NCBI GenBank assembly: GCA_019261985.1
Contig: JAFAQY010000018.1
Span: 1 to 64,000 of the forward strand
Reading direction: 5' to 3'
DNA length: 64,000 nt
Origin: Bryobacterales bacterium
Lineage (GTDB): Bacteria > Acidobacteriota > Terriglobia > Bryobacterales > Bryobacteraceae
Made by a program: the position numbers and the translations under genes. How positions within the stretch are numbered: the first letter of the stretch is position 1; every line of letters begins with the position of its first letter. Under the pieces are notes generated by a model, which was given only the letters and a program-made list of their open reading frames with translations, did no database searches and had not been told where the DNA came from. This document shows, piece after piece, positions 1 through 64,000 of the stretch.

Positions 1-702
1 TTGGCTCTGCGTTCCGGGCACATAGCCGAGCAGCCATTCGTTGCTTTGATCCACGTTCGGATCCACGGGCGCGGGAGGCGCGGGGCTGCCGTCGCTCCCT
101 GGCGGAATGTACGGCTCCCCTACCTTTGCGTCCTTCATCCATTTCGACCCCGGCGGGCGGATGTGCACGCTCGCATGATGGACCACGGCGCGATTGCCCG
201 GCCGCACCTCCGCGTCCAACACCCACGTGTCTTTGGTGAAGCCGGTCGGCACAACGAAATACGTATACAGAACCGTGCCCTTCGCGGGAACCGCATACGG
301 CTTCTGCATCGAGATGACGACGTCCGGATGAATATTCCATCCATCCGTCCATCGCACGGGAGCGGGCTGGTCTTTCGGATTGCCCTCCGGCGCGCCCACA
401 TCGGCCCATGCCGAAAGGGTCTCGACATCGTGTGCGCTCAAGCTGCGGTCGTTCGCGAAATGCCCGTATCTCGGATCGGCGAACCACGGCGGCATCTTCT
501 TCGTCACGACTGCCGTCTTGATCGCCTTGGCCCATGGCCGCGCCTCCGAATACGTCAGCAGCGGAATCGGCCCGATCTCGCCGGGACGGTGGCAGCTCTG
601 GCAGTTCTTTTGAAGGATCGGGAGAACATCCCGATTGAAGGTAACTTCGGGAGCTGCCATTGCCGCGACAGCCGCGATCAGTAATACACAAATCCCTTTC
701 AT
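1..702 (-). CDS. Secreted cytochrome c / PHM-like protein, partial (C-terminus outside window)
   Basis: The ATG at 702 opens a frame that runs off the left edge; 234 residues are visible. Residues 1-15 form a hydrophobic export signal. A haem c motif CQSCH follows near residue 34, in the context NCQSCHRPGE. Further on is VVHHASVH, the paired histidines seen in copper type II monooxygenase-like (PHM) domains. The same order (signal, haem motif, HH) is found in the complete gene at 2725-4935, so the two are probably paralogues or of similar architecture. The likely role is a periplasmic redox protein; the substrate is unknown. Whether it also ends in a beta-propeller cannot be seen here. The large plus-strand frame over the same bases is an antisense shadow. 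Confidence 0.75.
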   Translation of the reverse strand, partial: MKGICVLLIAAVAAMAAPEVTFNRDVLPILQKNCQSCHRPGEIGPIPLLTYSEARPWAKAIKTAVVTKKMPPWFADPRYGHFANDRSLSAHDVETLSAWADVGAPEGNPKDQPAPVRWTDGWNIHPDVVISMQKPYAVPAKGTVLYTYFVVPTGFTKDTWVLDAEVRPGNRAVVHHASVHIRPPGSKWMKDAKVGEPYIPPGSDGSPAPPAPVDPNVDQSNEWLLGYVPGTQSQ

Positions 703-899
703 GAGTACCTCGCTCGCTTGCGACAAAGTATAACATTCGATCCACAAAAATAGCTGTTTGTTTCACGCCAATCGATAAATGTTTACTTGAGGCCCTCGCG
801 CGAATGCCTTGGAAACGCAGTTCTAAACGCCGCGATCAAATGAGCAGAACGTCGATCGCGCCGATTTGATTGCAATCCGCTCAGTCCGAAAAAATAAAT

Positions 900-1040
900 A
901 TGAAACGCAGTTCCGTTCTCGTTTACGCCAGCCTTATGGGTGGGCTGTTGGTATTTTCAGCGGGGATTTGTAGCGCGCAAGCGCAAAATGGGCCGGCCCA
1001 AACTCAGGCGCAGCCTCAGCCGGGCCCGGGTGGAACGTAG
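900..1040 (+). CDS. Small secreted Gln/Pro-rich peptide (46 aa), tentative
   Basis: A 46-codon frame with the layout of a small exported peptide: MKRSS start, a hydrophobic stretch YASLMGGLLVFSAGI, a probable cleavage site after CSAQA, then a short tail rich in Q, P and G. No convincing ribosome binding site is visible upstream; the preceding bases are A-rich. It lies alone between divergent secreted-protein genes. The signal-peptide pattern is seen directly, but expression is inferred and the frame could be chance. Nothing else is recognised in the 703-1230 interval. Confidence 0.35.
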   Translation: MKRSSVLVYASLMGGLLVFSAGICSAQAQNGPAQTQAQPQPGPGGT

Positions 1041-1230
1041 GCTCAAGTCAAACGCCCCGCGTTAACGGCGAGGGCGCCGTGTCCCTTAGGCATCGTCGCG
1101 GCTCTTGCAGGGGGGCCGGCGTCCGCCTGACTCTTTTCCCTCTGCAGTGGCACTCATCGAATGCGTAATTCCCCTCGGCTGTAAACGATTTGCAGGTGGA
1201 GATCGAGACTTCGTGAAACTGGGCAAGTGG

Positions 1231-1710
1231 ATGATCAAGGGCGCTGAAACGGAGGCGTGTGTGGGTGTTTTTTTGGCTGCGCTGTTGTCGTGCACGGGGA
1301 ATGTGTCTCCGGACTTACGGTCTGCTTATTGCCAGGCGGTCCTTGCGTGGACGCCTTACCGGGCGGAAGTCGGCGAGGTGAGATGGTGTCATCCATGGGA
1401 GTGCGCCGGAATGGGCGGCGCTATTTTCCGCTCGGATACTCGAACCATTGCTGTCGATCCGCAATGGCCGTTCAAAGGGGACGGCCTGGTGCTGACGATA
1501 GAACACGAGTACGGCCACGCTCTCGGGTTGCCGCATCGCCAGGGGAACTCGATCATGAAGCCGGGTTGGGATCCGCCGCTGGCATCGGGGCCTACGGAAG
1601 ACGATTTTAGAGATCTCGAGAGACTGCGGAATTTGAGCACCGGTGAGAACTGGCATGCGCCGGTTGGGTCCGCGGCGCGCGGAAGCAGCCCTGGACCGGC
1701 GGGCGACTGA
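1231..1710 (+). CDS. Metzincin-type zinc metalloprotease, putative lipoprotein
   Basis: The 159-residue product carries the full metzincin zinc site HEYGHALGLPH (HExxHxxGxxH) followed by the Met-turn-like NSIM, as in matrixins and related bacterial proteases. The start at 1231 was chosen because it places a hydrophobic segment ending in AALLSC near the N-terminus, which resembles a lipobox; a GTG at 1258 is also possible. Four more cysteines (YCQ, WCHPWEC) could form disulfides, which suits an exported protein. The protein is about the size of a bare catalytic domain with no obvious propeptide cysteine switch. It ends 2 bp from the stop of the convergent gene at 1712. The protease role is confident; the target is unknown. 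Confidence 0.65.
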   Translation: MIKGAETEACVGVFLAALLSCTGNVSPDLRSAYCQAVLAWTPYRAEVGEVRWCHPWECAGMGGAIFRSDTRTIAVDPQWPFKGDGLVLTIEHEYGHALGLPHRQGNSIMKPGWDPPLASGPTEDDFRDLERLRNLSTGENWHAPVGSAARGSSPGPAGD

Positions 1711-1711
1711 T

Positions 1712-2578
1712 TCACTTCGCCGCCCCCGGCGCATTGCCGATCATGTGCCTGGAATCCTTCTCGTCTTCCTGGCAGATCGACTCCATAAGCTGGAACCCCG
1801 GCCGCCAGCGGACCGTGTTGCTGGTGGTCCACGGCTTTGAATACGCGCCTGGATCGTCGATGGTGACTTCGTACTTCAGCGTGTTGGAGTCCGTGCGAAT
1901 GTAGCGCTCGATCAGATGCGCGCGCTCGGTCTGCGGATGCCCGGCTTGGTCCAGCCACGCCTTGCCGTTGAAGCCAACAACATCCACCACCAGAGTGTTG
2001 CCTGCGTAATGCCCGATCGAATCGCCGAGCCACGTGGAGCGGACTTTGCTGGGATGCTTGGGCGCCGCGGTCGCGGCGAGTGGCACCACGCGCCACAAAT
2101 AATTGTCGCCCTCGAATACAAAGATGACCTGATCGCGCGTTTGCACGATTTCGAACGGATATGGATCGAACATGTATCGAGGCACGCCCACGGGAAGGCA
2201 GCGCGCTTCAGGATCGCCTTTGGAGTTGCTCTCCACGCGCTGATTGAAAATGCTCAGCGCCGCGGCAAGGAACGGGACGTCCACGTGCTTATCGGCGCTG
2301 CGAACGCCCTTCCATCGCTCCTCGGCGATGTTGCCGCCGAAGCCGGGATACCAGGCACCATCGCCGCCGAAGTCCGGCCGGCCATCCGCGAAATGAGGCG
2401 CGGGGCCGGCGGGAGTGGGCGGCTGTTTTCCCTTAGCGCCGTTTTCCTGGGGCTGATTCGCATATCCGCCCAGGAAGGGACCCGGATCCTTCGCGGGAGT
2501 CGCGGCTTGCTGTCCAAACGAGCAAGCCGCGGCAAAGACGATAACGGCGGCCCAAATTCTCACAGTCCTTAGTGTCAC
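1712..2578 (-). CDS. Conserved secreted protein of unknown function
   Basis: The product begins with a signal-like segment (RIWAAVIVFAAACSFGQQ). It has a Pro/Gly/Asn-rich linker, then a domain with FADGRPDFGGDGAWYPG, CLPVGVPRYMFDPYPFEIVQT and WRPGFQLMESICQEDEKD. This style of secreted protein is common in Acidobacteria, but I do not know its function. The open frame extends back to 2671, but that part is encoded by the palindromic repeat at 2609-2727 and looks artificial. GTG at 2578 is preferred, with GTG at 2563 as an alternative. Two cysteines remain in the mature part. It may be transcribed with the upstream gene 2725-4935 on the same strand. Confidence 0.6.
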   Translation of the reverse strand: MTLRTVRIWAAVIVFAAACSFGQQAATPAKDPGPFLGGYANQPQENGAKGKQPPTPAGPAPHFADGRPDFGGDGAWYPGFGGNIAEERWKGVRSADKHVDVPFLAAALSIFNQRVESNSKGDPEARCLPVGVPRYMFDPYPFEIVQTRDQVIFVFEGDNYLWRVVPLAATAAPKHPSKVRSTWLGDSIGHYAGNTLVVDVVGFNGKAWLDQAGHPQTERAHLIERYIRTDSNTLKYEVTIDDPGAYSKPWTTSNTVRWRPGFQLMESICQEDEKDSRHMIGNAPGAAK

Positions 2579-2608
2579 ACGCGGCAAGCGCGGCACATTT
2601 AGCCAGTT

Positions 2609-2727
2609 GTGGGGCGGACGCCTCGTCCGCGGCCGGCCCCCTGGCCGGCCTTGGTCGTTGTGTGCTCTCACGTTGCAACCGACCAGCGGGACGAGGGCGT
2701 CCCGCGCAGACCAGGGGGTCTGCCCTA
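2609..2727. repeat. GC-rich palindromic intergenic repeat
   Basis: The interval holds consecutive hairpins: GCGGACGCCTCGTCCGC (centre near 2622), GGCCGGCCCCCTGGCCGGCC (2631-2650), a CGGGACGAGGGCGTCCCG hairpin near 2697-2704 and CAGACCAGGGGGTCTG near 2707-2722. These are stacked inverted repeats, unlike the GGTTGCCAACC type found elsewhere in the window. They sit between two co-oriented genes and could act as a processing site or attenuator. That function is inference. Confidence 0.6.
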
Positions 2728-4935
2728 CCTCGCTGCCGGCACGAACACAAACGTCTGCCCATCGGGACCGGCGATACTGCTGAGTTGTCCCGGGCCGGCC
2801 ACGGGTTGGCGAAAAAGCATCTTCGGCGTCCCCACGCGGAGATCGGTTGCAGTGGTTACATCGACGCCCATAATGGCGAAACCGGGCAGCGTCATGTAGT
2901 AGAGTTCCTTTCCGTCCTGCCGCCAGGCGATCGCGCCCAGCGCGCCATCGGTGGAGACTCGCACGGGCTTAGCATCGGGGGATGCCGGCTTCAGATCGGC
3001 GACATACGTATCCCAACGCCCGGACTCATTTGAGCTGAAAGCCAGATACCGGCCGTCAGGCGAAAAACGCCCCGCGCGCACGCTGTATTTGCCGCCGAAC
3101 AACGGATTCGGCTTGCGCTCCCCATTTAACGGAAGCTCATAAGTGACGTCGCCCGCCCAGAAGCAGAGTCGTCCGTCGACCGACCAATCCGTGACGACCA
3201 CCGCCTCGCCCGGCTTATGTGCGTAGATCAGGGCCGGATTGCCTGACCCGTCCGAAGACTTGCGGTAGATCGAGTTCGCATTGCCGGATATGGAAACCGA
3301 GACATAGGCGATCTGCTTTCCGTCGGGCGACCAAACGGGCGAGGCGTTCTGCTCGGGATCGGCGGTAATGCGCGTCGATTTGCCGCTCGCGATATCGATC
3401 ACCCAAACATCCGAATCTCCGGAATCGCGGTCTGTCTTGATAACGGCCACGCGCTTGCCGTCCGGGGAGAGCGCGGCCTGGCTGTACAACCCGGGTTCGC
3501 CGAGCCTGCTCACAGTCTTGCCCTGCCGGTCGAACAAAGCAATCTGCTGCGGCTTCTCCGCGGCTCGCCGCTCCTCCGCCACGAAGCGCGCCACCGAGCC
3601 GTTTTGCAATCCTGTCCCGATAGAAGCCTTCACACGCTCGCCCGCGCTTTGCTCGATTGCTGCTTCGTCCTCTTTACGGACCGCATTCAAAGCGAACATA
3701 ATGCCGCCCATTTCATCAAACGATTGCTCGCCCCACAGCACTCGCTTCGGAGGATTGCTCGGATTACGCGGATTATCGCCGGAGTTGTCCCAGCCGATCG
3801 TGACATCGATCCGCGTGCCTTTTGGCAGAAACACAGGCTGTTTATAGTTGTACTGCTCTTGCCAGTTGAAGTCCCAATCTTTGATCCACAGTAGCGGCTG
3901 GGTGCCGCCGTCCGGCAGCGTGGCCATCGCTTTCAAATCCTTTCCGATGTAATGGGCGTGCGCGAACGCGGATAACACACGGACATCCGCGGGCAGCGTA
4001 ACCGAATCGTGAATCGAATAATTCTTCACCCCGGGCGCGATATCGACACTCGATTCGAGCCCGAACAGAGCAGGGACGGCAATCTGAAGAACTTTTTTCT
4101 CCGGCGCGCGATCCCCGAAATACAGGCCGACCACCGCCCGTTCCGTCTCTGGCTTGCCTGTCGGATGAAAGTGCATTTGAAGGATGAAGTCGGTGCCTTT
4201 AGACAGCGGTACCGCCTGGTCGTCGGCAACAAAAACGGGCATTGTGCCCACTGCCCAACCACCGAGGCCTCCCGCCGGGGCGAGCCCGGGCTGAACGCCG
4301 ACTCCGAAGCCGAGACCGTTTAGTCCGCCGAAGCCCGGTTTGCCGTCCTGTCCGTCGCGATTCTTAAAAGCGCCGGCTTTTACATACGCAAATATGGCGT
4401 GGTGCACGGCTTTGCGGGCCGTCGGCCGAAATTCGACCGCTCGCACCCATTTGTCTTGTGTTAAGCCGGTGGGAATTGCGAAATTTCGATAGATGTCCGG
4501 GCCGCTTGCAGGGACCTCGAAAGCCTCCGGCATCTCCAGAATCAGATCAGGCTTGCCTAGCTGCCATCCGTCGGTGAACTCGGGAACCTTCGGCATTTTG
4601 GCCCGATTGCCTTCCGGCATTCCTTGCTTTACCCACTCGCCGATCGCCGCTATTTCTGTATCGGAAAGGCGGCGCTCGCCCGCGAACTCGCCATATCCGT
4701 GCTCGGCATGCCAGGGCGGCATGTAGCGGGACCGCGTCACGGTCGCGATCAGGGAGCCGCGCTTCTTGACGTCTTCATAGGAGATCAATGCAAAAGGAGC
4801 AGCTTCTCCCGGCCGGTGGCAGGCGACGCAGTTTTTGTACAGAATCGGAGCGATCGTTTCGGTGAACGTCGGCTTGTCCGCCGCTTGCAATAGCGCGGCG
4901 GCCGTAAAAGCGAGCAGGAATCGAAATGGCCGCAT
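2725..4935 (-). CDS. Secreted cytochrome c - PHM-like - TolB-type propeller fusion
   Basis: This 736-residue exported protein has three parts. Residues 1-19 are a signal peptide. A cytochrome-like segment carries CVACH (36-40), a covalent haem site. The central part resembles copper type II ascorbate-dependent monooxygenases (PHM/DBM), with VHH (178-179), QMHFH (H255, H257) and HAHYIGK (H326, H328) matching the copper-ligand pattern HH / H / HxH. From about residue 470 there are WD40-like TolB repeats such as ALSPDGKR, VWSPDGKQ and RFSPDGRY. A periplasmic oxidoreductase is likely. The fusion gives a haem group beside a copper site, so intramolecular electron transfer is possible (inference). 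The ATG at 4935 is the only good start. It is divergent from padR at 5022. Confidence 0.75.
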   Translation of the reverse strand: MRPFRFLLAFTAAALLQAADKPTFTETIAPILYKNCVACHRPGEAAPFALISYEDVKKRGSLIATVTRSRYMPPWHAEHGYGEFAGERRLSDTEIAAIGEWVKQGMPEGNRAKMPKVPEFTDGWQLGKPDLILEMPEAFEVPASGPDIYRNFAIPTGLTQDKWVRAVEFRPTARKAVHHAIFAYVKAGAFKNRDGQDGKPGFGGLNGLGFGVGVQPGLAPAGGLGGWAVGTMPVFVADDQAVPLSKGTDFILQMHFHPTGKPETERAVVGLYFGDRAPEKKVLQIAVPALFGLESSVDIAPGVKNYSIHDSVTLPADVRVLSAFAHAHYIGKDLKAMATLPDGGTQPLLWIKDWDFNWQEQYNYKQPVFLPKGTRIDVTIGWDNSGDNPRNPSNPPKRVLWGEQSFDEMGGIMFALNAVRKEDEAAIEQSAGERVKASIGTGLQNGSVARFVAEERRAAEKPQQIALFDRQGKTVSRLGEPGLYSQAALSPDGKRVAVIKTDRDSGDSDVWVIDIASGKSTRITADPEQNASPVWSPDGKQIAYVSVSISGNANSIYRKSSDGSGNPALIYAHKPGEAVVVTDWSVDGRLCFWAGDVTYELPLNGERKPNPLFGGKYSVRAGRFSPDGRYLAFSSNESGRWDTYVADLKPASPDAKPVRVSTDGALGAIAWRQDGKELYYMTLPGFAIMGVDVTTATDLRVGTPKMLFRQPVAGPGQLSSIAGPDGQTFVFVPAAR

Positions 4936-4942
4936 GCCCGAT

Positions 4943-5004
4943 TGTCGATGATCTAGGTATCAGTTGTCAAGATTTTTGTTGAGATTTGTCGATGTTCTAG
5001 GTAA
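4943..5004. promoter_or_regulatory. Direct-repeat operator candidate between divergent genes (PadR)
   Basis: Two near-identical 18-bp direct repeats, TGTCGATGATCTAGGTAT (4943-4960) and TGTCGATGTTCTAGGTAA (4987-5004), lie 44 bp apart (start to start) in the 86-bp gap between the redox gene and padR. They differ at two positions. Their place just before padR suggests autoregulatory PadR binding sites; this is inference. Confidence 0.4.
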
Positions 5005-5021
5005 TATCGGCAGTAGGCGTC

Positions 5022-5351
5022 ATGCCCAAGCCATCCGATCTCCTGCAAGGCACACTCGATCTCCTGATTCTGAAATCTCTCCACCGCGAACCGCTTCACG
5101 GTTGGGCGATTTCCAAGCGCATTCTTCAACTTTCCGATGATGTTCTATGCGTCCAGCAAGGCTCGTTATACCCGGCTCTGCACAGGCTGGAGCAGCAGGG
5201 CTGGATTTCAGCCGAATGGAAGGAAACAGACCTCGGCCGCAGCGCGAAGTTTTATTCGCTGACTCGCGACGGTAAACGCCAGTTGGAACGCGAGCTTGAA
5301 AGCTGGCGTCGCCTCTCGTCGGCCGTTGGGTTGTTGCTGAAGCGAGCCTAA
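5022..5351 (+). CDS. PadR family transcriptional regulator
   Basis: This 109-residue protein is the standard length of a short PadR repressor. It opens with the family signature LLQGTLDLLILKSL, followed by HGWAISKRI, the recognition region QQGSLYPALHRLEQQGWI, the wing (KFYSLTRDGKRQLERE), and a short C-terminal helix. PadR proteins of this subclass are typically encoded next to ADOP permeases in Acidobacteria, and one follows here at 5511. They probably control that permease and themselves. The inducer is unknown. The ATG at 5022 follows the repeated operator-like motif at 4943-5004. A palindromic repeat element separates it from the permease. Confidence 0.88.
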   Translation: MPKPSDLLQGTLDLLILKSLHREPLHGWAISKRILQLSDDVLCVQQGSLYPALHRLEQQGWISAEWKETDLGRSAKFYSLTRDGKRQLERELESWRRLSSAVGLLLKRA

Positions 5352-5370
5352 TGTTATGCCTGGAGAGTCA

Positions 5371-5504
5371 GTAGGGCAGGTTGCCAACGTGCGGCGGGTT
5401 GCCAACCCGCTTCGAGAGCTTCTAGATTTTCGAACGGCACAACCTTTTCACCAAACCCGGACAGCGCGGTTGGCAACCGCGCGCCGGATGGCATCAGGCC
5501 CCAC
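5371..5504. repeat. GGTTGCCAACC nested-palindrome repeat, copy 1
   Basis: The copy begins TAGGGCAGGTTGCCAACGTGCGG and ends GGATGGCATCAGGCCCCAC. The left and right halves are inverted versions of one another (GCGGGTTGCCAACCCGC versus GCGCGGTTGGCAACCGCGC). It lies between padR and its permease and ends only 6 bp before the permease ATG, so the permease ribosome-binding region (AGAAG) directly abuts the repeat. Confidence 0.85.
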
Positions 5505-5510
5505 CAGAAG

Positions 5511-8222
5511 ATGACCGCGGCACGTCTTCTCCGCATATCCCGCCTACGGCTGCGGTCCCTATTTCAAAAATACCGCGCCGACGCCGAACTCGCCCGTGAG
5601 CTCGCATTTCATTTCGATGCACTCGTTCAAGAGAATCTCGCCGCTGGAATGGCCGAAAAAGCCGCGCGCCAGGCCGCTGCGCGAACTCTAGGCAATGCGT
5701 CTCTGCTCGAAGAGCAATGCCGCGACCAGCGCCGGCTGACGTGGTTTCACGATTTCAAAGGCGACGCGCGCTACGCCTTGCGCATGATGCGCAATAACCC
5801 CGGGTTTACGGCGATCGCGGCCGCGTCGCTCGCTCTCGGCATTGGCGCCCATACCGCCATTCTCGGCGCAATCGATCAAATGGCGTTCGGCGCCCTGCCC
5901 TTCCGCGACCCTGACCGGATCGTGCGAATCCGCACCTACAGCTTTGACGACCCGCAGCAAAACGTGAATGCGTCGCTGCCGGACTACTTCGCGTTCAAGG
6001 AACAAACCGAGGTTTTCGAACGTATTGGATGCGCTTTGGCGGATCAGAAAAATCTCGGTGGATCGGAAAACGGGGAACCACCGGAAAGGATCTACGGCCA
6101 AGGTTTCTCTTCGGGGGTGTTTGAGGCGCTAGGCGTGCGCCCGCTGCTAGGCCGTACTTTCGCGGATACGGATTTCCAACGCGGCCCTCCTCGCGTAATC
6201 GTGTTGAGCTACCGCCTGTGGCAGCGGCATTTCAGGGCCGACCCCGATGTCGTTGGCAAGAAGATCGCTCTCAACGGCAGCCCGGTAGAGATTGTCGGCG
6301 TGATGCCGCGCGATTTTCGCTTTGCGGAAGAGCCGCCGGAGTACTGGGTTCCGCTTTCGCCGGTCCGGAATTCTTTACAGGCGGGCGTTCGTTATTACGT
6401 CATCGTTGCGCGGCTAAAGCGAGGCCGAACCATTACCCAGGCACAAGGCGAGCTTGATCGCGTGGCGGCTCAGCTTGCCCGCGATTTTCCGGAGACCCAT
6501 GTGGGCTGGGGCGCTCGGGTTCAGCCGCTGCGCGAGGCATTGTTCGGCTGGATCACGCAGCCTTTGCTGACGATGGAAGGCGCGGTAGCCCTGGTCCTCT
6601 TGATCGCCTGCGCGAATGTAGCAGGATTGTTGTTGGCGCGTGGAGAGTCAAGGCGGCAGGAGATCGCCATGCGGGTGGCACTGGGCGCGCGCCGCGGCCG
6701 CATCCTCCGTCAACTTCTAACAGAGAGCCTTATGCTGTCTTTGCTTGCCGCAATACTGGGCTTGGCCGTTGCCTGGCTTGGCTTGCAAGCTCTCGTCAAG
6801 CTGACGCCGCCGCCGGCTGCTCCTCGTTTAATGGACATCCCGCTGAACCTTCGAATGCTTGTGCTGGCGGGTGTTACCGCCGTGATAACGACCATTGTTT
6901 TCGGCGCCGGCCCGGCGTTCACAATCGAAAGGACGTTCGTATTCAGCCGTGTTCCCGGAGCGACTTCGGGCAGACGGCAGACGCCGGTCGTCCGCGCCAT
7001 GCTGTTATCGGCGCAGATCGCGCTTGCGTTTGTCCTGCTGGTTTGTTCCGGCCTGTTCATGAAAAGCTATGCACGCCTCGCCGGACGCGACCTCAACTTC
7101 GATCCACGCGGCGTTTTGACCTTCGATTTCCGGGTTCCTGTCGATCGCTTCCTCCGCGTTGAAGGCGAGTATCGAGGTTTCCCTTATATGGCTGTCGATC
7201 CGTCCGCACGCGACAGGCTTCAGCGCATCTTGGAGAGCGTGCGCCGCGTGCCCGGCGTCGAATCCATCGCGGGCATATCCAATCCTCCCGTGAATAGCCT
7301 GATCGTTCCAACTTTGAGCGTGCAACGGGAGGGCGCGGCAGCCCCCGCCGGGGATACAGCCTATTTCCTGGTCACGCCGAACCTGTTCGCAACGCTGAAG
7401 ACTCCCTTCATTCGCGGCAGGGACTTCGATGAGCGCGACACTCCTGGCGCCGAATGGGTCGCGATCGTCAACGAAACCGCCGCGCGAAAGGTTTGGCCAG
7501 GTGAGGACCCGATCGGTAAGCGGTTCACGCTCGACAGCGTGCCTGACGACCGGCCCCGCCAGGTGATCGGCATCGTGCGCGATATCCCCACTCGATCGCG
7601 TTCGATAACTCCCGAGCCGGTGATCTATGCATCCTACGTTCAGCAGCCTTCCCGGTACCGTTTGCCGTGGGCCACGATCCTCGGCCAAATGACCTTCCTC
7701 GTGCGAACTTCGGGCAGTCCGATGTCCCTGGTCGCGCCGGTCGCGCGCGCGGTCGCGGAGGTGGACCCGGAGATCGCGGCAGCGAATATCGCGCCAGTCA
7801 CGCAATACACGGAACCTGCCATGCGCGAGCTGTTTTTCTTCTCTGCGATCATGGCCGTTTTCGCTTGCTTTGCGGCGGGTCTTGCGGCCATCAGCGCCTA
7901 TGGTGCGCTCGCGTACTCTGTCTCCCAAAGAACTCACGAGATTGGCATTCGCATCTCGTTGGGGGCAAGTCCCGGCGCAATTGCCGCCATGATGGCGCGC
8001 TGGACGATGGGAGTCGCCGGGACGGGCGCCGTTGTCGGGGTCGCGGGCGCGCTGGTATTGACGCGGCTGCTCGAATCGCAGTTGTGGGAGGTGAAACCCG
8101 CCGATGCCGGGACGTTCACGTCCGCACTAATTCTGTTGTTGGCTGCGGCGGCAAGCGCGTGCGTGCTCCCCGTCCGGCGCGCTTTGCGAATAGATCCGGC
8201 GGCTGCGCTGCGAAGCGAGTGA
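5511..8222 (+). CDS. ADOP-type ABC transporter permease (MacB/FtsX family)
   Basis: The 903-residue protein starts with the PadR-linked prefix domain (RADAELARELAFHFDALVQ, then an ARTLGN helix). A first transmembrane helix (FTAIAAASLALGIGAHTAI) and a MacB-like periplasmic domain (residues about 110-340) follow. The first FtsX permease block (GAVALVLLIACANVAGLLLARGE, QEIAMRVALGARRGRI) is followed by a second periplasmic domain and a second FtsX block (ISAYGALAYSVSQRTHEIGI). There is no ATPase domain and none is encoded nearby, which is typical of these orphan duplicated permeases. Export of a small molecule or peptide is assumed from the family. The last 38 codons are duplicated downstream at 8417-8530. 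Confidence 0.88.
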   Translation: MTAARLLRISRLRLRSLFQKYRADAELARELAFHFDALVQENLAAGMAEKAARQAAARTLGNASLLEEQCRDQRRLTWFHDFKGDARYALRMMRNNPGFTAIAAASLALGIGAHTAILGAIDQMAFGALPFRDPDRIVRIRTYSFDDPQQNVNASLPDYFAFKEQTEVFERIGCALADQKNLGGSENGEPPERIYGQGFSSGVFEALGVRPLLGRTFADTDFQRGPPRVIVLSYRLWQRHFRADPDVVGKKIALNGSPVEIVGVMPRDFRFAEEPPEYWVPLSPVRNSLQAGVRYYVIVARLKRGRTITQAQGELDRVAAQLARDFPETHVGWGARVQPLREALFGWITQPLLTMEGAVALVLLIACANVAGLLLARGESRRQEIAMRVALGARRGRILRQLLTESLMLSLLAAILGLAVAWLGLQALVKLTPPPAAPRLMDIPLNLRMLVLAGVTAVITTIVFGAGPAFTIERTFVFSRVPGATSGRRQTPVVRAMLLSAQIALAFVLLVCSGLFMKSYARLAGRDLNFDPRGVLTFDFRVPVDRFLRVEGEYRGFPYMAVDPSARDRLQRILESVRRVPGVESIAGISNPPVNSLIVPTLSVQREGAAAPAGDTAYFLVTPNLFATLKTPFIRGRDFDERDTPGAEWVAIVNETAARKVWPGEDPIGKRFTLDSVPDDRPRQVIGIVRDIPTRSRSITPEPVIYASYVQQPSRYRLPWATILGQMTFLVRTSGSPMSLVAPVARAVAEVDPEIAAANIAPVTQYTEPAMRELFFFSAIMAVFACFAAGLAAISAYGALAYSVSQRTHEIGIRISLGASPGAIAAMMARWTMGVAGTGAVVGVAGALVLTRLLESQLWEVKPADAGTFTSALILLLAAAASACVLPVRRALRIDPAAALRSE

Positions 8223-8230
8223 TGCAAAGC

Positions 8231-8313
8231 GTGTGGGCCAGGAGGCCATCCTGCGCGCGATTGCCAACCGCGCTATTCGGGGTTGGTAAAAACGTCGGCG
8301 GGCGGGTTGGCAA
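8231..8313. repeat. GGTTGCCAACC repeat, copy 2 (truncated)
   Basis: It starts GTGTGGGCCAGGAGGCCATCC and includes GCGATTGCCAACCGCGC and CGGGCGGGTTGGCAAC. It lacks the usual CCGCCCCAC end and runs straight into the next copy. Its left end directly follows the permease stop codon. Confidence 0.8.
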
Positions 8314-8314
8314 C

Positions 8315-8407
8315 GTGTGGGGCAGGATGCCATCCTGCGCGCGGTTGCCAACCGCGCTGTTCGGGGTTGGCAAAGACGTCGGCAGGCGGGTTGGCAACCC
8401 GCCCCAC
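8315..8407. repeat. GGTTGCCAACC repeat, copy 3
   Basis: A full-length 93-bp copy: GTGTGGGGCAGGATGCCATC at the left, GCGGTTGCCAACCGCGC in the middle and GCGGGTTGGCAACCCGCCCC at the right. It is nearly identical to copy 4 at 8539-8631. Confidence 0.85.
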
Positions 8408-8416
8408 GATCCTAAC

Positions 8417-8530
8417 GGGACGTTCACGTCCGCACTAAATCTTTTGATGGCTGCGGCGGCGAGCGCGTGCGTGCTCCCGGTCCGGCGCGCTTTGCGAATA
8501 GATCCCGCGGTTGCGCTCCGAAGCGAGTGA
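8417..8530 (+). pseudogene. Duplicated 3' end of an ADOP permease gene
   Basis: These 114 bp repeat the last 114 bp of the permease gene (8109-8222), with 8 substitutions (about 93% identity) and no indels. The frame and the stop codon are kept. The translated tail (GTFTSALNLLMAAAASACV and onward) differs from the permease C-terminus at only three residues. There is no start codon or permease body. It lies 308 bp downstream of the first copy, between two repeat elements, and is either the stump of a deleted tandem paralogue or a segmental duplication of gene end plus repeat. Confidence 0.88.
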
Positions 8531-8538
8531 AGCAAAGC

Positions 8539-8631
8539 GTGTGGGGCAGGATGCCATCCTGCGCGCGGTTGCCAACCGCGCTGTTCGGGGTTGGTAATAA
8601 CGTCGGCAGGCGGGTTGGCAACCCGCCCCAC
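8539..8631. repeat. GGTTGCCAACC repeat, copy 4
   Basis: Full-length copy following the duplicated permease tail in the same position and orientation as copy 2 follows the true gene end. Both are preceded by GCAAAGCGTGTG, so gene tail plus repeat moved as one unit. Confidence 0.85.
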
Positions 8632-8641
8632 CTCCACGAAC

Positions 8642-8851
8642 TCAAGCTATAGGCAGGCCATGCCGGCGGAGTTCCGCCTCCAAATCGCCCTTCATCAAAC
8701 GCGAAGCGTCATAATCCACCGTCAACTTGTTGAGCGACGGCGCCACCTGCACCCGCACCACCCCGTACGTGCTATGCACATTCGCGATATTCTGTAAATC
8801 TTGGTCGTTAAGCGGTCTCGTCAGGCCGTAATGCAGGGTTACCTTCGTCAT
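8642..8851 (-). CDS. Small conserved protein, HMA-like fold without CxxC
   Basis: A 69-residue protein starting MTKVTLHYGL. The ATG at 8851 overlaps the stop of trmJ by four bases (ATGA), indicating translational coupling. The spacing of predicted strands and helices (VTLHYGL / DLQNIANVHSTYGVVRVQV / LNKLTVDYDASRL / LEAELRRHGL) resembles the ferredoxin-like HMA fold, with VHSTYGVVRVQV and LTVDYD standing where heavy-metal-associated domains have their second and third strands, but there is no CxxC metal site. The function is unknown. A longer frame exists (to 8905) but would lie within trmJ. Confidence 0.6.
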   Translation of the reverse strand: MTKVTLHYGLTRPLNDQDLQNIANVHSTYGVVRVQVAPSLNKLTVDYDASRLMKGDLEAELRRHGLPIA

Positions 8852-9588
8852 GCTTTGCTCAAGGATAGCAACTTCCACTTCATCTGCCGCAGCATTCCTT
8901 GCCACACTTCCGCGTCATGCGCATTCAAATCCATGCGGCGGACCAGCCGCCTGATCTTCATTCGCGTCGACTCACCCACGCGCGCGTGAACGTAACCGGA
9001 GCGGCCCAGTAAATCCTCGAGCAACATCGTCAACCGCTCCAGATCGTCCGTTGTTGCGGGCGGTTTTGCCGGAATTTTCACCGCCGCGCCAGGATTGCGA
9101 ATCAGCTCGTACAGGCACACCGCCACCGCTTGGCCGAGGTTCATTGAACCGTGTTCTTCGCGCGTGGGAATGCGCAGCAGCCAGTGGCAATGGCTAAGGT
9201 CGTCATTGGATAAACCGAATTTCTCGGAGCCAAACAGTAGCGCCACGGGTCCGCCGGCCAGCTTCTTCGCGATCAGCTTGCCTCCGCTCTCCAGCCGCCG
9301 CAGCGGATGCTGCAGCGCCCGGGGACCTCGCGACGTTGTTCCCACAACCAGCGCGCAATCCGCCACCGCCTCCGCAAGCGTAGAATACTCCTGGGCATCG
9401 CGCAGAACTCGTTCGGCTTTCACCGCGGATTTCGCCTCCCGAAATGCCACCTGATACGGGTTCACCAGCCGTAAATCGAAAAACCCAAAATTACTCATCG
9501 CGCGCGCTGCGGCGCCGATGTTCAATGGGTTGCGCGGAGCAACGAGAACTACTCGCAGCCCGGTTGGGCCGCTCCCTTCATTTGCCAT
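8848..9588 (-). CDS. trmJ: tRNA (Cm32/Um32) methyltransferase TrmJ, SpoU family
   Basis: A 246-residue SPOUT methyltransferase. The N-terminal motif VVLVAPRNPLNIGAAARAM is the SpoU motif 1 region. LLFGSEKFGLSND and IPTREEHGSMNLGQAVAVCLYEL are motifs 2 and 3, which build the knotted S-adenosylmethionine site. SMNLGQAVA is typical of TrmJ, which 2'-O-methylates position 32 of tRNAs. A C-terminal helical extension is present, as expected. The start MANEGSG at 9588 overlaps the end of nusB by 11 bases; the longer frame to 9660 lies inside nusB. It forms a minus-strand operon with ribH, nusB and the small protein at 8642. Confidence 0.85.
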   Translation of the reverse strand: MANEGSGPTGLRVVLVAPRNPLNIGAAARAMSNFGFFDLRLVNPYQVAFREAKSAVKAERVLRDAQEYSTLAEAVADCALVVGTTSRGPRALQHPLRRLESGGKLIAKKLAGGPVALLFGSEKFGLSNDDLSHCHWLLRIPTREEHGSMNLGQAVAVCLYELIRNPGAAVKIPAKPPATTDDLERLTMLLEDLLGRSGYVHARVGESTRMKIRRLVRRMDLNAHDAEVWQGMLRQMKWKLLSLSKA

Positions 9589-10000
9589 CGCCGCGACGCA
9601 CCGCGTCGAGCACCCCATTGATAAACGCCACCGACTCATCGCCCGAAAACTGGCGTGCAAGCTCCAGCGCCTCGTCGATCACAATCGCCGGCGGCGTATC
9701 GGTCTTCGTCATCTCGTAGAGCGCCATGCGCAGGATATTGCGATCCACCACCGGCATTCGGTCCAGCCGCCAGTGCTCGGATTTTTTCGTTATCCACGTA
9801 TCGATCTCGGCCTCGTTTTCTCTCGTCCCATGAACCAAGTCCTCCATAAATTGATCGGGATGCGTCTCCCGCACCGGTTCTTCGTCGGAGGCGAGGGTGT
9901 TGTAAAACGAGGAAATCGCGTCGCTCACAGGCTGATCGCGCAGGTCCAAGATAAACAGTACCTGCAACGCTCTTTGCCGCGACCGGTGACGAGCGGCCAT
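9578..10000 (-). CDS. nusB: Transcription antitermination factor NusB
   Basis: The 140-residue protein is of normal NusB length. It has the N-terminal RHRSRQRALQVLFILDL signature, and the C-terminal PAIVIDEALELARQFSGDESVAFINGVLD block that contacts RNA and S10. NusB with NusE/S10 binds boxA in rRNA leaders and prevents premature termination. It follows ribH by one base (10002), the common ribH-nusB pairing. Confidence 0.95.
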   Translation of the reverse strand: MAARHRSRQRALQVLFILDLRDQPVSDAISSFYNTLASDEEPVRETHPDQFMEDLVHGTRENEAEIDTWITKKSEHWRLDRMPVVDRNILRMALYEMTKTDTPPAIVIDEALELARQFSGDESVAFINGVLDAVRRGDGK

Positions 10001-10001
10001 A

Positions 10002-10457
10002 TCAATAGTCGGCCTGAAAGCGCGCCATTTCGATCGCGGTCATGGCGGCGTCGTAACCCTTGTTGCCGTGGCTTCCGCCCGCGCGCTCCTCCGCTTGAGC
10101 GAGCGTGTCGGTGGTGAGCACGCCGAAAGCCACCGGCGTTCCCGTTTCTAAGGCCACTTTTTGCAATCCATTCGCCGCCGCCGTGGCGACGTACTCGAAA
10201 TGCGGGGTCTCGCCTCGAATCACCGCGCCCAGAGCGATGACGGCATCGTAATCCTCCGACACATGCAGGGCCGCCAGCGGAAGCTCGAACGCGCCGGGCA
10301 CCCGAAATACATCCACATCGCTCGCCCGAGCGCTGCTCAGCGCTTCCCGAGCCCCTTCCAGCAGTTTTTCGGTTATCGCCGCGTTGAATCGCGCCACCAC
10401 CACCGCGAACTTGAGCCCGCGCGCGTCGGCATTAAACTCCATGCGTTCACTGGACAT
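10002..10457 (-). CDS. ribH: 6,7-dimethyl-8-ribityllumazine synthase
   Basis: Lumazine synthase (151 residues) condenses ribitylaminouracil with dihydroxybutanone phosphate in the penultimate step of riboflavin synthesis. Visible family blocks are [50 protein letters not shown] (the phosphate/substrate loop) and [20 protein letters not shown]. The histidine of the catalytic region (TPHFEY) is present. It lies first in the minus-strand ribH-nusB-trmJ cluster and is divergent from lepA, with about 110 bp between the two start codons for both promoters. Confidence 0.95.
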
Positions 10458-10569
10458 CTGGTTTACTAAAACACCGTGGGATAATCGTTTATTAGGTGCG
10501 GCGCGCCCACGCGGCGCAAATTTTGCCGGGGCCGAGAGCCTGCCCCACAGTCAGCCCCATCATAGCGTA

Positions 10570-12381
10570 ATGGACCCTGCCCACATTCGGAATTTCAGTA
10601 TTATTGCGCACATCGATCATGGCAAATCCACGCTCGCGGACCGCCTGCTCGAAGAAACAGGCGCGCTTTCGCAGCGCGAAATGATGGAGCAGGTGCTGGA
10701 CTCGATGGATCTGGAGCGCGAGCGCGGCATCACTATTAAAGCGCATGCCGTCCGGCTGAATTACACCGCCAGCGACGGCGAGCTGTACCAGCTCAATCTG
10801 ATCGATACTCCCGGCCACGTGGACTTCACATACGAGGTATCGCGAAGCCTGCAAGCCTGCGAAGGAGCGCTGTTGGTGGTGGACGCTTCGCAAGGCGTCG
10901 AAGCGCAGACGCTCGCGAATACCTACCTGGCATTGCATCACAACCTTGAGATCGTTCCGGTCATCAACAAAATCGACCTGCCCTCAGCCGAACCCGATCG
11001 CATCCGCGAGCAGATTGAGCACGTCATCGGCCTGGATGCGGGCGGCGCGCTGCTGGTCAGCGCGAAGAATGGAGTCGGCATTCACGACGTGCTGGAAGCG
11101 GTGGTGCATCTGGTGCCGCCGCCCAAAGGCTCGCCCGATGCTCCTCTGCGTGCCCTGATTTTCGATTCGTGGTTCGATCCGTATCGCGGAGTTATCATCC
11201 TGGCGCGCGTTGTCGAAGGCCGGCTGCGCAAGGGGCAGAAGATCCGTTTGTGGTCCACCAACACGGTGCATGAGGTCGAGGGCGTCGGCTATCAATCGCC
11301 CAAGCCGGTTCCATGCGATGAGCTTACTGCCGGCGAAGCCGGTTATCTGTTCGCCAATATCAAGACGGTTTCCGACGCGCAGGTTGGCGACACCATCATC
11401 GACCACGCCAACCCCGCGTCCGAAGCCCTTCCCGGATTCGAGCCGCTGAAGCCAATGGTCTTCGCCGGGCTATATCCGGTGGAATCGCACGAGCACGGAA
11501 TGTTGCGCGATGCGCTTGAAAAACTGCGCCTGAACGATAGCGCCTTCAGCTTCGAACCGGAGAACTCGGTAGCGCTGGGGTTTGGCTTTCGCTGCGGTTT
11601 TCTCGGCCTATTGCATCTGGAGATCGTACAAGAGCGGCTGGAGCGTGAGTTCAACATCGACCTCATTACCACCGCTCCTGGCGTGCGATACAAAATCACC
11701 AAGCTCGCGGGTGAAGTGTTGGAAGTCGACAACCCGACCAAATTCCCCAATCCCGCCGAGATCCTGAAGATCGAGGAGCCGATCATCGATGCGACGGTGA
11801 TTACTCGCGAGGAGTACATCGGCGAAATACTCAAACTGCTGGAAGAGAAGCGCGGCACGCAGAAAAAATTCGAATACATCGGCACGGGTCGAGTGCTGCT
11901 GTTATATGAGCTGCCGTTGAATGAGATCGTCCTCGATTTTTACGACCGCCTGAAATCCGCGTCAAGAGGCTACGCTTCGCTCGATTATCATTTGGCGGGA
12001 TACCGGATCTCCCCAATGGTAAAGCTGGACGTGCTAGTGGCAGGCGATCCAGTGGACGCGCTTTCCATGATCGTTCACCGCGATTTCGCCTACGAGCGCG
12101 GCAAGATCCTGATCGATCGCTTGCGCAAGCTGATACCCCGGCAGATGTTCGAGGTCGCGCTGCAAGCCGCCATCGGCAACAAGGTAATCGCCCGCGAGAC
12201 GATCGCTGCCATGCGCAAAAACGTGCTAGCCAAGTGCTACGGCGGCGACATCACCCGCAAGCGCAAACTCCTCGAAAAGCAAAAAGAAGGCAAGCGCCGC
12301 ATGAAGCGCGTGGGAAAGGTCGAGATCCCGCAAGAGGCGTTCCTGGCAGTGCTGAAGGTCGGCGGAGGGGAAGAGGAATAG
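10570..12381 (+). CDS. lepA: Elongation factor 4 (LepA) GTPase
   Basis: The 603-residue product has the usual LepA length when started at the ATG at 10570 ([21 protein letters not shown]). The GTPase motifs are AHIDHGKST (G1), RGITIKA (G2), DTPGHVD (G3) and NKIDLP (G4). The C-terminal LepA-specific domain appears as [27 protein letters not shown] and the basic tail [22 protein letters not shown]. LepA binds ribosomes and can back-translocate stalled complexes. The frame extends upstream to 10384, but that part overlaps ribH and the promoter region and has no LepA character. Confidence 0.96.
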
Positions 12382-12387
12382 TCCCCC

Positions 12388-12576
12388 AGCGATCCACTCC
12401 GATCGCTCGATGCCGCTGCCAGCGATAATCGACCGCATCGTCCCTAACGGAAGAATGCGGCCCCGATGGTATGGAACGATCACTTATTTTCCAGAGCCGG
12501 GATTGAGCCACTTTTGATGACCTCCGGATGTCGCCCACACGAATGAACCGATGCCGCCGGAGCACTGAGATAATCT
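12388..12576 (-). pseudogene. Decayed hicA-like toxin gene
   Basis: Read on the minus strand, three fragments line up with a HicA toxin. VLRRHRFIRV (from 12565) matches the first helix and strand. SGGHQKWLNPGSGK, in another frame, matches the GSHxxy strand carrying the catalytic histidine. After an in-frame TAA comes [20 protein letters not shown], the characteristic HicA C-terminal part. One frameshift near 12530 and one nonsense codon just before 12483 therefore break the gene. It follows hicB on the same strand, giving the hicB-hicA order. HicA is an mRNA-cleaving double-stranded-RNA-binding-fold toxin. The assignment rests on motif order read by eye. Confidence 0.55.
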
Positions 12577-12606
12577 AATCGGCCCGTTTAGCGCGGGGTA
12601 CCGCGC

Positions 12607-12810
12607 TCACCCAACCGTCACCTCGGTGATATTCGCTCCAGCTGGCAATTCAAAATCGTGCGGAGCGAGATAAAGCCGGATTGCTTCCTCAATTCCCTGT
12701 TTCGCCTCCTCTTCTGTGAACCCTGCCGAAGCGCATCCGGGCAGTTGCGGACATACAGCCGACCAACTCGCGGCTTCCGAATCGTATTCAAGGACAACGC
12801 GGAACGTCAT
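12607..12810 (-). CDS. HicB-like antitoxin, N-terminal domain type
   Basis: The 67-residue protein starts MTFRVVLEYDSEAASWSAVC and continues PQLPGCASAGFTEEEAKQGI and EAIRLYL. This is the HicB pseudo-RNase H fold: a YDxExxxWxAxxPxLPGC strand pair followed by a helix. No DNA-binding tail is present, as in short HicB proteins. HicB normally neutralises HicA. Here the downstream HicA is broken (12388-12576), so this is an orphan antitoxin. The ATG at 12810 is preferred over the upstream one at 12846, which adds an unconserved leader. Confidence 0.75.
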   Translation of the reverse strand: MTFRVVLEYDSEAASWSAVCPQLPGCASAGFTEEEAKQGIEEAIRLYLAPHDFELPAGANITEVTVG

Positions 12811-12855
12811 AACCACACTATAAAGTTTTCCGCACCCAGTTAACACCTTGCACTT

Positions 12856-12877
12856 CTACATGTATTGTGATATGTAG
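12856..12877. promoter_or_regulatory. Inverted repeat upstream of second padR
   Basis: CTACAT (12856-12861) and ATGTAG (12872-12877) form a perfect 6-bp dyad separated by 10 bases, ending 20 bp before the padR ATG. The place and symmetry fit an autoregulatory operator for the PadR dimer, by analogy with ATGT/ACAT-type PadR sites. It differs from the direct repeat before the first padR. Inference only. Confidence 0.4.
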
Positions 12878-12897
12878 GAGAACGAGGCATTCCTAAA

Positions 12898-13236
12898 ATG
12901 ACTTCTAAATCCGATCTGCCGCAAGGCACTCTCGATCTTCTGATCATGAAAATCGTCGCGCTCGGCCCGGTCCATGGCTATGCGATCGCGCAGCGGCTCC
13001 AGCAGGTCTCGCGCGAGGTCGTTCAGGTCCCTCAGGGCTCGCTTTATCCGGCACTGCACCGGCTGGAGAATCGCGGGCTGCTCGCCGCGGACTGGAAGGA
13101 AACCGATACCGGGCGTGAGGCCAAGTTCTATCGGCTCACTCGAAGGGGCCGGGCCCAACTCGAAGCCGAAACCGCAAGCTGGGCTCGACTGACCGAAGCT
13201 ATCGGGGTGATTCTGAACCTGAGGGAAGCCAAATGA
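12898..13236 (+). CDS. PadR family transcriptional regulator
   Basis: The 112-residue regulator has the same build as the one at 5022: LPQGTLDLLIMKIVA, HGYAIAQRLQQVS, the recognition helix PQGSLYPALHRLENRGLL, and the wing AKFYRLTRRGRAQLEAE. The C-terminus WARLTEAIGVILNLREAK is the short PadR-s1 type. The gene overlaps the next permease by four bases (ATGA), so the two are translationally coupled and the regulator likely controls its own operon. AGGAGAACGAGG upstream supplies a ribosome binding site. Confidence 0.9.
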   Translation: MTSKSDLPQGTLDLLIMKIVALGPVHGYAIAQRLQQVSREVVQVPQGSLYPALHRLENRGLLAADWKETDTGREAKFYRLTRRGRAQLEAETASWARLTEAIGVILNLREAK

Positions 13237-15824
13237 GCCGGTACGAATCGCGGCTGGAGAAGGAGTTGCGTTTCCATATTGAGCAGCGCACAGCCGACCT
13301 GATCGCCAGCGGTCACGATGCAGCGGAAGCAAAACGACTGGCGCGAATCGAATTCGGCGGACTAGAACAAGCCAAGGAACAGTGCCGCGACGTGCGCCGT
13401 ACGCGCTGGCCGGGAGACCTGTGGCGCGATGCGCTCTACGGCATGCGCACCCTGCGGCAGAAGCCCGGATTTACCCTCGTCAGCGCGCTGACGCTCGCCC
13501 TCGGAATCGGCGCGAGCACGGCGATTTTCAGCGCCGTGAACCCACTTCTGTTTGAGCCCCTTCCGTATTCCAAGGCCAGCCGCATAATGACCATCTGGTA
13601 CGGCGGCGCAGGTGGAGCTCCCATACCTCAAACGTTTGGCACGTTTCGCGAGCTCCAATCGCGCTCGCATTCCTTCGAAGCGATTGCAGTGATGAAGCCT
13701 TGGCAGCCCTCGCTGACCGGCCGGGCGGAACCCGAGCGGCTCGACGGCCAGCGCGTGAGCGCCGCCTATTTCCGTGTGTTGGGTGTGACACCTGCGCTCG
13801 GCCGTGATTTCGATCCCGCCGACGATCGCCTGAACGGGCCCGACGTGGCAGTCATCTCCGACACCCTTTGGAAACGCCGCTTTGCCGGCGATCCCGCCAT
13901 CGTAGGACGCGAAATCACGCTCGATGACAGTCTGTATCAGGTCGCCGGCATCCTGCCTCGCGGCTTCGAAAACGTCCTCGCCCCCGAGGCCGAGATTTGG
14001 TCGTTGTTGCAATATGACGCTTCCCTTCCTTCGCCGGAAGGCCGCGAATGGGGGCATCATCTGCGCATGATCGGGCGTCTTCGCGCCGGCGGAGGCGTCG
14101 ATCAGGCCAGGCGGGAGCTCGATCAAATCGCGCGCACTCCCGTTCCGGAGTTCGCGCGCAGTCCCATCGCAACGATGGGGCAAGGCTTGATCGTCAACCC
14201 TCTGCGAGAGGATGTCGTTCGCGCGGTCAAGCCCGCGCTTCTTGCCGTCGTCGGAGCCGTGATTCTGCTCCTCGCGATTGCCTGTGTCAACGTGACCAAT
14301 CTCCTGCTCGCCCGCGGAGCGCAGCGCCGCGGAGAATTCGCCATGCGCATCGCGCTCGGCGCAAGGCGAGGACGGCTCATTCGCCAGCTCCTTACGGAAA
14401 GCGTGTTGCTGTCGCTGGGCGGCGGCGCGCTCGGGCTCCTCGTGGCCAGAATATGCGTCCGCGTATTGATCGCGCTAAGCCCGCCCGGGCTGCCGCGCAT
14501 CGGCGAGATCGTCATCAATGCCCCGGTGTTTGCTTTCGCATTTGCGATCAGCGCCTGTATAGGCAGCGCCGTTGGTATGATTCCCGCGCTCGCCGCCGCG
14601 AACAACGATCTTTATCAGGCTTCGCGCCGCGTCACTGCTGTTCATCGGCGAACGCGACGCGCCCTGGTGGTGGCAGAAGTCGCGCTCTCGCTGATGTTGT
14701 CGGTCAGCGCAGGACTGCTGCTGCGCAGTTTGCAACGCCTCTTCTCCGTTGCCCCGGGATTCGATTCTTCGCAGGTGCTCACGATGCAGGTCCAGATCGC
14801 TACCTTCAGCCGCCTTCGTGGCGCTGATGCGCAGCATCGCTTTTTCGATCAGGCGCTCGACGCCGTGCGCCGTGTTCCCGGCGTCGTCACCGCGGCCTTC
14901 ACCAGCCAGTTGCCCCTCAGCGGTGATTCCGACAGTTATGGCGGGCACTTCGAAAACGATAACGATCCACACGACGATCACCTGGCATTCCGATATGCCG
15001 TCACTCCCGATTACTTCAAGGCCATGCGCATTCCGCTCCTCCGCGGACGCCTGCTTGAGCAGCGCGATATGCTTTCCGCCGAGTTTCGGCCGGTCCTGAT
15101 CAATGAGGCCTTCGCCAAACGCAAATTTCCGACTCAAAATCCCATCGGACAGCGCGTCCGCTTCGGTCCCGAACGCCCTTGGGATGTGATCGTCGGTGTC
15201 GTGGGCGACGTGAAACAGGTATCTCTTGCAATCGGTGAATCCAACGCTTTCTATGTGGCCACGGACCAGTGGTTGTGGGCCGACAATCCTTTATGGCTAG
15301 TCGTCAAAACGCGCGGCGACGCGGCTTCATTCGCTTCGGCCGTCCGCAGCGCGATCTGGTCCGTCGACAAAGACCAACCCGTGGTTCGCGTTTCCACCAT
15401 GGATGCTTTGGTCTCCGCCTCCGCGGCCCAGCGCCGCTTCGCCATGATCCTGTTCGAAGCTTTCGCGCTGATCGCGCTGCTGCTTGCCGCTACCGGGCTT
15501 TATGGGGTCCTGTCCGGCAACGTCGCTGAGCGGACCCGCGAAATCGGCGTGCGCAGTGCCCTCGGAGCGTCGCGCGCTGAAATCCTCGCTTTGGTGTTTC
15601 GTGAGGGAATGACTCTAACGGCGCTTGGGATCGCCATCGGCCTAGCCGGAGCCGCCGCCGCGACGCAAGCCCTCGTCAGCATGCTATTCGGGATCTCGCG
15701 TCTCGATCCCATCACCTACCTCGGCGTGATCGCACTGCTGGCGCTGATTTCCGCAGCCGCATGCTGGACGCCCGTCTGGCGCGCCGCGCGCGTCGATCCG
15801 TCCATTACGCTGAGGGCGGAATAA
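13233..15824 (+). CDS. ADOP-type ABC transporter permease (MacB/FtsX family)
   Basis: An 863-residue orphan permease with the prefix helix pair (YESRLEKELRFHIEQRTADLI, ARIEFGGLEQAKEQCRD). The first membrane helix region is LVSALTLALGIGASTAIFS. A MacB-type periplasmic domain, the first FtsX block (VVGAVILLLAIACVNVTNLLLARG, EFAMRIALGARRGRL), a second periplasmic domain and a second FtsX block (LIALLLAATGLYGVLSGNVAERTREIGVRSALGASR) follow. The N-terminus overlaps padR by four bases. No ATPase partner is encoded. It is a diverged paralogue of the permease at 5511; transport substrate unknown. Confidence 0.88.
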   Translation: MSRYESRLEKELRFHIEQRTADLIASGHDAAEAKRLARIEFGGLEQAKEQCRDVRRTRWPGDLWRDALYGMRTLRQKPGFTLVSALTLALGIGASTAIFSAVNPLLFEPLPYSKASRIMTIWYGGAGGAPIPQTFGTFRELQSRSHSFEAIAVMKPWQPSLTGRAEPERLDGQRVSAAYFRVLGVTPALGRDFDPADDRLNGPDVAVISDTLWKRRFAGDPAIVGREITLDDSLYQVAGILPRGFENVLAPEAEIWSLLQYDASLPSPEGREWGHHLRMIGRLRAGGGVDQARRELDQIARTPVPEFARSPIATMGQGLIVNPLREDVVRAVKPALLAVVGAVILLLAIACVNVTNLLLARGAQRRGEFAMRIALGARRGRLIRQLLTESVLLSLGGGALGLLVARICVRVLIALSPPGLPRIGEIVINAPVFAFAFAISACIGSAVGMIPALAAANNDLYQASRRVTAVHRRTRRALVVAEVALSLMLSVSAGLLLRSLQRLFSVAPGFDSSQVLTMQVQIATFSRLRGADAQHRFFDQALDAVRRVPGVVTAAFTSQLPLSGDSDSYGGHFENDNDPHDDHLAFRYAVTPDYFKAMRIPLLRGRLLEQRDMLSAEFRPVLINEAFAKRKFPTQNPIGQRVRFGPERPWDVIVGVVGDVKQVSLAIGESNAFYVATDQWLWADNPLWLVVKTRGDAASFASAVRSAIWSVDKDQPVVRVSTMDALVSASAAQRRFAMILFEAFALIALLLAATGLYGVLSGNVAERTREIGVRSALGASRAEILALVFREGMTLTALGIAIGLAGAAAATQALVSMLFGISRLDPITYLGVIALLALISAAACWTPVWRAARVDPSITLRAE

Positions 15825-16205
15825 TCGTGTCTTCCTCGACCGGCGGGCCGTTGGCTCCAGGCCAGCGTCGGATGAAGTAGTAAGAAAACGTCGCGCCAAG
15901 CCGTAGAAATAGGCAAGCTATCTCGGGCGGCGTTGCAGCGGTCAACCTTCCCGAGGTAAATAACAATTGGATTCGGCCCTTTTCGAGCACTTGAACCTGT
16001 TGCGCGATGCCAGCCGGCACGAAGACGCGATCCGGCAATATCACATTCGGGCACACGAAACGACCCACGTTAATGAGAAAGCAGCCCTGCAGGAAGGCGC
16101 CGTGGCCGAGTATCTTATCCTTGGTCGCCGTGAGGAGGGTCAAGTTGCGGAAAAACCGGAGAAACGATTGCCCCTTTGTCCTGATCCATTCCTGAGAACA
16201 ACTCG
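15825..16205. other. Interval without a confidently recognised gene
   Basis: About 380 bp between the permease and the GH5-like gene. Frames of 139 codons (minus, 15805-16224) and 127 codons (plus, 15967-16350) exist, but neither shows a family motif, a good start or sensible context. The minus frame overlaps both neighbours. A degraded gene is possible. I see no hairpin terminator. Confidence 0.4.
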
Positions 16206-17612
16206 ATGCAAGCTCCCCTGCCATGGATCGAGGTTTGCAAGAACGCTCCTTATTTCGCGACAGAATCAGGCAATAGCTGGACGCCGATCGGGCAAAACGA
16301 CGCGATCACATGGCCGGAGCTGCGCGGTCTCTACAAGCGCCGGAATGTAGCGAAGGTGGAGGCCTATCTGAGGACGCTGAGCGAGCACGGGATCACCTGC
16401 CTTCGACTCATGCTCGAATACAGCCAGAAAAGTCACCGCGATTTCGAGCGGCCGGCCGGCTGCTTCCGCCCGGAAATGGTCCAACTTTGGGATGACCTGT
16501 TTTCGCTGTGCGACAAAAACAGACTCCGAATTCTGCTGACGCCGTTCGACACATATTGGATGTGGGTGAAGTGGAAGCATCACCCGTACAACGAAAAGAA
16601 TAGCGGGCCTTGCCCGGATCGCGCCTCTTTGCTGCTTTCGAGGGGAGCCCGGGAAGCCATGAAGAGGCGCCTCCGGTTCGTCTGCGAGCGCTGGAGCTGC
16701 AGCGGCGCTTTATTTGGCTGGGACCTGTGGAACGAAATCCATCCGTCGTATGCGGAAAACAGCGCCGACTGTTTTGACAGTTTCATCGCCGAACTGAGCG
16801 ATTGCGTCCGCAGCCGGGAGCAAGAACTTTACGGCCGTTCGCACCCGCAAACCGTTTCCGTGTTCGGCCCGCATATGGTTCTGGACCAGCGGATTCCCAA
16901 CAGCGTCTTCCGCCATCCGTCGCTCGATTTCGCGAGCACACATTTCTACGAAGAAGGCACGATCGACGATCCGAAGGACACTGTCGCCCCCGCGATCAGC
17001 ACGGGGAAATTGATGCGCGAGGCTCTTGCCGAGGTGCACGACTCCCGCCCCTTTATGGACAGCGAACACGGCCCCATCCACACATATAAGGATCATCACA
17101 AGACTCTTCCCGAACCCTTCGATGACGAATATTTCCGGCACATCCAGTGGGCTCATTTCTGCGCGGGCGGCGCGGGCGGAGGCATGCGCTGGCCGAACCG
17201 GAATCCGCACTCGCTGACGAAAGGAATGCGCAACGCTCAGGACAGTCTTGCTCGCTTCGCGCCATTAATCGATTGGGTCGGTTTTCGCCGCCGCAATTGG
17301 AATGACGAAGTGAACGTTTGCCCGCCGGAGGTAAAAGCTGTCGCGTGCGGCGATGGCCGGCAGGCCGTGGTCTGGTTAATACGAACGGACCGGATCAGGC
17401 GGGACGGCATGTTGCGGCGGGATGTGAAGCCCGTTCCGGTCACGCTGTCCCTGCCTTTACTTGAACCCGGAACCTACCGTATCACCGGGTGGGATACGCG
17501 CGAGGGACAAGTTCTCGCGGAATACTCCGTCACCTTGTGCGCGTCCGGCACCCATATTGGACCGGTTCCCGTAGCCGCCGACTTGGCCCTAGCCGTCCGC
17601 CGGCATTCATGA
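16206..17612 (+). CDS. Cellulase-superfamily glycoside hydrolase (GH5-like)
   Basis: The 468-residue protein has the clan GH-A layout. Near residue 80 is the GITCLRLMLEY strand, followed by FDTYWMWVKW. The acid/base glutamate lies in LFGWDLWNEIHPSY, and the probable nucleophile is the glutamate of PFMDSEHGPIH. A C-terminal beta domain (PVTLSLPLLEPGTYRITGWDTREGQVL) resembles the accessory sandwich in bacterial mannanase-like and cellulase-like enzymes. No signal peptide is visible at the chosen ATG (16206), so it is cytoplasmic or the true start is further upstream. The exact substrate (mannan, glucan or other) cannot be told. Its stop overlaps the convergent gene by 6 bp. Confidence 0.65.
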   Translation: MQAPLPWIEVCKNAPYFATESGNSWTPIGQNDAITWPELRGLYKRRNVAKVEAYLRTLSEHGITCLRLMLEYSQKSHRDFERPAGCFRPEMVQLWDDLFSLCDKNRLRILLTPFDTYWMWVKWKHHPYNEKNSGPCPDRASLLLSRGAREAMKRRLRFVCERWSCSGALFGWDLWNEIHPSYAENSADCFDSFIAELSDCVRSREQELYGRSHPQTVSVFGPHMVLDQRIPNSVFRHPSLDFASTHFYEEGTIDDPKDTVAPAISTGKLMREALAEVHDSRPFMDSEHGPIHTYKDHHKTLPEPFDDEYFRHIQWAHFCAGGAGGGMRWPNRNPHSLTKGMRNAQDSLARFAPLIDWVGFRRRNWNDEVNVCPPEVKAVACGDGRQAVVWLIRTDRIRRDGMLRRDVKPVPVTLSLPLLEPGTYRITGWDTREGQVLAEYSVTLCASGTHIGPVPVAADLALAVRRHS

Positions 17613-18584
17613 ACGGAATCGCGCCGAATCTACATCGGTAAGAAACTGAATAACGCCCTGCATGTAGACTTGCTGATCGTCGTAGATCGCCAAATGGCTG
17701 CCATTCGGGCAAAAAAGATACCGGCCTTTCTTTACGCGGTTGGCGATCAATTCCATTTGTGCGGGTTCCATCGTGTCGTGGCCGGCTCCAATCGAAAGGG
17801 TGGGGACTGTGATCCCCGGCAAATCGGCCCTACGGTCCCATTCGGCGAGCTTCCCGCTAGCGCCCATTTCACTCGGACCTTGCATCGGTATATAGATTTT
17901 CTTGTTGATTTTCGCGAAGGCCCGCCTGACGGGATCGGGCCATTCGTCCGGGGGCATCCGGAGGACGTGCTGTACGTAGAAATGCTCGATCAGCAGGTGT
18001 TCGTAACGCGGATTGTCGAAGTCGCCCGCGGCTTCCATGCGTTTTATCTGCGTGAGGGCATTCTGATCCATGGCCGGCATGAGTACTTCGCGAGCATACC
18101 GGTTGTACTCCGGGATGCTCGCCACCATGTTGGAAACGATCAGCCCTTTGAGATTTTGCTGGTATTTGAGGGCGTATTCGATGGCCAGAATGCCGCCCCA
18201 GGATTGCCCGAGCAGGAAGAAGTTGCCTGGGCCGAGCTTCAGCGCGAGCCGCACCTGTTCGACCTCTTCAACAAACCGAGGCAAGTCGCAGAGTTCGGGG
18301 ATATCCGGCTGGTCGCTATAGGCGGAGCCGAGCTGATCATAGTAGTAATATTCGATGCCTGCTCCCGGCAAATAGGTATCGAAAGCTTCGAAGTACTCGT
18401 GCGTGCAGCCGGGACCGCCATGCAGCAGCAACAGCTTGATCCGTGGATTATTTCCCACACGCTTCGTCCAGACATGAAACGTGCCCTTTGGGGTTTGAAT
18501 TGGGATGGTTTTGACTCCGCCGCTCAGGACATCGCCGCGGCCGGAATTATCGAAATAAGAGGCGAGGCTAACGGCGGATTCCAT
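17607..18584 (-). CDS. pip: Proline iminopeptidase-family alpha/beta hydrolase
   Basis: The 325-residue protein has the S33 family hallmarks: the oxyanion HGGPG (in LLLHGGPGCTHEYF), YYYDQLGSAYSD, the nucleophile elbow GQSWGG with LAIEYAL, and the catalytic acid and base near GAGHDTMEP and NGSHLAIYDD. The length and motif order fit the TIGR01250-type proline-specific peptidases, which release N-terminal proline. No signal peptide. The gene overlaps the upstream ABM-like gene by 17 bases, so the two form a small operon on the minus strand. Confidence 0.8.
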   Translation of the reverse strand: MESAVSLASYFDNSGRGDVLSGGVKTIPIQTPKGTFHVWTKRVGNNPRIKLLLLHGGPGCTHEYFEAFDTYLPGAGIEYYYYDQLGSAYSDQPDIPELCDLPRFVEEVEQVRLALKLGPGNFFLLGQSWGGILAIEYALKYQQNLKGLIVSNMVASIPEYNRYAREVLMPAMDQNALTQIKRMEAAGDFDNPRYEHLLIEHFYVQHVLRMPPDEWPDPVRRAFAKINKKIYIPMQGPSEMGASGKLAEWDRRADLPGITVPTLSIGAGHDTMEPAQMELIANRVKKGRYLFCPNGSHLAIYDDQQVYMQGVIQFLTDVDSARFRS

Positions 18585-18930
18585 ATTCCAAAACGAAGTA
18601 AGAAGGGCTTAGATCGTTAAGCGGCTGGCGTAATTTGGCCAGTTCTTCCTCTATACCGTGGATTTCGAGCCGTTTCACTTCGCCCAATTTCAACGCTTCT
18701 CCGAGTAATGTTCGGACGTTTTCCAGATGCGTGAGCACTCCATCCGCGTCTTCGTAGCCTTCGCGGCAGTGGACTTCGCCTCCATTGAAGCTGAATCCGT
18801 AATAGAGGCACTTCGCCTCCTTGCGCGTGGCCGAGACGAACTGCTCGCAAAGATCGCGGAATGCGGCGAGATTGGGTTCCGGAACCGCAAAATAGGGGTG
18901 AATCGTAACACATCGGTCTTGAGTTGCCAT
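18568..18930 (-). CDS. Antibiotic biosynthesis monooxygenase-like (ABM fold) protein
   Basis: A 120-residue protein. The pattern CVTIHPYFAVPEPNLAAFRDLCEQFVSATRKEAKCLYYGFSFNG (in parts) with a later CREGYEDADGVLTHLENV matches the dimeric ferredoxin-like ABM fold: strand, helix, then YxF strand, then the YxDxxxxxxHxxN helix. Such proteins act on quinones or polyketides, or are simple stress proteins. The reaction here is unknown. Overlap with the iminopeptidase gene indicates co-expression. Confidence 0.55.
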   Translation of the reverse strand: MATQDRCVTIHPYFAVPEPNLAAFRDLCEQFVSATRKEAKCLYYGFSFNGGEVHCREGYEDADGVLTHLENVRTLLGEALKLGEVKRLEIHGIEEELAKLRQPLNDLSPSYFVLEYGIRR

Positions 18931-19014
18931 TGGCCGATTCTAGCGCACAGCGCTAGATAAATCCCCGGTACGGCGCCGTCCGTCATGCGTCCGTACGGAA
19001 CGGGCAATCGCTGC

Positions 19015-19059
19015 GTGGAGCACGCTTTAGCGTGCAACCGGGACTTCAGCCCCGGCAGG
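19015..19059. repeat. Double-hairpin repeat (CACGCTTTAGCGTG type)
   Basis: GTGGAG is followed by the hairpin CACGCTTTAGCGTG (19021-19034) and then CCGGGACTTCAGCCCCGG (19039-19056). This is a different repeat family from the GGTTGCCAACC elements. The rest of 18931-19257 shows no gene. The element could serve as a bidirectional transcript end; that is inference. Confidence 0.55.
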
Positions 19060-19257
19060 TGCGGGAAGCAGGGTCGCGGGCGAAACCGCTCCACCTGATT
19101 CGGGATTTCAATCAGCGTTCATCCGGAACGGCCCCAAACAACGCGGCGATGAGCAAGCGAATGCAACCCTGAGATGCAGTGGGTTTGTACAATTTCTGCT
19201 ACAGTCGATTCTCTACTGGAGCGGAAATTGTAGAGACCTGACGAGGTCGGCGCCGCC

Positions 19258-20556
19258 TCACGGTTTCTCGTTTTCCGCAATTGGCAGTGTCAAATAGAAA
19301 GTCGCCCCCGCGTCAGGCTGCGACTCGACCCAGAGTCGGCCGCCATATCGTTCCACGATTCGCTGGCAGATCGACAGGCCAATGCCGGTCCCCGGAATTT
19401 TTGTGCCGTGCAGACGCTTGAACACGCCAAAAATCGTCTGGTGGTACTCAGGATCGATGCCCATGCCGTTATCGGATACAGCAATCCGCCATTGGCTCCC
19501 ACATTTTTGCCCGGAAATCCGGATGCAAGGCGGCGATGGACCCCGGTACTTGATCGCGTTGCCAATCAGATTCTGAAAGAGCTGAATGAAGTGGACCTCC
19601 TGGCCTACGACCCTCGGAAGAGGGTCGCTTGTGACAGATGCTCCACTCTCCTGTATCGCCTCCTTCAGGTTTTTGAGCGCGCTATTGAGCGCATCATTCA
19701 GGCCGATGCAATGTGAGGGCTCCCCTCCGGTCTGCGCGATGTTGATGTAGGCAAGCAGGCCCAAGAGGAGATTCCGCATGCGGTCCGTGCCCTGTTCAAT
19801 GAAGCCGGCCCACCGCGCTGCTTCTCCGTTCAATTGCTCCCCAGCCCTTTGGACGAGGAGTTGGGAATAGACGGTGACCGTGCGCAGCGGTTCCTGGAGG
19901 TCGTGGCTAGCGGCGAAGGCGAACCCTTTCAAATCCTCGTTCATCCTGTGCAGCGCTGAGGCCGCGTGCTGTAATTCCTGATTCGCCCGATCCTTCGCTC
20001 GTCCGGTTTCTTCCAATTTCACTACCGCGTCTTCGTATTGGCGCGTTCGGTGGTTCTCTCTCAGAAGAGCATCCCCGAGGACTTGCAGCAGTTGGCCATT
20101 CGAGGCGAGCCTGTCCCTGGAGACGGGCTTTTGCGCACGGGCAACCTCCCAGAGACGGTCGAAACTGATTCCGGAATTGCGCGCCAGACGCTGGACTTCG
20201 GATAATTGAGAGAAATCTACGAAGGCATAGCCTCCCACGGCCGCTCCCACCATCTCGCCATCGAGCATCAGCGACGTTCCAATGACGGACAGGCCGTAAA
20301 ACTCGGACACTATCACGGCGGGACGGTCGTTGGTCTGTGCGACACAGCGGCGGGCACACTCGCCGAACATTCCTGGATCGTATCCGTTGGTTTCTGCGAA
20401 CAACTGGAATAAAGGGGTGGGATGGATCGGGCCGAAGATCACGTGCGCGTCGGAATCGAACAGCTTCATCGTAAGGTGGGCCGCATTGCCATAGCTCTCC
20501 AGCGCCCGATTCCAAAGCTCGGAAGCGAAAAGGACGTCATTCCATGCGGTCGCCAT
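19258..20556 (-). CDS. Sensor histidine kinase with PocR-like N-terminal domain
   Basis: The 432-residue kinase starts at 20556, with AAGGAG just upstream. Residues 1-150 resemble a PocR sensory domain (MKLFDSDAHVIFGP, FGECARRCVAQ, VGAAVGGYAFVDFSQ). A coiled coil (LEETGRAKDRANQELQHAAS) follows. The HisKA motif is ASHDLQEPLRTV, of the phytochrome-kinase subtype. The ATPase part has NLIGNAIKY (N box), DNGMGID (G1) and GTGIGLSICQRIV (G2). No membrane segment, so the signal is probably cytoplasmic. The start overlaps kaiC by 20 bases, which ties the kinase to the KaiC-like protein. Confidence 0.8.
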   Translation of the reverse strand: MATAWNDVLFASELWNRALESYGNAAHLTMKLFDSDAHVIFGPIHPTPLFQLFAETNGYDPGMFGECARRCVAQTNDRPAVIVSEFYGLSVIGTSLMLDGEMVGAAVGGYAFVDFSQLSEVQRLARNSGISFDRLWEVARAQKPVSRDRLASNGQLLQVLGDALLRENHRTRQYEDAVVKLEETGRAKDRANQELQHAASALHRMNEDLKGFAFAASHDLQEPLRTVTVYSQLLVQRAGEQLNGEAARWAGFIEQGTDRMRNLLLGLLAYINIAQTGGEPSHCIGLNDALNSALKNLKEAIQESGASVTSDPLPRVVGQEVHFIQLFQNLIGNAIKYRGPSPPCIRISGQKCGSQWRIAVSDNGMGIDPEYHQTIFGVFKRLHGTKIPGTGIGLSICQRIVERYGGRLWVESQPDAGATFYLTLPIAENEKP

Positions 20557-22075
20557 CGGCAGAAACTCCTTCTTCTCGTTCGCGAGGGCGCCGCGTCGGC
20601 GCGCGTGAGACAAGACCGGCATAACTCGAGAACGGCCGTTTTGCCGCTGGAAGCGTTCGCGGCAGCACGCGCAGACCCTGACCGTTCACAATTTCACATT
20701 CGTGCGTGACGCGGTCGACAGGATTCGCCCGCATTTTAGCGATCGTGAGCCCAAGACGGAACGCATCACCCAGCTCGACCCAGTTCATCAGGATGATGTT
20801 GTCTACGAGCGAGCTCAAGGCGAACTCGCCCATCATTGAAGCCATGCCCAACATCTCGGGATTTTCGTGGTTGTACACCGCCGCAATTTGCTCCTCCTTC
20901 ATCAGAGCGACCAACGCATGAAAAAAATCCCGGAAGATGCGTCCCCCGGTGCCGAGAGTCGATCCATACGTGGACAGGCTGTCTATGACCACGCGTTTTG
21001 GTTTGAACTCGTGGACAAGCCGTTCGATATGGTGAAAATGTACATCCACTTCAATTTCCTGCGGCGGTTCGTATTCTACATGAACCAGACCGTTCTTGAT
21101 CAGCTCCTCAAGCTGGATGCCGATGCTGGCGGCATTGCGCAGGATCTGTGGAACCTGCTCGTCGAGGCTGAGCATTAAGCCGCGCTCGCCCCTGCGCGCG
21201 CTCTCGGAGAGGTACTGGAGCGCCATCACGCTCTTGCCGACGCCCGAAATTCCAGCGACTACGGTGGTGCTGCCTAGGAAGTATCCCCCGTTCAGAAGCT
21301 CGTCTAACCCCGGAATTCCCGTCGGTACACGTGTATCCGGATCGAAGGCTGCGGCGCGGTCACGGCTCGCCTTGCGCGGGGCTTGGACGCGGCGGTACAC
21401 CTGGACGCCCTGGCCATCGACGATGCGGAACGTGTGCCGCCCCATTTGAAAATCCTGCCCTCGCGATTTTACGACTTCAATCGACCGGCTGATCGCGCGC
21501 TGCGTGTCCTCCATCTTGAGCCGGATTACGGTGTCGGCAATCGATTCCTCCGCGAAGGTGCCGTTGACGTTCCCATCATTGAACGATGCTTCAACCGCCA
21601 GAACGGCCGTCAGATTCTCGCGTTGCAAGCCCTCAGTGAGCACGTGAAAGGCGGAGCGCGTCTCCGGGGTGCCGTTTCCTCCGACAAGCCGGGCGACGCC
21701 ATCGATGAAAATGCGTCTTGCGCCGATTTTCGAGGCTTCTCCCAGGAGCACGCTATCGGCTTGCTGCAATTCCTGCCGTAACACGTCCCGAGTTGTAAAA
21801 ACAATTTTCAGACGGTCCTGCTTTTCGAGCTTTTCGAGGTCCCAGCCAAACCCCAAGGCGTCGCGGAAAAGTTTGTGCGGCGACACCTCAAAAAGCACAA
21901 TAATGCCGGGCTCATCGAACTGGCTCGCGCCGCGATACACGAACTCTACACCGAGCGTGGTTTTGCCGGCGCCGATCGTACCTTCCACCAGGATCACGTT
22001 GCCTCGGGGAATTCCGCCGGGCAGAATCTCATCGAGGCCAGCGATGCCAGTCCTGACGAGATCAGCTTGAGGCAT
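20537..22075 (-). CDS. KaiC-like two-domain RecA-fold ATPase
   Basis: The 512-residue protein has the duplicated KaiC arrangement. The first domain contains GIAGLDEILPGG, Walker A GTIGAGKTT (32-40) and RIFIDG (Walker B, D125). The second contains GIPGLDELLNGG, Walker A GISGVGKS (275-282) and RVVIDSLS. In cyanobacterial KaiC, the catalytic glutamate pair follows strand 2. Here the first domain has LFEVS (E63 then V64) and the second LSLDEQ (D305, E306), so the first site is probably altered. No kaiA or kaiB is nearby. A stress or light-signalling role together with the adjacent kinase is inferred, not a clock. Confidence 0.82.
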   Translation of the reverse strand: MPQADLVRTGIAGLDEILPGGIPRGNVILVEGTIGAGKTTLGVEFVYRGASQFDEPGIIVLFEVSPHKLFRDALGFGWDLEKLEKQDRLKIVFTTRDVLRQELQQADSVLLGEASKIGARRIFIDGVARLVGGNGTPETRSAFHVLTEGLQRENLTAVLAVEASFNDGNVNGTFAEESIADTVIRLKMEDTQRAISRSIEVVKSRGQDFQMGRHTFRIVDGQGVQVYRRVQAPRKASRDRAAAFDPDTRVPTGIPGLDELLNGGYFLGSTTVVAGISGVGKSVMALQYLSESARRGERGLMLSLDEQVPQILRNAASIGIQLEELIKNGLVHVEYEPPQEIEVDVHFHHIERLVHEFKPKRVVIDSLSTYGSTLGTGGRIFRDFFHALVALMKEEQIAAVYNHENPEMLGMASMMGEFALSSLVDNIILMNWVELGDAFRLGLTIAKMRANPVDRVTHECEIVNGQGLRVLPRTLPAAKRPFSSYAGLVSRAPTRRPREREEGVSADGDRME

Positions 22076-22109
22076 TCAGGCCCTCCCTCATTTCAGAATT
22101 ACGCGCGCT

Positions 22110-22523
22110 TCAAGCAACGACACGCAGCCTCCGCTTTGCGTTGATCTCAGAAGGCGGGCCGGCCCGTCCAGGAGTCAGAAGTTCGAGAGTGTCGTGCCGG
22201 CCTTGCCGTGTGGAGGCCAGATCCAATAGCGTCTTAAATCCCCCTAGTTGCGGCCCTTCGGGCACCAAAACATACATGCGCGCGGCGTGCATGGAGGTTT
22301 GTGTCCGCTCCAGCAAACCCGCGCCGATAAATGCTTCTATTGCGTGCGCGATTTGCTTGGTGTCGTAGCCAACCAAGGCGGCGAGTTGTTCGTTGGTCAA
22401 TATAGAGCGGGGATGTCGATAGAAAAACACCAGCAGATCGAGCTCGCAAGGGCCGGTGATAACGGGAATGCATGCGAGCAACCGTTGGAGGTCTTTCTTG
22501 TTTCGGCGGGAGGTATCGTTCAT
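22110..22523 (-). CDS. Winged-helix regulator (MarR-like) in the kaiC operon
   Basis: A 137-residue protein starting MNDTSRRNKK at 22523. The central part is a winged helix: CELDLLVFFYRHPRSILT, NEQLAALVGYDTKQIAHAI (recognition helix) and EAFIGAGLLERT, followed by a wing-like MYVLVPEG. The C-terminus is basic. It lies 34 bp before kaiC on the same strand, so it is probably the regulator or output partner of the module. The precise family is not certain. The longer frame to 22634 adds a cysteine-rich leader and is not believed. Confidence 0.6.
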   Translation of the reverse strand: MNDTSRRNKKDLQRLLACIPVITGPCELDLLVFFYRHPRSILTNEQLAALVGYDTKQIAHAIEAFIGAGLLERTQTSMHAARMYVLVPEGPQLGGFKTLLDLASTRQGRHDTLELLTPGRAGPPSEINAKRRLRVVA

Positions 22524-23130
22524 AGCGGCTCGGCAACGACCACAACGGAGCGGTGGTCTTGCAGGCCATACCATTATGCATCTCTGGCAGCCACACCTTC
22601 CCGATGTATGGGACGGCATGGAACATAGGAGCATCTACTCTAGCGTTTTTTGGGTCTTCTGGATTTGGTGGAAGTTTGAAATCGCTCGGCTTCGCTTTGG
22701 ACCATTTCCTACATCCGAGTCTAGCACTCTTCGATAATGCGGCGATCTGATTGCAGTGCTGCTTCGGTCATCATCGTCCGACTGTAGCCGAGCGCGAATG
22801 TAAATCCGCCACAACGCCTAAAACATAATCCTTCCGAATTGTTACACTCCGAGAAGCCGCCTAGCTCCTGTTGCATGGACATCGTGCGGGAAGGATCACG
22901 CGAGACTATCGGGCCATAGTTCTGGTTCATGAATGTCTTACCGGTACCGGAGCGCCCGGAAAGTTCGGGGCAACTCAGCTTCATTCCGACCTGTTCGCGA
23001 CTTTGCCACGCGGAAACTTCCCAAACATTTTGGGCCGTTTTCGTGCTCGCGTCATGGACGGAAGAAATTCCCGGCCACCGAACCGGTGGCTTTGCAAACC
23101 AGTGAACCCGCGTTTCCGGCGGCTTGCCCG
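22524..23130. other. Interval with no convincing gene
   Basis: About 600 bp between the kaiC operon and the integrase remnant. A 229-codon minus-strand frame spans 22721-23410 but runs antisense through the integrase and has no recognisable domain. The interval may contain decayed sequence from an older insertion. Confidence 0.4.
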
Positions 23131-23672
23131 CTTCCGCTGTCGGACGTCGCCCTCTTGTTCTTAGACATCGGCTTGCGCCTTGGGGATCAGCTTGGAATGG
23201 CCACAGGTTGGCCTGGAACCCGCACAAGGCGCGAAGTTCGGGTTCGTGACTGTGGGCGCGACGAAGGCCAAGAGCCGGAAGTCTCGGAACGTACCTTTGA
23301 GCGAGCGGGTCGTCGCCATGCTTAGGAAGCTTGGCCCGAAGGAAACCGGCTATGTGTTTGTTCGCGGCGATGGCGCGCTGCTGGTAGATTCGCACCTGGA
23401 CCAGCAGCATGACCGCGTGCGGAAGCTGCTCAAGCTGCCGAGTGACTTCGTGCTACACTCGCTGCGGCATACGCCTTGGGGAATCCGGCGCGGATGCGTT
23501 TACGATCATGCGAGTGATGGGGCATTCTACCGTGACCGTCTCAAAGCGGTACGTGCACCCTTCGCCGGAATCTGTTGAGCGGGCGTTCGAGCGCCTAAAT
23601 GCGCTCAAGCTGCAAAAAGTTGCTACAGTTTCCGCTACAGTCGAGCAGGCGGTTTCGAGTGCGATACAGTAA
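23131..23672 (+). pseudogene. Tyrosine recombinase/integrase, two frameshifts
   Basis: Three fragments in three frames give one integrase catalytic domain. LLFLDIGLRLGD (frame of 22933) has the box I arginine. After a frameshift near 23190 comes AKSRKSRNVPLSERV (catalytic lysine strand) and FVLHSLRHT (HxxR). After a second frameshift near 23470 comes MRVMGHSTVTVSKRYVHP (H/W and the tyrosine nucleophile). All six active-site positions can be found, yet no single frame encodes them. The N-terminal arm-binding and core domains are missing or unrecognisable. The stop lies 19 bp before the tRNA-Leu 5' half, the usual position of an integrase beside its attachment site. Confidence 0.82.
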
Positions 23673-23691
23673 ATGCTGTATTTTTCAATAT

Positions 23692-23730
23692 GCCCGCATG
23701 GCGAAATCGGCAGACGCAAGGGACTTAAAA
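23692..23730 (+). pseudogene. 5' half of a split tRNA-Leu(UAA) gene
   Basis: From GCCCGCA (acceptor strand) through the D arm (GGCGAAATCGGCAGACGC) to the anticodon stem and loop AGGGA-CTTAAAA, then unrelated sequence (GTTAGG). No T arm follows. The anticodon stem AGGGA pairs perfectly with TCCCT of the 3' half at 32614-32618. Acceptor pairing with the 3' half is 5 of 7. The terminal GGACTTAAAA (23721-23730) is repeated at 32604-32613. It is an insertion-split gene and left junction. Confidence 0.85.
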
Positions 23731-23785
23731 GTTAGGTGAGTCTGCCTCCGAAAAGGACGCTAAACTAGGAATGGCATTCAGTCAC

Positions 23786-24107
23786 GCGGGCGTGGCGGAA
23801 TCGGCAGACGCATCGGACTTAAGCGAAACTTGAGTGCTCGCCGGGAAACCGGCGATGCAGAACTGCTCAAATTCGGGGAACTCTGTAACATGGCAATCCC
23901 GAGCCAAGCCCGGCCCGAAACGGCCGGGAAGGTGTAGAGACTAGACGGGCAGCACCTGACACCCGGAGCCATATCCGGACACGGTGAAGGGATAGTCCAG
24001 ACCCCAAACCCCGCCGAACACTGCAGGGGCGGCGAAAGCCGTAGTCGGGTATGAAAATCCGTTGGGCCGCAAGGCTCGTGAGGGTTCAAGTCCCTCCGCC
24101 CGCACCA
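23786..24107 (+). tRNA. tRNA-Leu(UAA) interrupted by a group I intron, CCA encoded
   Basis: Exon 1 is 23786-23820 (acceptor GCGGGCG, D arm, anticodon arm ending CTT). Exon 2 is 24054-24107 (AAAATCCG, a class II long variable arm, GAGGGTTCAAGTCCCTC T arm, CGCCCGC-A-CCA). The acceptor strands pair 7 of 7. The intron splits the anticodon between U34 and A35, the same site as in cyanobacterial and plastid tRNA-Leu(UAA). The spliced tRNA reads UUA and UUG codons. It is encoded 55 bp inside the island that splits another tRNA-Leu(UAA). Confidence 0.92.
23821..24053 (+). ncRNA. Group I self-splicing intron (IC3-like) in tRNA-Leu(UAA)
   Basis: 233 nt, preceded by U and ending in G as group I introns do. 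The conserved core strings appear in order: P (AATTCGGGGAACTC, from 23870), Q (GGCAATCCCGAGCC, 23892-23905), R (GGTGTAGAGACTAGACGGGC, 23931-23950) and S (GAAGGGATAGTCC, 23986-23998). Clear stems are CGCCGGGAAACCGGCG (P2-like) and CCCGGCCCGAAACGGCCGGG (P6-like). No homing endonuclease frame fits inside. Small size and site resemble cyanobacterial tRNA-Leu introns. Confidence 0.92.
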
Positions 24108-24252
24108 CATCCGCAGGATGACCCCGATGGAACCCGGTCGTGGGATTAGGAATGGGCGCTGTACTCCGACCCTCTGTGCGAAAACCGCCCACCATGGTAA
24201 GGTCCTCTTCGGTCACAAGATGAAGGCTACAAAATAGAATTGAGCGATTCCA

Positions 24253-24887
24253 ATGCCAACAGTTGCAGATTCGGCCAAACGGGCAACGCTCATCCGCGAC
24301 GCCTTCCGGCTGGAATGGCTCTCTATCGCGTGGATGGTCATCGAAGGCGCGGTGGCGATCGGCTCCGGTATTGCCGCTCATAGTTTGCTGCTTGTGGCGT
24401 TCGGCATCGAAAGCGTTATCGAACTCGCTTCTGCCTGCGTTCTTGTCTGGAGACTCTCTGTCGAACTGCGCCATGGACAAGCATTTTCGGAGGCTGCCGA
24501 GCGACGCGCCAGCCGGTTAGCGGGCGGCCTCCTTTTTGCTCTTGCGTTGTACGTCGTTGTTGCCGCCGGCAGCGGGCTTTGGCAGCATCACGCCTCTGAC
24601 TTCTCAATGCCCGGTATTGTTCTGGCGCTTACGGCCATGCCCATCATGTACTTTTTATCCATAGAAAGCTGGCCGTGGCCGAACAGCTCGCAAGTCGGGC
24701 GCTCCGGGCCGACGCCATCGAAAGCATCACATGCGGCTGGCTATCATTCGTCGTGGTCCTGGGTCTCGCCGCCCAACTCACCCTCAGCGCCTGGTGGGTC
24801 GACTCGGTGTTCTCGCTTGTCATCGTCTACTTCCTGATAAAGGAAGGGCGCGAGGCCTGGGAAGGCGAAGATTGCGGCTGCCACTGA
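24253..24887 (+). pseudogene. CDF-like cation transporter, one frameshift
   Basis: Two overlapping frames make one membrane protein. 24253-24660 encodes MPTVADSAKRATLIRDAF with hydrophobic helices (SIAWMVIEGAVAIGSGIAA, LLLVAFGIESVIELASACVL, LLFALALYVVVAAGSG, MPGIVLALTAMPIMYF). From about 24660 the reading continues in another frame as AEQLASRALRADAIESITC, then further helices, ending GREAWEGEDCGCH. The joined product, about 210 residues and six helices, resembles the CDF heavy-metal efflux family. The shift lies near a run of five T (about 24650). It may be real decay or a sequencing error. It heads the metal-resistance cargo of the island. Confidence 0.7.
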
Positions 24888-25157
24888 CCGGCGTGCCGCT
24901 AGCATATGAGAGAGGACGGGCCGCAGTGATCTACCGCGTTCGGAACAGCCCTGCGGGAATCGTCCAGACTGACGCAAGCGCCCCAATCTTCGCGCCGACC
25001 CCGATGCATCGGGATATTATGGCCGAGATGCAGATGGTGAGCACGGTAGCGTTATTCCTCGTAAGCTGTCCGTTTGGTCTTCGGGAACCCCAAGCTTCCG
25101 GAGAATCATAGGACACCCAAGTGAACGCTAGCCATACGGTGTCGCCAACAACGAATT

Positions 25158-26353
25158 TTATCGGCGGCCCTGCAAACCGCGCAGTTCGGCTCGGGCGCTC
25201 AAGTACTCGGGAAGAGTAATCTGTCGAGTACCAACGACGCGTTCGAAATCCGAGAGCGCCCCGTGAATATCATGGTTGATGAGGGCCTGCGCCCCTGCGT
25301 AGAAATATCCCTGACATTCCCGCTGTGTGTTGACAGCCGAACGTGCCGTTACTACCGACGCTAGAAAGTCGTCGCGCTTAAGCTGGCCGCTCAAGAAAGC
25401 TGCGATGCGCGCTGGCCAGTCGTCCTGTACTTTCTCTGATCTAATGGACAGTGCCGCAGCGATTCCTTCCCTTCATCCATCTCGTTCAAGCGCAAGTGGA
25501 CCAGCGCGGTCCTTATGCGCGCATACGTCTGATCGTTCGGGTCGATCTGTATCGCCTTCGCGAAGTCGGCTAGCGCTTCCTTCCACGCTCGGCGGTCGTA
25601 GTATAGGCATCCTCGACGGTACAAAGGGCCTGGGTTCCGCGGCTCAAATTCTATAGCCTGCGTGAAGTCGCCAAGCGCGGCATCGTCTTTGTCTTGTTGC
25701 CGATAAGCATCCGCCCGAGCGGCGTACATGGCCGCAGATTTCGGATCACGTTCGATTGCATTGTTCAAATCTGCCAATCCCCCGGCCCCATCTCCGGCCT
25801 CGATTCGGGTGACGCCGCGATCAAAATAACCTCGCGCATTGGACGGATCCAACTCGATCGCACGGCTGTACTCCGCCAGTGCTTCTTGAAGATTGCCGTT
25901 CAGTCGTTGTGCGGTTCCGAGATTACGGACCGCTTCCGCGTATTGCGGATTGAGTTCGAGGGCGGTTGTGAAGTCTGCGACGGCGCCATCTAGATCCTTG
26001 TTTCGCATCCGCTCAGCGCCTCGGTTATTGAAGCTGGCGGGGTTCTTCGGGCTGAACGCAATAGCTGCCGAGTAATCCGCAATCGCGCCGTCGACATCGC
26101 CAGTCGCCGAGCGGCAGTATGCGCGCCTCACGTGTGCCACAGCACTCTCTTGACCGGCTGCGAGCACTCGATCAATCTCGGCGATGCATACCGCGTAATC
26201 CTTCGTTTTCAGCTTTTGTATGGCCACACTGACCGAACCTGGTTGTCTTGTCTTCGTGCACGTAATTAGCGAAAGCAACGTTGATGCGATCAGCGCTGCG
26301 TGCAGAAATTGCTTCGAGATCTTGCCACCACAGGAATGACAGATTTTCATCAC
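25158..26353 (-). pseudogene. TPR-repeat lipoprotein-like gene, one frameshift near the 3' end
   Basis: The main frame (25391-26353) encodes a signal-like start (LIASTLLSLITCTK, lipobox-like LITC) and at least seven TPR units of the type GDVDGAIADYSAAIAFSPKN. After about 25450 the frame shows unrelated residues, while the next frame reads EKVQDDWPARIAAFLSGQLK and continues to 25158 (GYFYAGAQALINHDIHGALSDF, LRGLQGRR), a natural TPR-protein ending. One indel near 25450 therefore breaks the gene. Outer-membrane or periplasmic scaffolding is the usual role of such proteins. Divergent from the efflux operon. Confidence 0.65.
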
Positions 26354-26433
26354 GTATTCCGCCGAATCTCCGGATTACAACTGCCAGGATCCAGTTCGCT
26401 ACTGTCCGTGCCATTATAAGAGAGAAAGATCGA

Positions 26434-26736
26434 ATGGCGTCCTGGGCTACAATGCGGCGCGCGGTCACGGTTCTCGTGCTGCTCATGGCGGCGACCGAAA
26501 TTTTTGCCTGTCAGCTCATCTCGCCCGATTCCTGCATCTTTTCAAGCCACAGCACGTCCGACTCCAGCGAAGGCGGTTCGGGCGACGGGTGCCTGTGCTG
26601 CTGCGCGCACATTGTGGTTGTGCCGCCGGTAACGCCTCTTGCTCCTCTCGGTTTCATTGCCCGCGCTGTTCCCTTTGACGAGATTCAGACTCCTGAATTC
26701 CGCACCATCGATATAGAGCATCCTCCCCGCTTCTAG
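26434..26736 (+). CDS. Small secreted Cys-rich protein upstream of czcCBA
   Basis: A 100-residue protein beginning MASWATMRRAVTVLVLLMAA, a signal peptide. The mature part has CQLISPDSC, a Ser/Gly-rich spacer and a dense CLCCCAH cluster, then a Pro-rich hydrophobic tail. Six cysteines and a histidine in a short exported protein next to a heavy-metal efflux operon suggest periplasmic metal binding, but no known family is recognised. It ends 41 bp before czcC and reads in the same direction, so it is likely the first gene of the efflux operon. Confidence 0.6.
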   Translation: MASWATMRRAVTVLVLLMAATEIFACQLISPDSCIFSSHSTSDSSEGGSGDGCLCCCAHIVVVPPVTPLAPLGFIARAVPFDEIQTPEFRTIDIEHPPRF

Positions 26737-26777
26737 TTCTCCTCGCCACTAGTTGATTTTGTTTCAAAGGAGATTCC

Positions 26778-28070
26778 ATGAAGAGGAACTGTATCCTGCC
26801 TCTTTGTTTGGGCGCCTTGTTTACGTGCGTTCCGGCAAAGCCGCAAGAAAACACTCAGACCGCGTTGGACGAACTGGTGCGCACCAGTCTGAATAGAAAT
26901 CGCGAGGTGCAGGCCTTGCGCCAGCGCGTCACACAGGCACGCGGGCTGTCGCAGCAAGCAGGTGTGCGTCCAGCACCGAGCGTGGAGGCCGAGGGGCGTA
27001 GTGGCTCGCCGCTCGGCAGTCCCGGCGATCAGGAATTCTCAGCCGCCTTTGTCCAGCCCATCGAGACTTTTGGCAAGCGCAAGAATCGAGTGCGGGTCGC
27101 CGACGTTGCGATAGCTCTAGCGGAGGCCGAACTCAACCAGCGCAGCACCCAAATCGCCTTCGAGATCGAGGCGGGCTATTTGTCTGTCGTCTATGAGAGA
27201 GAGCGGGTCGCCGTGATCGACCGCGTGCGGGACAGCCTGCGGGAATCGCTCAGGCTGACCGAAGCGCGCGTCCGCGAAGGAGACGCGGCGCCCCTCGAAG
27301 CACAGTTGCTTGCGGTCGAGCAGGGCCGGACCGAGGCTCAGCGCGCGGAAGCGGCCGGGAGGCTTGCCTCGGCCGAACTGGAGCTGCGCCGCTTAGCCGG
27401 TTTAACCGAAAGCGACACGCTTCCCGCCATTGGACCTCCGACAGGTGGCCGGGCAGAGCTCTCGCTCGAACAGCTCATATCGCGTGCGTTGGAGAAGCGG
27501 GCCGACTTGCGCGCCGTCCGGCTCCTGGAACAACAGGGCGAGGCGGAAACGGCTCTCGCCAAATCGGAAGCGCATCCCGATGTGACACTCTCTGGCCGAT
27601 ACACTTACCTTCGCGAGAACTTCGAAAACAAGTTCGGCCTGACATCGTCGGGTGCTCTCACGCCGATCCGCGATCAATTCAATACTCTGAGCGTGGGAGT
27701 GTCCTTGCCGCTGGTAACTGAACGAAGGAACAAAGGGGCAATCGAGGCCGCTGCCGCCGGGTCGGCAAGCGCCCGTCTCAAACGCGAACACCTTGAAGCA
27801 ACGATCCCGTTTGAGGTGCGAAGCGCCTACGAACGCTGGACAGCGGCGCAACGAACGCGCGACCTGCTTCGCGACGCCGTCATCGGTCAATCGAACAAGA
27901 ATATTGCCGTCGTAAGAGAGGCCTATCAACTCGGGCAGTTGCGGCTGATCGACGTCCTCAACGAACAGCGCCGCCTCACCGACAGCGAGTTCACGTACCT
28001 GGATGCCCGTGTTGAAGTCGCTCGTGCTCTGGGTGATCTGGAGCGCCTGACAGGAGGATTGTTGCCATGA
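26778..28070 (+). CDS. czcC: TolC-family outer membrane efflux protein (CzcC-like)
   Basis: The 430-residue protein has a signal peptide (residues 1-21), then two long-helix OEP repeats: LDELVRTSLNRNREVQALRQRV with FVQPIETFGKRKNRV, and LEQLISRALEKRADLRAVRL with VSLPLVTERRNKGAIEAA. QPIETFGKR is the typical CzcC/CusC beta-barrel entry. It forms the outer-membrane exit duct of the tripartite metal pump. AAAGGAG precedes the ATG. The stop overlaps czcB by four bases (ATGA). Confidence 0.88.
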   Translation: MKRNCILPLCLGALFTCVPAKPQENTQTALDELVRTSLNRNREVQALRQRVTQARGLSQQAGVRPAPSVEAEGRSGSPLGSPGDQEFSAAFVQPIETFGKRKNRVRVADVAIALAEAELNQRSTQIAFEIEAGYLSVVYERERVAVIDRVRDSLRESLRLTEARVREGDAAPLEAQLLAVEQGRTEAQRAEAAGRLASAELELRRLAGLTESDTLPAIGPPTGGRAELSLEQLISRALEKRADLRAVRLLEQQGEAETALAKSEAHPDVTLSGRYTYLRENFENKFGLTSSGALTPIRDQFNTLSVGVSLPLVTERRNKGAIEAAAAGSASARLKREHLEATIPFEVRSAYERWTAAQRTRDLLRDAVIGQSNKNIAVVREAYQLGQLRLIDVLNEQRRLTDSEFTYLDARVEVARALGDLERLTGGLLP

Positions 28071-29290
28071 AGCCCCTTTCGATAATTATCTGCGCGCTTG
28101 TGATTGTTTCTTGCGGTAAACCAAAGACTGCCGCCGCTCCTGAGGAGAAAGCTGAAGCGACAAAATCAGCCCAGGAAGAGCATGAAAAGGACGAAGCGAA
28201 GGGTGAGGCAGGCACCGTCCAAATCACGACCGAGGCCCAACAGCGCAACGGTATCGTGGTTACGCCTGCTGCCACCACGCCCATGACACAGCAGCTTCAG
28301 GCGACGGGAACCGTGCAGGCAGTCGATAGCAGCATCGCGCATATTCGTCCGCTGACGCGCGGCCGGCTGCAGGACGTTCTGGCTAAACTTGGCGACCGCG
28401 TCACCGCCAATCAGGCCCTCGCACAACTGGACAACATCGAGGCCGGCGACATGATGACGCAGTACAACACGGCTCAGTCGGAGCTACAGCGGCTGAAAAT
28501 CCAACTCGCCGCACAACAGCGCCAAGTGGAACGAAACCGCCGTCTCGCCGAGATTGGCGCTGTGCCCCAGAAAGAATATGAGTTCAGCCTCGCCGAACAA
28601 CAGGGCCAGCAGGAAGGTATCCGAGCGCAGGAGACGACCATCGCGGGGCTGACGGCCCGGTTGCGCCGCTTCGGAATTACTGACCCCTCTGGTAGCGAGG
28701 CTCCCATGACAGCCATTCGCGCCCCGTTCGCCGGGGTCATCATTCGGGTGGCGGCTGCGCCCGGAGATGTCGTCGAGGCCGGCACCGAACTGTTCTCCGT
28801 CGCCGACCTCTCGACGGTTTATGTCCAGGCTCAGGTTTATGAAAAGGACTTAGGCCAAATTCGCGTCGGACAAACCGCGTCCATCAGCATCGATTCCTAT
28901 CCCGGCGAGCACTTCACCGGGCATGTGGCTTCGGTCAGCGACCTGATCGACCCGCAGACACGCACCGCAGCCGTCCGATGCCAGGTCGCAAATCCCGGAG
29001 CCCGTCTTAAGCTCGATATGCTGGCCACTGTCGAATTTCCAACATCGATGAAGCACGCCGCGCTTTCTGTTCCCACCGATGCCGTACAGGACATCGAGGG
29101 TAAACCCACCGTCTTCGTGCGAACCTCGCCTTCACAGTTTTCGGTCCGGACGGTCGAAACAGGTTCGTCCAGCAATGGCCGGACAGAAATCGTTCACGGA
29201 GTAAAGGAAGGCGAGCCCGTGGTGTCGAAAGGCGCGTTCGCCGTCAAATCCGTCCTTCTTGGCAAGGAACTCCAGGAAGAGAAGGAGTGA
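28067..29290 (+). CDS. czcB: RND efflux periplasmic adaptor (CzcB-like), lipoprotein
   Basis: A 407-residue membrane fusion protein. The N-terminal IIICALVIVSCGK ends in a lipobox-like cysteine. An acidic Lys/Glu-rich linker with one His (EEHEKDE) follows. The barrel-sandwich halves GTVQAVDSSIAHIRPLTRGRL and APFAGVIIRVAAAPGDVVEAG flank a helical hairpin, followed by the beta-barrel DLSTVYVQAQVYEKDLGQI. The C-terminal membrane-proximal domain is DAVQDIEGKPTVFVRT. It links the CzcA pump to the outer-membrane duct. It ends 7 bp before the czcA ATG. Confidence 0.88.
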   Translation: MKPLSIIICALVIVSCGKPKTAAAPEEKAEATKSAQEEHEKDEAKGEAGTVQITTEAQQRNGIVVTPAATTPMTQQLQATGTVQAVDSSIAHIRPLTRGRLQDVLAKLGDRVTANQALAQLDNIEAGDMMTQYNTAQSELQRLKIQLAAQQRQVERNRRLAEIGAVPQKEYEFSLAEQQGQQEGIRAQETTIAGLTARLRRFGITDPSGSEAPMTAIRAPFAGVIIRVAAAPGDVVEAGTELFSVADLSTVYVQAQVYEKDLGQIRVGQTASISIDSYPGEHFTGHVASVSDLIDPQTRTAAVRCQVANPGARLKLDMLATVEFPTSMKHAALSVPTDAVQDIEGKPTVFVRTSPSQFSVRTVETGSSSNGRTEIVHGVKEGEPVVSKGAFAVKSVLLGKELQEEKE

Positions 29291-29297
29291 GGCGGCC

Positions 29298-32200
29298 ATG
29301 ATCGACAAACTCATCGCCTGGAGCATCCGCTGGCGGCTCTTCGTTGTCCTTGTCGTGCTCGGCCTCATCGGCGCAGGAATATACGCCGCGATGGGCCTCC
29401 CGATAGACGCTGTTCCGGACGTCACGACCAATCAGGTCCAGATCAACACAGTCGCGCCGGCATTCACGCCGCTCGAAATGGAGCAATACGTCACCTCGCC
29501 GATTGAGGTTGCCATGAGCAGTTTGCCCCATAAAGAGGAGATCCGCTCGCTCTCCCAGTTCGGACTGTCGCAAGTAACGATCATCTTTCCTGATGACGCA
29601 GACCTGTACGCCTCCCGGCAGCTTGTCCTGGAGCGATTGCGAGACGTGGAGCGCGACCTTCCGCCGGGCGTAGCGCCCGAACTCGCACCGATCTCAACGG
29701 GCTTAGGCGAGATCTACCAGTTCACGGTGGAAGATGTGTCCGGCAAAGGTGAGCACTCGCTGATGGAGCGGCGCACACTGCTCGACTGGTTTATCAAGCC
29801 CCAGCTTCGAACCGTTCCCGGCGTTATCGAGGTCAACAGTTTTGGCGGCGAGGAGCAGCAGTATGAGGTTCTGGTCGATCCCGCGAAGCTGACTGGCTAC
29901 GGCCTTACCCTACATCAGGTCATCGACGCGCTTTCAGCGAACAACATCAATGCGGGCGGCGGATACCTCGAACATGGCGGAGAGCAGCAACTGATCCGCG
30001 GTGTGGGCCTTATCCGGAATGAAACCGATATCGGGAATATCGTTGTGTCATCGCACCAAGGAACGCCCGTCTATGTCAGATCCGTCTCGGAAATCCGAAA
30101 AGGCGCGCAGATTCGACAAGGCGCAGCCACGCGCGACGGAAAAGGTGAGACAGTGATGGGCATCGCCATGCTGCTCAAGGGCGAGAACAGCCGCGCCGTC
30201 GCGGAGCGCATCGCCGGGCGTTTGCAGCAGGTGCAGAAGGCCATGCCGCCCGGCGTGAAGATCGAGCCCTTTTACGACCGGAGCACGCTCGTCGACCGCA
30301 CGATCCGGACCGCGACCCGCAACCTGATCGAGGGCGGCTTGGTCGTTATGGCAGTCCTCTTCCTGTTCTTGCTTCAAATCCGCGCCGGTCTGATCGTATC
30401 CTCCGCGATTCCACTCGCAATGCTGGTCGCCATTATCGGCATGCGGTATTTCGGTATCTCCGCAAATCTGATGAGCCTGGGAGCCATCGATTTCGGTTTG
30501 ATTGTCGATGCCGCCGTCATCATCGTCGAAAACTGCGTGCGCAGGCTTGCGGAAAAACGCCGTGAGCTAGGCCGCGCGCTCTCGGGCGAGGAGCGGCGCG
30601 CAACTGTTCGCGAAGCGAGCGTTGAGGTGCGAAAAGCAGGACAGGTTGGCGAAATCCTGATCATCGCTGCTTATCTGCCCATCGTGTCGCTCGTTGGCAT
30701 CGAAGGAAAGATGTTCCGCCCGATGGCCTTCACCGTCATCTTTGCTCTATCCGGAGCTCTCGTGCTCAGTCTGACCCTGATACCCGCCCTGTCCGCACTT
30801 CTGCTCAGGGAGCCGCTGCTCAGGGAGCCGCGCCGAATTCCGAAGGAGCAAGCTCGCGACAAATCAACGCTGGAAGCAGACAATCCCATCGTTCATTTCA
30901 TCGCCCGATTTTATGCTCCCCTGCTGCGCGGAGCGCTACGCCACAGGCGATTGACCGCCCTTGGCGCACTCTTGTTCGTCATCGTCTGCCTCGCTCTTTA
31001 TCCCTATCTCGGAGCCGAGTTCCTTCCGAAACTGGACGAGGGCGCAATTGCGATAAACGTGAACCGCTTGCCCAGTGTATCCCTCTCCGAAGCCGTGCGC
31101 ATGTCGAATGCGCTTGAACAGGTCGTGCGCGAATTTCCAGAGACGCAGACCGTCGTCAGCCGTATCGGCCGACCCGAAATCGCGACAGACCCCATGGGGC
31201 CAAACATGGGCGACACCTACGTGTTCCTGAAACCGATCGGGGAGTGGAAAAGCGCCACGAGTCGCGAAGAGCTAGTGTCGAAAATGGACGAGCGCCTGAA
31301 GGAGAGCGTTCCCACGCAAGCCTATTCGTTCTCGCAGCCCATCGAGTTTCGCATGCAGGAGCTGATCGAGGGTATCGGGGCGCGTTCCGACGTCGTAATC
31401 AAGATCTTCGGGGATGACCTGGACACTCTCCGGGAACAGGCAGGACAAACGGCACGCATCTTGGCCAAGGTGCCTGGTGCCGCCGACGTAAAGGTTGAGC
31501 AGACGAGCGGGCAGCCCGTGCTGCAGGTAACGATTGACCGAGCGGCAATCGCTCGCTACGGCATCAATGTCGCCGACGTTCAACAGGTCATACAGACGGC
31601 TATCGCAGGCACCGAAGCCACCCGCATCCTGGAAGGCTTTCGCCGCTTTGAGCTTGTTGTCCGATTGAAGCCGGAGGTGCGGCAGAATGCGCGCGACTTT
31701 GCGAACCTTCTGGTGAGCGCGCCGAATGGACAACGGATTCCTCTGGCTCAACTGGCGCATATCGGCACGGAAACTGGTCCTGTCGAAATCGCCCGCGAAA
31801 ATGGGCAGCGGCGCATCTCAGTTGAAGTGAATGTTCGCGGGCGCGATATTGGGAGCTTCGTCGAGCAGGCACAAGCGAGTGTCGCGCGGGATATGCAACT
31901 GCCGCCCGGCTACATCATGGAATGGGGCGGTCTCTGGCAAAACCTGGAGAGCGGCCGAAACCGGCTGCTCATTGTCGTGCCGGTCACGTTCTTGCTCATC
32001 TTTATGCTGCTCTTCGCCACGTTCCACTCAGCAAGGCTCGCGACTTTGGTTTTCACTGGCGTCCCGTTTGCGGTGACCGGAGGAATACTGGCGCTTCTTC
32101 TGCGCGGAATGCCGTTTTCGATGAGCGCTGGCGTGGGCTTCATTGCGGTTTCCGGTGTCGCTGTTCTCAATGGTCTTGTCCTGGTCGCGTTCATCGCTCG

Positions 32201-32456
32201 ATTCCGTCAACAAGGAGAGTCGCTTGAAACTGCCGTGTACCAGGGCACACTGCTCCGCTTGCGGCCTGTGCTTATGACAGCCGCAGTTGCCAGTTTGGGC
32301 TTTCTCCCCATGGCCCTCTCAACGACTGCGGGCGCGGAAGTGCAACGCCCTCTCGCGACTGTCGTCATCGGTGGGATCGTTACTTCGACGTTTCTAACAC
32401 TTCTCGTGCTGCCCGCCCTATACCCGTGGTTCGGACGTCAAAGGGTGCAATTATGA
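29298..32456 (+). CDS. czcA: Heavy-metal RND efflux pump (CzcA/HME family)
   Basis: 1052 residues from ATG 29298, with 12 expected membrane helices and two large periplasmic loops. N-terminal LPIDAVPDVTTNQVQINT is the CzcA family signature. The proton-relay helix reads GAIDFGLIVDAAVIIVEN, carrying the two aspartates and glutamate typical of divalent-cation (Zn/Co/Ni/Cd) pumps. Export from the periplasm or cytoplasm through CzcB/CzcC is assumed. The length and the last helix (VVIGGIVTSTFLTLLVLPALYPWF) are complete, so this operon is intact although its island neighbours are broken. Confidence 0.9.
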   Translation: MIDKLIAWSIRWRLFVVLVVLGLIGAGIYAAMGLPIDAVPDVTTNQVQINTVAPAFTPLEMEQYVTSPIEVAMSSLPHKEEIRSLSQFGLSQVTIIFPDDADLYASRQLVLERLRDVERDLPPGVAPELAPISTGLGEIYQFTVEDVSGKGEHSLMERRTLLDWFIKPQLRTVPGVIEVNSFGGEEQQYEVLVDPAKLTGYGLTLHQVIDALSANNINAGGGYLEHGGEQQLIRGVGLIRNETDIGNIVVSSHQGTPVYVRSVSEIRKGAQIRQGAATRDGKGETVMGIAMLLKGENSRAVAERIAGRLQQVQKAMPPGVKIEPFYDRSTLVDRTIRTATRNLIEGGLVVMAVLFLFLLQIRAGLIVSSAIPLAMLVAIIGMRYFGISANLMSLGAIDFGLIVDAAVIIVENCVRRLAEKRRELGRALSGEERRATVREASVEVRKAGQVGEILIIAAYLPIVSLVGIEGKMFRPMAFTVIFALSGALVLSLTLIPALSALLLREPLLREPRRIPKEQARDKSTLEADNPIVHFIARFYAPLLRGALRHRRLTALGALLFVIVCLALYPYLGAEFLPKLDEGAIAINVNRLPSVSLSEAVRMSNALEQVVREFPETQTVVSRIGRPEIATDPMGPNMGDTYVFLKPIGEWKSATSREELVSKMDERLKESVPTQAYSFSQPIEFRMQELIEGIGARSDVVIKIFGDDLDTLREQAGQTARILAKVPGAADVKVEQTSGQPVLQVTIDRAAIARYGINVADVQQVIQTAIAGTEATRILEGFRRFELVVRLKPEVRQNARDFANLLVSAPNGQRIPLAQLAHIGTETGPVEIARENGQRRISVEVNVRGRDIGSFVEQAQASVARDMQLPPGYIMEWGGLWQNLESGRNRLLIVVPVTFLLIFMLLFATFHSARLATLVFTGVPFAVTGGILALLLRGMPFSMSAGVGFIAVSGVAVLNGLVLVAFIARFRQQGESLETAVYQGTLLRLRPVLMTAAVASLGFLPMALSTTAGAEVQRPLATVVIGGIVTSTFLTLLVLPALYPWFGRQRVQL

Positions 32457-32527
32457 CCGCCCAGGATCACGCGCTTAACTTGACGCACCAGAGGCGCTGA
32501 AAAGCTCATGAGCGAGAACCTCAAATT

Positions 32528-32600
32528 TACACAGTTTCTTACACAGTTCCACAGATTGAAAATGTAACTCACGTATTATCAGACAGTTACACGGTTATTC
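32528..32600. repeat. TTACACAGTT-type short repeats beside the right island junction
   Basis: TTACACAGTT occurs twice within about 20 bp (32528-32550), and a variant GTTACACGGTTATTC runs up to the junction (32586-32600). GTTATTCAACGGTTAC lies just after the tRNA 3' half (about 32680-32695). Clustered short AT-rich repeats flanking an att core resemble arm-type integrase sites. That role is inference. Confidence 0.4.
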
Positions 32601-32603
32601 AAA

Positions 32604-32663
32604 GGACTTAAAATCCCTTTCGCCGTAAGGCGAGTGTGGGTTCAAATCCCACCCCGGGCACCA
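32604..32663 (+). pseudogene. 3' half of the split tRNA-Leu(UAA) gene
   Basis: It starts with GGACTTAAAA (the shared core), then TCCCTT (anticodon stem 3' strand), the variable arm TCGCCGTAAGGCGA, the T arm GTGGGTTCAAATCCCAC, CCCGGGC and A-CCA. There is no D arm or acceptor 5' strand upstream. The stem partners lie at 23692-23730. It marks the right island border. Confidence 0.85.
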
Positions 32664-32940
32664 AATTCCGACTTTAATCGTTATTCAACGGTTACGCTTT
32701 TCATTGGTTATGTCAATTTACTTGTGATATACTGATGTTTATTTTGCCGAGCGTCAGGGGTCCGGCGTTGCAGGGCTGGAACGATGCTGACCGTGTCGGA
32801 GAGCGTTTAGTTTTGTTGCCGGCCTAAGGCGACGTACCTTGGGTTATAGGTAAGTTCTGCCTCTGATTCGTCGGTCGCGTCTGATTGCGGCGACTTGCAT
32901 TGGCCGTTTATTATCGGGAAGGAGCGGAACGGAGGCCGCG

Positions 32941-33726
32941 ATGAATGTGATGGAGGCGCTGGGTGGCTATCTTGGGGAGTCGAATGGCAAACGCAAGGGA
33001 ACGATTCGAATCCTGATTGCGGACGATCATCCGATCGTGCGCGACGGATTGAAAAAACTGCTCGCTCTCGAAAGCGATTTCGAAATCGCGGGCGAGGCGG
33101 GCGACGGGCGCGAAGTGCTCGACAAGGTGCGCCGGCTTGATCCCGACATCCTGCTGCTTGACCTGCGGATGCCGAATTTAGACGGCCTGCTGACCCTTGA
33201 GGGCCTTCAGCACTCAAACACACGCGCGCGCGTAATCGTTTTGACTGCCTCGGATGACAAGGACGAATTCGTCCAGGCGATGAAACTCGGTTGCCGCGGA
33301 ATTTTGCTGAAGCAGAGCGACCCGGACCTGATCGTCAAGAGCATCAGGAAAGTCCACGCCGGCGAAATCTGGCTCGATTCGCATACCACTGCCGCGGTCA
33401 TGCATCAATTTTCGAAGGTCGGGCCCGCGTCTCATGGGCCGGCCAGTATAGGACGTGAGCGCAATCCGCTGTCGACGCGCGAGCGTGAAATCGTTGCGCT
33501 GATCGCTCAGGGGTACAAGAACAAAGAGATGGCGGAAAAGATGTTTATCAGTGAGCAGACGGTGAAGAATCATTTGCATAACATCTTTGACAAATTAGGC
33601 GTTTCCGACCGTCTTGAACTCGCCCTCTATGCGATTCACAAGGGCATGCATTTAACCGGCGAGAGTAATTCGGTGCCGAAAACGTTTGGGCCGCGTCTAC
33701 AACCGGCAGTGCCGCAGCGGCCGTAG
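32941..33726 (+). CDS. NarL/FixJ-family response regulator
   Basis: The 261-residue protein has a receiver domain (RILIADDHPIVRDGL, phospho-acceptor D74 in LLLDLRMPN, T/S-type LTASDD, K in LLKQ) and a LuxR-type helix-turn-helix (NPLSTREREIVALIAQG, KEMAEKMFISEQTVKNHLHNIFDKL). An N-terminal extension of about 20 residues precedes the receiver. There is no kinase beside it; the next kinase is at 36098. The C-terminal tail is Pro-rich. The 32664-32940 gap upstream holds no gene and probably the promoter. Confidence 0.88.
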   Translation: MNVMEALGGYLGESNGKRKGTIRILIADDHPIVRDGLKKLLALESDFEIAGEAGDGREVLDKVRRLDPDILLLDLRMPNLDGLLTLEGLQHSNTRARVIVLTASDDKDEFVQAMKLGCRGILLKQSDPDLIVKSIRKVHAGEIWLDSHTTAAVMHQFSKVGPASHGPASIGRERNPLSTREREIVALIAQGYKNKEMAEKMFISEQTVKNHLHNIFDKLGVSDRLELALYAIHKGMHLTGESNSVPKTFGPRLQPAVPQRP

Positions 33727-33752
33727 CGTGGCGGGGCCGACCTCTCTATAAA

Positions 33753-33801
33753 CCCGGGCAGCGCGGTTGGCAACCGCGCGCCGGATGGCATCCGGCCCCA
33801 C
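33753..33801. repeat. GGTTGCCAACC repeat, half copy
   Basis: A right-half copy (GCGCGGTTGGCAACCGCGC then CCGGATGGCATCCGGCCCCAC). It ends at the stop codon of the convergent MaoC-like gene and lies between convergent genes, where a hairpin would suit transcript termination. Confidence 0.75.
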
Positions 33802-34634
33802 TACGCGCATTCCGCGAACGCGTCCATCGCCAAATCGCCGCGATCGTTCTTCGCCCAGAGCCGGATCGTACTTCCTTCGGGGCGTCCACAGACGAAAAAC
33901 GGCGCGGTGTCAAAAAGTGGACTCACGGCGCGGAAAGAGAATTTTCTAATCACCGCATCCGCCGCGTTGCGCCGTAGCAAATCCAATAGCAGCGTTGCGA
34001 TCAACGGACCATGCACTACCAATCCCGGGTATCCTTCGACGCCGGTCGCATAGCGCCTGTCATAGTGGATCCGGTGCGCATTAAACGTTAAGGCTGAGTA
34101 GCGGAATAAAAGCACGTCCCCCGGTTCGATCGTGCGTTCCCATGCGTGCCCGGACGGCGCCGAAGGGGGCGCGGCAGAAACGCTAGTGTGTCCGCGATAT
34201 ACAATGTCCTGCTGTTCCGCCACCACCATGCCTTCGCGATCTCGAATCTCGTGCCGCACGGCGACAAACACAAGCGGCCCGCTGCGGCCCTCTTTGTAGG
34301 AAACGTCTGCGATGCGCGAAGTGCGCTCAATCCGCTCGCCGACTCGCAAAGGGCGAAAAAATTCGAGGCGCCCGCCGGCCCACATGCGCCTTGGCAGAGG
34401 CACGGGAGGAAGAAAGCCTCCGCGCTTGGCATGGCCGTCCTCGGCGAGCTCGGATTGGCGGTGAAGCGGCAAAAAATACAACCAATGCCACGGCGGCGGC
34501 AGAGCTTCGCCGGCAGCCGGCAGGGGATCCTCTCGATCCAGCGTGGCCGCTAATGCCGCGGCGGGAGCGCGCGTCACCTCGTCCTCTCCGCATTCCGTGC
34601 GCCCGATCCATTCGCGTAGGTGTACGATATCCAT
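33801..34634 (-). CDS. MaoC/HTD2-like acyl-CoA hydratase
   Basis: The 277-residue protein contains an N-terminal degenerate hot-dog domain with LREWIGRTE and PRRMWAGGRLEFFRPLRVGE. The C-terminal MaoC-type hot dog has RYSALTFNAHRIHYDRRYA, where the N-x-H-R-I-H-YD segment is the hydratase motif. This build is seen in mesaconyl-C4-CoA, itaconyl-CoA and related double-hot-dog hydratases. A role in branched or dicarboxylic acyl-CoA breakdown is likely, but the substrate cannot be fixed. Its start is only 11 bp from the divergent dehydrogenase start at 34646. Confidence 0.75.
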   Translation of the reverse strand: MDIVHLREWIGRTECGEDEVTRAPAAALAATLDREDPLPAAGEALPPPWHWLYFLPLHRQSELAEDGHAKRGGFLPPVPLPRRMWAGGRLEFFRPLRVGERIERTSRIADVSYKEGRSGPLVFVAVRHEIRDREGMVVAEQQDIVYRGHTSVSAAPPSAPSGHAWERTIEPGDVLLFRYSALTFNAHRIHYDRRYATGVEGYPGLVVHGPLIATLLLDLLRRNAADAVIRKFSFRAVSPLFDTAPFFVCGRPEGSTIRLWAKNDRGDLAMDAFAECA

Positions 34635-34645
34635 TTGACTTAAAT

Positions 34646-35560
34646 ATGACCGATCGCAATATAGGCTTCATTGGCGTGGGCCGGATGGGCGGGCGCATGG
34701 CCCGGCGATTAATCCAGGCGGGCTACGCTTTAACTGTTTACGACACCAGCGATTCCACCCTCCAGCCGCTACTGGATCTCGGCGCGGAGCGCGCCGGTTC
34801 GCCCGCCGAGGTCGGTTCCGCGGCGGAGATTGTCCTGGTAAGTCTGCCGACCCCGCCCGTCGTGCAAGCCGTGGCGCTCGGGCCGAACGGCGTCGCCGAA
34901 GGCAGCCGGGTGAAGATCTTCGTGGACACCTCCACCACCGGAGCAACCTATGCCAAACGCATCGCGGACGGATTGGCCGCGAAGGGAATCGCCCCGGTTG
35001 ACGCGCCGGTAAGCGGCGGCATCGGCGGAGCCGAACGCGGAACTCTTGCCGTAATGGTTTCCTGCTCCGATGAAGTCTTTGCCGGCGTGAAACCGGTGCT
35101 TGAACACTTGGGCAAGTTGTTCCACGTCGGTCTTCAACCCGGACAGGGGCAGACGATGAAGCTCTTGAACAATCTGCTCTCGGCGACCGCCATGGCAATT
35201 TCTTCGGAGGCCGTTGTAATGGGCGTGAAAGCCGGTCTCGATCCCAAGCAGATCGTCGATGTGATCAATTCCGGCACCGGACGCAACAGCGCCACCGAAG
35301 ACAAGATCCCCCGGTTCGTTATTCCGCGCACATTCAATCTCGGTTTCGCTATCGGACTGCTCAACAAAGATATTCGCCTGTGCATGGAGGAAGCGGAGGC
35401 GCTCGGCGTGCCTATGCTGGTTGGGAGCGCCGTCAAGCAAGTGCTTTCGATCACCGCGGGTAGTGAAGGGCAGGACGCGGACATGTCGGAGATCGTCAAG
35501 CCCATCGAGCGCTGGGCCGGCGTGACTGTCGGCGCCAAGGCAGCAAAAACGCAGTCTTGA
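34646..35560 (+). CDS. 3-hydroxyisobutyrate dehydrogenase-family NAD(P)-dependent oxidoreductase
   Basis: 304 residues from ATG 34646. The N-terminal dinucleotide fold reads IGFIGVGRMGGRMARRLIQAG (GxGxMG). The substrate-binding strand is DAPVSGGIGGAERGTL, and the catalytic lysine lies in QTMKLLNNLL. These are the signatures of beta-hydroxyacid dehydrogenases (3-hydroxyisobutyrate, tartronate semialdehyde, glyoxylate reductases). The frame extends upstream to 34391, but only over the divergent MaoC gene. It is followed by a CMD protein 22 bp downstream, suggesting a catabolic operon. Confidence 0.85.
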   Translation: MTDRNIGFIGVGRMGGRMARRLIQAGYALTVYDTSDSTLQPLLDLGAERAGSPAEVGSAAEIVLVSLPTPPVVQAVALGPNGVAEGSRVKIFVDTSTTGATYAKRIADGLAAKGIAPVDAPVSGGIGGAERGTLAVMVSCSDEVFAGVKPVLEHLGKLFHVGLQPGQGQTMKLLNNLLSATAMAISSEAVVMGVKAGLDPKQIVDVINSGTGRNSATEDKIPRFVIPRTFNLGFAIGLLNKDIRLCMEEAEALGVPMLVGSAVKQVLSITAGSEGQDADMSEIVKPIERWAGVTVGAKAAKTQS

Positions 35561-35581
35561 TTACAAGTACAAGGAGAACTC

Positions 35582-35959
35582 GTGGATAAGGAAACGTTCG
35601 AGAAAGGTCTCGCTATCCGGCGTCAAACGCTCGGGGCGGACTTTGTGGATAACGCCATAGCAACCGCGGACGAATTCAACCGCCCTTTGCAGGAACTCGT
35701 AACGCAATACTGCTGGGGCGAAATTTGGGGCCGTCCGGGATTGGACCGCAAGACCCGCAGCATGCTGAACCTCGCGATGATTTCGGCGTTAAACCGCCCG
35801 CATGAAGTAAAGATGCACGTCCGCGGAGCGCTCAATAACGGTGTGACTAAGGACGAGATCAAAGAGATTTTCCTGCAAGTGGCCATTTACTGCGGAGTGC
35901 CCGCGGGCGTCGACAGTTTCCGGATCGCGCGCGAAGTTTTCAAAGAAGCCGGCGTTTAA
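35582..35959 (+). CDS. Carboxymuconolactone decarboxylase (CMD) family protein
   Basis: A 125-residue helical CMD protein with the gamma-carboxymuconolactone decarboxylase pattern: WGEIWGRPGLDRKTRSMLNLAM, then NRPHEVKMHVRGALNNG and EIFLQVAIYCGVPAG. It starts at GTG 35582, with AAGGAG 8 bp upstream. In aromatic catabolism PcaC decarboxylates 4-carboxymuconolactone; many CMD paralogues have other or unknown roles, and no other pca gene is present here. Likely co-transcribed with the dehydrogenase upstream. Confidence 0.82.
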   Translation: MDKETFEKGLAIRRQTLGADFVDNAIATADEFNRPLQELVTQYCWGEIWGRPGLDRKTRSMLNLAMISALNRPHEVKMHVRGALNNGVTKDEIKEIFLQVAIYCGVPAGVDSFRIAREVFKEAGV

Positions 35960-35963
35960 GCCA

Positions 35964-36069
35964 GTGGGGCAGGTTGCCAACCTGCGGCGGGTTGCCAACC
36001 CGCCTGCCGTCTTTCACCAACCCGCCCAGCGCGATTGGCAATCGCGCGCAGGTTAGCAACCTGCCCCAC
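35964..36069. repeat. GGTTGCCAACC repeat, full copy
   Basis: GTGGGGCAGGTTGCCAACCTGC at the left and GCAGGTTAGCAACCTGCCCCAC at the right form an outer inverted repeat. GGCGGGTTGCCAACCCGCC and GCGCGATTGGCAATCGCGC form inner hairpins. It lies between the CMD gene and the kinase gene at 36098, about 28 bp upstream of that start. Confidence 0.88.
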
Positions 36070-36097
36070 CGCGGGAGAATGAAATTGGTACTCTCTC

Positions 36098-37369
36098 ATG
36101 CGAACGCTGGTGCGCGTGCTGGCCCTTGGTTTTGCGGCAGTTATTCTGCTGCTGGTGCTCGCGGCGGCGATCGGCGTCAATAATGCTCGTTCCACAGCTC
36201 GGAGCTCCGCCTCGCTCGTGGCCGACCAGCTTGTAATTACCCGTCTGCTCGATGAGATGGGACGCGAGCAGGAAGTTCTGAACAATGCCTTTTACCGGCT
36301 GTCCCGCACGCCCGAAATTGTCGACCGCGACCGCGTTCTCGCCGATCTTGGGCAGACCGACCGCAATATCGAAGATCTCGCGCGCAATGCAGGCACCGGC
36401 CCCGAGCGCGAGGTTTGGCACAGTCTCGATAAAGTGATGCACGATTTTTCGACCGAGGCCCGCCGTCTTCTTAACCGAAAGAAGGTGTCGGCGACAACTT
36501 CCCGCAACTTGTTTTTGATACATGAAGAAGCCACCGATGAGGTGGCGCGGCTGGTGGACCTGAGCTATCAGCGCGCTCTCGAGACGCAAGCGCGTGTGAA
36601 TTCGCAGGCCAAGCGGCTGGAAGCCGAGTCTTTATTTCTTGTAGTGGGCTGCCTCGCAGTCGCGCTGATCTGCGCAGTTTTTACCGTTCGCATCGCCACG
36701 CGAGTGTTTCGAAAGATGGAACAGCAGGCCAGCGAGCTTTCGCGCGTTTCTTTCCGCATGCTGGAGGTGCAGGAATCCGTCGCTCGCAGGTTTGCCCATG
36801 AGCTGCATGACGAATTGGGTGGATCGCTCACTGCAATCAAAACGAACTTAGCCGGACTCACGAATGGCTCCAGCGTAGATCCCGCGCGGCTTGAAGATTG
36901 CAACAAGCTGATCGATCAGTCCATCTCTAATGTTCGGGAGCTGTCGCAGTTACTGCGGCCGACCATCCTCGACGACTTCGGGCTGGATGCCGGAGTGCGC
37001 TGGCTGGTGGACCGTTTCCGCGAACGCACAGGTATCGCCGTGGATTACCGCTCCGACTTCGATGGCCGGCTGGCGGACGAAACCGAAACTCACCTTTTCC
37101 GCATCGTGCAGGAGGCGTTGACGAACATCGCGCGACATTCCGGCGCGACGAAAGTGTGCATTAATTTGCACGCCGCCGATGGGAGAGTGCATCTGACACT
37201 TTCCGACAACGGCAAAGGTTTGGCTCCAGGAATCCGGCCGGGAATGGGGCTTTCCGGCATGCGCGCGCGAGCCCGCAGCGCGGGCGGCGAGCTGAAGTTC
37301 ACATCCAACCCCGGCCGCGGAGTCAGTATAGAAGCGTGGGCCCCGCAAAGCACTCCGCAAGCCGCATGA
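36098..37369 (+). CDS. Membrane sensor histidine kinase, NarX/DegS type (HisKA_3)
   Basis: A 423-residue kinase. Membrane helices are at about residues 9-27 and 178-198, with a helical periplasmic domain between them (CHASE3-like). The phospho-acceptor is H237 in FAHELHDELGGSLTAIK, followed by SISNVRELSQLLRPTILDDFGL. The ATPase has FRIVQEALTNIARHSGA (N box), LSDNGKGL and GMGLSGMRARA. It overlaps its response regulator by four bases (ATGA), so kinase and regulator form a two-component pair with coupled translation. Confidence 0.9.
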   Translation: MRTLVRVLALGFAAVILLLVLAAAIGVNNARSTARSSASLVADQLVITRLLDEMGREQEVLNNAFYRLSRTPEIVDRDRVLADLGQTDRNIEDLARNAGTGPEREVWHSLDKVMHDFSTEARRLLNRKKVSATTSRNLFLIHEEATDEVARLVDLSYQRALETQARVNSQAKRLEAESLFLVVGCLAVALICAVFTVRIATRVFRKMEQQASELSRVSFRMLEVQESVARRFAHELHDELGGSLTAIKTNLAGLTNGSSVDPARLEDCNKLIDQSISNVRELSQLLRPTILDDFGLDAGVRWLVDRFRERTGIAVDYRSDFDGRLADETETHLFRIVQEALTNIARHSGATKVCINLHAADGRVHLTLSDNGKGLAPGIRPGMGLSGMRARARSAGGELKFTSNPGRGVSIEAWAPQSTPQAA

Positions 37370-37995
37370 TCCGAATTCTTCTGGCGGACGATCACGCTTT
37401 GGTGCGGCAGGGATTTCGCATGATCCTCGAAGCCCAGGCCGATATGGAGATCGTGGGGCAGGCGGGTAATGGCCGGGAAGCCGTGGAGCTCAGCGCCAAA
37501 CTGCATCCGGACCTCGTAATCATGGATGTCGCCATGCCCGACTTAAATGGCATCGAGGCCACGCGACGCATTATGGAAACATCTCCGCGCACGCGCATTC
37601 TCGCTCTGAGCATGCACAAAGACTCGGTCTATGTGCGCGAGGTATTGCGGGCGGGCGCGCGCGGTTATCTATTGAAAGATTCGGGCGATGCCGACCTGGT
37701 CGCCGCGGTGCGGGCGGTTGCGAAAGGCGAAGGCTATTTGAGTCCGAGCGTTTCCGAGTCCGTGCTTTCCGATTACCGGCGCCACGTCACCGATCCTTTG
37801 GATCTGCTCTCCAGCCGGGAACGCGAAGTGCTGCAAATGATCGCGGAGGGCAAGACCAATAAGGAAATTGCAACGTCGCTTAATCTGAGCGTATACACCG
37901 TCGAGGCGCATCGCGGCCGGATTATGGAGAAGTTGAATCTCCATTCGACCAGTGAGCTGGTGCGGTTCGCCCTGCGCAGCGGATTGATCGATTAA
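37366..37995 (+). CDS. NarL/FixJ-family response regulator
   Basis: 209 residues from ATG 37366. The receiver has ILLADDHALVRQGF, phospho-acceptor D54 (VIMDVAMPD), SMHKD and K in LLKDSGDADL. The LuxR-type output helix-turn-helix reads LLSSREREVLQMIAEGKTN and LNLSVYTVEAHRGRIMEKL. It is the cognate partner of the kinase at 36098. Target genes are unknown. Confidence 0.92.
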   Translation: MIRILLADDHALVRQGFRMILEAQADMEIVGQAGNGREAVELSAKLHPDLVIMDVAMPDLNGIEATRRIMETSPRTRILALSMHKDSVYVREVLRAGARGYLLKDSGDADLVAAVRAVAKGEGYLSPSVSESVLSDYRRHVTDPLDLLSSREREVLQMIAEGKTNKEIATSLNLSVYTVEAHRGRIMEKLNLHSTSELVRFALRSGLID

Positions 37996-38024
37996 AGTTA
38001 CCTCCTCTGTCCGATAAGGACAGC

Positions 38025-38327
38025 GTGAGCCGGTTCACCGAGTACGCCGAGCAAATCCTTTCCGCCGCCGAATCAGCCGCCACCCACGGCGAGGCCTCCC
38101 CGGAAATGACCATCCTTATCGGTCAAGAAGGCGGCATCCATATGCTCGCCGACTGCGACTGGCCGCTCGAATCGCTCGCCGTTCACCACGGCGCGCGCGC
38201 CGCCTACCGTGTCAGCCAGCGCTGCGGCGAGGTGCGCGTCGAAGGCTGCGAGTCCGGGCGGACATGTGTGCTGACGACGCAACCCGTGGGCCGACGGCTA
38301 CAAAGTTCTCGGTTATTGACATATTGA
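38025..38327 (+). CDS. Small conserved hypothetical protein (100 aa)
   Basis: A 100-residue cytoplasmic protein starting at GTG 38025. The region MTILIGQEGGIHMLADCDWPLESLAVHHGARAAYRVS looks like a compact alpha/beta fold, but no family is recognised. The last 20 residues look less natural and could reflect a late frameshift. It is separated from the regulator by 29 bp and may belong to the same transcript. GGACAGC before the GTG is a weak ribosome site. Confidence 0.5.
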   Translation: MSRFTEYAEQILSAAESAATHGEASPEMTILIGQEGGIHMLADCDWPLESLAVHHGARAAYRVSQRCGEVRVEGCESGRTCVLTTQPVGRRLQSSRLLTY

Positions 38328-38342
38328 CTAACTAGTACTAGT
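38316..38342 (+). promoter_or_regulatory. Promoter with overlapping palindrome
   Basis: TTGACA (38316-38321), 17 bases, then TAGTGT (38339-38344) as a weak -10. A perfect 12-bp palindrome ACTAGTACTAGT covers 38331-38342. A repressor site overlapping the promoter of the TIGR03435 remnant is the simplest reading. The ATG at 38351 is very close, implying a short leader or leaderless transcript. Confidence 0.4.
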
Positions 38343-38350
38343 GTATTAGT

Positions 38351-39137
38351 ATGAGTTTTAGATCCCTCCTATTTGTACTTGGCGCAGCTTCCGCGGCTTT
38401 CGGTCAGCAGCCTGCCCGGCCGCATTTGACGTCGCCACGCTGAAGCGTTCGCCACCCCCGCCCGGCGATAGGATCGTTATCAATCTCGGCAGAACGCTTA
38501 ATGGCCGAGTGGATCTGGCGAACGCCACCCTCAGCGATTGCATCAATTTTGCCTACGGGATTGCTTCGGCCAACTGGTAGGGCCGGACTGGATCAATGGA
38601 CGCACCTATATTCGCTTCGATATCGTGGGTCAAGCTCCGCCGGATACTCCGCGCGAGCAACTTTTCGTCATGCTTCAAGCGCTGCTGGCGGAACGGCTGA
38701 AGCTCGTGGTTCATCAGGAGAAAAAAGAGTTGCCGTATCTGGCGATGGTTGTGGGACGGAACGGCGCAAAACTTCGGCCCTCTACCGCGGCTGCCACACA
38801 AGGACCTGCTCTCGCCGGCCGCATAATCAGCACTCGAATAAACATGCAGACCTTGGCCATGCTGCTTTCACGTTTCGAGCGCCAGACCGTGCTGGACCGG
38901 ACGGACCTTTCCGGATTCTTTGAAATTCGGCTGGAATGGACGCCCGAATCGCTGCGCACGCTGCCTTCAGGACCGGATGGCGCGCCTCCACAGATCAATG
39001 GTCAACCCGTGGATATCGCCGGCCCATCGCTATACACGGCGATCCAAGAGCAGCTTGGCCTTAAGTTGGAATCGCGAAAGGGCCCGGTGGAGGTTCTGGT
39101 CGTCGACAGCGCCGAAAAAAATCCTGCCGAGAACTAA
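38351..39137 (+). pseudogene. Soli_TIGR03435-type gene with two frameshifts
   Basis: From ATG 38351 the first frame gives a signal peptide (SLLFVLGAASAAFGQQPA) and stops. A second frame gives AFDVATLKRSPPPPGDRIVI and then NATLSDCINFAYGIASA. A third (from about 38560) gives QLVGPDWINGRTYIRFDIVG, PPDTPREQLFVMLQALLAER, VHQEKKELPYLAMVVG and the final LLSRFERQTVLDRTDLSG and VEVLVVDSAEKNP. This is the order of the Acidobacteria-specific TIGR03435 family, usually about 250-280 residues. Two indels break it here. Function of the family is unknown. Confidence 0.75.
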
Positions 39138-39160
39138 TGGCACTGGATTGACACGCGGAA

Positions 39161-39202
39161 AGCGCGGTTGGCAACCGCGCGCAGGCTGGCAGCCTGCCCC
39201 AC
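39161..39202. repeat. GGTTGCCAACC repeat, half copy
   Basis: AGCGCGGTTGGCAACCGCGC followed by GCAGGCTGGCAGCCTGCCCC. Two adjacent perfect hairpins. It lies between the broken TIGR03435 gene and the PQQ dehydrogenase, 24 bp before that start. Confidence 0.8.
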
Positions 39203-39226
39203 AACGGCGGCTTTACAATATTACGC

Positions 39227-40861
39227 ATGAACAAAAACGCCGCCCCGCTGGTGGCAATGCCGCTGGCAATCGTGTTTAGCGCATCGCTCTCGGCGCAGGT
39301 AACATTCGACCGTCTCCTGCACGCCGACCGCGAACCGCAGAACTGGCTCACCTATTCAGGCACGATGCAGAGCCAGCGGCACAGCTCGCTCTCGCAGATC
39401 AACACATCGAACGTTAAGAATCTGGAGATGCAATGGGTGTTTCAGGCGCGGTCGCTCGAAAAGTTCGAAGCGACGCCGTTGGTTGTGGATGGGATTATGT
39501 ACACAGTCCAGCCGCCGAATGATATCGTCGCGCTGGATGCCGTGACCGGCAGCGTGTTTTGGGTGTATAGCTATAGCCCGTCGACGCTGGCTCGGCCCTG
39601 CTGCGGACGTGTGAGCCGGGGCCTCGCGATTCTTGGCGATACCTTACTTATGGGCACCATCGATGCCCATATCATCGCCGTGGATGCTAAGACCGGACGC
39701 CCGATTTGGAATCGCCAAATCGCCGATCCGGCGGCCGGTTACGCCTTTACCCACGCGCCTCTGGTGATAAAAGATAAGGTGATTTTCGGCGTCGCGGGTG
39801 GCGAGTACGGCATTCGCGGCTTCATCGCCGCCTTCGATATCAAAACCGGAAACGAGGCGTGGCGCTTCAACACCATCCCCGGTCCGGGCGAGCCGGGTCA
39901 CGAAACTTGGAAAAACGACGCTTGGAAAACCGGCGGCGGCTCGGTTTGGGTGACCGGCTCTTACGATCCCGACCTGAATCTTACATATTGGGGTATCGGC
40001 AATCCGGGACCGGACTGGAACGGCGACCCGCGCCCCGGCGACAACCTGTACTCGGATTGCGTGGTGGCGCTCGATCCGGATACGGGCAAGCTTAAGTGGT
40101 ACTACCAGTTCTCGCCGCACGACGAGTTCGATTACGACGCCGTGCAGGTTCCCGTACTCGCCGACATGCAGTGGAAGGGATCGCGCCGGAAGGTGATGCT
40201 GTGGGCGAATCGCAATGGGTTGATGTATGTGCTCGATCGCACTACGGGCGAGTTTCTTCAAGGCAAGCCTTTCGTCGAGGTCAATTGGATGACGGGTTTC
40301 GACGAAAAAGGCCGGCCCATGCGCGCACCGGGCAAGGCGCCGACGAAAGAAGGTACGCGCATTCTTCCGGGCAACCAGGGCGGCACCAATTGGTATTCGC
40401 CTTCGTATAGCGCCCGCACGGGCCTGTTCTATATTCCATCCTGGGTAAACTACGATTCGATCTACTTTAAACAAGATGTCGAGTACACGGAAGGCAAAAC
40501 CTATGCCGGAGCGTTCCCGCGCTCGCCGATACCGTTCTTCCCGAATCAGACCCAGCAGCGCAAGGACACGGAAGGGTACGGCGCGGTCCGCGCCATGGAC
40601 CCGGTGACCGGCGATCGCAAATGGGAATTCAAGATGGCCGATGTCACGGACGCAGGAATCCTGACGACCGATACGGATTTGCTGTTCGCGGGCGGCCGCG
40701 ACGGCCACTTCGTTGCGCTCGATGCCCGCAATGGGAACCTGCTTTGGAGCGCAACTCTCGGCGGCGGGGTTTTCGCCGGAGCGATGACGTACTCTGTAAA
40801 CGGAAAGCAGTACGTAGCTATTTCGGCGGGCAATTCGCTGTTTGCCTTCGCTCTGCGTTAG
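39227..40861 (+). CDS. PQQ-dependent alcohol dehydrogenase, quinoprotein
   Basis: A 544-residue exported protein: signal peptide (1-23, ending SLSAQ), then an eight-bladed quinoprotein propeller. It has LTYSGTMQSQRHSSLSQI (first blade), the vicinal disulfide CC at residues 125-126 (RPCCGRV), GVAGGEYGIRGFIAAFD, NPGPDWNGDPRPGDNLY and the active-site region SPHDEFDYDAVQVPVL, where an aspartate is the base. FAGGRDGHFVALDARNG is near the end. The substrate class is probably short alcohols; calcium or lanthanide use cannot be told safely. No haem c domain is attached, so a separate cytochrome acceptor is expected. Confidence 0.85.
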   Translation: MNKNAAPLVAMPLAIVFSASLSAQVTFDRLLHADREPQNWLTYSGTMQSQRHSSLSQINTSNVKNLEMQWVFQARSLEKFEATPLVVDGIMYTVQPPNDIVALDAVTGSVFWVYSYSPSTLARPCCGRVSRGLAILGDTLLMGTIDAHIIAVDAKTGRPIWNRQIADPAAGYAFTHAPLVIKDKVIFGVAGGEYGIRGFIAAFDIKTGNEAWRFNTIPGPGEPGHETWKNDAWKTGGGSVWVTGSYDPDLNLTYWGIGNPGPDWNGDPRPGDNLYSDCVVALDPDTGKLKWYYQFSPHDEFDYDAVQVPVLADMQWKGSRRKVMLWANRNGLMYVLDRTTGEFLQGKPFVEVNWMTGFDEKGRPMRAPGKAPTKEGTRILPGNQGGTNWYSPSYSARTGLFYIPSWVNYDSIYFKQDVEYTEGKTYAGAFPRSPIPFFPNQTQQRKDTEGYGAVRAMDPVTGDRKWEFKMADVTDAGILTTDTDLLFAGGRDGHFVALDARNGNLLWSATLGGGVFAGAMTYSVNGKQYVAISAGNSLFAFALR

Positions 40862-40903
40862 AAGTTCGGGAGCAAGCGCGCAATCTCATTCAGAGAGGGA
40901 AGC

Positions 40904-41608
40904 ATGGATCTTCGGAACAAGGTTGCATTAGTAACCGGCGGCAGCAGCGGGATCGGCAGGGGCATCGCCGAAACGTTGCTGGCGAGCGGATCGCGCGTTG
41001 CGATCACCGGACGCAATCAGTCGCGGCTGAACGCAACCGCGAGTGCCATCGGAGCCCATCCGGTTCAAGCGGATGTGAGCCGGCAGACGGATGCGGCCCG
41101 CACCATCCAAGAGGTGCTCGACAAATTCGGCAATCTCGACATTCTCATTAACAATGCCGGTTCCGGCGTGTTTAAGCCGCTGGTCGAAATGGACCTCGAC
41201 GGATTCCAGCGCACCTTTGCCACGAATGTAACGGGCGCCTTCTTGATGGCGCGAGAAGCCGCCAGGCATTTCATTGCGCGCAAGCAAGGGGATATTGTAA
41301 ACATCGGCTCAACCGCATCGCTGCGTGGAGCTGCCAACGGCACGGCCTACTATGCCAGCAAATTCGCTTTGCGCGGAATGACGGAATGCTGGCGCGCGGA
41401 ACTGCGCAAGCACAACATCAGAGTTTTCCTAGTCAATCCAAGCGAAGTGATTACCAGCTTCGGCACGGCCGCGGGATTTCAACAGAAGGACCACCCCTCC
41501 AAGCTACGCCCCGAGGACATCGCACACGCGGTGAAATCCATGCTTGAAATGAACGACCGCGGTTTTGTACCCGAGCTGACCGTGTTCGCAACGAATCCGG
41601 TGGATTGA
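40904..41608 (+). CDS. Short-chain dehydrogenase/reductase (classical SDR)
   Basis: A 234-residue classical SDR. ALVTGGSSGIGRGIAETLL is the TGxxxGIG cofactor loop. NNAG (ILINNAGSGVF) follows, then the active-site serine in VNIGSTASLRG and YYASK (catalytic Tyr and Lys). R in AITGRNQSR suggests NADP preference. Typically 3-oxoacyl-ACP reductase-like; substrate unknown. AGAGAGGGAAG before the ATG at 40904 is the ribosome site. 43 bp after the PQQ gene. Confidence 0.87.
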   Translation: MDLRNKVALVTGGSSGIGRGIAETLLASGSRVAITGRNQSRLNATASAIGAHPVQADVSRQTDAARTIQEVLDKFGNLDILINNAGSGVFKPLVEMDLDGFQRTFATNVTGAFLMAREAARHFIARKQGDIVNIGSTASLRGAANGTAYYASKFALRGMTECWRAELRKHNIRVFLVNPSEVITSFGTAAGFQQKDHPSKLRPEDIAHAVKSMLEMNDRGFVPELTVFATNPVD

Positions 41609-41736
41609 TGCTATCCGGCGCGGTTAGAGGCTCAATCGCCTAAGATTGTTTCAACTTAGTATCGAAATTTTAGAATAATATCCCAACCAACCGAAGTTCT
41701 AGTACGAACAAACCACCCGAAACTGCGCAAAAAGTC

Positions 41737-41819
41737 TTGACAAAGTCCCGTTTCTGCGGTTATCCTACATAAGTCCCTGGGGTGTAAGCGACAGTTATTC
41801 CGACTCTGGTTTACCAGAG
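41737..41819 (+). promoter_or_regulatory. Sigma-70-like promoter and leader hairpin
   Basis: TTGACA (41737-41742), 18-base spacer, TATCCT (41761-41766). The leader contains the perfect inverted repeat CTCTGGT-TT-ACCAGAG (41804-41819), about 25 bp before the ATG and just before GGAGGG. The rest of the 236-bp gap after the SDR gene shows no gene. Confidence 0.5.
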
Positions 41820-41844
41820 CAAGCTTCAGGACGTCGGAGGGTTA

Positions 41845-43005
41845 ATGAAAATAGCTGTCGTTTCACACGATCAGGATCTCCAAAGTCTTTGTCGAGCTTG
41901 TTTGGCGAGGCTGCCAAACGCTGCCGGCCGAGAATTAATCCCCTCCTCCCCTACAAATCCCCCCTCCACCGCCGATCTGTACATTTGGGACTTCTTACCG
42001 CAAGATAGTCCAGGTCCGTGGCGAATTCATGCTTCTAAAGGCCGCCATCTGATCCTTGCGAATGCTGAAGATGTATCGAAAATAACCCCTCTTTTCGCAG
42101 GTATGACATTGATCGTAAAGCCAGTTACGAACGATGCACTAGCCGAGTGCATGGGGCAATTCTTGGGCGATAACCGCATCTCAGATTTTGTACAAAATGA
42201 AGAGCGGCAGGAAACCCAGGAAACGCAATGGAGCGATTTCCTGGCTAAAGCTGTACACGACTTTAGGGCTCCTTTAACCGCGGCAACCGGTTATTGCGAG
42301 TTGCTGCTGGGGCAGGAGTTGGGGCCGCTTACCGAACATCAGAAGGAGATCTTGAACCGCACCCAAAACAGCCTCGCGCGGTTGGCGCGCATGACGTCGG
42401 ATGTGCTTTCGCGCGCCGCCGGTATCCAAAAATCCGGTAGACAGGCTAAAGGTCCCCACGCGGCTTCCGGAAAAGCTTCGGGAAACGACGTCGCCGGTGT
42501 GTCCATGCTCAATCCGCTATTAGAAGAAGGCGAGATTGAAGCGCTGGTCGAGCAGGCGATCGACGAAGTGCAATTGACGGCTACGAGAAAGGACATTAGG
42601 ATCGCGGGAAACCTGAGGCCTTGCGGCGGCCCGATGTATTTTGATTCCCCGCAGCTTCAACAGGTGCTTGCAAATTTGTTGGAAAATGCGTGTAAGTTCA
42701 CGGCAGTGGGCGGACGGATCGAGATTAGCGGGTATCCGTATGGAACGAAGTTTTTTCGCGTAGATGTGTTTAATACCGGTCCGGCGATTTCTCCGGGCCG
42801 GCTGGCCAAGATCTTCGACGACTATGCATCCTTCGGGATTGATGGAACGAGCGAGGGTGGTGCAGGCACTGGCCTCGGTCTGGCAATCTCGAAGCGCATT
42901 ATCGAACAACATAAAGGGAGGATTTGGATAGAAAACCAAGCGGAGGGAACATGCGTTTCGTTCACTCTTCCGCTAGAGCGCAGTCAAGTTAGCCGTGCTG
43001 GTTAG
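41845..43005 (+). CDS. Sensor histidine kinase with degenerate receiver-like N-terminus
   Basis: A 386-residue soluble kinase. Residues 1-105 resemble a receiver domain: IAVVSHDQDLQSLCRACL, D49 in YIWDFLP at the phospho-acceptor place, and K92 in LIVKPV. The acidic pair after strand 1 is replaced by SHD, so it is probably a pseudo-receiver. HisKA follows (AVHDFRAPLTAATGY, H138), then the ATPase domain with VLANLLENACKF, FNTGPAISPG and GTGLGLAISKRI. GGAGGG precedes the ATG. It is followed by an NtrC-type regulator 86 bp away, its probable partner. Confidence 0.8.
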   Translation: MKIAVVSHDQDLQSLCRACLARLPNAAGRELIPSSPTNPPSTADLYIWDFLPQDSPGPWRIHASKGRHLILANAEDVSKITPLFAGMTLIVKPVTNDALAECMGQFLGDNRISDFVQNEERQETQETQWSDFLAKAVHDFRAPLTAATGYCELLLGQELGPLTEHQKEILNRTQNSLARLARMTSDVLSRAAGIQKSGRQAKGPHAASGKASGNDVAGVSMLNPLLEEGEIEALVEQAIDEVQLTATRKDIRIAGNLRPCGGPMYFDSPQLQQVLANLLENACKFTAVGGRIEISGYPYGTKFFRVDVFNTGPAISPGRLAKIFDDYASFGIDGTSEGGAGTGLGLAISKRIIEQHKGRIWIENQAEGTCVSFTLPLERSQVSRAG

Positions 43006-43091
43006 CGAAAGCCAAGCCACAAAAGCAACGCTAGAAAAGCAAGGCTAGAAAAGCTAGTCCAAAAAAAATAAGGCAACAAAAAAGGAAAGGT

Positions 43092-44540
43092 ATGAACATG
43101 ACGGGCAATACTGACAGAACAATATTGGTCGGGGACGACGATTCGGAGGTTAGAGATTTTTTGGAGCTGACGCTACGCCACCAAGGCTACGGCGTTCAAC
43201 TCGCCGAGGATGGAGACCAGGTATTGAATCGCCTGGACTCGGAGGAGTCGTTTTCGGCCGTCATGCTGGACATCTACATGCCCGGCAAGAATGGGTTTGA
43301 AGTCTTGCATGAAATTCGCAGGAAAGATCGGGATCTTCCGGTGATCATGCTTTCGGGTGCTTCGAGCCCCGAGAACATCGTAGCGGTGATGAAAAAGGGC
43401 GCCAACGATTTTCTCGGCAAGCCGTTTAGCTCCGAAGATGTGCACCGGGCGTTGAAGGGCATCTTTGAAACCCGCCCTGCGCCCAGGCCCGCGCCGGTGG
43501 AGCGGACGCGCAGCAAGATTTCCGAGTCCAGCAACGCTTACGGCAGTTGGAGTCCGGCCATCCAGGAGCTTTACGCGATGGCGGCGGCGGTCGGCCCCTC
43601 CGACACTCCCGTGCTGATCCAGGGTGAGACCGGAGTCGGAAAGGAAGTGCTGGCGCGGCAATTGCACGCGCTCTCTCGCCGGGCGCATAAACCGTTCTTC
43701 AAACTGAATTGCGCCGCGCTTCCGTCAGAATTAGTGGAAAGCGAGCTATTCGGCTACGAACGGGGCGCCTTTACGGGCGCATTTCAGCGTAAGCCCGGAA
43801 TGTTCGAGCTGGCGGACGGCGGTACGCTGCTGCTGGATGAAATCGGCGACATGGATTTCAAGCTCCAGGCCAAGCTGCTGCAGGTGCTCCAGGACCACGA
43901 ATTCCAAAGATTGGGCGGCAAAGAGACGGTGCGGGTCGACGTGCGAGTGATCGCGGCGACTCACAACGATCTGGAGAGGGCCATCGCGCAGGAGAAATTC
44001 CGCCAAGATCTGTATTACCGGCTGAATGTGGTGACCCTCTATGTCCCGCCGCTGCGCGAGCGCAAGGACGACATCATGCCGCTCGCCCGGCTGCTGCTCG
44101 ACAAGCATGCGGCGGCGGGCGCTCCCAAAGTGGAAGTTACCGCGCAACTGCAGCAGGCGCTGATGCTGCACGATTGGCCCGGCAACGTTCGCGAGCTGGA
44201 GAATGTAATCCGCAAGCTCATTGTGCTTCGCGATCCCGAATTGATCTCTAAGGATTTGAGCGATCGCGCTACGCGCAAAAGCCTCAACACAGTTCCGGCG
44301 ATGACCGGCAGCACCATGGAAACGGTTCCCGTGAGCGCCCCGATTCTCGAGCAGGTGCGCCGGGCGAAGCACCAGGCGGAAACCGAAGCCATTCTGGCCG
44401 CCCTTACCTCCACGCAATGGAATCGCAAAAAAGCGGCGAACCTTCTGAAAATCGACTATAAGGCGCTGCTCTACAAAATGAAGAAGCTCGGCATTGAGAC
44501 CAAGGTGGCGGTGCTTCCCAGCGACGAGGAAGGGTTTTAA
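43092..44540 (+). CDS. NtrC-family sigma-54-dependent response regulator
   Basis: A 482-residue activator. Receiver: ILVGDDDSEVRDFL, D60 in VMLDIYMPG, K in GKPF. AAA+ domain: Walker A GETGVGKE, the sigma-54-contact loop GAFTGAF in ELFGYERGAFTGAF, Walker B TLLLDEIGDM, and the arginine-finger area RFRQDLYYRLNVVTL-like. The C-terminal FIS-type helix-turn-helix is ILAALTSTQWNRKKAANLLK, IDYKALLYKMKKLG. It activates promoters of the -24/-12 type. Partner kinase: 41845-43005. The A-rich gap before it contains a duplicated GCTAGAAAAGC. Confidence 0.93.
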   Translation: MNMTGNTDRTILVGDDDSEVRDFLELTLRHQGYGVQLAEDGDQVLNRLDSEESFSAVMLDIYMPGKNGFEVLHEIRRKDRDLPVIMLSGASSPENIVAVMKKGANDFLGKPFSSEDVHRALKGIFETRPAPRPAPVERTRSKISESSNAYGSWSPAIQELYAMAAAVGPSDTPVLIQGETGVGKEVLARQLHALSRRAHKPFFKLNCAALPSELVESELFGYERGAFTGAFQRKPGMFELADGGTLLLDEIGDMDFKLQAKLLQVLQDHEFQRLGGKETVRVDVRVIAATHNDLERAIAQEKFRQDLYYRLNVVTLYVPPLRERKDDIMPLARLLLDKHAAAGAPKVEVTAQLQQALMLHDWPGNVRELENVIRKLIVLRDPELISKDLSDRATRKSLNTVPAMTGSTMETVPVSAPILEQVRRAKHQAETEAILAALTSTQWNRKKAANLLKIDYKALLYKMKKLGIETKVAVLPSDEEGF

Positions 44541-44546
44541 AACATT

Positions 44547-44655
44547 GTGGAGCAGGTTGCCAACCTGCGCGCGATTGCCAATCGCGCTGTTCGGGGTAGG
44601 AACAAAGGTCGGCAGGCGGGTTGGCAACCCGCCGCAGGATGGCATCCTGCCCCAC
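44547..44655. repeat. GGTTGCCAACC repeat, full copy
   Basis: GTGGAGCAGGTTGCCAACCTGC to GCAGGATGGCATCCTGCCCCAC (outer ends). Inner GCGCGATTGCCAATCGCGC and GCGGGTTGGCAACCCGC hairpins are intact. It lies between the NtrC-type regulator and the protein kinase; the kinase frame runs back into it. Confidence 0.88.
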
Positions 44656-44680
44656 ACGTGAACATGAAATCCTGAATGGA

Positions 44681-47230
44681 GTGACGGCAAGGACCGATCA
44701 TCCGCATTACGAGATCCTGGAACCCCTCGGCGAAGGCGGCATGGGGGTAGTGTTCAAGGCGCGCGATAAGCGCCTGAACCGCATTGTCGCCCTGAAGTTT
44801 CTCGCGCCGGCTCAAGCTCACCGCGATGACGCTCTCCGGCGCTTCGAGCGCGAAGCACTGGCTATCGCCGCTCTCAACCATCCCAACATAGCCGTGGTGT
44901 ATGAAGTTGGCGAGTGGGATGGAAGCCCCTTCCTTGCACTGGAGTACTTGCCCGGCGGCACTCTCAAGAAGCGCTGCCGCGGGCGGCGGCTGGCGCCCGC
45001 TGAGCTGTTGCACTACGCCGCTCAAGTGGGCAGAGCGCTGGCATACGCCCATGAGCAAGGTATTCTGCATCGCGACATCAAGGCCGGAAATGTTATGTTC
45101 GGCGAACAGGGCGATCTGAAGCTGGTCGATTTCGGGCTGGCGAAATGGCGCGACGCCGAAGACGCGACTCGCACCGGCGCAATGGTGGGCACGATCCCCT
45201 ACATGTCGCCGGAGCTTCTCGACGGCGAACCCGCGACTGCGCAGAGCGACCTTTACGCCTTCGGAGCCCTTGTCTATGAGCTGGCCGCCGGGCAGCCGAT
45301 GTTCGGTGGGGAGCGCACCGAGACCCTGATTCGCCGGATCGTGACGGGGGAAATAACGCCATTGGCAACCGTGCGCCCCGATCTTCCGACGCGAATCACA
45401 GCCGCGGTCGCGCGCGCTACGACGCCCGATCCGCGGCAACGTTACTCCTCGGTGCGGGAGTTTATGCGCGATCTCGGGCCGGGTCTGAGCGGCAGCGGTT
45501 CCGCCGATCTGGCGGAACCGGAAACCGTAACCATGCCGCTACGGCAAACCGGAACGGCAAGACGCCGGTGGCGGCTTCCGCGCGTGTGGATTTATGCGCC
45601 CGGGGCCGTGCTGGCTATAGCCGGAGTATTCGGAATCGAACACTGGTGGCGCGCGCCGGCGCCGCTGAAAACTCTCGTGGTGCTTCCGCTGGAGGAACTC
45701 GGCAATGCGCCGGAAGGCCGGATGCTGGCGGACGGTCTGCAAGAAAGCATCACAGACACGCTTGCGAATGCGCCATCGTTGAGGGAGTCGATGTTGGTCG
45801 TGCCGTCGGCCGAGGTAAGACGGAACCAAATCAAAACCATCGCCGACGCGCACAAACAATTCAACGCCGATCTGGCCATCGCCGGCACGATCGAAAAGAA
45901 CGCGGAAAGCTTACGGCTGACCTTGAATCTGGCGGATGCGGGTTCGCTGCGGCAGCAAGGCACCCGCGTGCTGGAACTTCGGCCCGAGGAAATGGCCGCC
46001 TTACAGGACCGGCTGGGAGATGAGCTCGGAGCGCTGCTCAGCGCCGGCCCGGTAAAGCGCGCCGGCCAAGTGGCGCCCGGCGAGACAACCCACAATGCCG
46101 CGGCGTACCGGCTTTATGTGGAAGGCAAGGGCGCGCTCCAAAGCCGGGACCTGGATAAGGCGATCGAGGATCTCAAAATGGCCGTGGATCTGGATCCGCA
46201 ATTCATGCCGGCGCGGGCGAATTTGGCCGAGTCTTACTTCCGCAAATACACGCAGACGAAAGACGGCAAGTGGCTGGCACTGGCCGATGCCGAGGCTTCC
46301 GAGGCGGCGCAGCGCGGCGACAGCAAGAATATCGCATTCGTGCAGGCGATGATTTGGCGCGCGACCGGGCAAGCGGAGAGAGCCATCCCCGTTTTTCGGG
46401 GAATGGTTCAGCGCGATCCGGACAACATGGATGCTCGAACGGCGCTAGCGCAAGTACTACAGGCGGCGGGCCGCACTCAAGAAGCGGAGGCGGCCTTCCA
46501 AGCGGCGATCCGCCAGCGGCCGGGATACTGGCCGACCTACCAGCTTCTGGGAACGTTCTATTTCGGGCAGCACGAAAACGCCAAAGCCGAACAAGCGTAC
46601 TTGACCGGTATTGCCGTGGCTCCCGGAGTTCCGGCCATGCACTCGAATCTGGGCGCGGTTTATTTCTCGCAAGGAAAGTGGGACGATGCCGCGCGCGAGT
46701 TCGACAAATCCGTGTCATTGAAGCCGTATGCACTGGGGTATGCCAATCTCGGCACGGTCCGGTTTTATCAAGGCCGGTACAGTGAAGCGGCGGAGAAGTT
46801 CGAGGAGGCGACCAGGCTTCAACCGGCTAATCCGGTCAACTGGGGAAATCTCGGGGATGCATTATGGCAGCTCCCCGGCAGCCGCGAGCGCGCGCGTGAA
46901 GCATTCGACAAGGGGGCGGTGCTTGCGAGCGAGGAACTGGCTCTGAACCCCGGAAATTTCGGGCTCCGCAAATCCTATGCTCTTTATGTGGCGAAGTTGG
47001 GCCGAACCAAAGAGGCACTAAAAGAAATCGAACAAGCGCTGAAGCAAGCTCCCAAGGACCGCGATGTCCAGTACTGGGCGGCACGGGTCTACGCCATAAC
47101 CGGCGACATCGCGCGCGCGAAATCCGCATTACAAGCTGCGCTCGCGCTGGGCTATGACCGTCATGCCCTGGAGCACGAACCGGATCTCAAAGCTCTCTCC
47201 GCGGAAGCCCCGAAAAGTACCGCCAATTAA
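44681..47230 (+). CDS. Transmembrane Ser/Thr protein kinase with TolB-like and TPR domains
   Basis: 849 residues from GTG 44681; the frame upstream of this comes from the repeat at 44547-44655. The kinase domain reads YEILEPLGEGGMGVVFKARD, VALKFLAP, LHRDIKAGNVMF (catalytic loop), LVDFGLAKW (DFG) and GTIPYMSPELL. A single membrane helix (about residue 305, APGAVLAIAGVFGI) follows. Next is a FlgN/TolB-like adenylate-cyclase-associated part (LVVLPLEELGNAPEGRMLADGL) and at least seven TPRs (AHSNLGAVYFSQGKWDDAAREF-like). Eukaryotic-like kinases of this build are common in Acidobacteria and sense extracytoplasmic signals. Confidence 0.88.
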   Translation: MTARTDHPHYEILEPLGEGGMGVVFKARDKRLNRIVALKFLAPAQAHRDDALRRFEREALAIAALNHPNIAVVYEVGEWDGSPFLALEYLPGGTLKKRCRGRRLAPAELLHYAAQVGRALAYAHEQGILHRDIKAGNVMFGEQGDLKLVDFGLAKWRDAEDATRTGAMVGTIPYMSPELLDGEPATAQSDLYAFGALVYELAAGQPMFGGERTETLIRRIVTGEITPLATVRPDLPTRITAAVARATTPDPRQRYSSVREFMRDLGPGLSGSGSADLAEPETVTMPLRQTGTARRRWRLPRVWIYAPGAVLAIAGVFGIEHWWRAPAPLKTLVVLPLEELGNAPEGRMLADGLQESITDTLANAPSLRESMLVVPSAEVRRNQIKTIADAHKQFNADLAIAGTIEKNAESLRLTLNLADAGSLRQQGTRVLELRPEEMAALQDRLGDELGALLSAGPVKRAGQVAPGETTHNAAAYRLYVEGKGALQSRDLDKAIEDLKMAVDLDPQFMPARANLAESYFRKYTQTKDGKWLALADAEASEAAQRGDSKNIAFVQAMIWRATGQAERAIPVFRGMVQRDPDNMDARTALAQVLQAAGRTQEAEAAFQAAIRQRPGYWPTYQLLGTFYFGQHENAKAEQAYLTGIAVAPGVPAMHSNLGAVYFSQGKWDDAAREFDKSVSLKPYALGYANLGTVRFYQGRYSEAAEKFEEATRLQPANPVNWGNLGDALWQLPGSRERAREAFDKGAVLASEELALNPGNFGLRKSYALYVAKLGRTKEALKEIEQALKQAPKDRDVQYWAARVYAITGDIARAKSALQAALALGYDRHALEHEPDLKALSAEAPKSTAN

Positions 47231-47276
47231 GCTATAATCGCAGAGTTTCCCAAATCAAATAGAGGAGCTCAAGCGC

Positions 47277-48080
47277 ATGCACCCACTGCGTTCCGCGAAA
47301 TCCGCCACACCGCGGCAAGTGAACCAATACGTCGTGTTTGTGAACGTAACATTGCACGATTACGGGCCAACCTACACGTACTTGCTGTATAACAGCTCGG
47401 CGCCGCCCGATCCGTTACGCGTGAACGTGGGCGATCAGGTGGCTTGGTACGTGCGCGTAATCGACGGGCCCGCGCAACGGGTGCAGCCGTATCAAATCAC
47501 GTTTGGGAATGCCTCTTTGTTCGGGACGGCCTCGCTGAGCGTTCCCGCGGGCGGATTCAGTCCATTTCTGCACGTGGTGTCCCTGCCGGGCGCCAGAAGC
47601 AAATATACACTTAGCGTCGCCGGCATCAGTCCGCCCAGCGATCCGGAAGTGCAGGTGGACGGCGACACAGTTATTTCGACAGACCGCGTTCCGATTACGT
47701 ATGTCGTGAACTGGACGGCGCCCGACGGCACTCACCCGCAAGGCGTGCTCACCTACACCGCCGATGGCGGCAACTCCGTTCCGTTTCCATCGTCATTGCC
47801 GGTGATCGCCGGCGACTTCGTGACATTCCAGTCTCCGGGGGCGCAGCCCTTCAATGTGGTTTTTGTGGGAAGCGATCACACCGTTGCTTCGCCCTTTGTC
47901 GAGAGTCCGAATTCCAATATCATACCGGGGCAAACCTACAGCGGCGGCGTCGAGTCGACGATCAAATTAACGGTAGCGGTTAATCCGGATGTGAGCACAA
48001 GCTTTCCCTTTTACCTGGTTCTTCAAAACAACGACTCCGCGGTTTCGGCGACGGTCGCTCTCAGTGTGAGTAACGGGTGA
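47277..48080 (+). CDS. Beta-rich conserved protein of unknown function, two-domain
   Basis: The 267-residue protein has no signal peptide. It appears to be two similar beta-sandwich modules: YVVFVNVTLHDYGPTYTYLLYN with VGDQVAWYVRV, and YVVNWTAPDGTHPQGVLTY with AGDFVTFQSPG. Each ends in a segment of alternating hydrophobic strands (SKYTLSVAGIS; LTVAVNPDVS). The fold resembles cupredoxin-like or Ig-like repeats without visible copper ligands. Upstream are TATAAT (47233-47238) and GAGGAG. Function unknown. Confidence 0.6.
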   Translation: MHPLRSAKSATPRQVNQYVVFVNVTLHDYGPTYTYLLYNSSAPPDPLRVNVGDQVAWYVRVIDGPAQRVQPYQITFGNASLFGTASLSVPAGGFSPFLHVVSLPGARSKYTLSVAGISPPSDPEVQVDGDTVISTDRVPITYVVNWTAPDGTHPQGVLTYTADGGNSVPFPSSLPVIAGDFVTFQSPGAQPFNVVFVGSDHTVASPFVESPNSNIIPGQTYSGGVESTIKLTVAVNPDVSTSFPFYLVLQNNDSAVSATVALSVSNG

Positions 48081-48163
48081 GCTTGCACATAGCTTTGGCC
48101 TGAATCCTTCCGGCTGCCTCCCGCATCTCCCTATTGTTGACGGAGATTGGGGAGATCTCTACA

Positions 48164-49135
48164 ATGGATAGGTACCCACGCATGGCTCTTGCCGTTCCAC
48201 GACCGAACCGCGCACCTCTAACTACTTCATTACTGGACCAGATCGGCAATACTCCCCTGCTCCGGCTGGCTAAGCTCGATGCCGAGCTTCCGGGCGTCGA
48301 AATCTATGCAAAGGCGGAGTTTTTCAATCCGGGAGGTTCGGTAAAAGACCGGGCTGCTCGGAACATGGTCGAGGATGGGGAGCGGACGGGCCGCTTAGGC
48401 CACAACCGGATTCTGCTGGATGCGACCAGCGGCAACACCGGGATCGCGTACGCGATGATAGGCGCGATCAAGGGATTCAAGGTCAAGCTCTGTCTGCCTG
48501 AAAACGCCTCCCATGAACGCAAGCAAATCCTGAAAGGCTACGGGGCGGAGATGGTGTTTTCCGACCCCGGCGAGGGTTCCGACGGCGCAATCCGCCTCTG
48601 CCGGGAGCTTTACGAATCCGACCCGGACGCTTATTTCTATCCGGATCAGTACAACAACCCGGCGAACTGGAAAGCGCACTTCGACGGCACGGCCGTGGAG
48701 ATCCTCGAACAAACCAATGGCGCGATCACGCACTTCGTCGCCTCCATGGGCACCAGCGGAACGTTCACCGGAAACTCGCGGCGATTGAAGCGCGATGTGC
48801 CTGGCGTGACCTGCATTTCCGCTCAGCCGTCCTCCGGGTTCCACGGTCTTGAAGGTCTGAAGCACATGCCCACCGCCATCGTTCCGGGCATTTACGATTC
48901 GAAGCTGGCCGACGACAACTTATGGATTGAAACCGAAGACGCCTATCGCATGACTCGCTGGCTGGGCCGCACGGAAGGCTTGCTGGCGGGGATGTCATCG
49001 GGCGCGAACGTCCATGCCGCCCGCGAAGTCGGGCGCAGGCTGGTGAAGGCGGGCCGCAAAGGCCTGATTGTGACGGTGCTCGCCGACGGCGCCACGAAAT
49101 ATTTGAGCGAAGCGTTCTGGGATGATCAAGATTAA
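48164..49135 (+). CDS. cysM: Cysteine synthase, CysM/OASS family
   Basis: The 323-residue PLP enzyme (start 48164, after GGGGAG) has LLDQIGNTPLLRL, the PLP lysine in NPGGSVKDRAA, the substrate loop LDATSGNTGIAYAMI, and the glycine-rich phosphate loop ASMGTSGTFTG. In CysM the acceptor substrate is O-phosphoserine, and sulfide may come from a protein thiocarboxylate. The overlap of 14 bases with the JAMM protease gene and the following CysO-E1 fusion strongly suggest the mycobacterial-type CysO/Mec/CysM route. The choice of start is moderately certain. Confidence 0.85.
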   Translation: MDRYPRMALAVPRPNRAPLTTSLLDQIGNTPLLRLAKLDAELPGVEIYAKAEFFNPGGSVKDRAARNMVEDGERTGRLGHNRILLDATSGNTGIAYAMIGAIKGFKVKLCLPENASHERKQILKGYGAEMVFSDPGEGSDGAIRLCRELYESDPDAYFYPDQYNNPANWKAHFDGTAVEILEQTNGAITHFVASMGTSGTFTGNSRRLKRDVPGVTCISAQPSSGFHGLEGLKHMPTAIVPGIYDSKLADDNLWIETEDAYRMTRWLGRTEGLLAGMSSGANVHAAREVGRRLVKAGRKGLIVTVLADGATKYLSEAFWDDQD

Positions 49136-49547
49136 TTCGGAAGCGTGGCATATGATGGTAGCCCACGCGGAATCCAGATTTCCAAACGAATGTTGCGGCG
49201 CAATGATCGGCAACATCGACGGCGAACAAAAAAACGTGACCGCGGCGGTTCCGATGGAGAATGCCTTTGCGGGCGAGCAGGGCGCCCGCTACGAGCTTCG
49301 CCCGCAGGATTTGCTGGAAGCGGATCGCCGGGCGCGGGCGGAAGGCAAGGACTTGATCGGCATCTTCCATTCCCATCCCGATTGCGATGCGTACTTCTCC
49401 ACGACGGACCTGCAGAATTCCTGCCCCTGGTATTCTTTCGTCGTATTATCGGTGAAAGGCGGCAAGTTCGACCATGCGGCCAGCTTCCTTCCGAACCCCG
49501 ATCAGACCGATGCTGAGAAAGAAGAATTGATATGGCCAAAGTTTTAA
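49122..49547 (+). CDS. mec: JAMM/MPN metalloprotease, Mec-like
   Basis: The 141-residue protein has the JAMM zinc motif: E in NECCGAM, then HSHPDCDAYFSTTD, the H-x-H-x(n)-D part of the E...HxHx(7-8)SxxD pattern. Mec proteins cleave CysO-cysteine after Gly-Gly to release cysteine. It overlaps cysM by 14 bases and the fusion gene by 16 bases. This forms a three-gene translationally coupled unit. Confidence 0.87.
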   Translation: MIKINSEAWHMMVAHAESRFPNECCGAMIGNIDGEQKNVTAAVPMENAFAGEQGARYELRPQDLLEADRRARAEGKDLIGIFHSHPDCDAYFSTTDLQNSCPWYSFVVLSVKGGKFDHAASFLPNPDQTDAEKEELIWPKF

Positions 49548-50992
49548 TTCCTACCCCTCTGCGGCAATACGTAGAGAAGCGCGATTCCGTGGAGCTGACG
49601 GGCGGAACCGTCGCCGAGGTCCTGGGCGCGCTCACCTCGCAGTTCCCGGATTTGCGCAAGCAGATCTTCAATGACGAAGGCAAGCTGCGCAGCTTCGTGA
49701 ACGTTTACTTGAACGACGAAGACATTCGGTATTTGAAAAAGGATGCCACGCCGGTGGCTTCCGGCGACACGCTTTCCATTGTTCCAAGCATTGCAGGGGG
49801 CGCTGTGGATGTAGCCCCGAGCCCTGCCGTTGCCATCCCGCCGACATCGCTTTCAAGCGATGAGATCCTGCGCTACTCGCGTCACCTGATCATGCCCGAA
49901 GTAGGCATGGAAGGGCAGCTGAAGCTGAAGAACGCGAAGATTTTGCTGGTGGGAACCGGAGGGCTCGGGGCGCCGCTGGGGCTATATCTTTCGGCGGCGG
50001 GCATCGGCCGAATTGGGCTGGTGGATTTCGACGTCGTCGATTTCACCAACCTGCAGCGGCAGGTTATTCATGGCACGAAAGACGTCGGCCGGAAAAAACT
50101 CGATTCGGCCGCGGATCGCATGCTCGATATCAATCCGAACGTCAGGATCGATCGCTACGAAGTGGCGCTCGACAGCTCGAATGCGCTGGATATCCTGGAG
50201 CCCTACGATCTGGTGATCGATGGCACGGACAATTTCCCTACTCGCTATCTGGTGAACGATGCATGCGTCATTTTGAAGAAGCCGAACGTCTATGGCTCCA
50301 TCTTCCGGTTTGAAGGACAGGCCAGCGTTTTCGCATATCCGGGCGGACCGTGCTACCGGTGCCTGTATCCCGAGCCGCCTCCCCCGGGTTTGGTTCCAAG
50401 CTGCGCCGAGGGCGGAGTGCTCGGCATCCTTCCGGGCATTATCGGACTGGTTCAAGCCACGGAAGCTGTGAAATTGATTCTGGGCGCGGGCGAGCCGCTA
50501 GTTGGCCGCTTACTGCTGTACGACGCTCTTGCAATGAAGTTCCGCGAACTGAAGCTGCGCCGCAATCCCGAGTGCCCCGTTTGCGGAGACCACCCCACCA
50601 TCACCGAGCTCATCGATTATCAGCAGTTCTGTGGAGTTACCGTGCAAGAGCCGGCCCCGCCCGCGGGCACCAAAGAAGGCGAGATCGATCCCGTGGACGT
50701 GAAAGCGAAGATGGAGCGGGGCGACAATTTCGTGTTGCTGGATGTGCGTGAGCCGCATGAATATTTGATTTGCAACATCCCGTTCGCCAAATTGATTCCG
50801 CTGGGCGATCTGCCGAAGCGGGTGAATGAGCTCGACAGCGCGGTGGAAATTGTGGCGCACTGCAAGAGCGGCGCGCGCAGCGCGAAAGCCTGCGATTTCC
50901 TACGTCAGGCAGGGTTCCGCAAAGTGAAGAACATGAAAGGCGGGATTATCGCGTGGAGCGACAAGGTCGACCCGCGCGTGCCGAAGTACTAA
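49532..50992 (+). CDS. CysO-like ubiquitin-fold sulfur carrier fused to E1 (MoeZ/ThiF) and rhodanese
   Basis: 486 residues. Residues 1-90 are a CysO/MoaD-type carrier ([30 protein letters not shown]) ending in Gly89-Gly90. After a Pro/Ala linker (91-109) comes an E1-like adenylating domain (about 110-360): [17 protein letters not shown], the CxxC zinc pairs CYRC and CPVC, and the conserved SCAEGGVLG cysteine. A rhodanese domain (385-486) carries the active loop CKSGARS. So carrier, activating enzyme and sulfur donor are one chain. In homologues the carrier has a free C-terminal GG; here it is internal and would need cutting, plausibly by the adjacent Mec. Confidence 0.88.
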
Positions 50993-52134
50993 TCGCTTTT
51001 CAAAAGCTGCCGCGCGATCACCAGCTTTTGAATCTCGCTGGTCCCCTCGCCAATCGTACACAGCTTTGAATCGCGGTAAAACTTCTCCACGGGGTAATCC
51101 TTAATAAAACCATAGCCGCCGTGGATCTGGACGGCTTCGTTCGACACTCGCACGGCCGTTTCGGAAGCAAAGAGCTTCGCCATCGAGGATTCCTTGTTCA
51201 CCGCCAGTCCCGAATCCTTCATCCAAGCCGCGCGCAAGGTCAGCAGGCGAGCTGCTTCAATATCGGTCGCTATGTCCGCGAGCTTGTGCTGGATCGCCTG
51301 GAATTCCGAGATGAATCTTCCGAATTGCTTGCGCTGCTTGGAGTACTTCAAAGCCGCTTCGTAGGCGCCTTGGGCGATGCCGACCGACAGCGCGGCGATG
51401 GAGATCCGGCCTCCATCTAAAATGCGGAGGCTGTCAATGAACCCTTCGCCCGGCTGGCCGCAGAGCTGCGATGCCGGAAGCCGGCAGTTCGTGAACAGAA
51501 CTTCGCCCGTGGGCGAACATCGCATCCCCAATTTGTTTTCCTTCTTGCCGAAGCGGAATCCAGGCGTGCCCTTGTGGACAATGAACGTCGAGATCCCGTG
51601 TGACGATGCTGCGCGGTCCGTCACCGCCATGGCGACGCAAATATCGGCGATATGAGCATTGGTGGTGAACGTCTTCACGCCGTTCAGCACCCAGCAATCG
51701 CCCTCGCGGACCGCGGTTGTCCGCGCGCCGCCCGCGTCCGATCCCACGTCCGGCTCCGTCAGCGACCAGCACCCGATCCATTCACCCGATGCGAGCTTTG
51801 GGATGTAGCGCCGCTTCTGCTCTTCGCTCCCCGCCGTGTAGATGTGATTGGTGCAGAGCGAGACGTGCGCCGCGACACTCAGCGCGATGGAAGGATCCAC
51901 TCGCGCCAGTTCTTCCGTGATCACCACGTAATCGACGTAGCTGAATCCAGACCCGCCGAGGTCCTCCGGAAAGACCGCGCCCAACACGCCCAGTTTTCCG
52001 AGCGAGCGGAAGACGTCGACAGGGAACTCCTGGGATTCGTCCCACTCCATGACGTGCGGCTTGATTTCCGCTTCGGCGAAGTTGCGAATTGTTTTCCGAA
52101 GCTGACGCTGCTCGTCGTTGAAGCCGAATTGCAT
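50989..52134 (-). CDS. Acyl-CoA dehydrogenase
   Basis: The 381-residue FAD enzyme starts at ATG 52134 ([20 protein letters not shown]). Blocks seen: FAD/acyl-CoA region [60 protein letters not shown], and the catalytic-glutamate region [20 protein letters not shown] with [20 protein letters not shown]. The class is short/medium-chain acyl-CoA dehydrogenase; the substrate is not determined. The longer frame (52155) is encoded by the repeat at 52139. It converges with the CysO-E1 gene, with a 4-bp overlap at the stops. Confidence 0.93.
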
Positions 52135-52138
52135 CTTG

Positions 52139-52182
52139 GTGGGGCAGGTTGCCAACCTGGCGGCGGGTCGCGAACCCGCCTG
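52139..52182. repeat. GGTTGCCAACC repeat, left-half copy
   Basis: GTGGGGCAGGTTGCCAACCTGG then CGGCGGGTCGCGAACCCGCC. It lies between the acyl-CoA dehydrogenase start and the Gfo/Idh stop, on the 5' side of the dehydrogenase gene. Confidence 0.78.
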
Positions 52183-52183
52183 T

Positions 52184-53401
52184 TTAGACGATCTCCTCCC
52201 GCTCCGGGTCCCAGCGCAGCGTGCGTCCGGTGCGGTAGCTATCGACGGCCATGCGGCAGGCGATGGATACGCGGTAGCCTACCTCGAAAGGACAGTTCGG
52301 TTCTTTGCCGGAACGAATGCAGTCGAAGAAATTTTCCATGTGCGCGTGCGGGACGTGCGCGGAGCGGCCCGTCATTTCCCCGGCTTGCGGACGATTGATC
52401 TTCTGCGGGACATAGCGCACCTGACTCGCGCGCGAAATGGTTCCGTGCGTGCCCAGCACCTCCTCGCCCGCGCCGAGCTGGCTGTTACCGAATCCAGACA
52501 CCCAGCTAATCAAAATTTCCTCAGGCTGCTGGAGCGTGACGCTCATCGTATCCGGAACCTCGCGGCCATCCTTCCACAAATAAATGCCGCCCTTCATGGA
52601 CACCCCCGCGGAAATCTCCAGCCGCAGAGCTTTGTACCAGAAGGCGAGCTGTTGGCTCATCCCCTCGAAAACGTTGCCGCCCGAAGTTTCCCAAAAATAT
52701 CGCCAGTGAATATAACGATTCGCATCGAAGGAGCGGCGGCCAGTATCGCCCAGGAAATTTTCCCAGGCAATGTTCCGGGAATTAACATCCGGACCCAGCA
52801 GCGCGGTTCTGGACCAGGGCGCTTTATTGCCCGGGGTGTTGCGATGCATCTGCATCGTGATCGCGGTAATGTTGCCGAGGCGTTCGGAGTCGGACAGAAA
52901 CTGCCGTACGTCGCCCATGTGGCCGAAAGAGCAAGCCTGGTGGCCGATCTGAACGGTCCGCTTCGAGCCATAGCGCTGATACGCAGCGCGCATCTTCTTC
53001 GCGTGATCCAGCGAAAACGCCATCACGCGCTCCTGATAAACGTGCTTACCGGCATCGAGCGCGTCCACGAACTGCGCGGCGTGCAAATGCGGCGGAGTAG
53101 CGATTACGACCGCATCGATCGACTTATCTTCGAGCAGTTTCCGGTAGTCGGAGGTAACCGTAGCCGTCGGAACCGCGCCCTGCGCGCGCTCCAGCCGCCT
53201 GGAAAAAATATCGGCGAACGCAGCGATTTCCGTGTTCGGGCAAGCGCGAATTTGAGGAACCAGTTCCATGCCCCGGTCGCCGGCGCCAATGATGCCGACA
53301 CGAATGCGGGTGGTCGCGGCCAGCACTTCAGCCGGTCCGGCGGCAAGAGTGCCCGCGAGTCCGGTTGCGACTTTACCGATAAAATGACGCCGGGAATCCA
53401 T
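52184..53401 (-). CDS. Gfo/Idh/MocA-family oxidoreductase, Tat-exported
   Basis: 405 residues from ATG 53401. N-terminal [20 protein letters not shown] is a twin-arginine signal, so the protein is exported folded. The Rossmann part has [14 protein letters not shown] and [15 protein letters not shown]. The usual EKPM motif is changed: HVYQERVMA keeps the glutamate but has Arg-Val for Lys-Pro. [18 protein letters not shown] and [18 protein letters not shown] are typical of exported acidobacterial/planctomycetal members acting on sugars. The catalytic lysine may be replaced by arginine, so activity could differ. Confidence 0.82.
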
Positions 53402-53507
53402 AATGCTTCTTATTTCGAGTGTATCAATGAAAGTAGGACAACAGTTCACGCTGACCCGGCAAGCTTTTTTACGCTAATCCACCATGCGCGATTGATAAAA
53501 TCGAAGC

Positions 53508-53954
53508 GTGCCCTACCCCGAACCGTTCATTGCCCCGATGCGGGCCGATTTGACTCGTTATGGCGTGGAAGAAGCCAGAACTCCCGCCGATGTGGACCGT
53601 CTGATAGCGCCTGAAAACGGCACGGTAATGATGATCGTGAATTCGGTTTGCGGATGCGCGGCAGGGAAGGCTCGGCCGGCGGTCGGCATGGCGTTGGAGC
53701 ATCCTTTGCGTCCGGCGAAAGTCGGGACCGTATTCGCGGGAGCAGATGAACAGGCCGTCGCGCGCCTGCGCGCAATTCTTTCGCAGTATCCACCCTCTTC
53801 GCCTTCGATAGCGCTCTTTCGCGACGGGCAGCCGATCCACATGATTCATCGCCGCGATATCGAAGTGCGCGATGCATTCGCCGTTGCCGAACTGCTGAAG
53901 GAAGCCTTCGAGAAATACTATCAGCCCAGTCTCACTCCAGGCGGCCGAACTTAA
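53508..53954 (+). CDS. BrxA/BrxB-family bacilliredoxin (YphP/YqiW)
   Basis: A 148-residue thioredoxin-fold protein with the family motif NSVCGCAAGKARPAVG (CGC active site). Further features are GTVFAGADEQAVARLRAIL and SIALFRDGQPIHMIHRRDIE. Bacilliredoxins remove bacillithiol from mixed disulfides. They are also present in Acidobacteria without a known bacillithiol role. GTG start at 53508; length normal. Divergent from the Gfo/Idh gene. Confidence 0.88.
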   Translation: MPYPEPFIAPMRADLTRYGVEEARTPADVDRLIAPENGTVMMIVNSVCGCAAGKARPAVGMALEHPLRPAKVGTVFAGADEQAVARLRAILSQYPPSSPSIALFRDGQPIHMIHRRDIEVRDAFAVAELLKEAFEKYYQPSLTPGGRT

Positions 53955-53963
53955 AATTTCCGC

Positions 53964-55277
53964 ATGGCGAAGATCGACTGGGCCGAAACCCTGCGAGCGC
54001 TTCGATCGCGGAATTACCGCCTGTTTTTTACGGGTCAGACCGTTTCGCTCATCGGCACATGGATGACGCGAATCGCGACCAGCTGGCTGGTATACCGGCT
54101 GACCGACTCGGCGCTGTTGCTCGGCTTAACCGGGTTCGCCGGGCAGATCCCCGCGTTTTTTCTGGCGCCCATTGCAGGGGTTTGGCTGGACCGCTGGGAC
54201 AAGCACCGCACGCTCGTCGCGACACAGGTGTTGGCGATGCTCCAGTCGCTGGCGCTGGCCTATCTCGCATTCACCGGCATCATCAATATCTGGTGGATTA
54301 CTTTCCTTGTGTTGGCGCAGGGAACGATCAACGCCTTCGATATGCCCGCGCGGCAGTCGTTTGTGATCGAAATGATAGAGCGACGCGCCGACCTCAGCAA
54401 TGCGATCGCTTTGAACTCGTCGATGGTGAATGGAACCCGTCTGATCGGACCTGCCATAGCCGGCATGGTGATTGCCGCGGTCGGGGAAGCCTGGTGCTTT
54501 CTGATCGACGGCATCAGCTATATCGCCGTGATCGTTTCCCTGCTCGCCATGCGGATTGAAAGGAACGCGACTCAGCGCCCGAAAAAGCGGGTCTGGGATG
54601 AGATGGTCGAGGGGTGGAGGTATGTCACCGGCTCGCCCGCGATTCGCAGCATTCTGCTGGTCCTCGCGCTGGTGAGTATTGTCGGCATGCCTTACACGGT
54701 GCTGGTTCCGATTATGGCGGGCAATGTCCTGCATGGCGGGGCGCACACAATGGGATTTTTGATGGGCATGTCGGGAGTCGGAGCGCTCGCCAGCGCGTTT
54801 TCTCTAGCGCTGCGAAAAACGGTCATCGGGCTTGGCCGCATGATTTGGATCTCGGCCGCGGCCTTCGGCGTGGGACTGATCGTGTTCGGCCTTTCGCGGT
54901 GGGTTTGGCTGTCGATGCTGATGATGATCGCCACCGGATTTGGAATGATGCAGCAGATGGCGGCGAGCAACACGATTCTTCAAACCATCGTGCAGGACGA
55001 TAAGCGCGGCCGCGTCATGTCGTTCTATACTTTCGCGATCCTGGGCGTGACGCCCATCGGCAGCCTCTTCGCCGGCGCGCTTGCCTCGCGTTTCGGCGCG
55101 CCCACGACATTGGTGCTCGGCGGCATCTGCTGCGCCGCGGGCGCGCTATGGTTCTACCGCAAACTCCCGGAGATCCGGCGTATTGTACGCCCGATTTATA
55201 TTGAGCTCGGGATCATTCCAGAAGTCGCCGAGGGCATACGGAGCGCCGCGGCGTTGCAAACTCCGCCTGAAGGTTAA
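53964..55277 (+). CDS. MFS transporter (EntS-like exporter family)
   Basis: A 437-residue MFS protein with 12 hydrophobic segments. The N-terminal LRSRNYRLFFTGQTVSLIGTWM is typical of the DUF894/EntS branch. The loop 2-3 motif reads LAPIAGVWLDRWDKHR and the central PARQSFVIEMIERRADLSNAI. SMLMMIATGFGMMQQMAASNTILQ and VMSFYTFAILGVTPIGS complete the second half. These transporters export siderophores or drugs; substrate not determined. It follows the bacilliredoxin by 9 bp, likely co-transcribed. Confidence 0.85.
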   Translation: MAKIDWAETLRALRSRNYRLFFTGQTVSLIGTWMTRIATSWLVYRLTDSALLLGLTGFAGQIPAFFLAPIAGVWLDRWDKHRTLVATQVLAMLQSLALAYLAFTGIINIWWITFLVLAQGTINAFDMPARQSFVIEMIERRADLSNAIALNSSMVNGTRLIGPAIAGMVIAAVGEAWCFLIDGISYIAVIVSLLAMRIERNATQRPKKRVWDEMVEGWRYVTGSPAIRSILLVLALVSIVGMPYTVLVPIMAGNVLHGGAHTMGFLMGMSGVGALASAFSLALRKTVIGLGRMIWISAAAFGVGLIVFGLSRWVWLSMLMMIATGFGMMQQMAASNTILQTIVQDDKRGRVMSFYTFAILGVTPIGSLFAGALASRFGAPTTLVLGGICCAAGALWFYRKLPEIRRIVRPIYIELGIIPEVAEGIRSAAALQTPPEG

Positions 55278-55309
55278 TGCATTCCAGGCCGCCGCAAGCG
55301 GCCCAGTCC

Positions 55310-58300
55310 CTAAACCCGCGCTACCGGCTGCTCCCTCTCCAACCCCAGATGCTGCTGGCAGAAATACTCGAAGCGGATGCCGAAGGTGCGGCGGGTCTGA
55401 CGCCAGGCAACGCGGAATCTGGGGCTCCTGGCCCACATCGTGAACAGCATTGCCCAGCCGCGATTGTCCGGATGGTCCCAAAAATCGTCGAGCCGTAGAT
55501 CGAGAAATACATTCTCCATAAGTTGAACCAGTTCCAAACAGGCGGCGAGTTCTTCGTGTGTCGGCGGGATGCAGCGTTCCGGCCCGAGTCGATCGGATGA
55601 CAGTTCGCTGAGGAGCGGGAGGAGCTGCGAGGAATTTCGAAAGCGCTCCCAAATTTGGTCCAGCAGGGCCGTATGCTTCACAAACGTATCGCTGCTGAAG
55701 CCGGCGGGCGTCCACAAATCGTAAAGCTTCCCGGCGATCTCCATTAGACTGGCCCCAGCCTCGGCATCTCGAAACGCAAGCGAGGCGATATGATGGCCCA
55801 GCCGGCGATAGCTCTCGAATTGATCTTCCGTGAAGAACTGATCGCTTGTGCTCTGGTGGGGAAAGTCGGGATGCGCCGCGCGATATTGTTCGATATCACT
55901 GTCTTCATCGCCGGTGATGGATGCTTTCAAATAAATCAAATAACCGAGGCTTCCGTTGCTATAGGCAATGCGGCCGACAGCGCAATGCGCACGGCTTTTT
56001 CCATTCGGCTGTTTACGGATTGACCCCACATCAATGTCGATTTTCGCGCCAAAATCCGTTTCGCAGATCCGGATCACGTTGCCCAGACTGCCGAAGTTGA
56101 GATCGGAGTCGCATTCCCCGTCCGCTGCAATAATCACTTTCACCCTGCGGCGGATCAATTCGTAAATCGCCAGGTTTTCGAAATGCCCGCCATCTGAAAT
56201 GTTCACGTATTTCGACTTCTCGTCAGCCAGGCCAAGGAACTCCTGCACCAGGTAGAGAATGCTAACAGGCGAGAATGCCTCGCGCCATTTCTTCAAGCCG
56301 GGATTCGGGAACCACCATGCCAGGCGCACATTGAACATCGTTAACAGAATTGAGACCAGAGGCGAGGTGTTGTAGCCCATATTCGGGCTCGCAGCGGCTC
56401 CGGAAATCGAAATCGCCTGACCCAAGGTGACGCCCGAGCCTTCGGACTCGTCTACGGGCATGTATCCCACCATGGAGCGCTCCGAGCCTGCGCTGAGCGG
56501 AGTTATCGTAAACGATCCACTTTGGCGTGTTTTGACGCTCAAATCCGAGCTTCCGCCCAGATTGAGCGCGCAGTTTACGATGGGGAACGGTCCGCGAAAC
56601 GGATCGTCGGGATAATCCGGCGAGTTAAATTGCAGCTCCGTCATCCGAAGGTCGTCTTTTTCATCGAAACCGGTGAAACGATCCGGGCGGCGCGACCCGG
56701 GCCTCCAGCGCGTTGCGCCCAGATAGCACCGCACCAGGCGGTTCCGGTAGAACTGGTTTAGACCAAAAATATTCAAGTTGAATCGCCAGGAAAAAAGCGC
56801 AGCGATGGATGCAAGTGCTACCAACGTAACTGCCATGGCGCGAATGCGAACGGCGCCATTTCCCACTGTGGCGAGCAGAAGCAGATTGAGGTCGCCCCAC
56901 CAGGAACTGCTTTGATCCAGCCAGACTTGCACGAGAAGCAAGTGCAGCACGCTTGACAGGATCACAACCGATCCGGCGATAAACACAAGTCCGCCGATTC
57001 TAGCCACCCATTCCAGCACCGGGGAAGAGCTTGTGCCGTTACCCTTGGTTTTGCCGCTGTGGCCGGATAGCAGACCGGCTAAAGTAGAGGCCGCCCATCC
57101 GCCCAGCGCGCCCCATTTAAGCTTCGGCAAATCTCTCCAAAGATGGTCCATCCAAGTGAAGCCGAACACTCCGGCTAGATTCAGCGCCAAAAAACCCGCG
57201 CCGGAGATCGCCAACCATGCGCCGTAGCGCGTCCACCATTCGCGTCTCCAGTCTTCGGAATTGTGTCCAATGATGCCGATGAAAATCACTACGGCGATCG
57301 TGACCGCGAACACCACCAGCGGCGGACCGAAAACATACGCGTACCATTCAAATTCGGACCGGCCGGAAACCGTCCAAACATCGAACAGATAACGAACACC
57401 GCACAAACACAGATAGATTACGCCAGTGCTCAAAGCCGCGGCGCCCGCCGAGCCCGCCCATCTCCGTAAGCGGGCGATACCCGACTGCGGTTCGTCTCGG
57501 CGGTCCGTAGAAACGAGCGCGAATGCGAACATGCAGACCAGCAGAGCCAGCCCCACATAAACCGGCCAATTTACAAAATCATTTTTTAAAATGTGCGCGA
57601 AAGTTTCGGTTTGAAAGCTTCTGCCCCACAGCAGCGCCGCGCTGAAGAACGCTCCCATCCAGGCCAGCACGACCGCGAAGCCGTGCTGCTTCGGCCTGCC
57701 CGTCATTGGATTCTTCAGGTTGTGCCGGATCAGAATCGCGAGAGCGATAAATCCGGCGACGAGCGCCTTATCCGCCCCATTTGCGATCCCGGGCAGCGAA
57801 ATCCAATCAAATACGGTTTTGAAGAGCATCGCCGCCACGAATAACGTCCACAGACAGGCAATCGTAGTTAACTGGATGAGGGCCGCGTTTCGAATCCACG
57901 TACCCCACACTACCCAGGTATCCGCGCTCAAAAAACCCGACCTCGGCGCCAGATACTTGGAATAATCCCGGAGATGGCAGATGGACTCGTCCCAACTCGT
58001 CATCCGGCTAAGAAAATAGCGCGTGCGGCGAACGTTGCCGAGCAGCCATGATCCTATATAGCCGCCGCCCGAGACGGTTGAAAGATAATCGGCCTGCCGC
58101 AGCAGATCCAATTCCTTTAACCGCTGCAAAACGCCCAGCGCGAAGGTGGCGCTGCGGATCCCACCTCCAGATACCGCAATGCCGACGAGATTCTCCTCAT
58201 ATTCGCCTGTCCGAACGCGCTCGCTCCAATAGTCCCGAGAAGTCTTTCCCCACCACTCGGGGGCGGCTTTCGGAGCACCATCCAGTGTGACAAAACGTTC

Positions 58301-59401
58301 GCCTCTTTGCGACCCGACCTCCGCAATTTCGGCATCCCGGACCGCACGCCAATCCGCGCTGCGGGACACGCGATCCGTAATCACCTTGGCGTTCCTTTTC
58401 TCGTTATATTCGGCCATCTCGACAGCGTTCTGAATCAACTCGCAAGCGTAGTTGAAAGCCGCGCACAGCACGTCGTCGATACGGGCAATTTCTTCTTTTT
58501 TGTACTGGCCGGGCGCGACTTGCGGAAGGTAGTGGAGCCAGGAGCGGCCTGAATAGCTCACGCAGCCTTGGGGTGAAACTTCGGCCCGGAGAAGGCGGGC
58601 GAGCCAGTAAAGGTCGGCCACGCCACAGCGAGCTGTCAGGGGGTTGCGCGCATGCCAGGCTCCCTCCTTCCGGTTCTTCTCGGGGTTCAGCCAGTCGTCA
58701 ACGAATTTGCCCCGGCGGCTCCGTTCAATATCGACGTAGAAATCGAACCGTTGACGCGCCCACTCGTACATACCGCGGGCAACGTAGTTGAAATGTCTCT
58801 CCTCCTCGTCGTCCGCGCCGGCCAGTAACCTGCGCAGCCAAAGGTCGAACCGTTGCACTTTCTCCGGGTTGGACACGCACTCGTCCAGGAATTTGAGCGC
58901 CTCAGCCGCTGCTGGCGAGGTCTGCAGCCGGAGAAACTGTTCGACATGGCCGTGTCTCTCTGCGGCTTCAGTTTCGGGCTCGCAATCCGGGGGCGGGGGC
59001 AATCCCACCGGCCGTTGGTTCCATCGCAAGTCAGTTTGTATCGGGAGCGGATCGCAAGGATTGTCAAACCGTCCGGCAGCAAACCGGATTTTGAAATATA
59101 AATACGAGTCCAGATAATGCCCGAACGCCGGAGACTCGAAAATTACGCTCCTGAATTCTTTACAAATAATCTTGATATCGTGCGCGGCGCGCTGCTGCAC
59201 ATCACCCAACGCGGCTTCGGCTTGCAGCTCGAGCCTCCCCATCGCCTCCAATTCGTCATCCAGGTTCTGCCGCATCTTTATAGCTTCGGAAGACACCAGC
59301 CCGCCGTCGCGATGAAACCAAAGCAGCGGTTTCCGCTTTTCTTCCGCCATATGGTTTAGGTCCCACAGCGCGGGCCACCGGTGCGCAAATTCGTTCGGCA
59401 T
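55310..59401 (-). CDS. Giant membrane patatin-like phospholipase (1363 aa)
   Basis: The catalytic elements of a patatin are split by a membrane domain. The oxyanion loop SGGGIRSATFALG is at 411-417, the nucleophile S444 is in STVSGGGYIGSW, and the catalytic Asp D1070 is in ISDGGHFENL. Between them (about 500-900) lie roughly ten hydrophobic helices (for example LIQLTTIACLWTLFVAAMLF and FGPPLVVFAVTIAVVIFIG). About 400 soluble residues precede the oxyanion loop. The C-terminus has QFFTEDQFESYRRLGHHIAS. Patatins hydrolyse acyl lipids by a Ser-Asp dyad. A membrane-embedded lipase or toxin-like effector is possible; no secretion system genes are adjacent. Confidence 0.8.
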   Translation of the reverse strand: MPNEFAHRWPALWDLNHMAEEKRKPLLWFHRDGGLVSSEAIKMRQNLDDELEAMGRLELQAEAALGDVQQRAAHDIKIICKEFRSVIFESPAFGHYLDSYLYFKIRFAAGRFDNPCDPLPIQTDLRWNQRPVGLPPPPDCEPETEAAERHGHVEQFLRLQTSPAAAEALKFLDECVSNPEKVQRFDLWLRRLLAGADDEEERHFNYVARGMYEWARQRFDFYVDIERSRRGKFVDDWLNPEKNRKEGAWHARNPLTARCGVADLYWLARLLRAEVSPQGCVSYSGRSWLHYLPQVAPGQYKKEEIARIDDVLCAAFNYACELIQNAVEMAEYNEKRNAKVITDRVSRSADWRAVRDAEIAEVGSQRGERFVTLDGAPKAAPEWWGKTSRDYWSERVRTGEYEENLVGIAVSGGGIRSATFALGVLQRLKELDLLRQADYLSTVSGGGYIGSWLLGNVRRTRYFLSRMTSWDESICHLRDYSKYLAPRSGFLSADTWVVWGTWIRNAALIQLTTIACLWTLFVAAMLFKTVFDWISLPGIANGADKALVAGFIALAILIRHNLKNPMTGRPKQHGFAVVLAWMGAFFSAALLWGRSFQTETFAHILKNDFVNWPVYVGLALLVCMFAFALVSTDRRDEPQSGIARLRRWAGSAGAAALSTGVIYLCLCGVRYLFDVWTVSGRSEFEWYAYVFGPPLVVFAVTIAVVIFIGIIGHNSEDWRREWWTRYGAWLAISGAGFLALNLAGVFGFTWMDHLWRDLPKLKWGALGGWAASTLAGLLSGHSGKTKGNGTSSSPVLEWVARIGGLVFIAGSVVILSSVLHLLLVQVWLDQSSSWWGDLNLLLLATVGNGAVRIRAMAVTLVALASIAALFSWRFNLNIFGLNQFYRNRLVRCYLGATRWRPGSRRPDRFTGFDEKDDLRMTELQFNSPDYPDDPFRGPFPIVNCALNLGGSSDLSVKTRQSGSFTITPLSAGSERSMVGYMPVDESEGSGVTLGQAISISGAAASPNMGYNTSPLVSILLTMFNVRLAWWFPNPGLKKWREAFSPVSILYLVQEFLGLADEKSKYVNISDGGHFENLAIYELIRRRVKVIIAADGECDSDLNFGSLGNVIRICETDFGAKIDIDVGSIRKQPNGKSRAHCAVGRIAYSNGSLGYLIYLKASITGDEDSDIEQYRAAHPDFPHQSTSDQFFTEDQFESYRRLGHHIASLAFRDAEAGASLMEIAGKLYDLWTPAGFSSDTFVKHTALLDQIWERFRNSSQLLPLLSELSSDRLGPERCIPPTHEELAACLELVQLMENVFLDLRLDDFWDHPDNRGWAMLFTMWARSPRFRVAWRQTRRTFGIRFEYFCQQHLGLEREQPVARV

Positions 59402-59486
59402 AGAAATTCCTTAGCTTAAACCTGGTTTTCCGAACCACTCAACAGGATTAAGCGATTATATCGGCAGAATCCCGCCATCGAGCTTG

Positions 59487-59849
59487 TTACGAGCGGGCGG
59501 CGAATGTCTTGAACGACTGCAGTCCTTCCGCCGTGAGCCGCTTCAACTCCTGGAACAACGGCGGGTCGACCGTCTTAAAGTTGAAGCACGCCTTACCCTG
59601 CATTCTTCGTTTGAGTTCCGGGGAGATCGTCGCGTTCAGTTTCGGGTTCATGTAAAGCGGCATCAGGTGAAAGCTGACGTAGGCTTTACCCGCCTTCACC
59701 TCGCCGAAGAAGATGGGCTTGCCGCGATACACGAGCTTCGATTCCAAGGCGTAACGGTCCGCGGTGTCCGCGACCACCGTCATCCGGTTTTCGTAGTCAG
59801 TCAGTATGTCTTTTAGCGCGGAAAAGACGGGTTCAAAGTCCGGGCGCAT
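59487..59849 (-). CDS. Conserved hypothetical protein, DUF1801-like
   Basis: The 120-residue protein (MRPDFEPVFSALKDILTDYEN start) includes KPIFFGEVKAGKAYVSFHLMPLY and a basic helix ISPELKRRMQGKACFNFKTV. The helix-strand order resembles the small DUF1801/YdhG-type fold, of unknown function. It is divergent from yebC with 131 bp between the starts. Confidence 0.55.
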   Translation of the reverse strand: MRPDFEPVFSALKDILTDYENRMTVVADTADRYALESKLVYRGKPIFFGEVKAGKAYVSFHLMPLYMNPKLNATISPELKRRMQGKACFNFKTVDPPLFQELKRLTAEGLQSFKTFAARS

Positions 59850-59980
59850 TGCGCCATTCTACTGAATGCGCTAAAAGGCCGCAGCGGGTTCTGGCCGAGG
59901 TAAAACCCACCCCTCCCACACCCATCTGCTATCCTCATTATTTAGGGCTAGCCCGTAGTCTCTCAACGTCAGAGGTCCGT

Positions 59981-60727
59981 ATGTCCGGTCATTCCAAGTG
60001 GGCAACAATTAAACACAAAAAGGCCGCGCTCGACGCCAAGCGAGGTAAAGCGTTTACACGCCTGATTAAAGAAATTATGATTGCCGCGCGCAGCGGCGGC
60101 GATCCCGATGCCAATGCGCGTCTTCGCACCGCCATCACCGCGGCGAAAGCCGTCAGCATGCCGGCCGACAACATTAAACGCGCCATCCTGCGCGGCACCG
60201 GCGAACTCGAAGGCGGCCAGATCGACGAGATCACGTTCGAAGGTTACGGGCCGGGCGGCGCTGCCGTCCTGGTTTCCGTCGCAACCGATAACCGCAACCG
60301 CACCGTAAGCGAGATCCGGCACGTTTTTTCGAAGAACAACGGAAATCTTGGTGAACAAGGCAGCGTCTCGTGGATGTTTGAACGCAAAAGCCAGATCCTG
60401 ATCGAAAACGACAAGGCGTCCGAAGATCAGCTCATGAACTTAGTGCTGGATGCGGGAACTGAAGACCTGCGCAATGACGGCACGAACTGGGAAGTCATTT
60501 CGGCTCCCGAATCTCACGAAGCCGTCCTCAACGCGATTCAGAAAGCCGGCATTCCGACTATCTCCGCCGAAATCGCCATGGTTCCGAAGAATCTGGTAAA
60601 GCTCGAGGGCAAGAACGCCAGCAATATGCTGAAGCTGAGCGAGGCCCTGGAGGAACACGACGACGTCCAAAACGTCTACTCCAATTTCGATATAGACGAA
60701 AAAGAGATGGAGGCTCTGGCGTCGTAA
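59981..60727 (+). CDS. yebC: YebC/PmpR-family transcriptional/translation regulator
   Basis: 248 residues starting [21 protein letters not shown], the invariant N-terminus. [33 protein letters not shown] and [20 protein letters not shown] follow. The length is standard. Recent work on the family implicates it in resolving ribosome stalls at polyproline; older work in transcription control. Pairing with ruvC downstream (20 bp) is widely conserved. The upstream frame to 59849 lacks family character. Confidence 0.95.
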
Positions 60728-60747
60728 TAGCCGGGCAAAAATCCCAC

Positions 60748-61251
60748 GTGCGTGTTCTCGGAATCGACTGCGGAACGGAGCGCACCGGATGGGGCGTTAT
60801 CTTAAGCGACGGGCGCAGGCATCGTGTGCTTGGGCATGGCGTGATCCGGACATCGCCCCGCGAATCTTTGGAAGTTCGGCTTCGTACTATCGCGAAGGCG
60901 CTGCGCGACGTGCTGGCGGAACACCGGCCGGATGCGGCCGCGGTGGAAGAAGTATTTTATTCGCAAAACGTCAACACGGCGCTGAAACTCGCGCACGTGC
61001 GCGGTGTCGCGCTGCTGGCGATCGCGGAGGCCCAGGTCACGCTAGGTGAATATTCGCCGTTGGAAGTAAAAACCAGCGTCGTCGGCTACGGCCGCGCCGA
61101 GAAGCATCAAGTCGGCCGCATGGTGCGCGTCCTCACGGGCTTGAATCAAGAACTGGAAACTGAGGACGTGTCGGATGCGCTAGCGGTAGCAATTTGCCAT
61201 GCAACAGCGTGCAGCCAGCCCGCAAAACGCGCAGTAGGGGTGCTCCATTGA
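60748..61251 (+). CDS. ruvC: Crossover junction endodeoxyribonuclease RuvC
   Basis: The 167-residue resolvase has the RuvC acidic residues: D7 in [14 protein letters not shown] in [21 protein letters not shown], and the last pair in [16 protein letters not shown]. It cuts Holliday junctions with RuvAB. GTG start at 60748. The TGA overlaps the next ATG by one base (TGATG), so the following secreted protein gene is coupled. ruvA and ruvB are not in the window. Confidence 0.94.
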
Positions 61252-61928
61252 TGAAGCAGAGTGTGTGGGGCAGGTTGCAAACCTGCGGCGGGTTGCCAAC
61301 CCGCCTGGCGTTGTTTTCTCTCCTGCTAGGGTTAGCCCCCCTCCTGCAAGCGCAATCCAACCCGCGTGTCCTCTACACCAAATCCTTCCCCGGCTCCGTC
61401 CCCGCCTACGTTGCGATCACGATCGACTCGAACGGCGTGACAACGTACAACGAAAGCAAAGACGAGGATAACGCCGAGAAGCTGCAACTCGAACGCGACG
61501 TCACCGCCTCCATCTTCGATCTCGCAACTCGGCTCGATTATTTCAAGCACGCGCTCGAGAGCGGGCTAAAGGTGGCGAACCTCGGCGCGAAAACCTACCG
61601 CTGGGAAGCCGGCGCCGATACGCACGAAGTCACGTTCAATTTTTCTCAGGACGAAAACGCAAAGCTGCTGCAGGATTGGTTCGAGCGCATCACCGACAGC
61701 GAGCGCGCCTACCTCGAGCTTGACCGCGCCGCTAAGCACGACCGCCTGGGAGTACATCAGGCCATGCTCCAGATTGTGAACTTGTGGGACAACAAGCGGC
61801 TGGTCGGGACCCAGCAGATGCTGCCGCTGCTCGACCGCGTGGCCAAGAATGAAGCCTTCATCAACATGGCCAGGGAGCGCGCGGCCGCCGTCGCCGCGGC
61901 TATCCGGGCCAAATCGAAAGCGGAATGA
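61251..61928 (+). CDS. Secreted conserved protein of unknown function
   Basis: 225 residues. The N-terminal part [20 protein letters not shown] comes from a GGTTGCCAACC repeat (61261-61304) that supplies the basic start of a signal peptide continuing LFSLLLGLAPLLQAQ. The mature part (VLYTKSFPGSVPAYVAITID, DVTASIFDLATRLDYFKHAL) has no known domain. No other good start lies inside. One-base overlap with ruvC and four-base overlap with the thioredoxin-like gene place it in a coupled operon. Confidence 0.7.
   Translation: MKQSVWGRLQTCGGLPTRLALFSLLLGLAPLLQAQSNPRVLYTKSFPGSVPAYVAITIDSNGVTTYNESKDEDNAEKLQLERDVTASIFDLATRLDYFKHALESGLKVANLGAKTYRWEAGADTHEVTFNFSQDENAKLLQDWFERITDSERAYLELDRAAKHDRLGVHQAMLQIVNLWDNKRLVGTQQMLPLLDRVAKNEAFINMARERAAAVAAAIRAKSKAE
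61261..61304. repeat. GGTTGCCAACC repeat, left-half copy inside a coding region
   Basis: GTGTGGGGCAGGTTGCAAAC then CTGCGGCGGGTTGCCAACCCGCC. It lies in the 5' coding region of 61251-61928. Confidence 0.8.
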
Positions 61929-63223
61929 GGAAGAGCCAAATCCGAATCAGAACCCTAGCGCTTTTCTGCGCCGTCGCGGGCTTCACCTTCGCCCAGCAGA
62001 CGCCCTTCTCCATCCAGCCTCCGCCCGCGGCCAAACCCTCCGATGCCGAGCAGGAAGAGCTCATGAAAGCGGTGAACGAGGCCGGCAATTCTTCCTTGGA
62101 TCTCATCCGGACGCTTGAAAAATATCTCGAAAAATATCCCCAGACGGTACAGCGCCCGGATATCGAATTCACGCTTGCCAAGGCGGCGATCGAAAATAAA
62201 GATCACCCGCGGACCGTGAAATATGGCGAGCGCGTTTTGAGCCGCAACCCGGAAGACGTTCTCATTCTGGACCGCACAGCCCAGGCGCTTCTGGCTTTAG
62301 GCGGTCCGGAAAACCTACAGCAGTCCATTAAGTACGCCCGCAAGTTGGAGGATCTGATTCAAGGCATGGGGAAGGCGGACGGAAACGACGCCGCCCAACA
62401 TCAAGAGGATCGCGATCGCGCGCTGGCCCGGATGGTCCTGGTGCAATCGCGCGCGCGCGCCATGCTGGATGAAAAGCTGGAGGCTTCGCAACTCGCCGCC
62501 CGGGCATTCGAGATTTACCCGTCCGAAGAGTCCGCCCGCGTTTGGTCCGAAAGCCTGGTGCGCATGGGACGCGAGCCCGAAGCTGTGACCCACCTCGCCG
62601 AAGCCTTCGCCATCCCCGATCCTCATAGTACCGACGCGGACCGCCAAACCGATCGCCAGCGGCTCGGCGAGCTTTATAGCCAATTGCACGGCGGGTCGGA
62701 AAAAGGGCTGGGCGACGTGATTTTGGAAGCCTATGACCGCACCACCGCGATCACGAACCTCCGGCATCAGAAATTGATGGCGCTGGATCCGAACTCGGCG
62801 GCGGCAAACCCCAGCGAGTTCACAATCACCGGTTTGGATGGCAAAAAACTGAAAATGGCAAGCTTGGAGGGCAAGGTGGTGGTTCTGGACTTTTGGGCCA
62901 CTTGGTGCGCGCCCTGCCGCGCGCAGCACCCCCTCTATGAAGAGGTCAAAAAGCACTACGGAAAACGCGACGACCTTGTATTCCTACCGCTCGATACGGA
63001 CGAAGACCACTCCGTGGTTCAGCCCTTCCTCGAAGAAAACATGTGGGACAAGCTGGTCTATTTTGACGACGGCCTGGCACGCTTGCTGCAAGTGCAGCAG
63101 ATTCCCACGACGGTGTTGCTCGATAAACACGGCAAGATCGCCAGCCGGATGAATGGCTTTCTGCCGGAGAATTTCGTGCAGGTGCTCACCGCGCGCATCG
63201 ACGCCGCGCTTGCGGACAAGTAG
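61925..63223 (+). CDS. Secreted TPR - thioredoxin-like (TlpA/ResA) fusion
   Basis: A 432-residue exported protein: signal peptide (1-23, ending GFTFAQQ), helical TPR-like repeats (residues about 40-280), then a redoxin domain. The domain has VVVLDFWATWCAPCRAQHP with a CAPC active site and QIPTTVLLDKHGKI with the cis-proline. TlpA/ResA proteins reduce periplasmic disulfides, for example in cytochrome c maturation; fusion to TPRs suggests a scaffold for client proteins. Four-base overlap with the upstream gene (ATGA). Confidence 0.82.
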   Translation: MRKSQIRIRTLALFCAVAGFTFAQQTPFSIQPPPAAKPSDAEQEELMKAVNEAGNSSLDLIRTLEKYLEKYPQTVQRPDIEFTLAKAAIENKDHPRTVKYGERVLSRNPEDVLILDRTAQALLALGGPENLQQSIKYARKLEDLIQGMGKADGNDAAQHQEDRDRALARMVLVQSRARAMLDEKLEASQLAARAFEIYPSEESARVWSESLVRMGREPEAVTHLAEAFAIPDPHSTDADRQTDRQRLGELYSQLHGGSEKGLGDVILEAYDRTTAITNLRHQKLMALDPNSAAANPSEFTITGLDGKKLKMASLEGKVVVLDFWATWCAPCRAQHPLYEEVKKHYGKRDDLVFLPLDTDEDHSVVQPFLEENMWDKLVYFDDGLARLLQVQQIPTTVLLDKHGKIASRMNGFLPENFVQVLTARIDAALADK

Positions 63224-63331
63224 TTATCAGTTATCAGTTATCAGTTTTCAGTTATCAGTTGTTACACTGATCACCGGCAACTGAGAACTGAGAACTGACA
63301 ACTGAAAACTGAGAACTGATGACTGAGAACT
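63224..63331. repeat. Short tandem microrepeat (TTATCAGT / AACTGAGA)
   Basis: The left part repeats TTATCAG four or five times; the right part repeats AACTGAGA-type units in the opposite sense, so the whole can fold into a long imperfect hairpin around TTACACTGATCACCGGC. It fills the gap between the TlpA-like gene and deoB and extends into the deoB start. Confidence 0.8.
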
Positions 63332-64000
63332 TTTCTCGTATCATCTGGATCGTGCTGGATAGCGTGGGCATTGGCGAGATGCCCGACGCCGAAGCTTACG
63401 GCGACAAGGGCAGCGATACTTTGGGCAACATCGCCCGCCGCCGTCCGCTGCATCTCCCCAATTTCTGCCGGCTCGGCTTGGCGAATATCAAGCCGCTCGA
63501 CGGCCTCGCCGCCGATCCCGCTCCTATAGGAGCTTACGGCCGTGCCGCGCTCGCGTCGCCGGGGAAAGACACCACCACTGGCCACTGGGAGATGGCAGGC
63601 ATTCACCTGGCCAAGCCGTTCCCGCTTTTCCTTCACGGCTTTCCGCGCGAAATTATGGAACCGTTCGAAGCCCGTATCGGTCGCAGTACGCTTGGCAATA
63701 AAGCCGCCTCGGGAACAGAGATCATCGCGGAACTCGGCGAGGAGCACATGCGCACCGGCTCGCCAATTGTCTACACATCGGCCGACAGCGTCTTCCAGGT
63801 GGCGGCCCACGAAGAAGTCATTCCGCTTTTCGAGCTATACAAGATCTGCGAAACCGCGCGAGGCATCCTACGCGGCGAGTACGAGGTCGGCCGCGTGATC
63901 GCCCGCCCCTTCATTGGCGAGCCCGGCAAATTCATACGAACAGCGAATCGCCACGATTACGCCGTGCCGCCGCCCAAAGGTATGCTGCTGGACCGCCTGG
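63319..64000 (+). CDS. deoB: Phosphopentomutase DeoB, partial (3' end outside window)
   Basis: The first 227 codons of a DeoB-type metalloenzyme. [19 protein letters not shown] is the first metal-binding segment, followed by DTLGNIA. The phosphothreonine region is [13 protein letters not shown], and [15 protein letters not shown] is the last seen. DeoB interconverts ribose-1-P or deoxyribose-1-P with the 5-phosphate. The ATG at 63319 lies at the end of the microrepeat 63224-63331; an alternative start further in would remove the conserved strand. Complete gene expected to be about 390 codons. Confidence 0.92.

What the first reader, a model, noticed from the sequence alone, without database searches (positions are those of the whole stretch)
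23692..32663. An 8.9-kb island splits a tRNA-Leu(UAA) gene in its anticodon loop
The 5' half (23692-23730) and the 3' half (32604-32663) are not copies but complementary parts of one gene. Their anticodon stem strands (AGGGA and TCCCT) pair perfectly across 8.9 kb, and the ten bases GGACTTAAAA occur at both ends as an att-like core. Most islands restore the tRNA they enter; here neither junction does. The acceptor stem has decayed to 5 of 7 pairs, so the split gene is probably dead. This is a clean example of an insertion that destroys a tRNA while carrying heavy-metal cargo.
Basis: partly seen in the sequence, partly recalled or inferred. Interest (0 to 1): 0.9.

Follow-up and report, generated by a model that had tools for sequence, protein, structure and literature searches.

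The report
Island swaps tRNA for intron-armoured copy
A mobile DNA island in a bacterium cuts an essential transfer-RNA gene in two and brings its own replacement copy, whose decoding loop holds a self-splicing intron that may stop the island's integrase from cutting it, which would be a concrete bacterial case for the old idea that tRNA introns protect tRNA genes from mobile DNA.

Summary
The split is real. A tRNA-Leu(UAA) gene of an acidobacterium is cut in its anticodon loop at the core GGACTTAAAA (23692-23730 and 32604-32663); joined, the halves score as tRNA-Leu(UAA) and match same-genus intact genes at up to 83 of 89 bases. By pattern search it is the genome's only whole tRNA-Leu(UAA). 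So the island does not simply destroy a tRNA; it replaces it. Relatives show the same design: severed native gene, integrase (lost in the window), intron-bearing tRNA-Leu(UAA), cargo, and a right end with TTACACA repeats about 80 bp before the core. Nine of 10 integrase loci sitting in a severed tRNA-Leu(UAA) have the intron copy directly downstream, against 1 of 14 sitting in tRNA-Leu(CAA). Most, not all, kinds of replacement tRNA in these elements have an altered core, by the intron or by stem or loop changes. This works like the phage 'tRNA-dependent lysogeny' published in 2024, but on genomic islands and with an intron-bearing rescue copy. Splicing and immunity are inferred, not tested.

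The parts
23692..23730 (+). severed 5' half of the native tRNA-Leu(UAA), ending in the core GGACTTAAAA (23721-23730) = attL
   Evidence: two acceptor bases changed against same-genus intact genes
23731..23785 (+). left end of the island, 55-bp linker between core and rescue tRNA; 42 of 56 aligned positions identical to a left end in G022
   Evidence: 500 shuffles of the G022 stretch: mean 31, maximum 38
23786..23820 (+). 5' exon of the rescue tRNA-Leu(UAA)
23821..24053 (+). group I intron, 233 nt, between the first and second anticodon bases; only mechanical ORFs on the other strand overlap it
   Evidence: (RF00028, 40.5 bits, E 9.7e-9 in 901 bases; gathering score is 50)
24054..24107 (+). 3' exon of the rescue tRNA, CCA encoded
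   Evidence: spliced exons = tRNA-Leu(taa), 7 of 7 acceptor pairs
24253..24837 (+). cargo ORF, 194 aa, no confident family
25391..26353 (-). cargo: TPR-repeat protein
26778..28070 (+). cargo: TolC-type outer membrane efflux protein
28067..29290 (+). cargo: RND periplasmic adaptor, CzcB/NccB-like
29259..32456 (+). cargo: CusA/CzcA-type heavy-metal RND transporter
32526..32553 (+). right-end repeats TTTACACAGTTTCTTACACAGTTCCACA, probable integrase arm sites, starting 78 bp before the core
32604..32663 (+). core GGACTTAAAA (32604-32613) plus severed 3' half of the native tRNA-Leu(UAA) = attR
23180..23672 (+). frame-shifted remnant of another tyrosine integrase just left of attL (outside the island); a homolog lies upstream of an intact tRNA-Leu(UAA) in G016

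Best explanation
The island belongs to a family of integrative elements whose tyrosine integrase recombines at the anticodon loop of tRNA-Leu genes (core CTTAAAA and its flanks). Integration cuts the native tRNA-Leu(UAA), which is needed for UUA codons, and does not rebuild it. The element instead carries its own tRNA-Leu(UAA), set just inside the left end (straight after the integrase gene where there is one), which takes over. In that copy a group I intron sits between the first and second anticodon bases, in the middle of the core, so the RNA would splice to a normal tRNA while the DNA no longer offers an intact core to the integrase. Shown by sequence: the split, the rescue copy, the intron, the conserved ends, the coupling of integrase, target and rescue. 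Inferred: that the intron splices, that the copy is the working tRNA, and that the intron protects it from the integrase. The window's island has no integrase and is probably fixed in place.
For: (1) Rescue copy inside the att-bounded segment; a pattern search with up to 2 mismatches found no further tRNA-Leu(UAA) in the 98.8% complete genome. (2) Same-family genomes: of 61, 14 have the intron tRNA; 11 of these 14 lack an intact intronless gene, against 13 of the 47 others (Fisher p 0.0012; 0.0022 in the 47 genomes at least 90% complete). (3) Six of those 11 still show severed native halves, four of them both halves (window, G028; G013 and G015 on two contigs each). (4) Complete split elements on one contig: window 8.9 kb, G028 4.0 kb, L129 3.9 kb, and in another family G448 (about 27.7 kb) and G433 (about 33 kb). 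(5) Integrase coupling: 31 matches in 26 of 399 class genomes, 30 of them with loci and all 30 inspected; of 10 with a severed tRNA-Leu(UAA) upstream 9 have the intron tRNA within 200 bp of the end of the integrase match, of 14 with a severed tRNA-Leu(CAA) 1 does (p 7e-5; genomes counted once 3e-5). (6) Right end: of 16 repeat-like blocks 13 have CTYAAAA within 130 bp, at offset 81 in 9 and 77, 82, 82, 83 in the others. (7) Group I features in 30 aligned genes of 33 found: U-G at the 5' splice site 30 of 30, terminal G 30 of 30, 24 of 81 predicted pairs with compensatory changes. (8) Four of five kinds of intronless rescue tRNA also have a changed core. (9) Integrases of a Gemmatimonadaceae and a Parvularcula contig, 70% and 63% identical to that of G013, each lie next to an intron tRNA. 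(10) UUA is used: 47 of 10427 codons in 16 window ORFs.
Against: The window's genome has no match to this integrase, so its island cannot be shown to be mobile. One UAA-targeting locus (G779:C228) has no rescue within 700 bp, and one CAA-targeting locus (G245:C9) carries the UAA intron copy. G017 and G022 have both forms, and G029 has an intact native gene beside a truncated intron copy. Thirteen of 61 family genomes matched neither strict pattern. Of 29 intron tRNAs in 28 named loci, 10 show no integrase, severed half or core upstream, some of them with little stored DNA there (L122 has 4 bases). Five of the 14 same-family intron genomes show no severed half. The Rfam score is below its gathering cut-off for the window and for 19 of 20 loci, one of which is the window's own. 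Against immunity: the CAA rescue copies of G330, G455 and G245 keep the 11 bases GACTCAAAATC and differ only beside them, and host genes with the same neighbouring A (CAGACTCAA) are cut in G082 and G079. No expression, splicing or recombination data.
Confidence: 0.78

Rival explanations
1. Replacement is real, but the group I intron is a passenger. tRNA-Leu(UAA) is a classic home of group I introns (recalled: cyanobacteria, plastids), and the element simply picked up an intron-bearing copy; the intron has no protective role.
For: The intron lies between the first and second anticodon bases, the usual tRNA-Leu(UAA) position (usual position recalled). An element with an intronless UAA rescue copy exists (G044:C19). 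The CAA rescue copies of G330, G455 and G245 keep the 11-base core stretch, so protection is not general.
Against: Four of the five kinds of intronless rescue tRNA seen have changes inside the core stretch, which a neutral view does not predict. Among the loci fetched, no severed tRNA-Leu(UAA) half carried the intron copy's acceptor stem.
Confidence: 0.33
2. The intron tRNA is the host's own ancestral gene and the island merely inserted next to it into a duplicate.
For: In G005, G024, G034, G071 and G078 the intron tRNA is the only tRNA-Leu(UAA) found, without a severed half.
Against: The intact genes of relatives are intronless with another acceptor stem; the intron copy is found with an integrase or element ends in several phyla.
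Confidence: 0.06
3. Ordinary island that once restored the tRNA and later decayed.
For: Other elements at this site seem to bring their own 5' half and leave an intact gene (G026, L105).
Against: No restoring half at either junction; the same non-restoring junctions recur in G028, L129, G448 and G433.
Confidence: 0.04
4. Split tRNA made whole by trans-splicing.
For: Complementary anticodon-stem strands.
Against: Acceptor decayed to 5 of 7 pairs and an intact copy is present.
Confidence: 0.01
5. Assembly artefact of a fragmented metagenome assembly.
For: G000 has 138 contigs.
Against: The same design is found in few-contig genomes such as G448 (9 contigs) and G687 (1 contig).
Confidence: 0.02

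Closest known systems
tRNA-dependent lysogeny of actinobacteriophages (Guerrero-Bustamante and Hatfull 2024, PMC10865867; seen: abstract, sections 6, 10, 11 and found passages)
   Same: Tyrosine integrase, cores of 8-17 bp shared with a host tRNA gene, host tRNA not rebuilt, element-borne tRNA of the same isotype takes over. There the need for the phage tRNA was proved by experiment.
   Different: Here the window's carrier is a genomic island and one relative carries relaxase and ParB genes; the rescue tRNA holds a group I intron in the core and is often next to the integrase. In the parts read I found no discussion of introns or altered cores as protection of the phage tRNA.
Classic tRNA-targeting genomic islands (Islander, PMC4383910; only the start of the abstract seen in a search listing)
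   Same: Tyrosine integrase, tRNA target, island ends marked by tRNA fragments.
   Different: Those restore the gene; here it stays cut and is replaced by a distant copy.
tRNA-Leu(UAA) group I introns of cyanobacteria and plastids (recalled)
   Same: Same insertion position and small size.
   Different: Here the intron gene is a spare copy carried by a mobile element.
Archaeal model of tRNA disruption by mobile elements (PMC3293823; passages only, citing Randau and Soll)
   Same: Proposes that introns in the att part of a tRNA gene block integration and may arrive with mobile elements.
   Different: Archaeal introns; its introduction says that there was no direct evidence linking disrupted tRNA genes and integration, and the paper then offers a model from one population.

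Membership tests
tRNA-dependent integration (as in tRNA-dependent lysogeny) | short core, host tRNA not reconstructed | tested here: met
   10-bp core, both junctions non-restoring
[quoted passage not shown]
   tRNA-Leu(UAA) at 23786-24107
tRNA-dependent integration (as in tRNA-dependent lysogeny) | element encodes its tyrosine integrase | tested here: not met
   no match in the window's genome; present in relatives such as G013, G448, G433
tRNA-dependent integration (as in tRNA-dependent lysogeny) | rescue tRNA is required for survival of integrants | not testable with these tools
   only genome-level support: the intact native gene and the intron copy tend to exclude each other
temperate phage | phage genes, or occurrence in viral contigs | tested here: inconclusive
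   no phage gene among the window cargo ORFs scanned; no intron-tRNA pattern in viral contigs, but two viral contigs carry related integrases, one with a rescue tRNA-Leu(CAA); in G448 5 of 25 ORFs were scanned, with relaxase and ParB hits
group I intron | conserved catalytic core | tested here: met
   RF00028 E 9.7e-9, but 40.5 bits against a gathering score of 50; 1 of 20 loci passes gathering
group I intron | U-G pair at the 5' splice site and terminal G | tested here: met
   30 of 30 each; 3 of 33 genes found were not put in the alignment, one of which (L132) lacked the usual 3' junction letters
group I intron | self-splicing | not testable with these tools
   needs RNA
classic tRNA-restoring island | target gene regenerated at one junction | tested here: not met

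The most novel reading that the evidence does not exclude
Group I introns in tRNA-Leu(UAA) of these bacteria are kept as attachment-site armour: mobile elements that cut an essential tRNA spread with a replacement that their own integrase cannot attack, by an intron in the core or, in sister elements, by changes of the anticodon stem or loop, and after the element decays the armoured copy remains as the host's only gene. This would be a bacterial demonstration of the idea that tRNA introns guard against integration, and a route by which tRNA introns enter genomes.
Probability: 0.45. Interest if true: 0.9.

Novelty: new variant of a known kind. Interest (0 to 1): 0.8.

Why it matters
It extends a mechanism known from actinobacterial phages to islands found in several bacterial phyla, explains how a needed tRNA gene can be cut without harm, gives a possible reason for a tRNA intron to sit exactly in the anticodon, and makes the old proposal that tRNA introns protect against integration testable with one integrase, one core and two tRNA genes. 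It also warns that island finders which look for a restored tRNA may miss or misread such elements.

Tried and rejected
Gathering-threshold Rfam and ARAGORN on the window miss the intron tRNA; it was seen by eye and confirmed. Synteny of the flanks with relatives gave only scattered hits that I take for paralogs; one of them, a sensor-kinase gene like that at 19258-20622, lies close to the tRNA site also in G010 and G016, but in other positions and orientations, so no same-flank empty site. The integrase remnant at 23180-23672 was first suspected to be the island's integrase; the G013 integrase does not match it and it lies outside the att-bounded segment. A PDB sequence search with the integrase profile found nothing at E 0.01; the AlphaFold2 model is only moderate (mean pLDDT 68, pTM 0.43) and Foldseek's tyrosine recombinases (XerA, Tn1549 Int, Cre) match with E down to 1.7e-8 but low TM-scores (about 0.3 by query). 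24253-24837 is not like the cation-efflux gene of L129. The first Fisher test on target and rescue miscounted 13 for 14 loci and was redone. Two script patterns failed and were corrected (by 27, by 71), one printed nothing, and searches list many rows that are not tRNA-related. On checking this report I found that one kind of CAA rescue copy keeps the core stretch; the odds for the best explanation, the novel reading and the passenger rival were moved a little for that reason.

Literature: no paper in the held library holds group I intron, tRNA-Leu and Acidobacteria together, or tmrB and group I intron. Searches listed no paper that, by title and start of abstract, describes intron-bearing rescue tRNAs on islands. 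PMC12429752 (passages) reports Sinorhizobium prophages in tRNA genes without features of tRNA-dependent lysogeny.
Full report
What is in the window. The severed 5' half (23692-23730) and 3' half (32604-32663) are as described. Joined in a script they score as tRNA-Leu(UAA) with 5 of 7 acceptor pairs and match the intact gene of G001, same genus, at 83 of 89 positions; the 13 same-genus genes compared gave 75-83 matches. The insert matches the Rfam group I intron model (E 9.7e-9 in a 901-base search; 40.5 bits, below the gathering score of 50), and the spliced exons are a tRNA-Leu(UAA) with 7 of 7 acceptor pairs. The intron lies between the first and second anticodon bases, in the middle of the core that marks the island's ends. 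A pattern search with up to 2 mismatches showed no further tRNA-Leu(UAA) in the genome, and UUA codons are in use (47 of 10427 codons in 16 ORFs). As to the host: same-genus genomes G005 and G019 have contigs of the same lengths as records titled Candidatus Sulfopaludibacter sp. and Bryobacteraceae bacterium, so I take it for an acidobacterium of that kind.

Relatives show a recurrent design. The 5' half pattern, the 3' half pattern and the intron tRNA were each sought in the same 101 relatives (matches in 91, 67 and 18 of 101; the 5' pattern also catches tRNA-Leu(CAA)). In the 61 genomes of the window's family, 14 have the intron tRNA; 11 of these lack an intact intronless gene, while 34 of the other 47 have one (Fisher p 0.0012; among genomes at least 90% complete 8 of 10 lack it and 28 of 37 have it, p 0.0022). 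Three have both: G017, G022, and G029, whose intron copy is truncated. Of the 11, six still show severed native halves (window, G010, G013, G015, G019, G028). The other five (G005, G024, G034, G071, G078) show none in the stretches and patterns used; I read these as decayed elements whose rescue gene stayed. The patterns are strict: 13 of the 61 genomes matched neither, and at least G023 and G031 among them have variant tRNA-Leu genes.

The ends. The right end carries TTTACACAGTTACTTACACAGTTTCACA or a close variant before the core. A loose scan (up to 7 mismatches) of all loci then held gave 16 distinct blocks; 13 have CTYAAAA within 130 bases, at offset 81 in 9 and at 77, 82, 82 and 83 in the others. 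Repeats of this kind suggest integrase arm sites. Tandem copies occur in G010 and G022 and, over two contigs, in G015, with the right end of one element joined at the core to the left end of the next. Right ends whose core flanks differ from the host's (G015 ATACTTAAAATCC; G010 tandem AACCTTAAAAGTCC) place the crossover within CTTAAAA, the stretch that the intron splits as CTT|AAAA. That placement is my inference.

The integrase. One scan of genome contigs gave 28 named loci with 29 intron tRNAs: mostly Acidobacteriota, but also Bradyrhizobium, Parvularcula, Gemmatimonadaceae, an alphaproteobacterial and a proteobacterial MAG and one labelled Actinobacteria. Seven have a severed 5' half and core just upstream (one of them decayed), four a right end plus core, one a degenerate core, five an open tyrosine-integrase frame ending 23-59 bp upstream and two a broken one; ten show none of these, some with little stored DNA upstream. 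The other four open frames are 63-72% identical to that of G013; all five show Pfam integrase SAM-like domains, not all above cut-off, the three scanned match PHROG 1 integrase at E 1e-29 or better, and a moderate model resembles tyrosine recombinases. With one of them as query, 26 of 399 genomes of the class had a match; 30 of 31 matches came with loci and all 30 were inspected. Ten have a severed tRNA-Leu(UAA) upstream and nine of these have the intron tRNA-Leu(UAA) directly downstream; fourteen have a severed tRNA-Leu(CAA) and one of these has it (p 7e-5, or 3e-5 counting genomes once). Six have no severed half in view, of which three have the intron copy. In an even draw of the phylum 9 of 396 genomes had the integrase and 8 of 396 the intron tRNA. 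G448 (9 contigs) shows a whole element of about 27.7 kb: 5' half, integrase, intron tRNA, TrwC relaxase and ParB genes, arm repeats, 3' half; 5 of the 25 ORFs listed there were scanned, so at least this element may be mobilizable by conjugation, but I did not annotate it fully.

Rescue tRNAs. Where the target is tRNA-Leu(CAA), elements in G330 and G455 carry a complete tRNA-Leu(CAA) near the far end, as does a contig of G245; its anticodon stem reads GCAGA/TCTGC where the severed host gene reads GCGGA/TCCGC. G082 and G066 carry another (GACGG/TCGTC), G044 two more (CAA with CGGGT/ACCCG; UAA with CGGCA/TGCCG), and the viral-collection contig L237 one with a single loop change, GGATTCAAAATCC where its severed gene reads GGACTCAAAATCC. 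With the intron copies that is six kinds of rescue tRNA. None keeps the full GGACTYAAAATCC. By the stricter measure of the 11 bases GACTYAAAATC, five kinds are broken or altered and one, that of G330, G455 and G245, is not; moreover host genes reading CAGACTCAA are cut in G082 and G079, so that kind is not clearly protected. The targets of the G044 elements were not seen. I read the pattern as selection on the rescue copy to escape the element's integrase while keeping the tRNA fold, with the intron as one solution; the exception keeps this at about even odds.

The intron. Thirty of the 33 distinct genes found were aligned (L122, L131 and L132 were left out; L132 lacks the usual letters at the 3' junction). 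In these 30 the U-G pair at the 5' splice site and the last intron base G are invariant, and 24 of 81 pairs of the predicted consensus show compensatory change. That prediction does not lay out all the standard group I helices and also pairs exon with intron bases, so it supports a structured RNA rather than proving each helix. Introns measured are 195-260 nt in 32 genes.

Comparison with the known. The logic, a short core, no reconstruction, an own tRNA, is that of tRNA-dependent lysogeny (PMC10865867: abstract, sections 6, 10, 11 and passages), proved by experiment for mycobacteriophages, with cores of 8-17 bp and one case at tRNA-Leu(CAA). In those parts I found no discussion of introns or altered cores as protection; the word intron occurs once in the text. 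Randau and Soll's proposal that introns block integration is cited in PMC3293823 (passages), whose introduction notes the lack of direct evidence. The window's island meets the core and rescue features and fails the own-integrase feature, so I call it an integrase-less member of a family that works like tRNA-dependent lysogeny rather than a case of lysogeny.

What is shown and what is not. Shown: the split, the replacement, the intron position, the recurrent ends, the coupling with target type. Not shown: splicing, expression, essentiality, and immunity of the intron gene to the integrase. The window's genome has no match to the integrase, so its island is probably stranded.

Noticed in passing
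L016 5834-6299 (pCTX-M3, NC_004464.2): Plasmids of Enterobacteriaceae and Acinetobacter carry a similar intron-bearing tRNA-Leu (about 69-70% identical) beside an ATPase gene (tmrB-like, recalled) and aac(3)-IId; 1281 of 72,556 plasmid records match the window's intron tRNA. In L016 GGACTTAAAA lies about 160 bp upstream; in L017 that stretch is missing. Possibly the same element class; no empty site was seen among the 30 of 1266 records listed.
   Followed up: partly
L105 (G026) and L146 (G053): Other elements at the same tRNA-Leu(UAA) site: a severed 5' half lies 3-4 kb upstream of an intact gene, as if the element had brought its own 5' half and restored the tRNA.
   Followed up: partly
window 23180-23672: Frame-shifted remnant of another tyrosine integrase ending just before the severed tRNA; a homolog lies upstream of the intact tRNA in G016 (L101), suggesting an older element at the site.
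   Followed up: partly
L085 9607-9728 (G029): An intact native tRNA-Leu(UAA) is followed at once by an intron copy lacking its acceptor 5' strand, with exon bases matching the native gene; looks like recombination between the two.
   Followed up: no
L180 4771-6531 (G245:C9): An element in tRNA-Leu(CAA) carries the intron tRNA-Leu(UAA) copy, perhaps a target switch; the same genome has a second element in tRNA-Leu(UAA) on C31.
   Followed up: no
L253 (G066) 2254-2340 and L248 (G082) 2753-2839: Two genera carry a letter-identical rescue tRNA-Leu(CAA), in opposite orientation to the integrase in G066 and in the same orientation in G082.
   Followed up: no
window 35979-36076, - strand: ARAGORN reports a 98-base tRNA-Gly; Rfam at gathering threshold does not support it, so it may be spurious.
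   Followed up: no
L015 6503-6792 (Bradyrhizobium plasmid NZ_CP094524.1): Intron-bearing tRNA-Leu(UAA), 77% identical, near trb conjugation genes on a plasmid of a peanut isolate.
   Followed up: no
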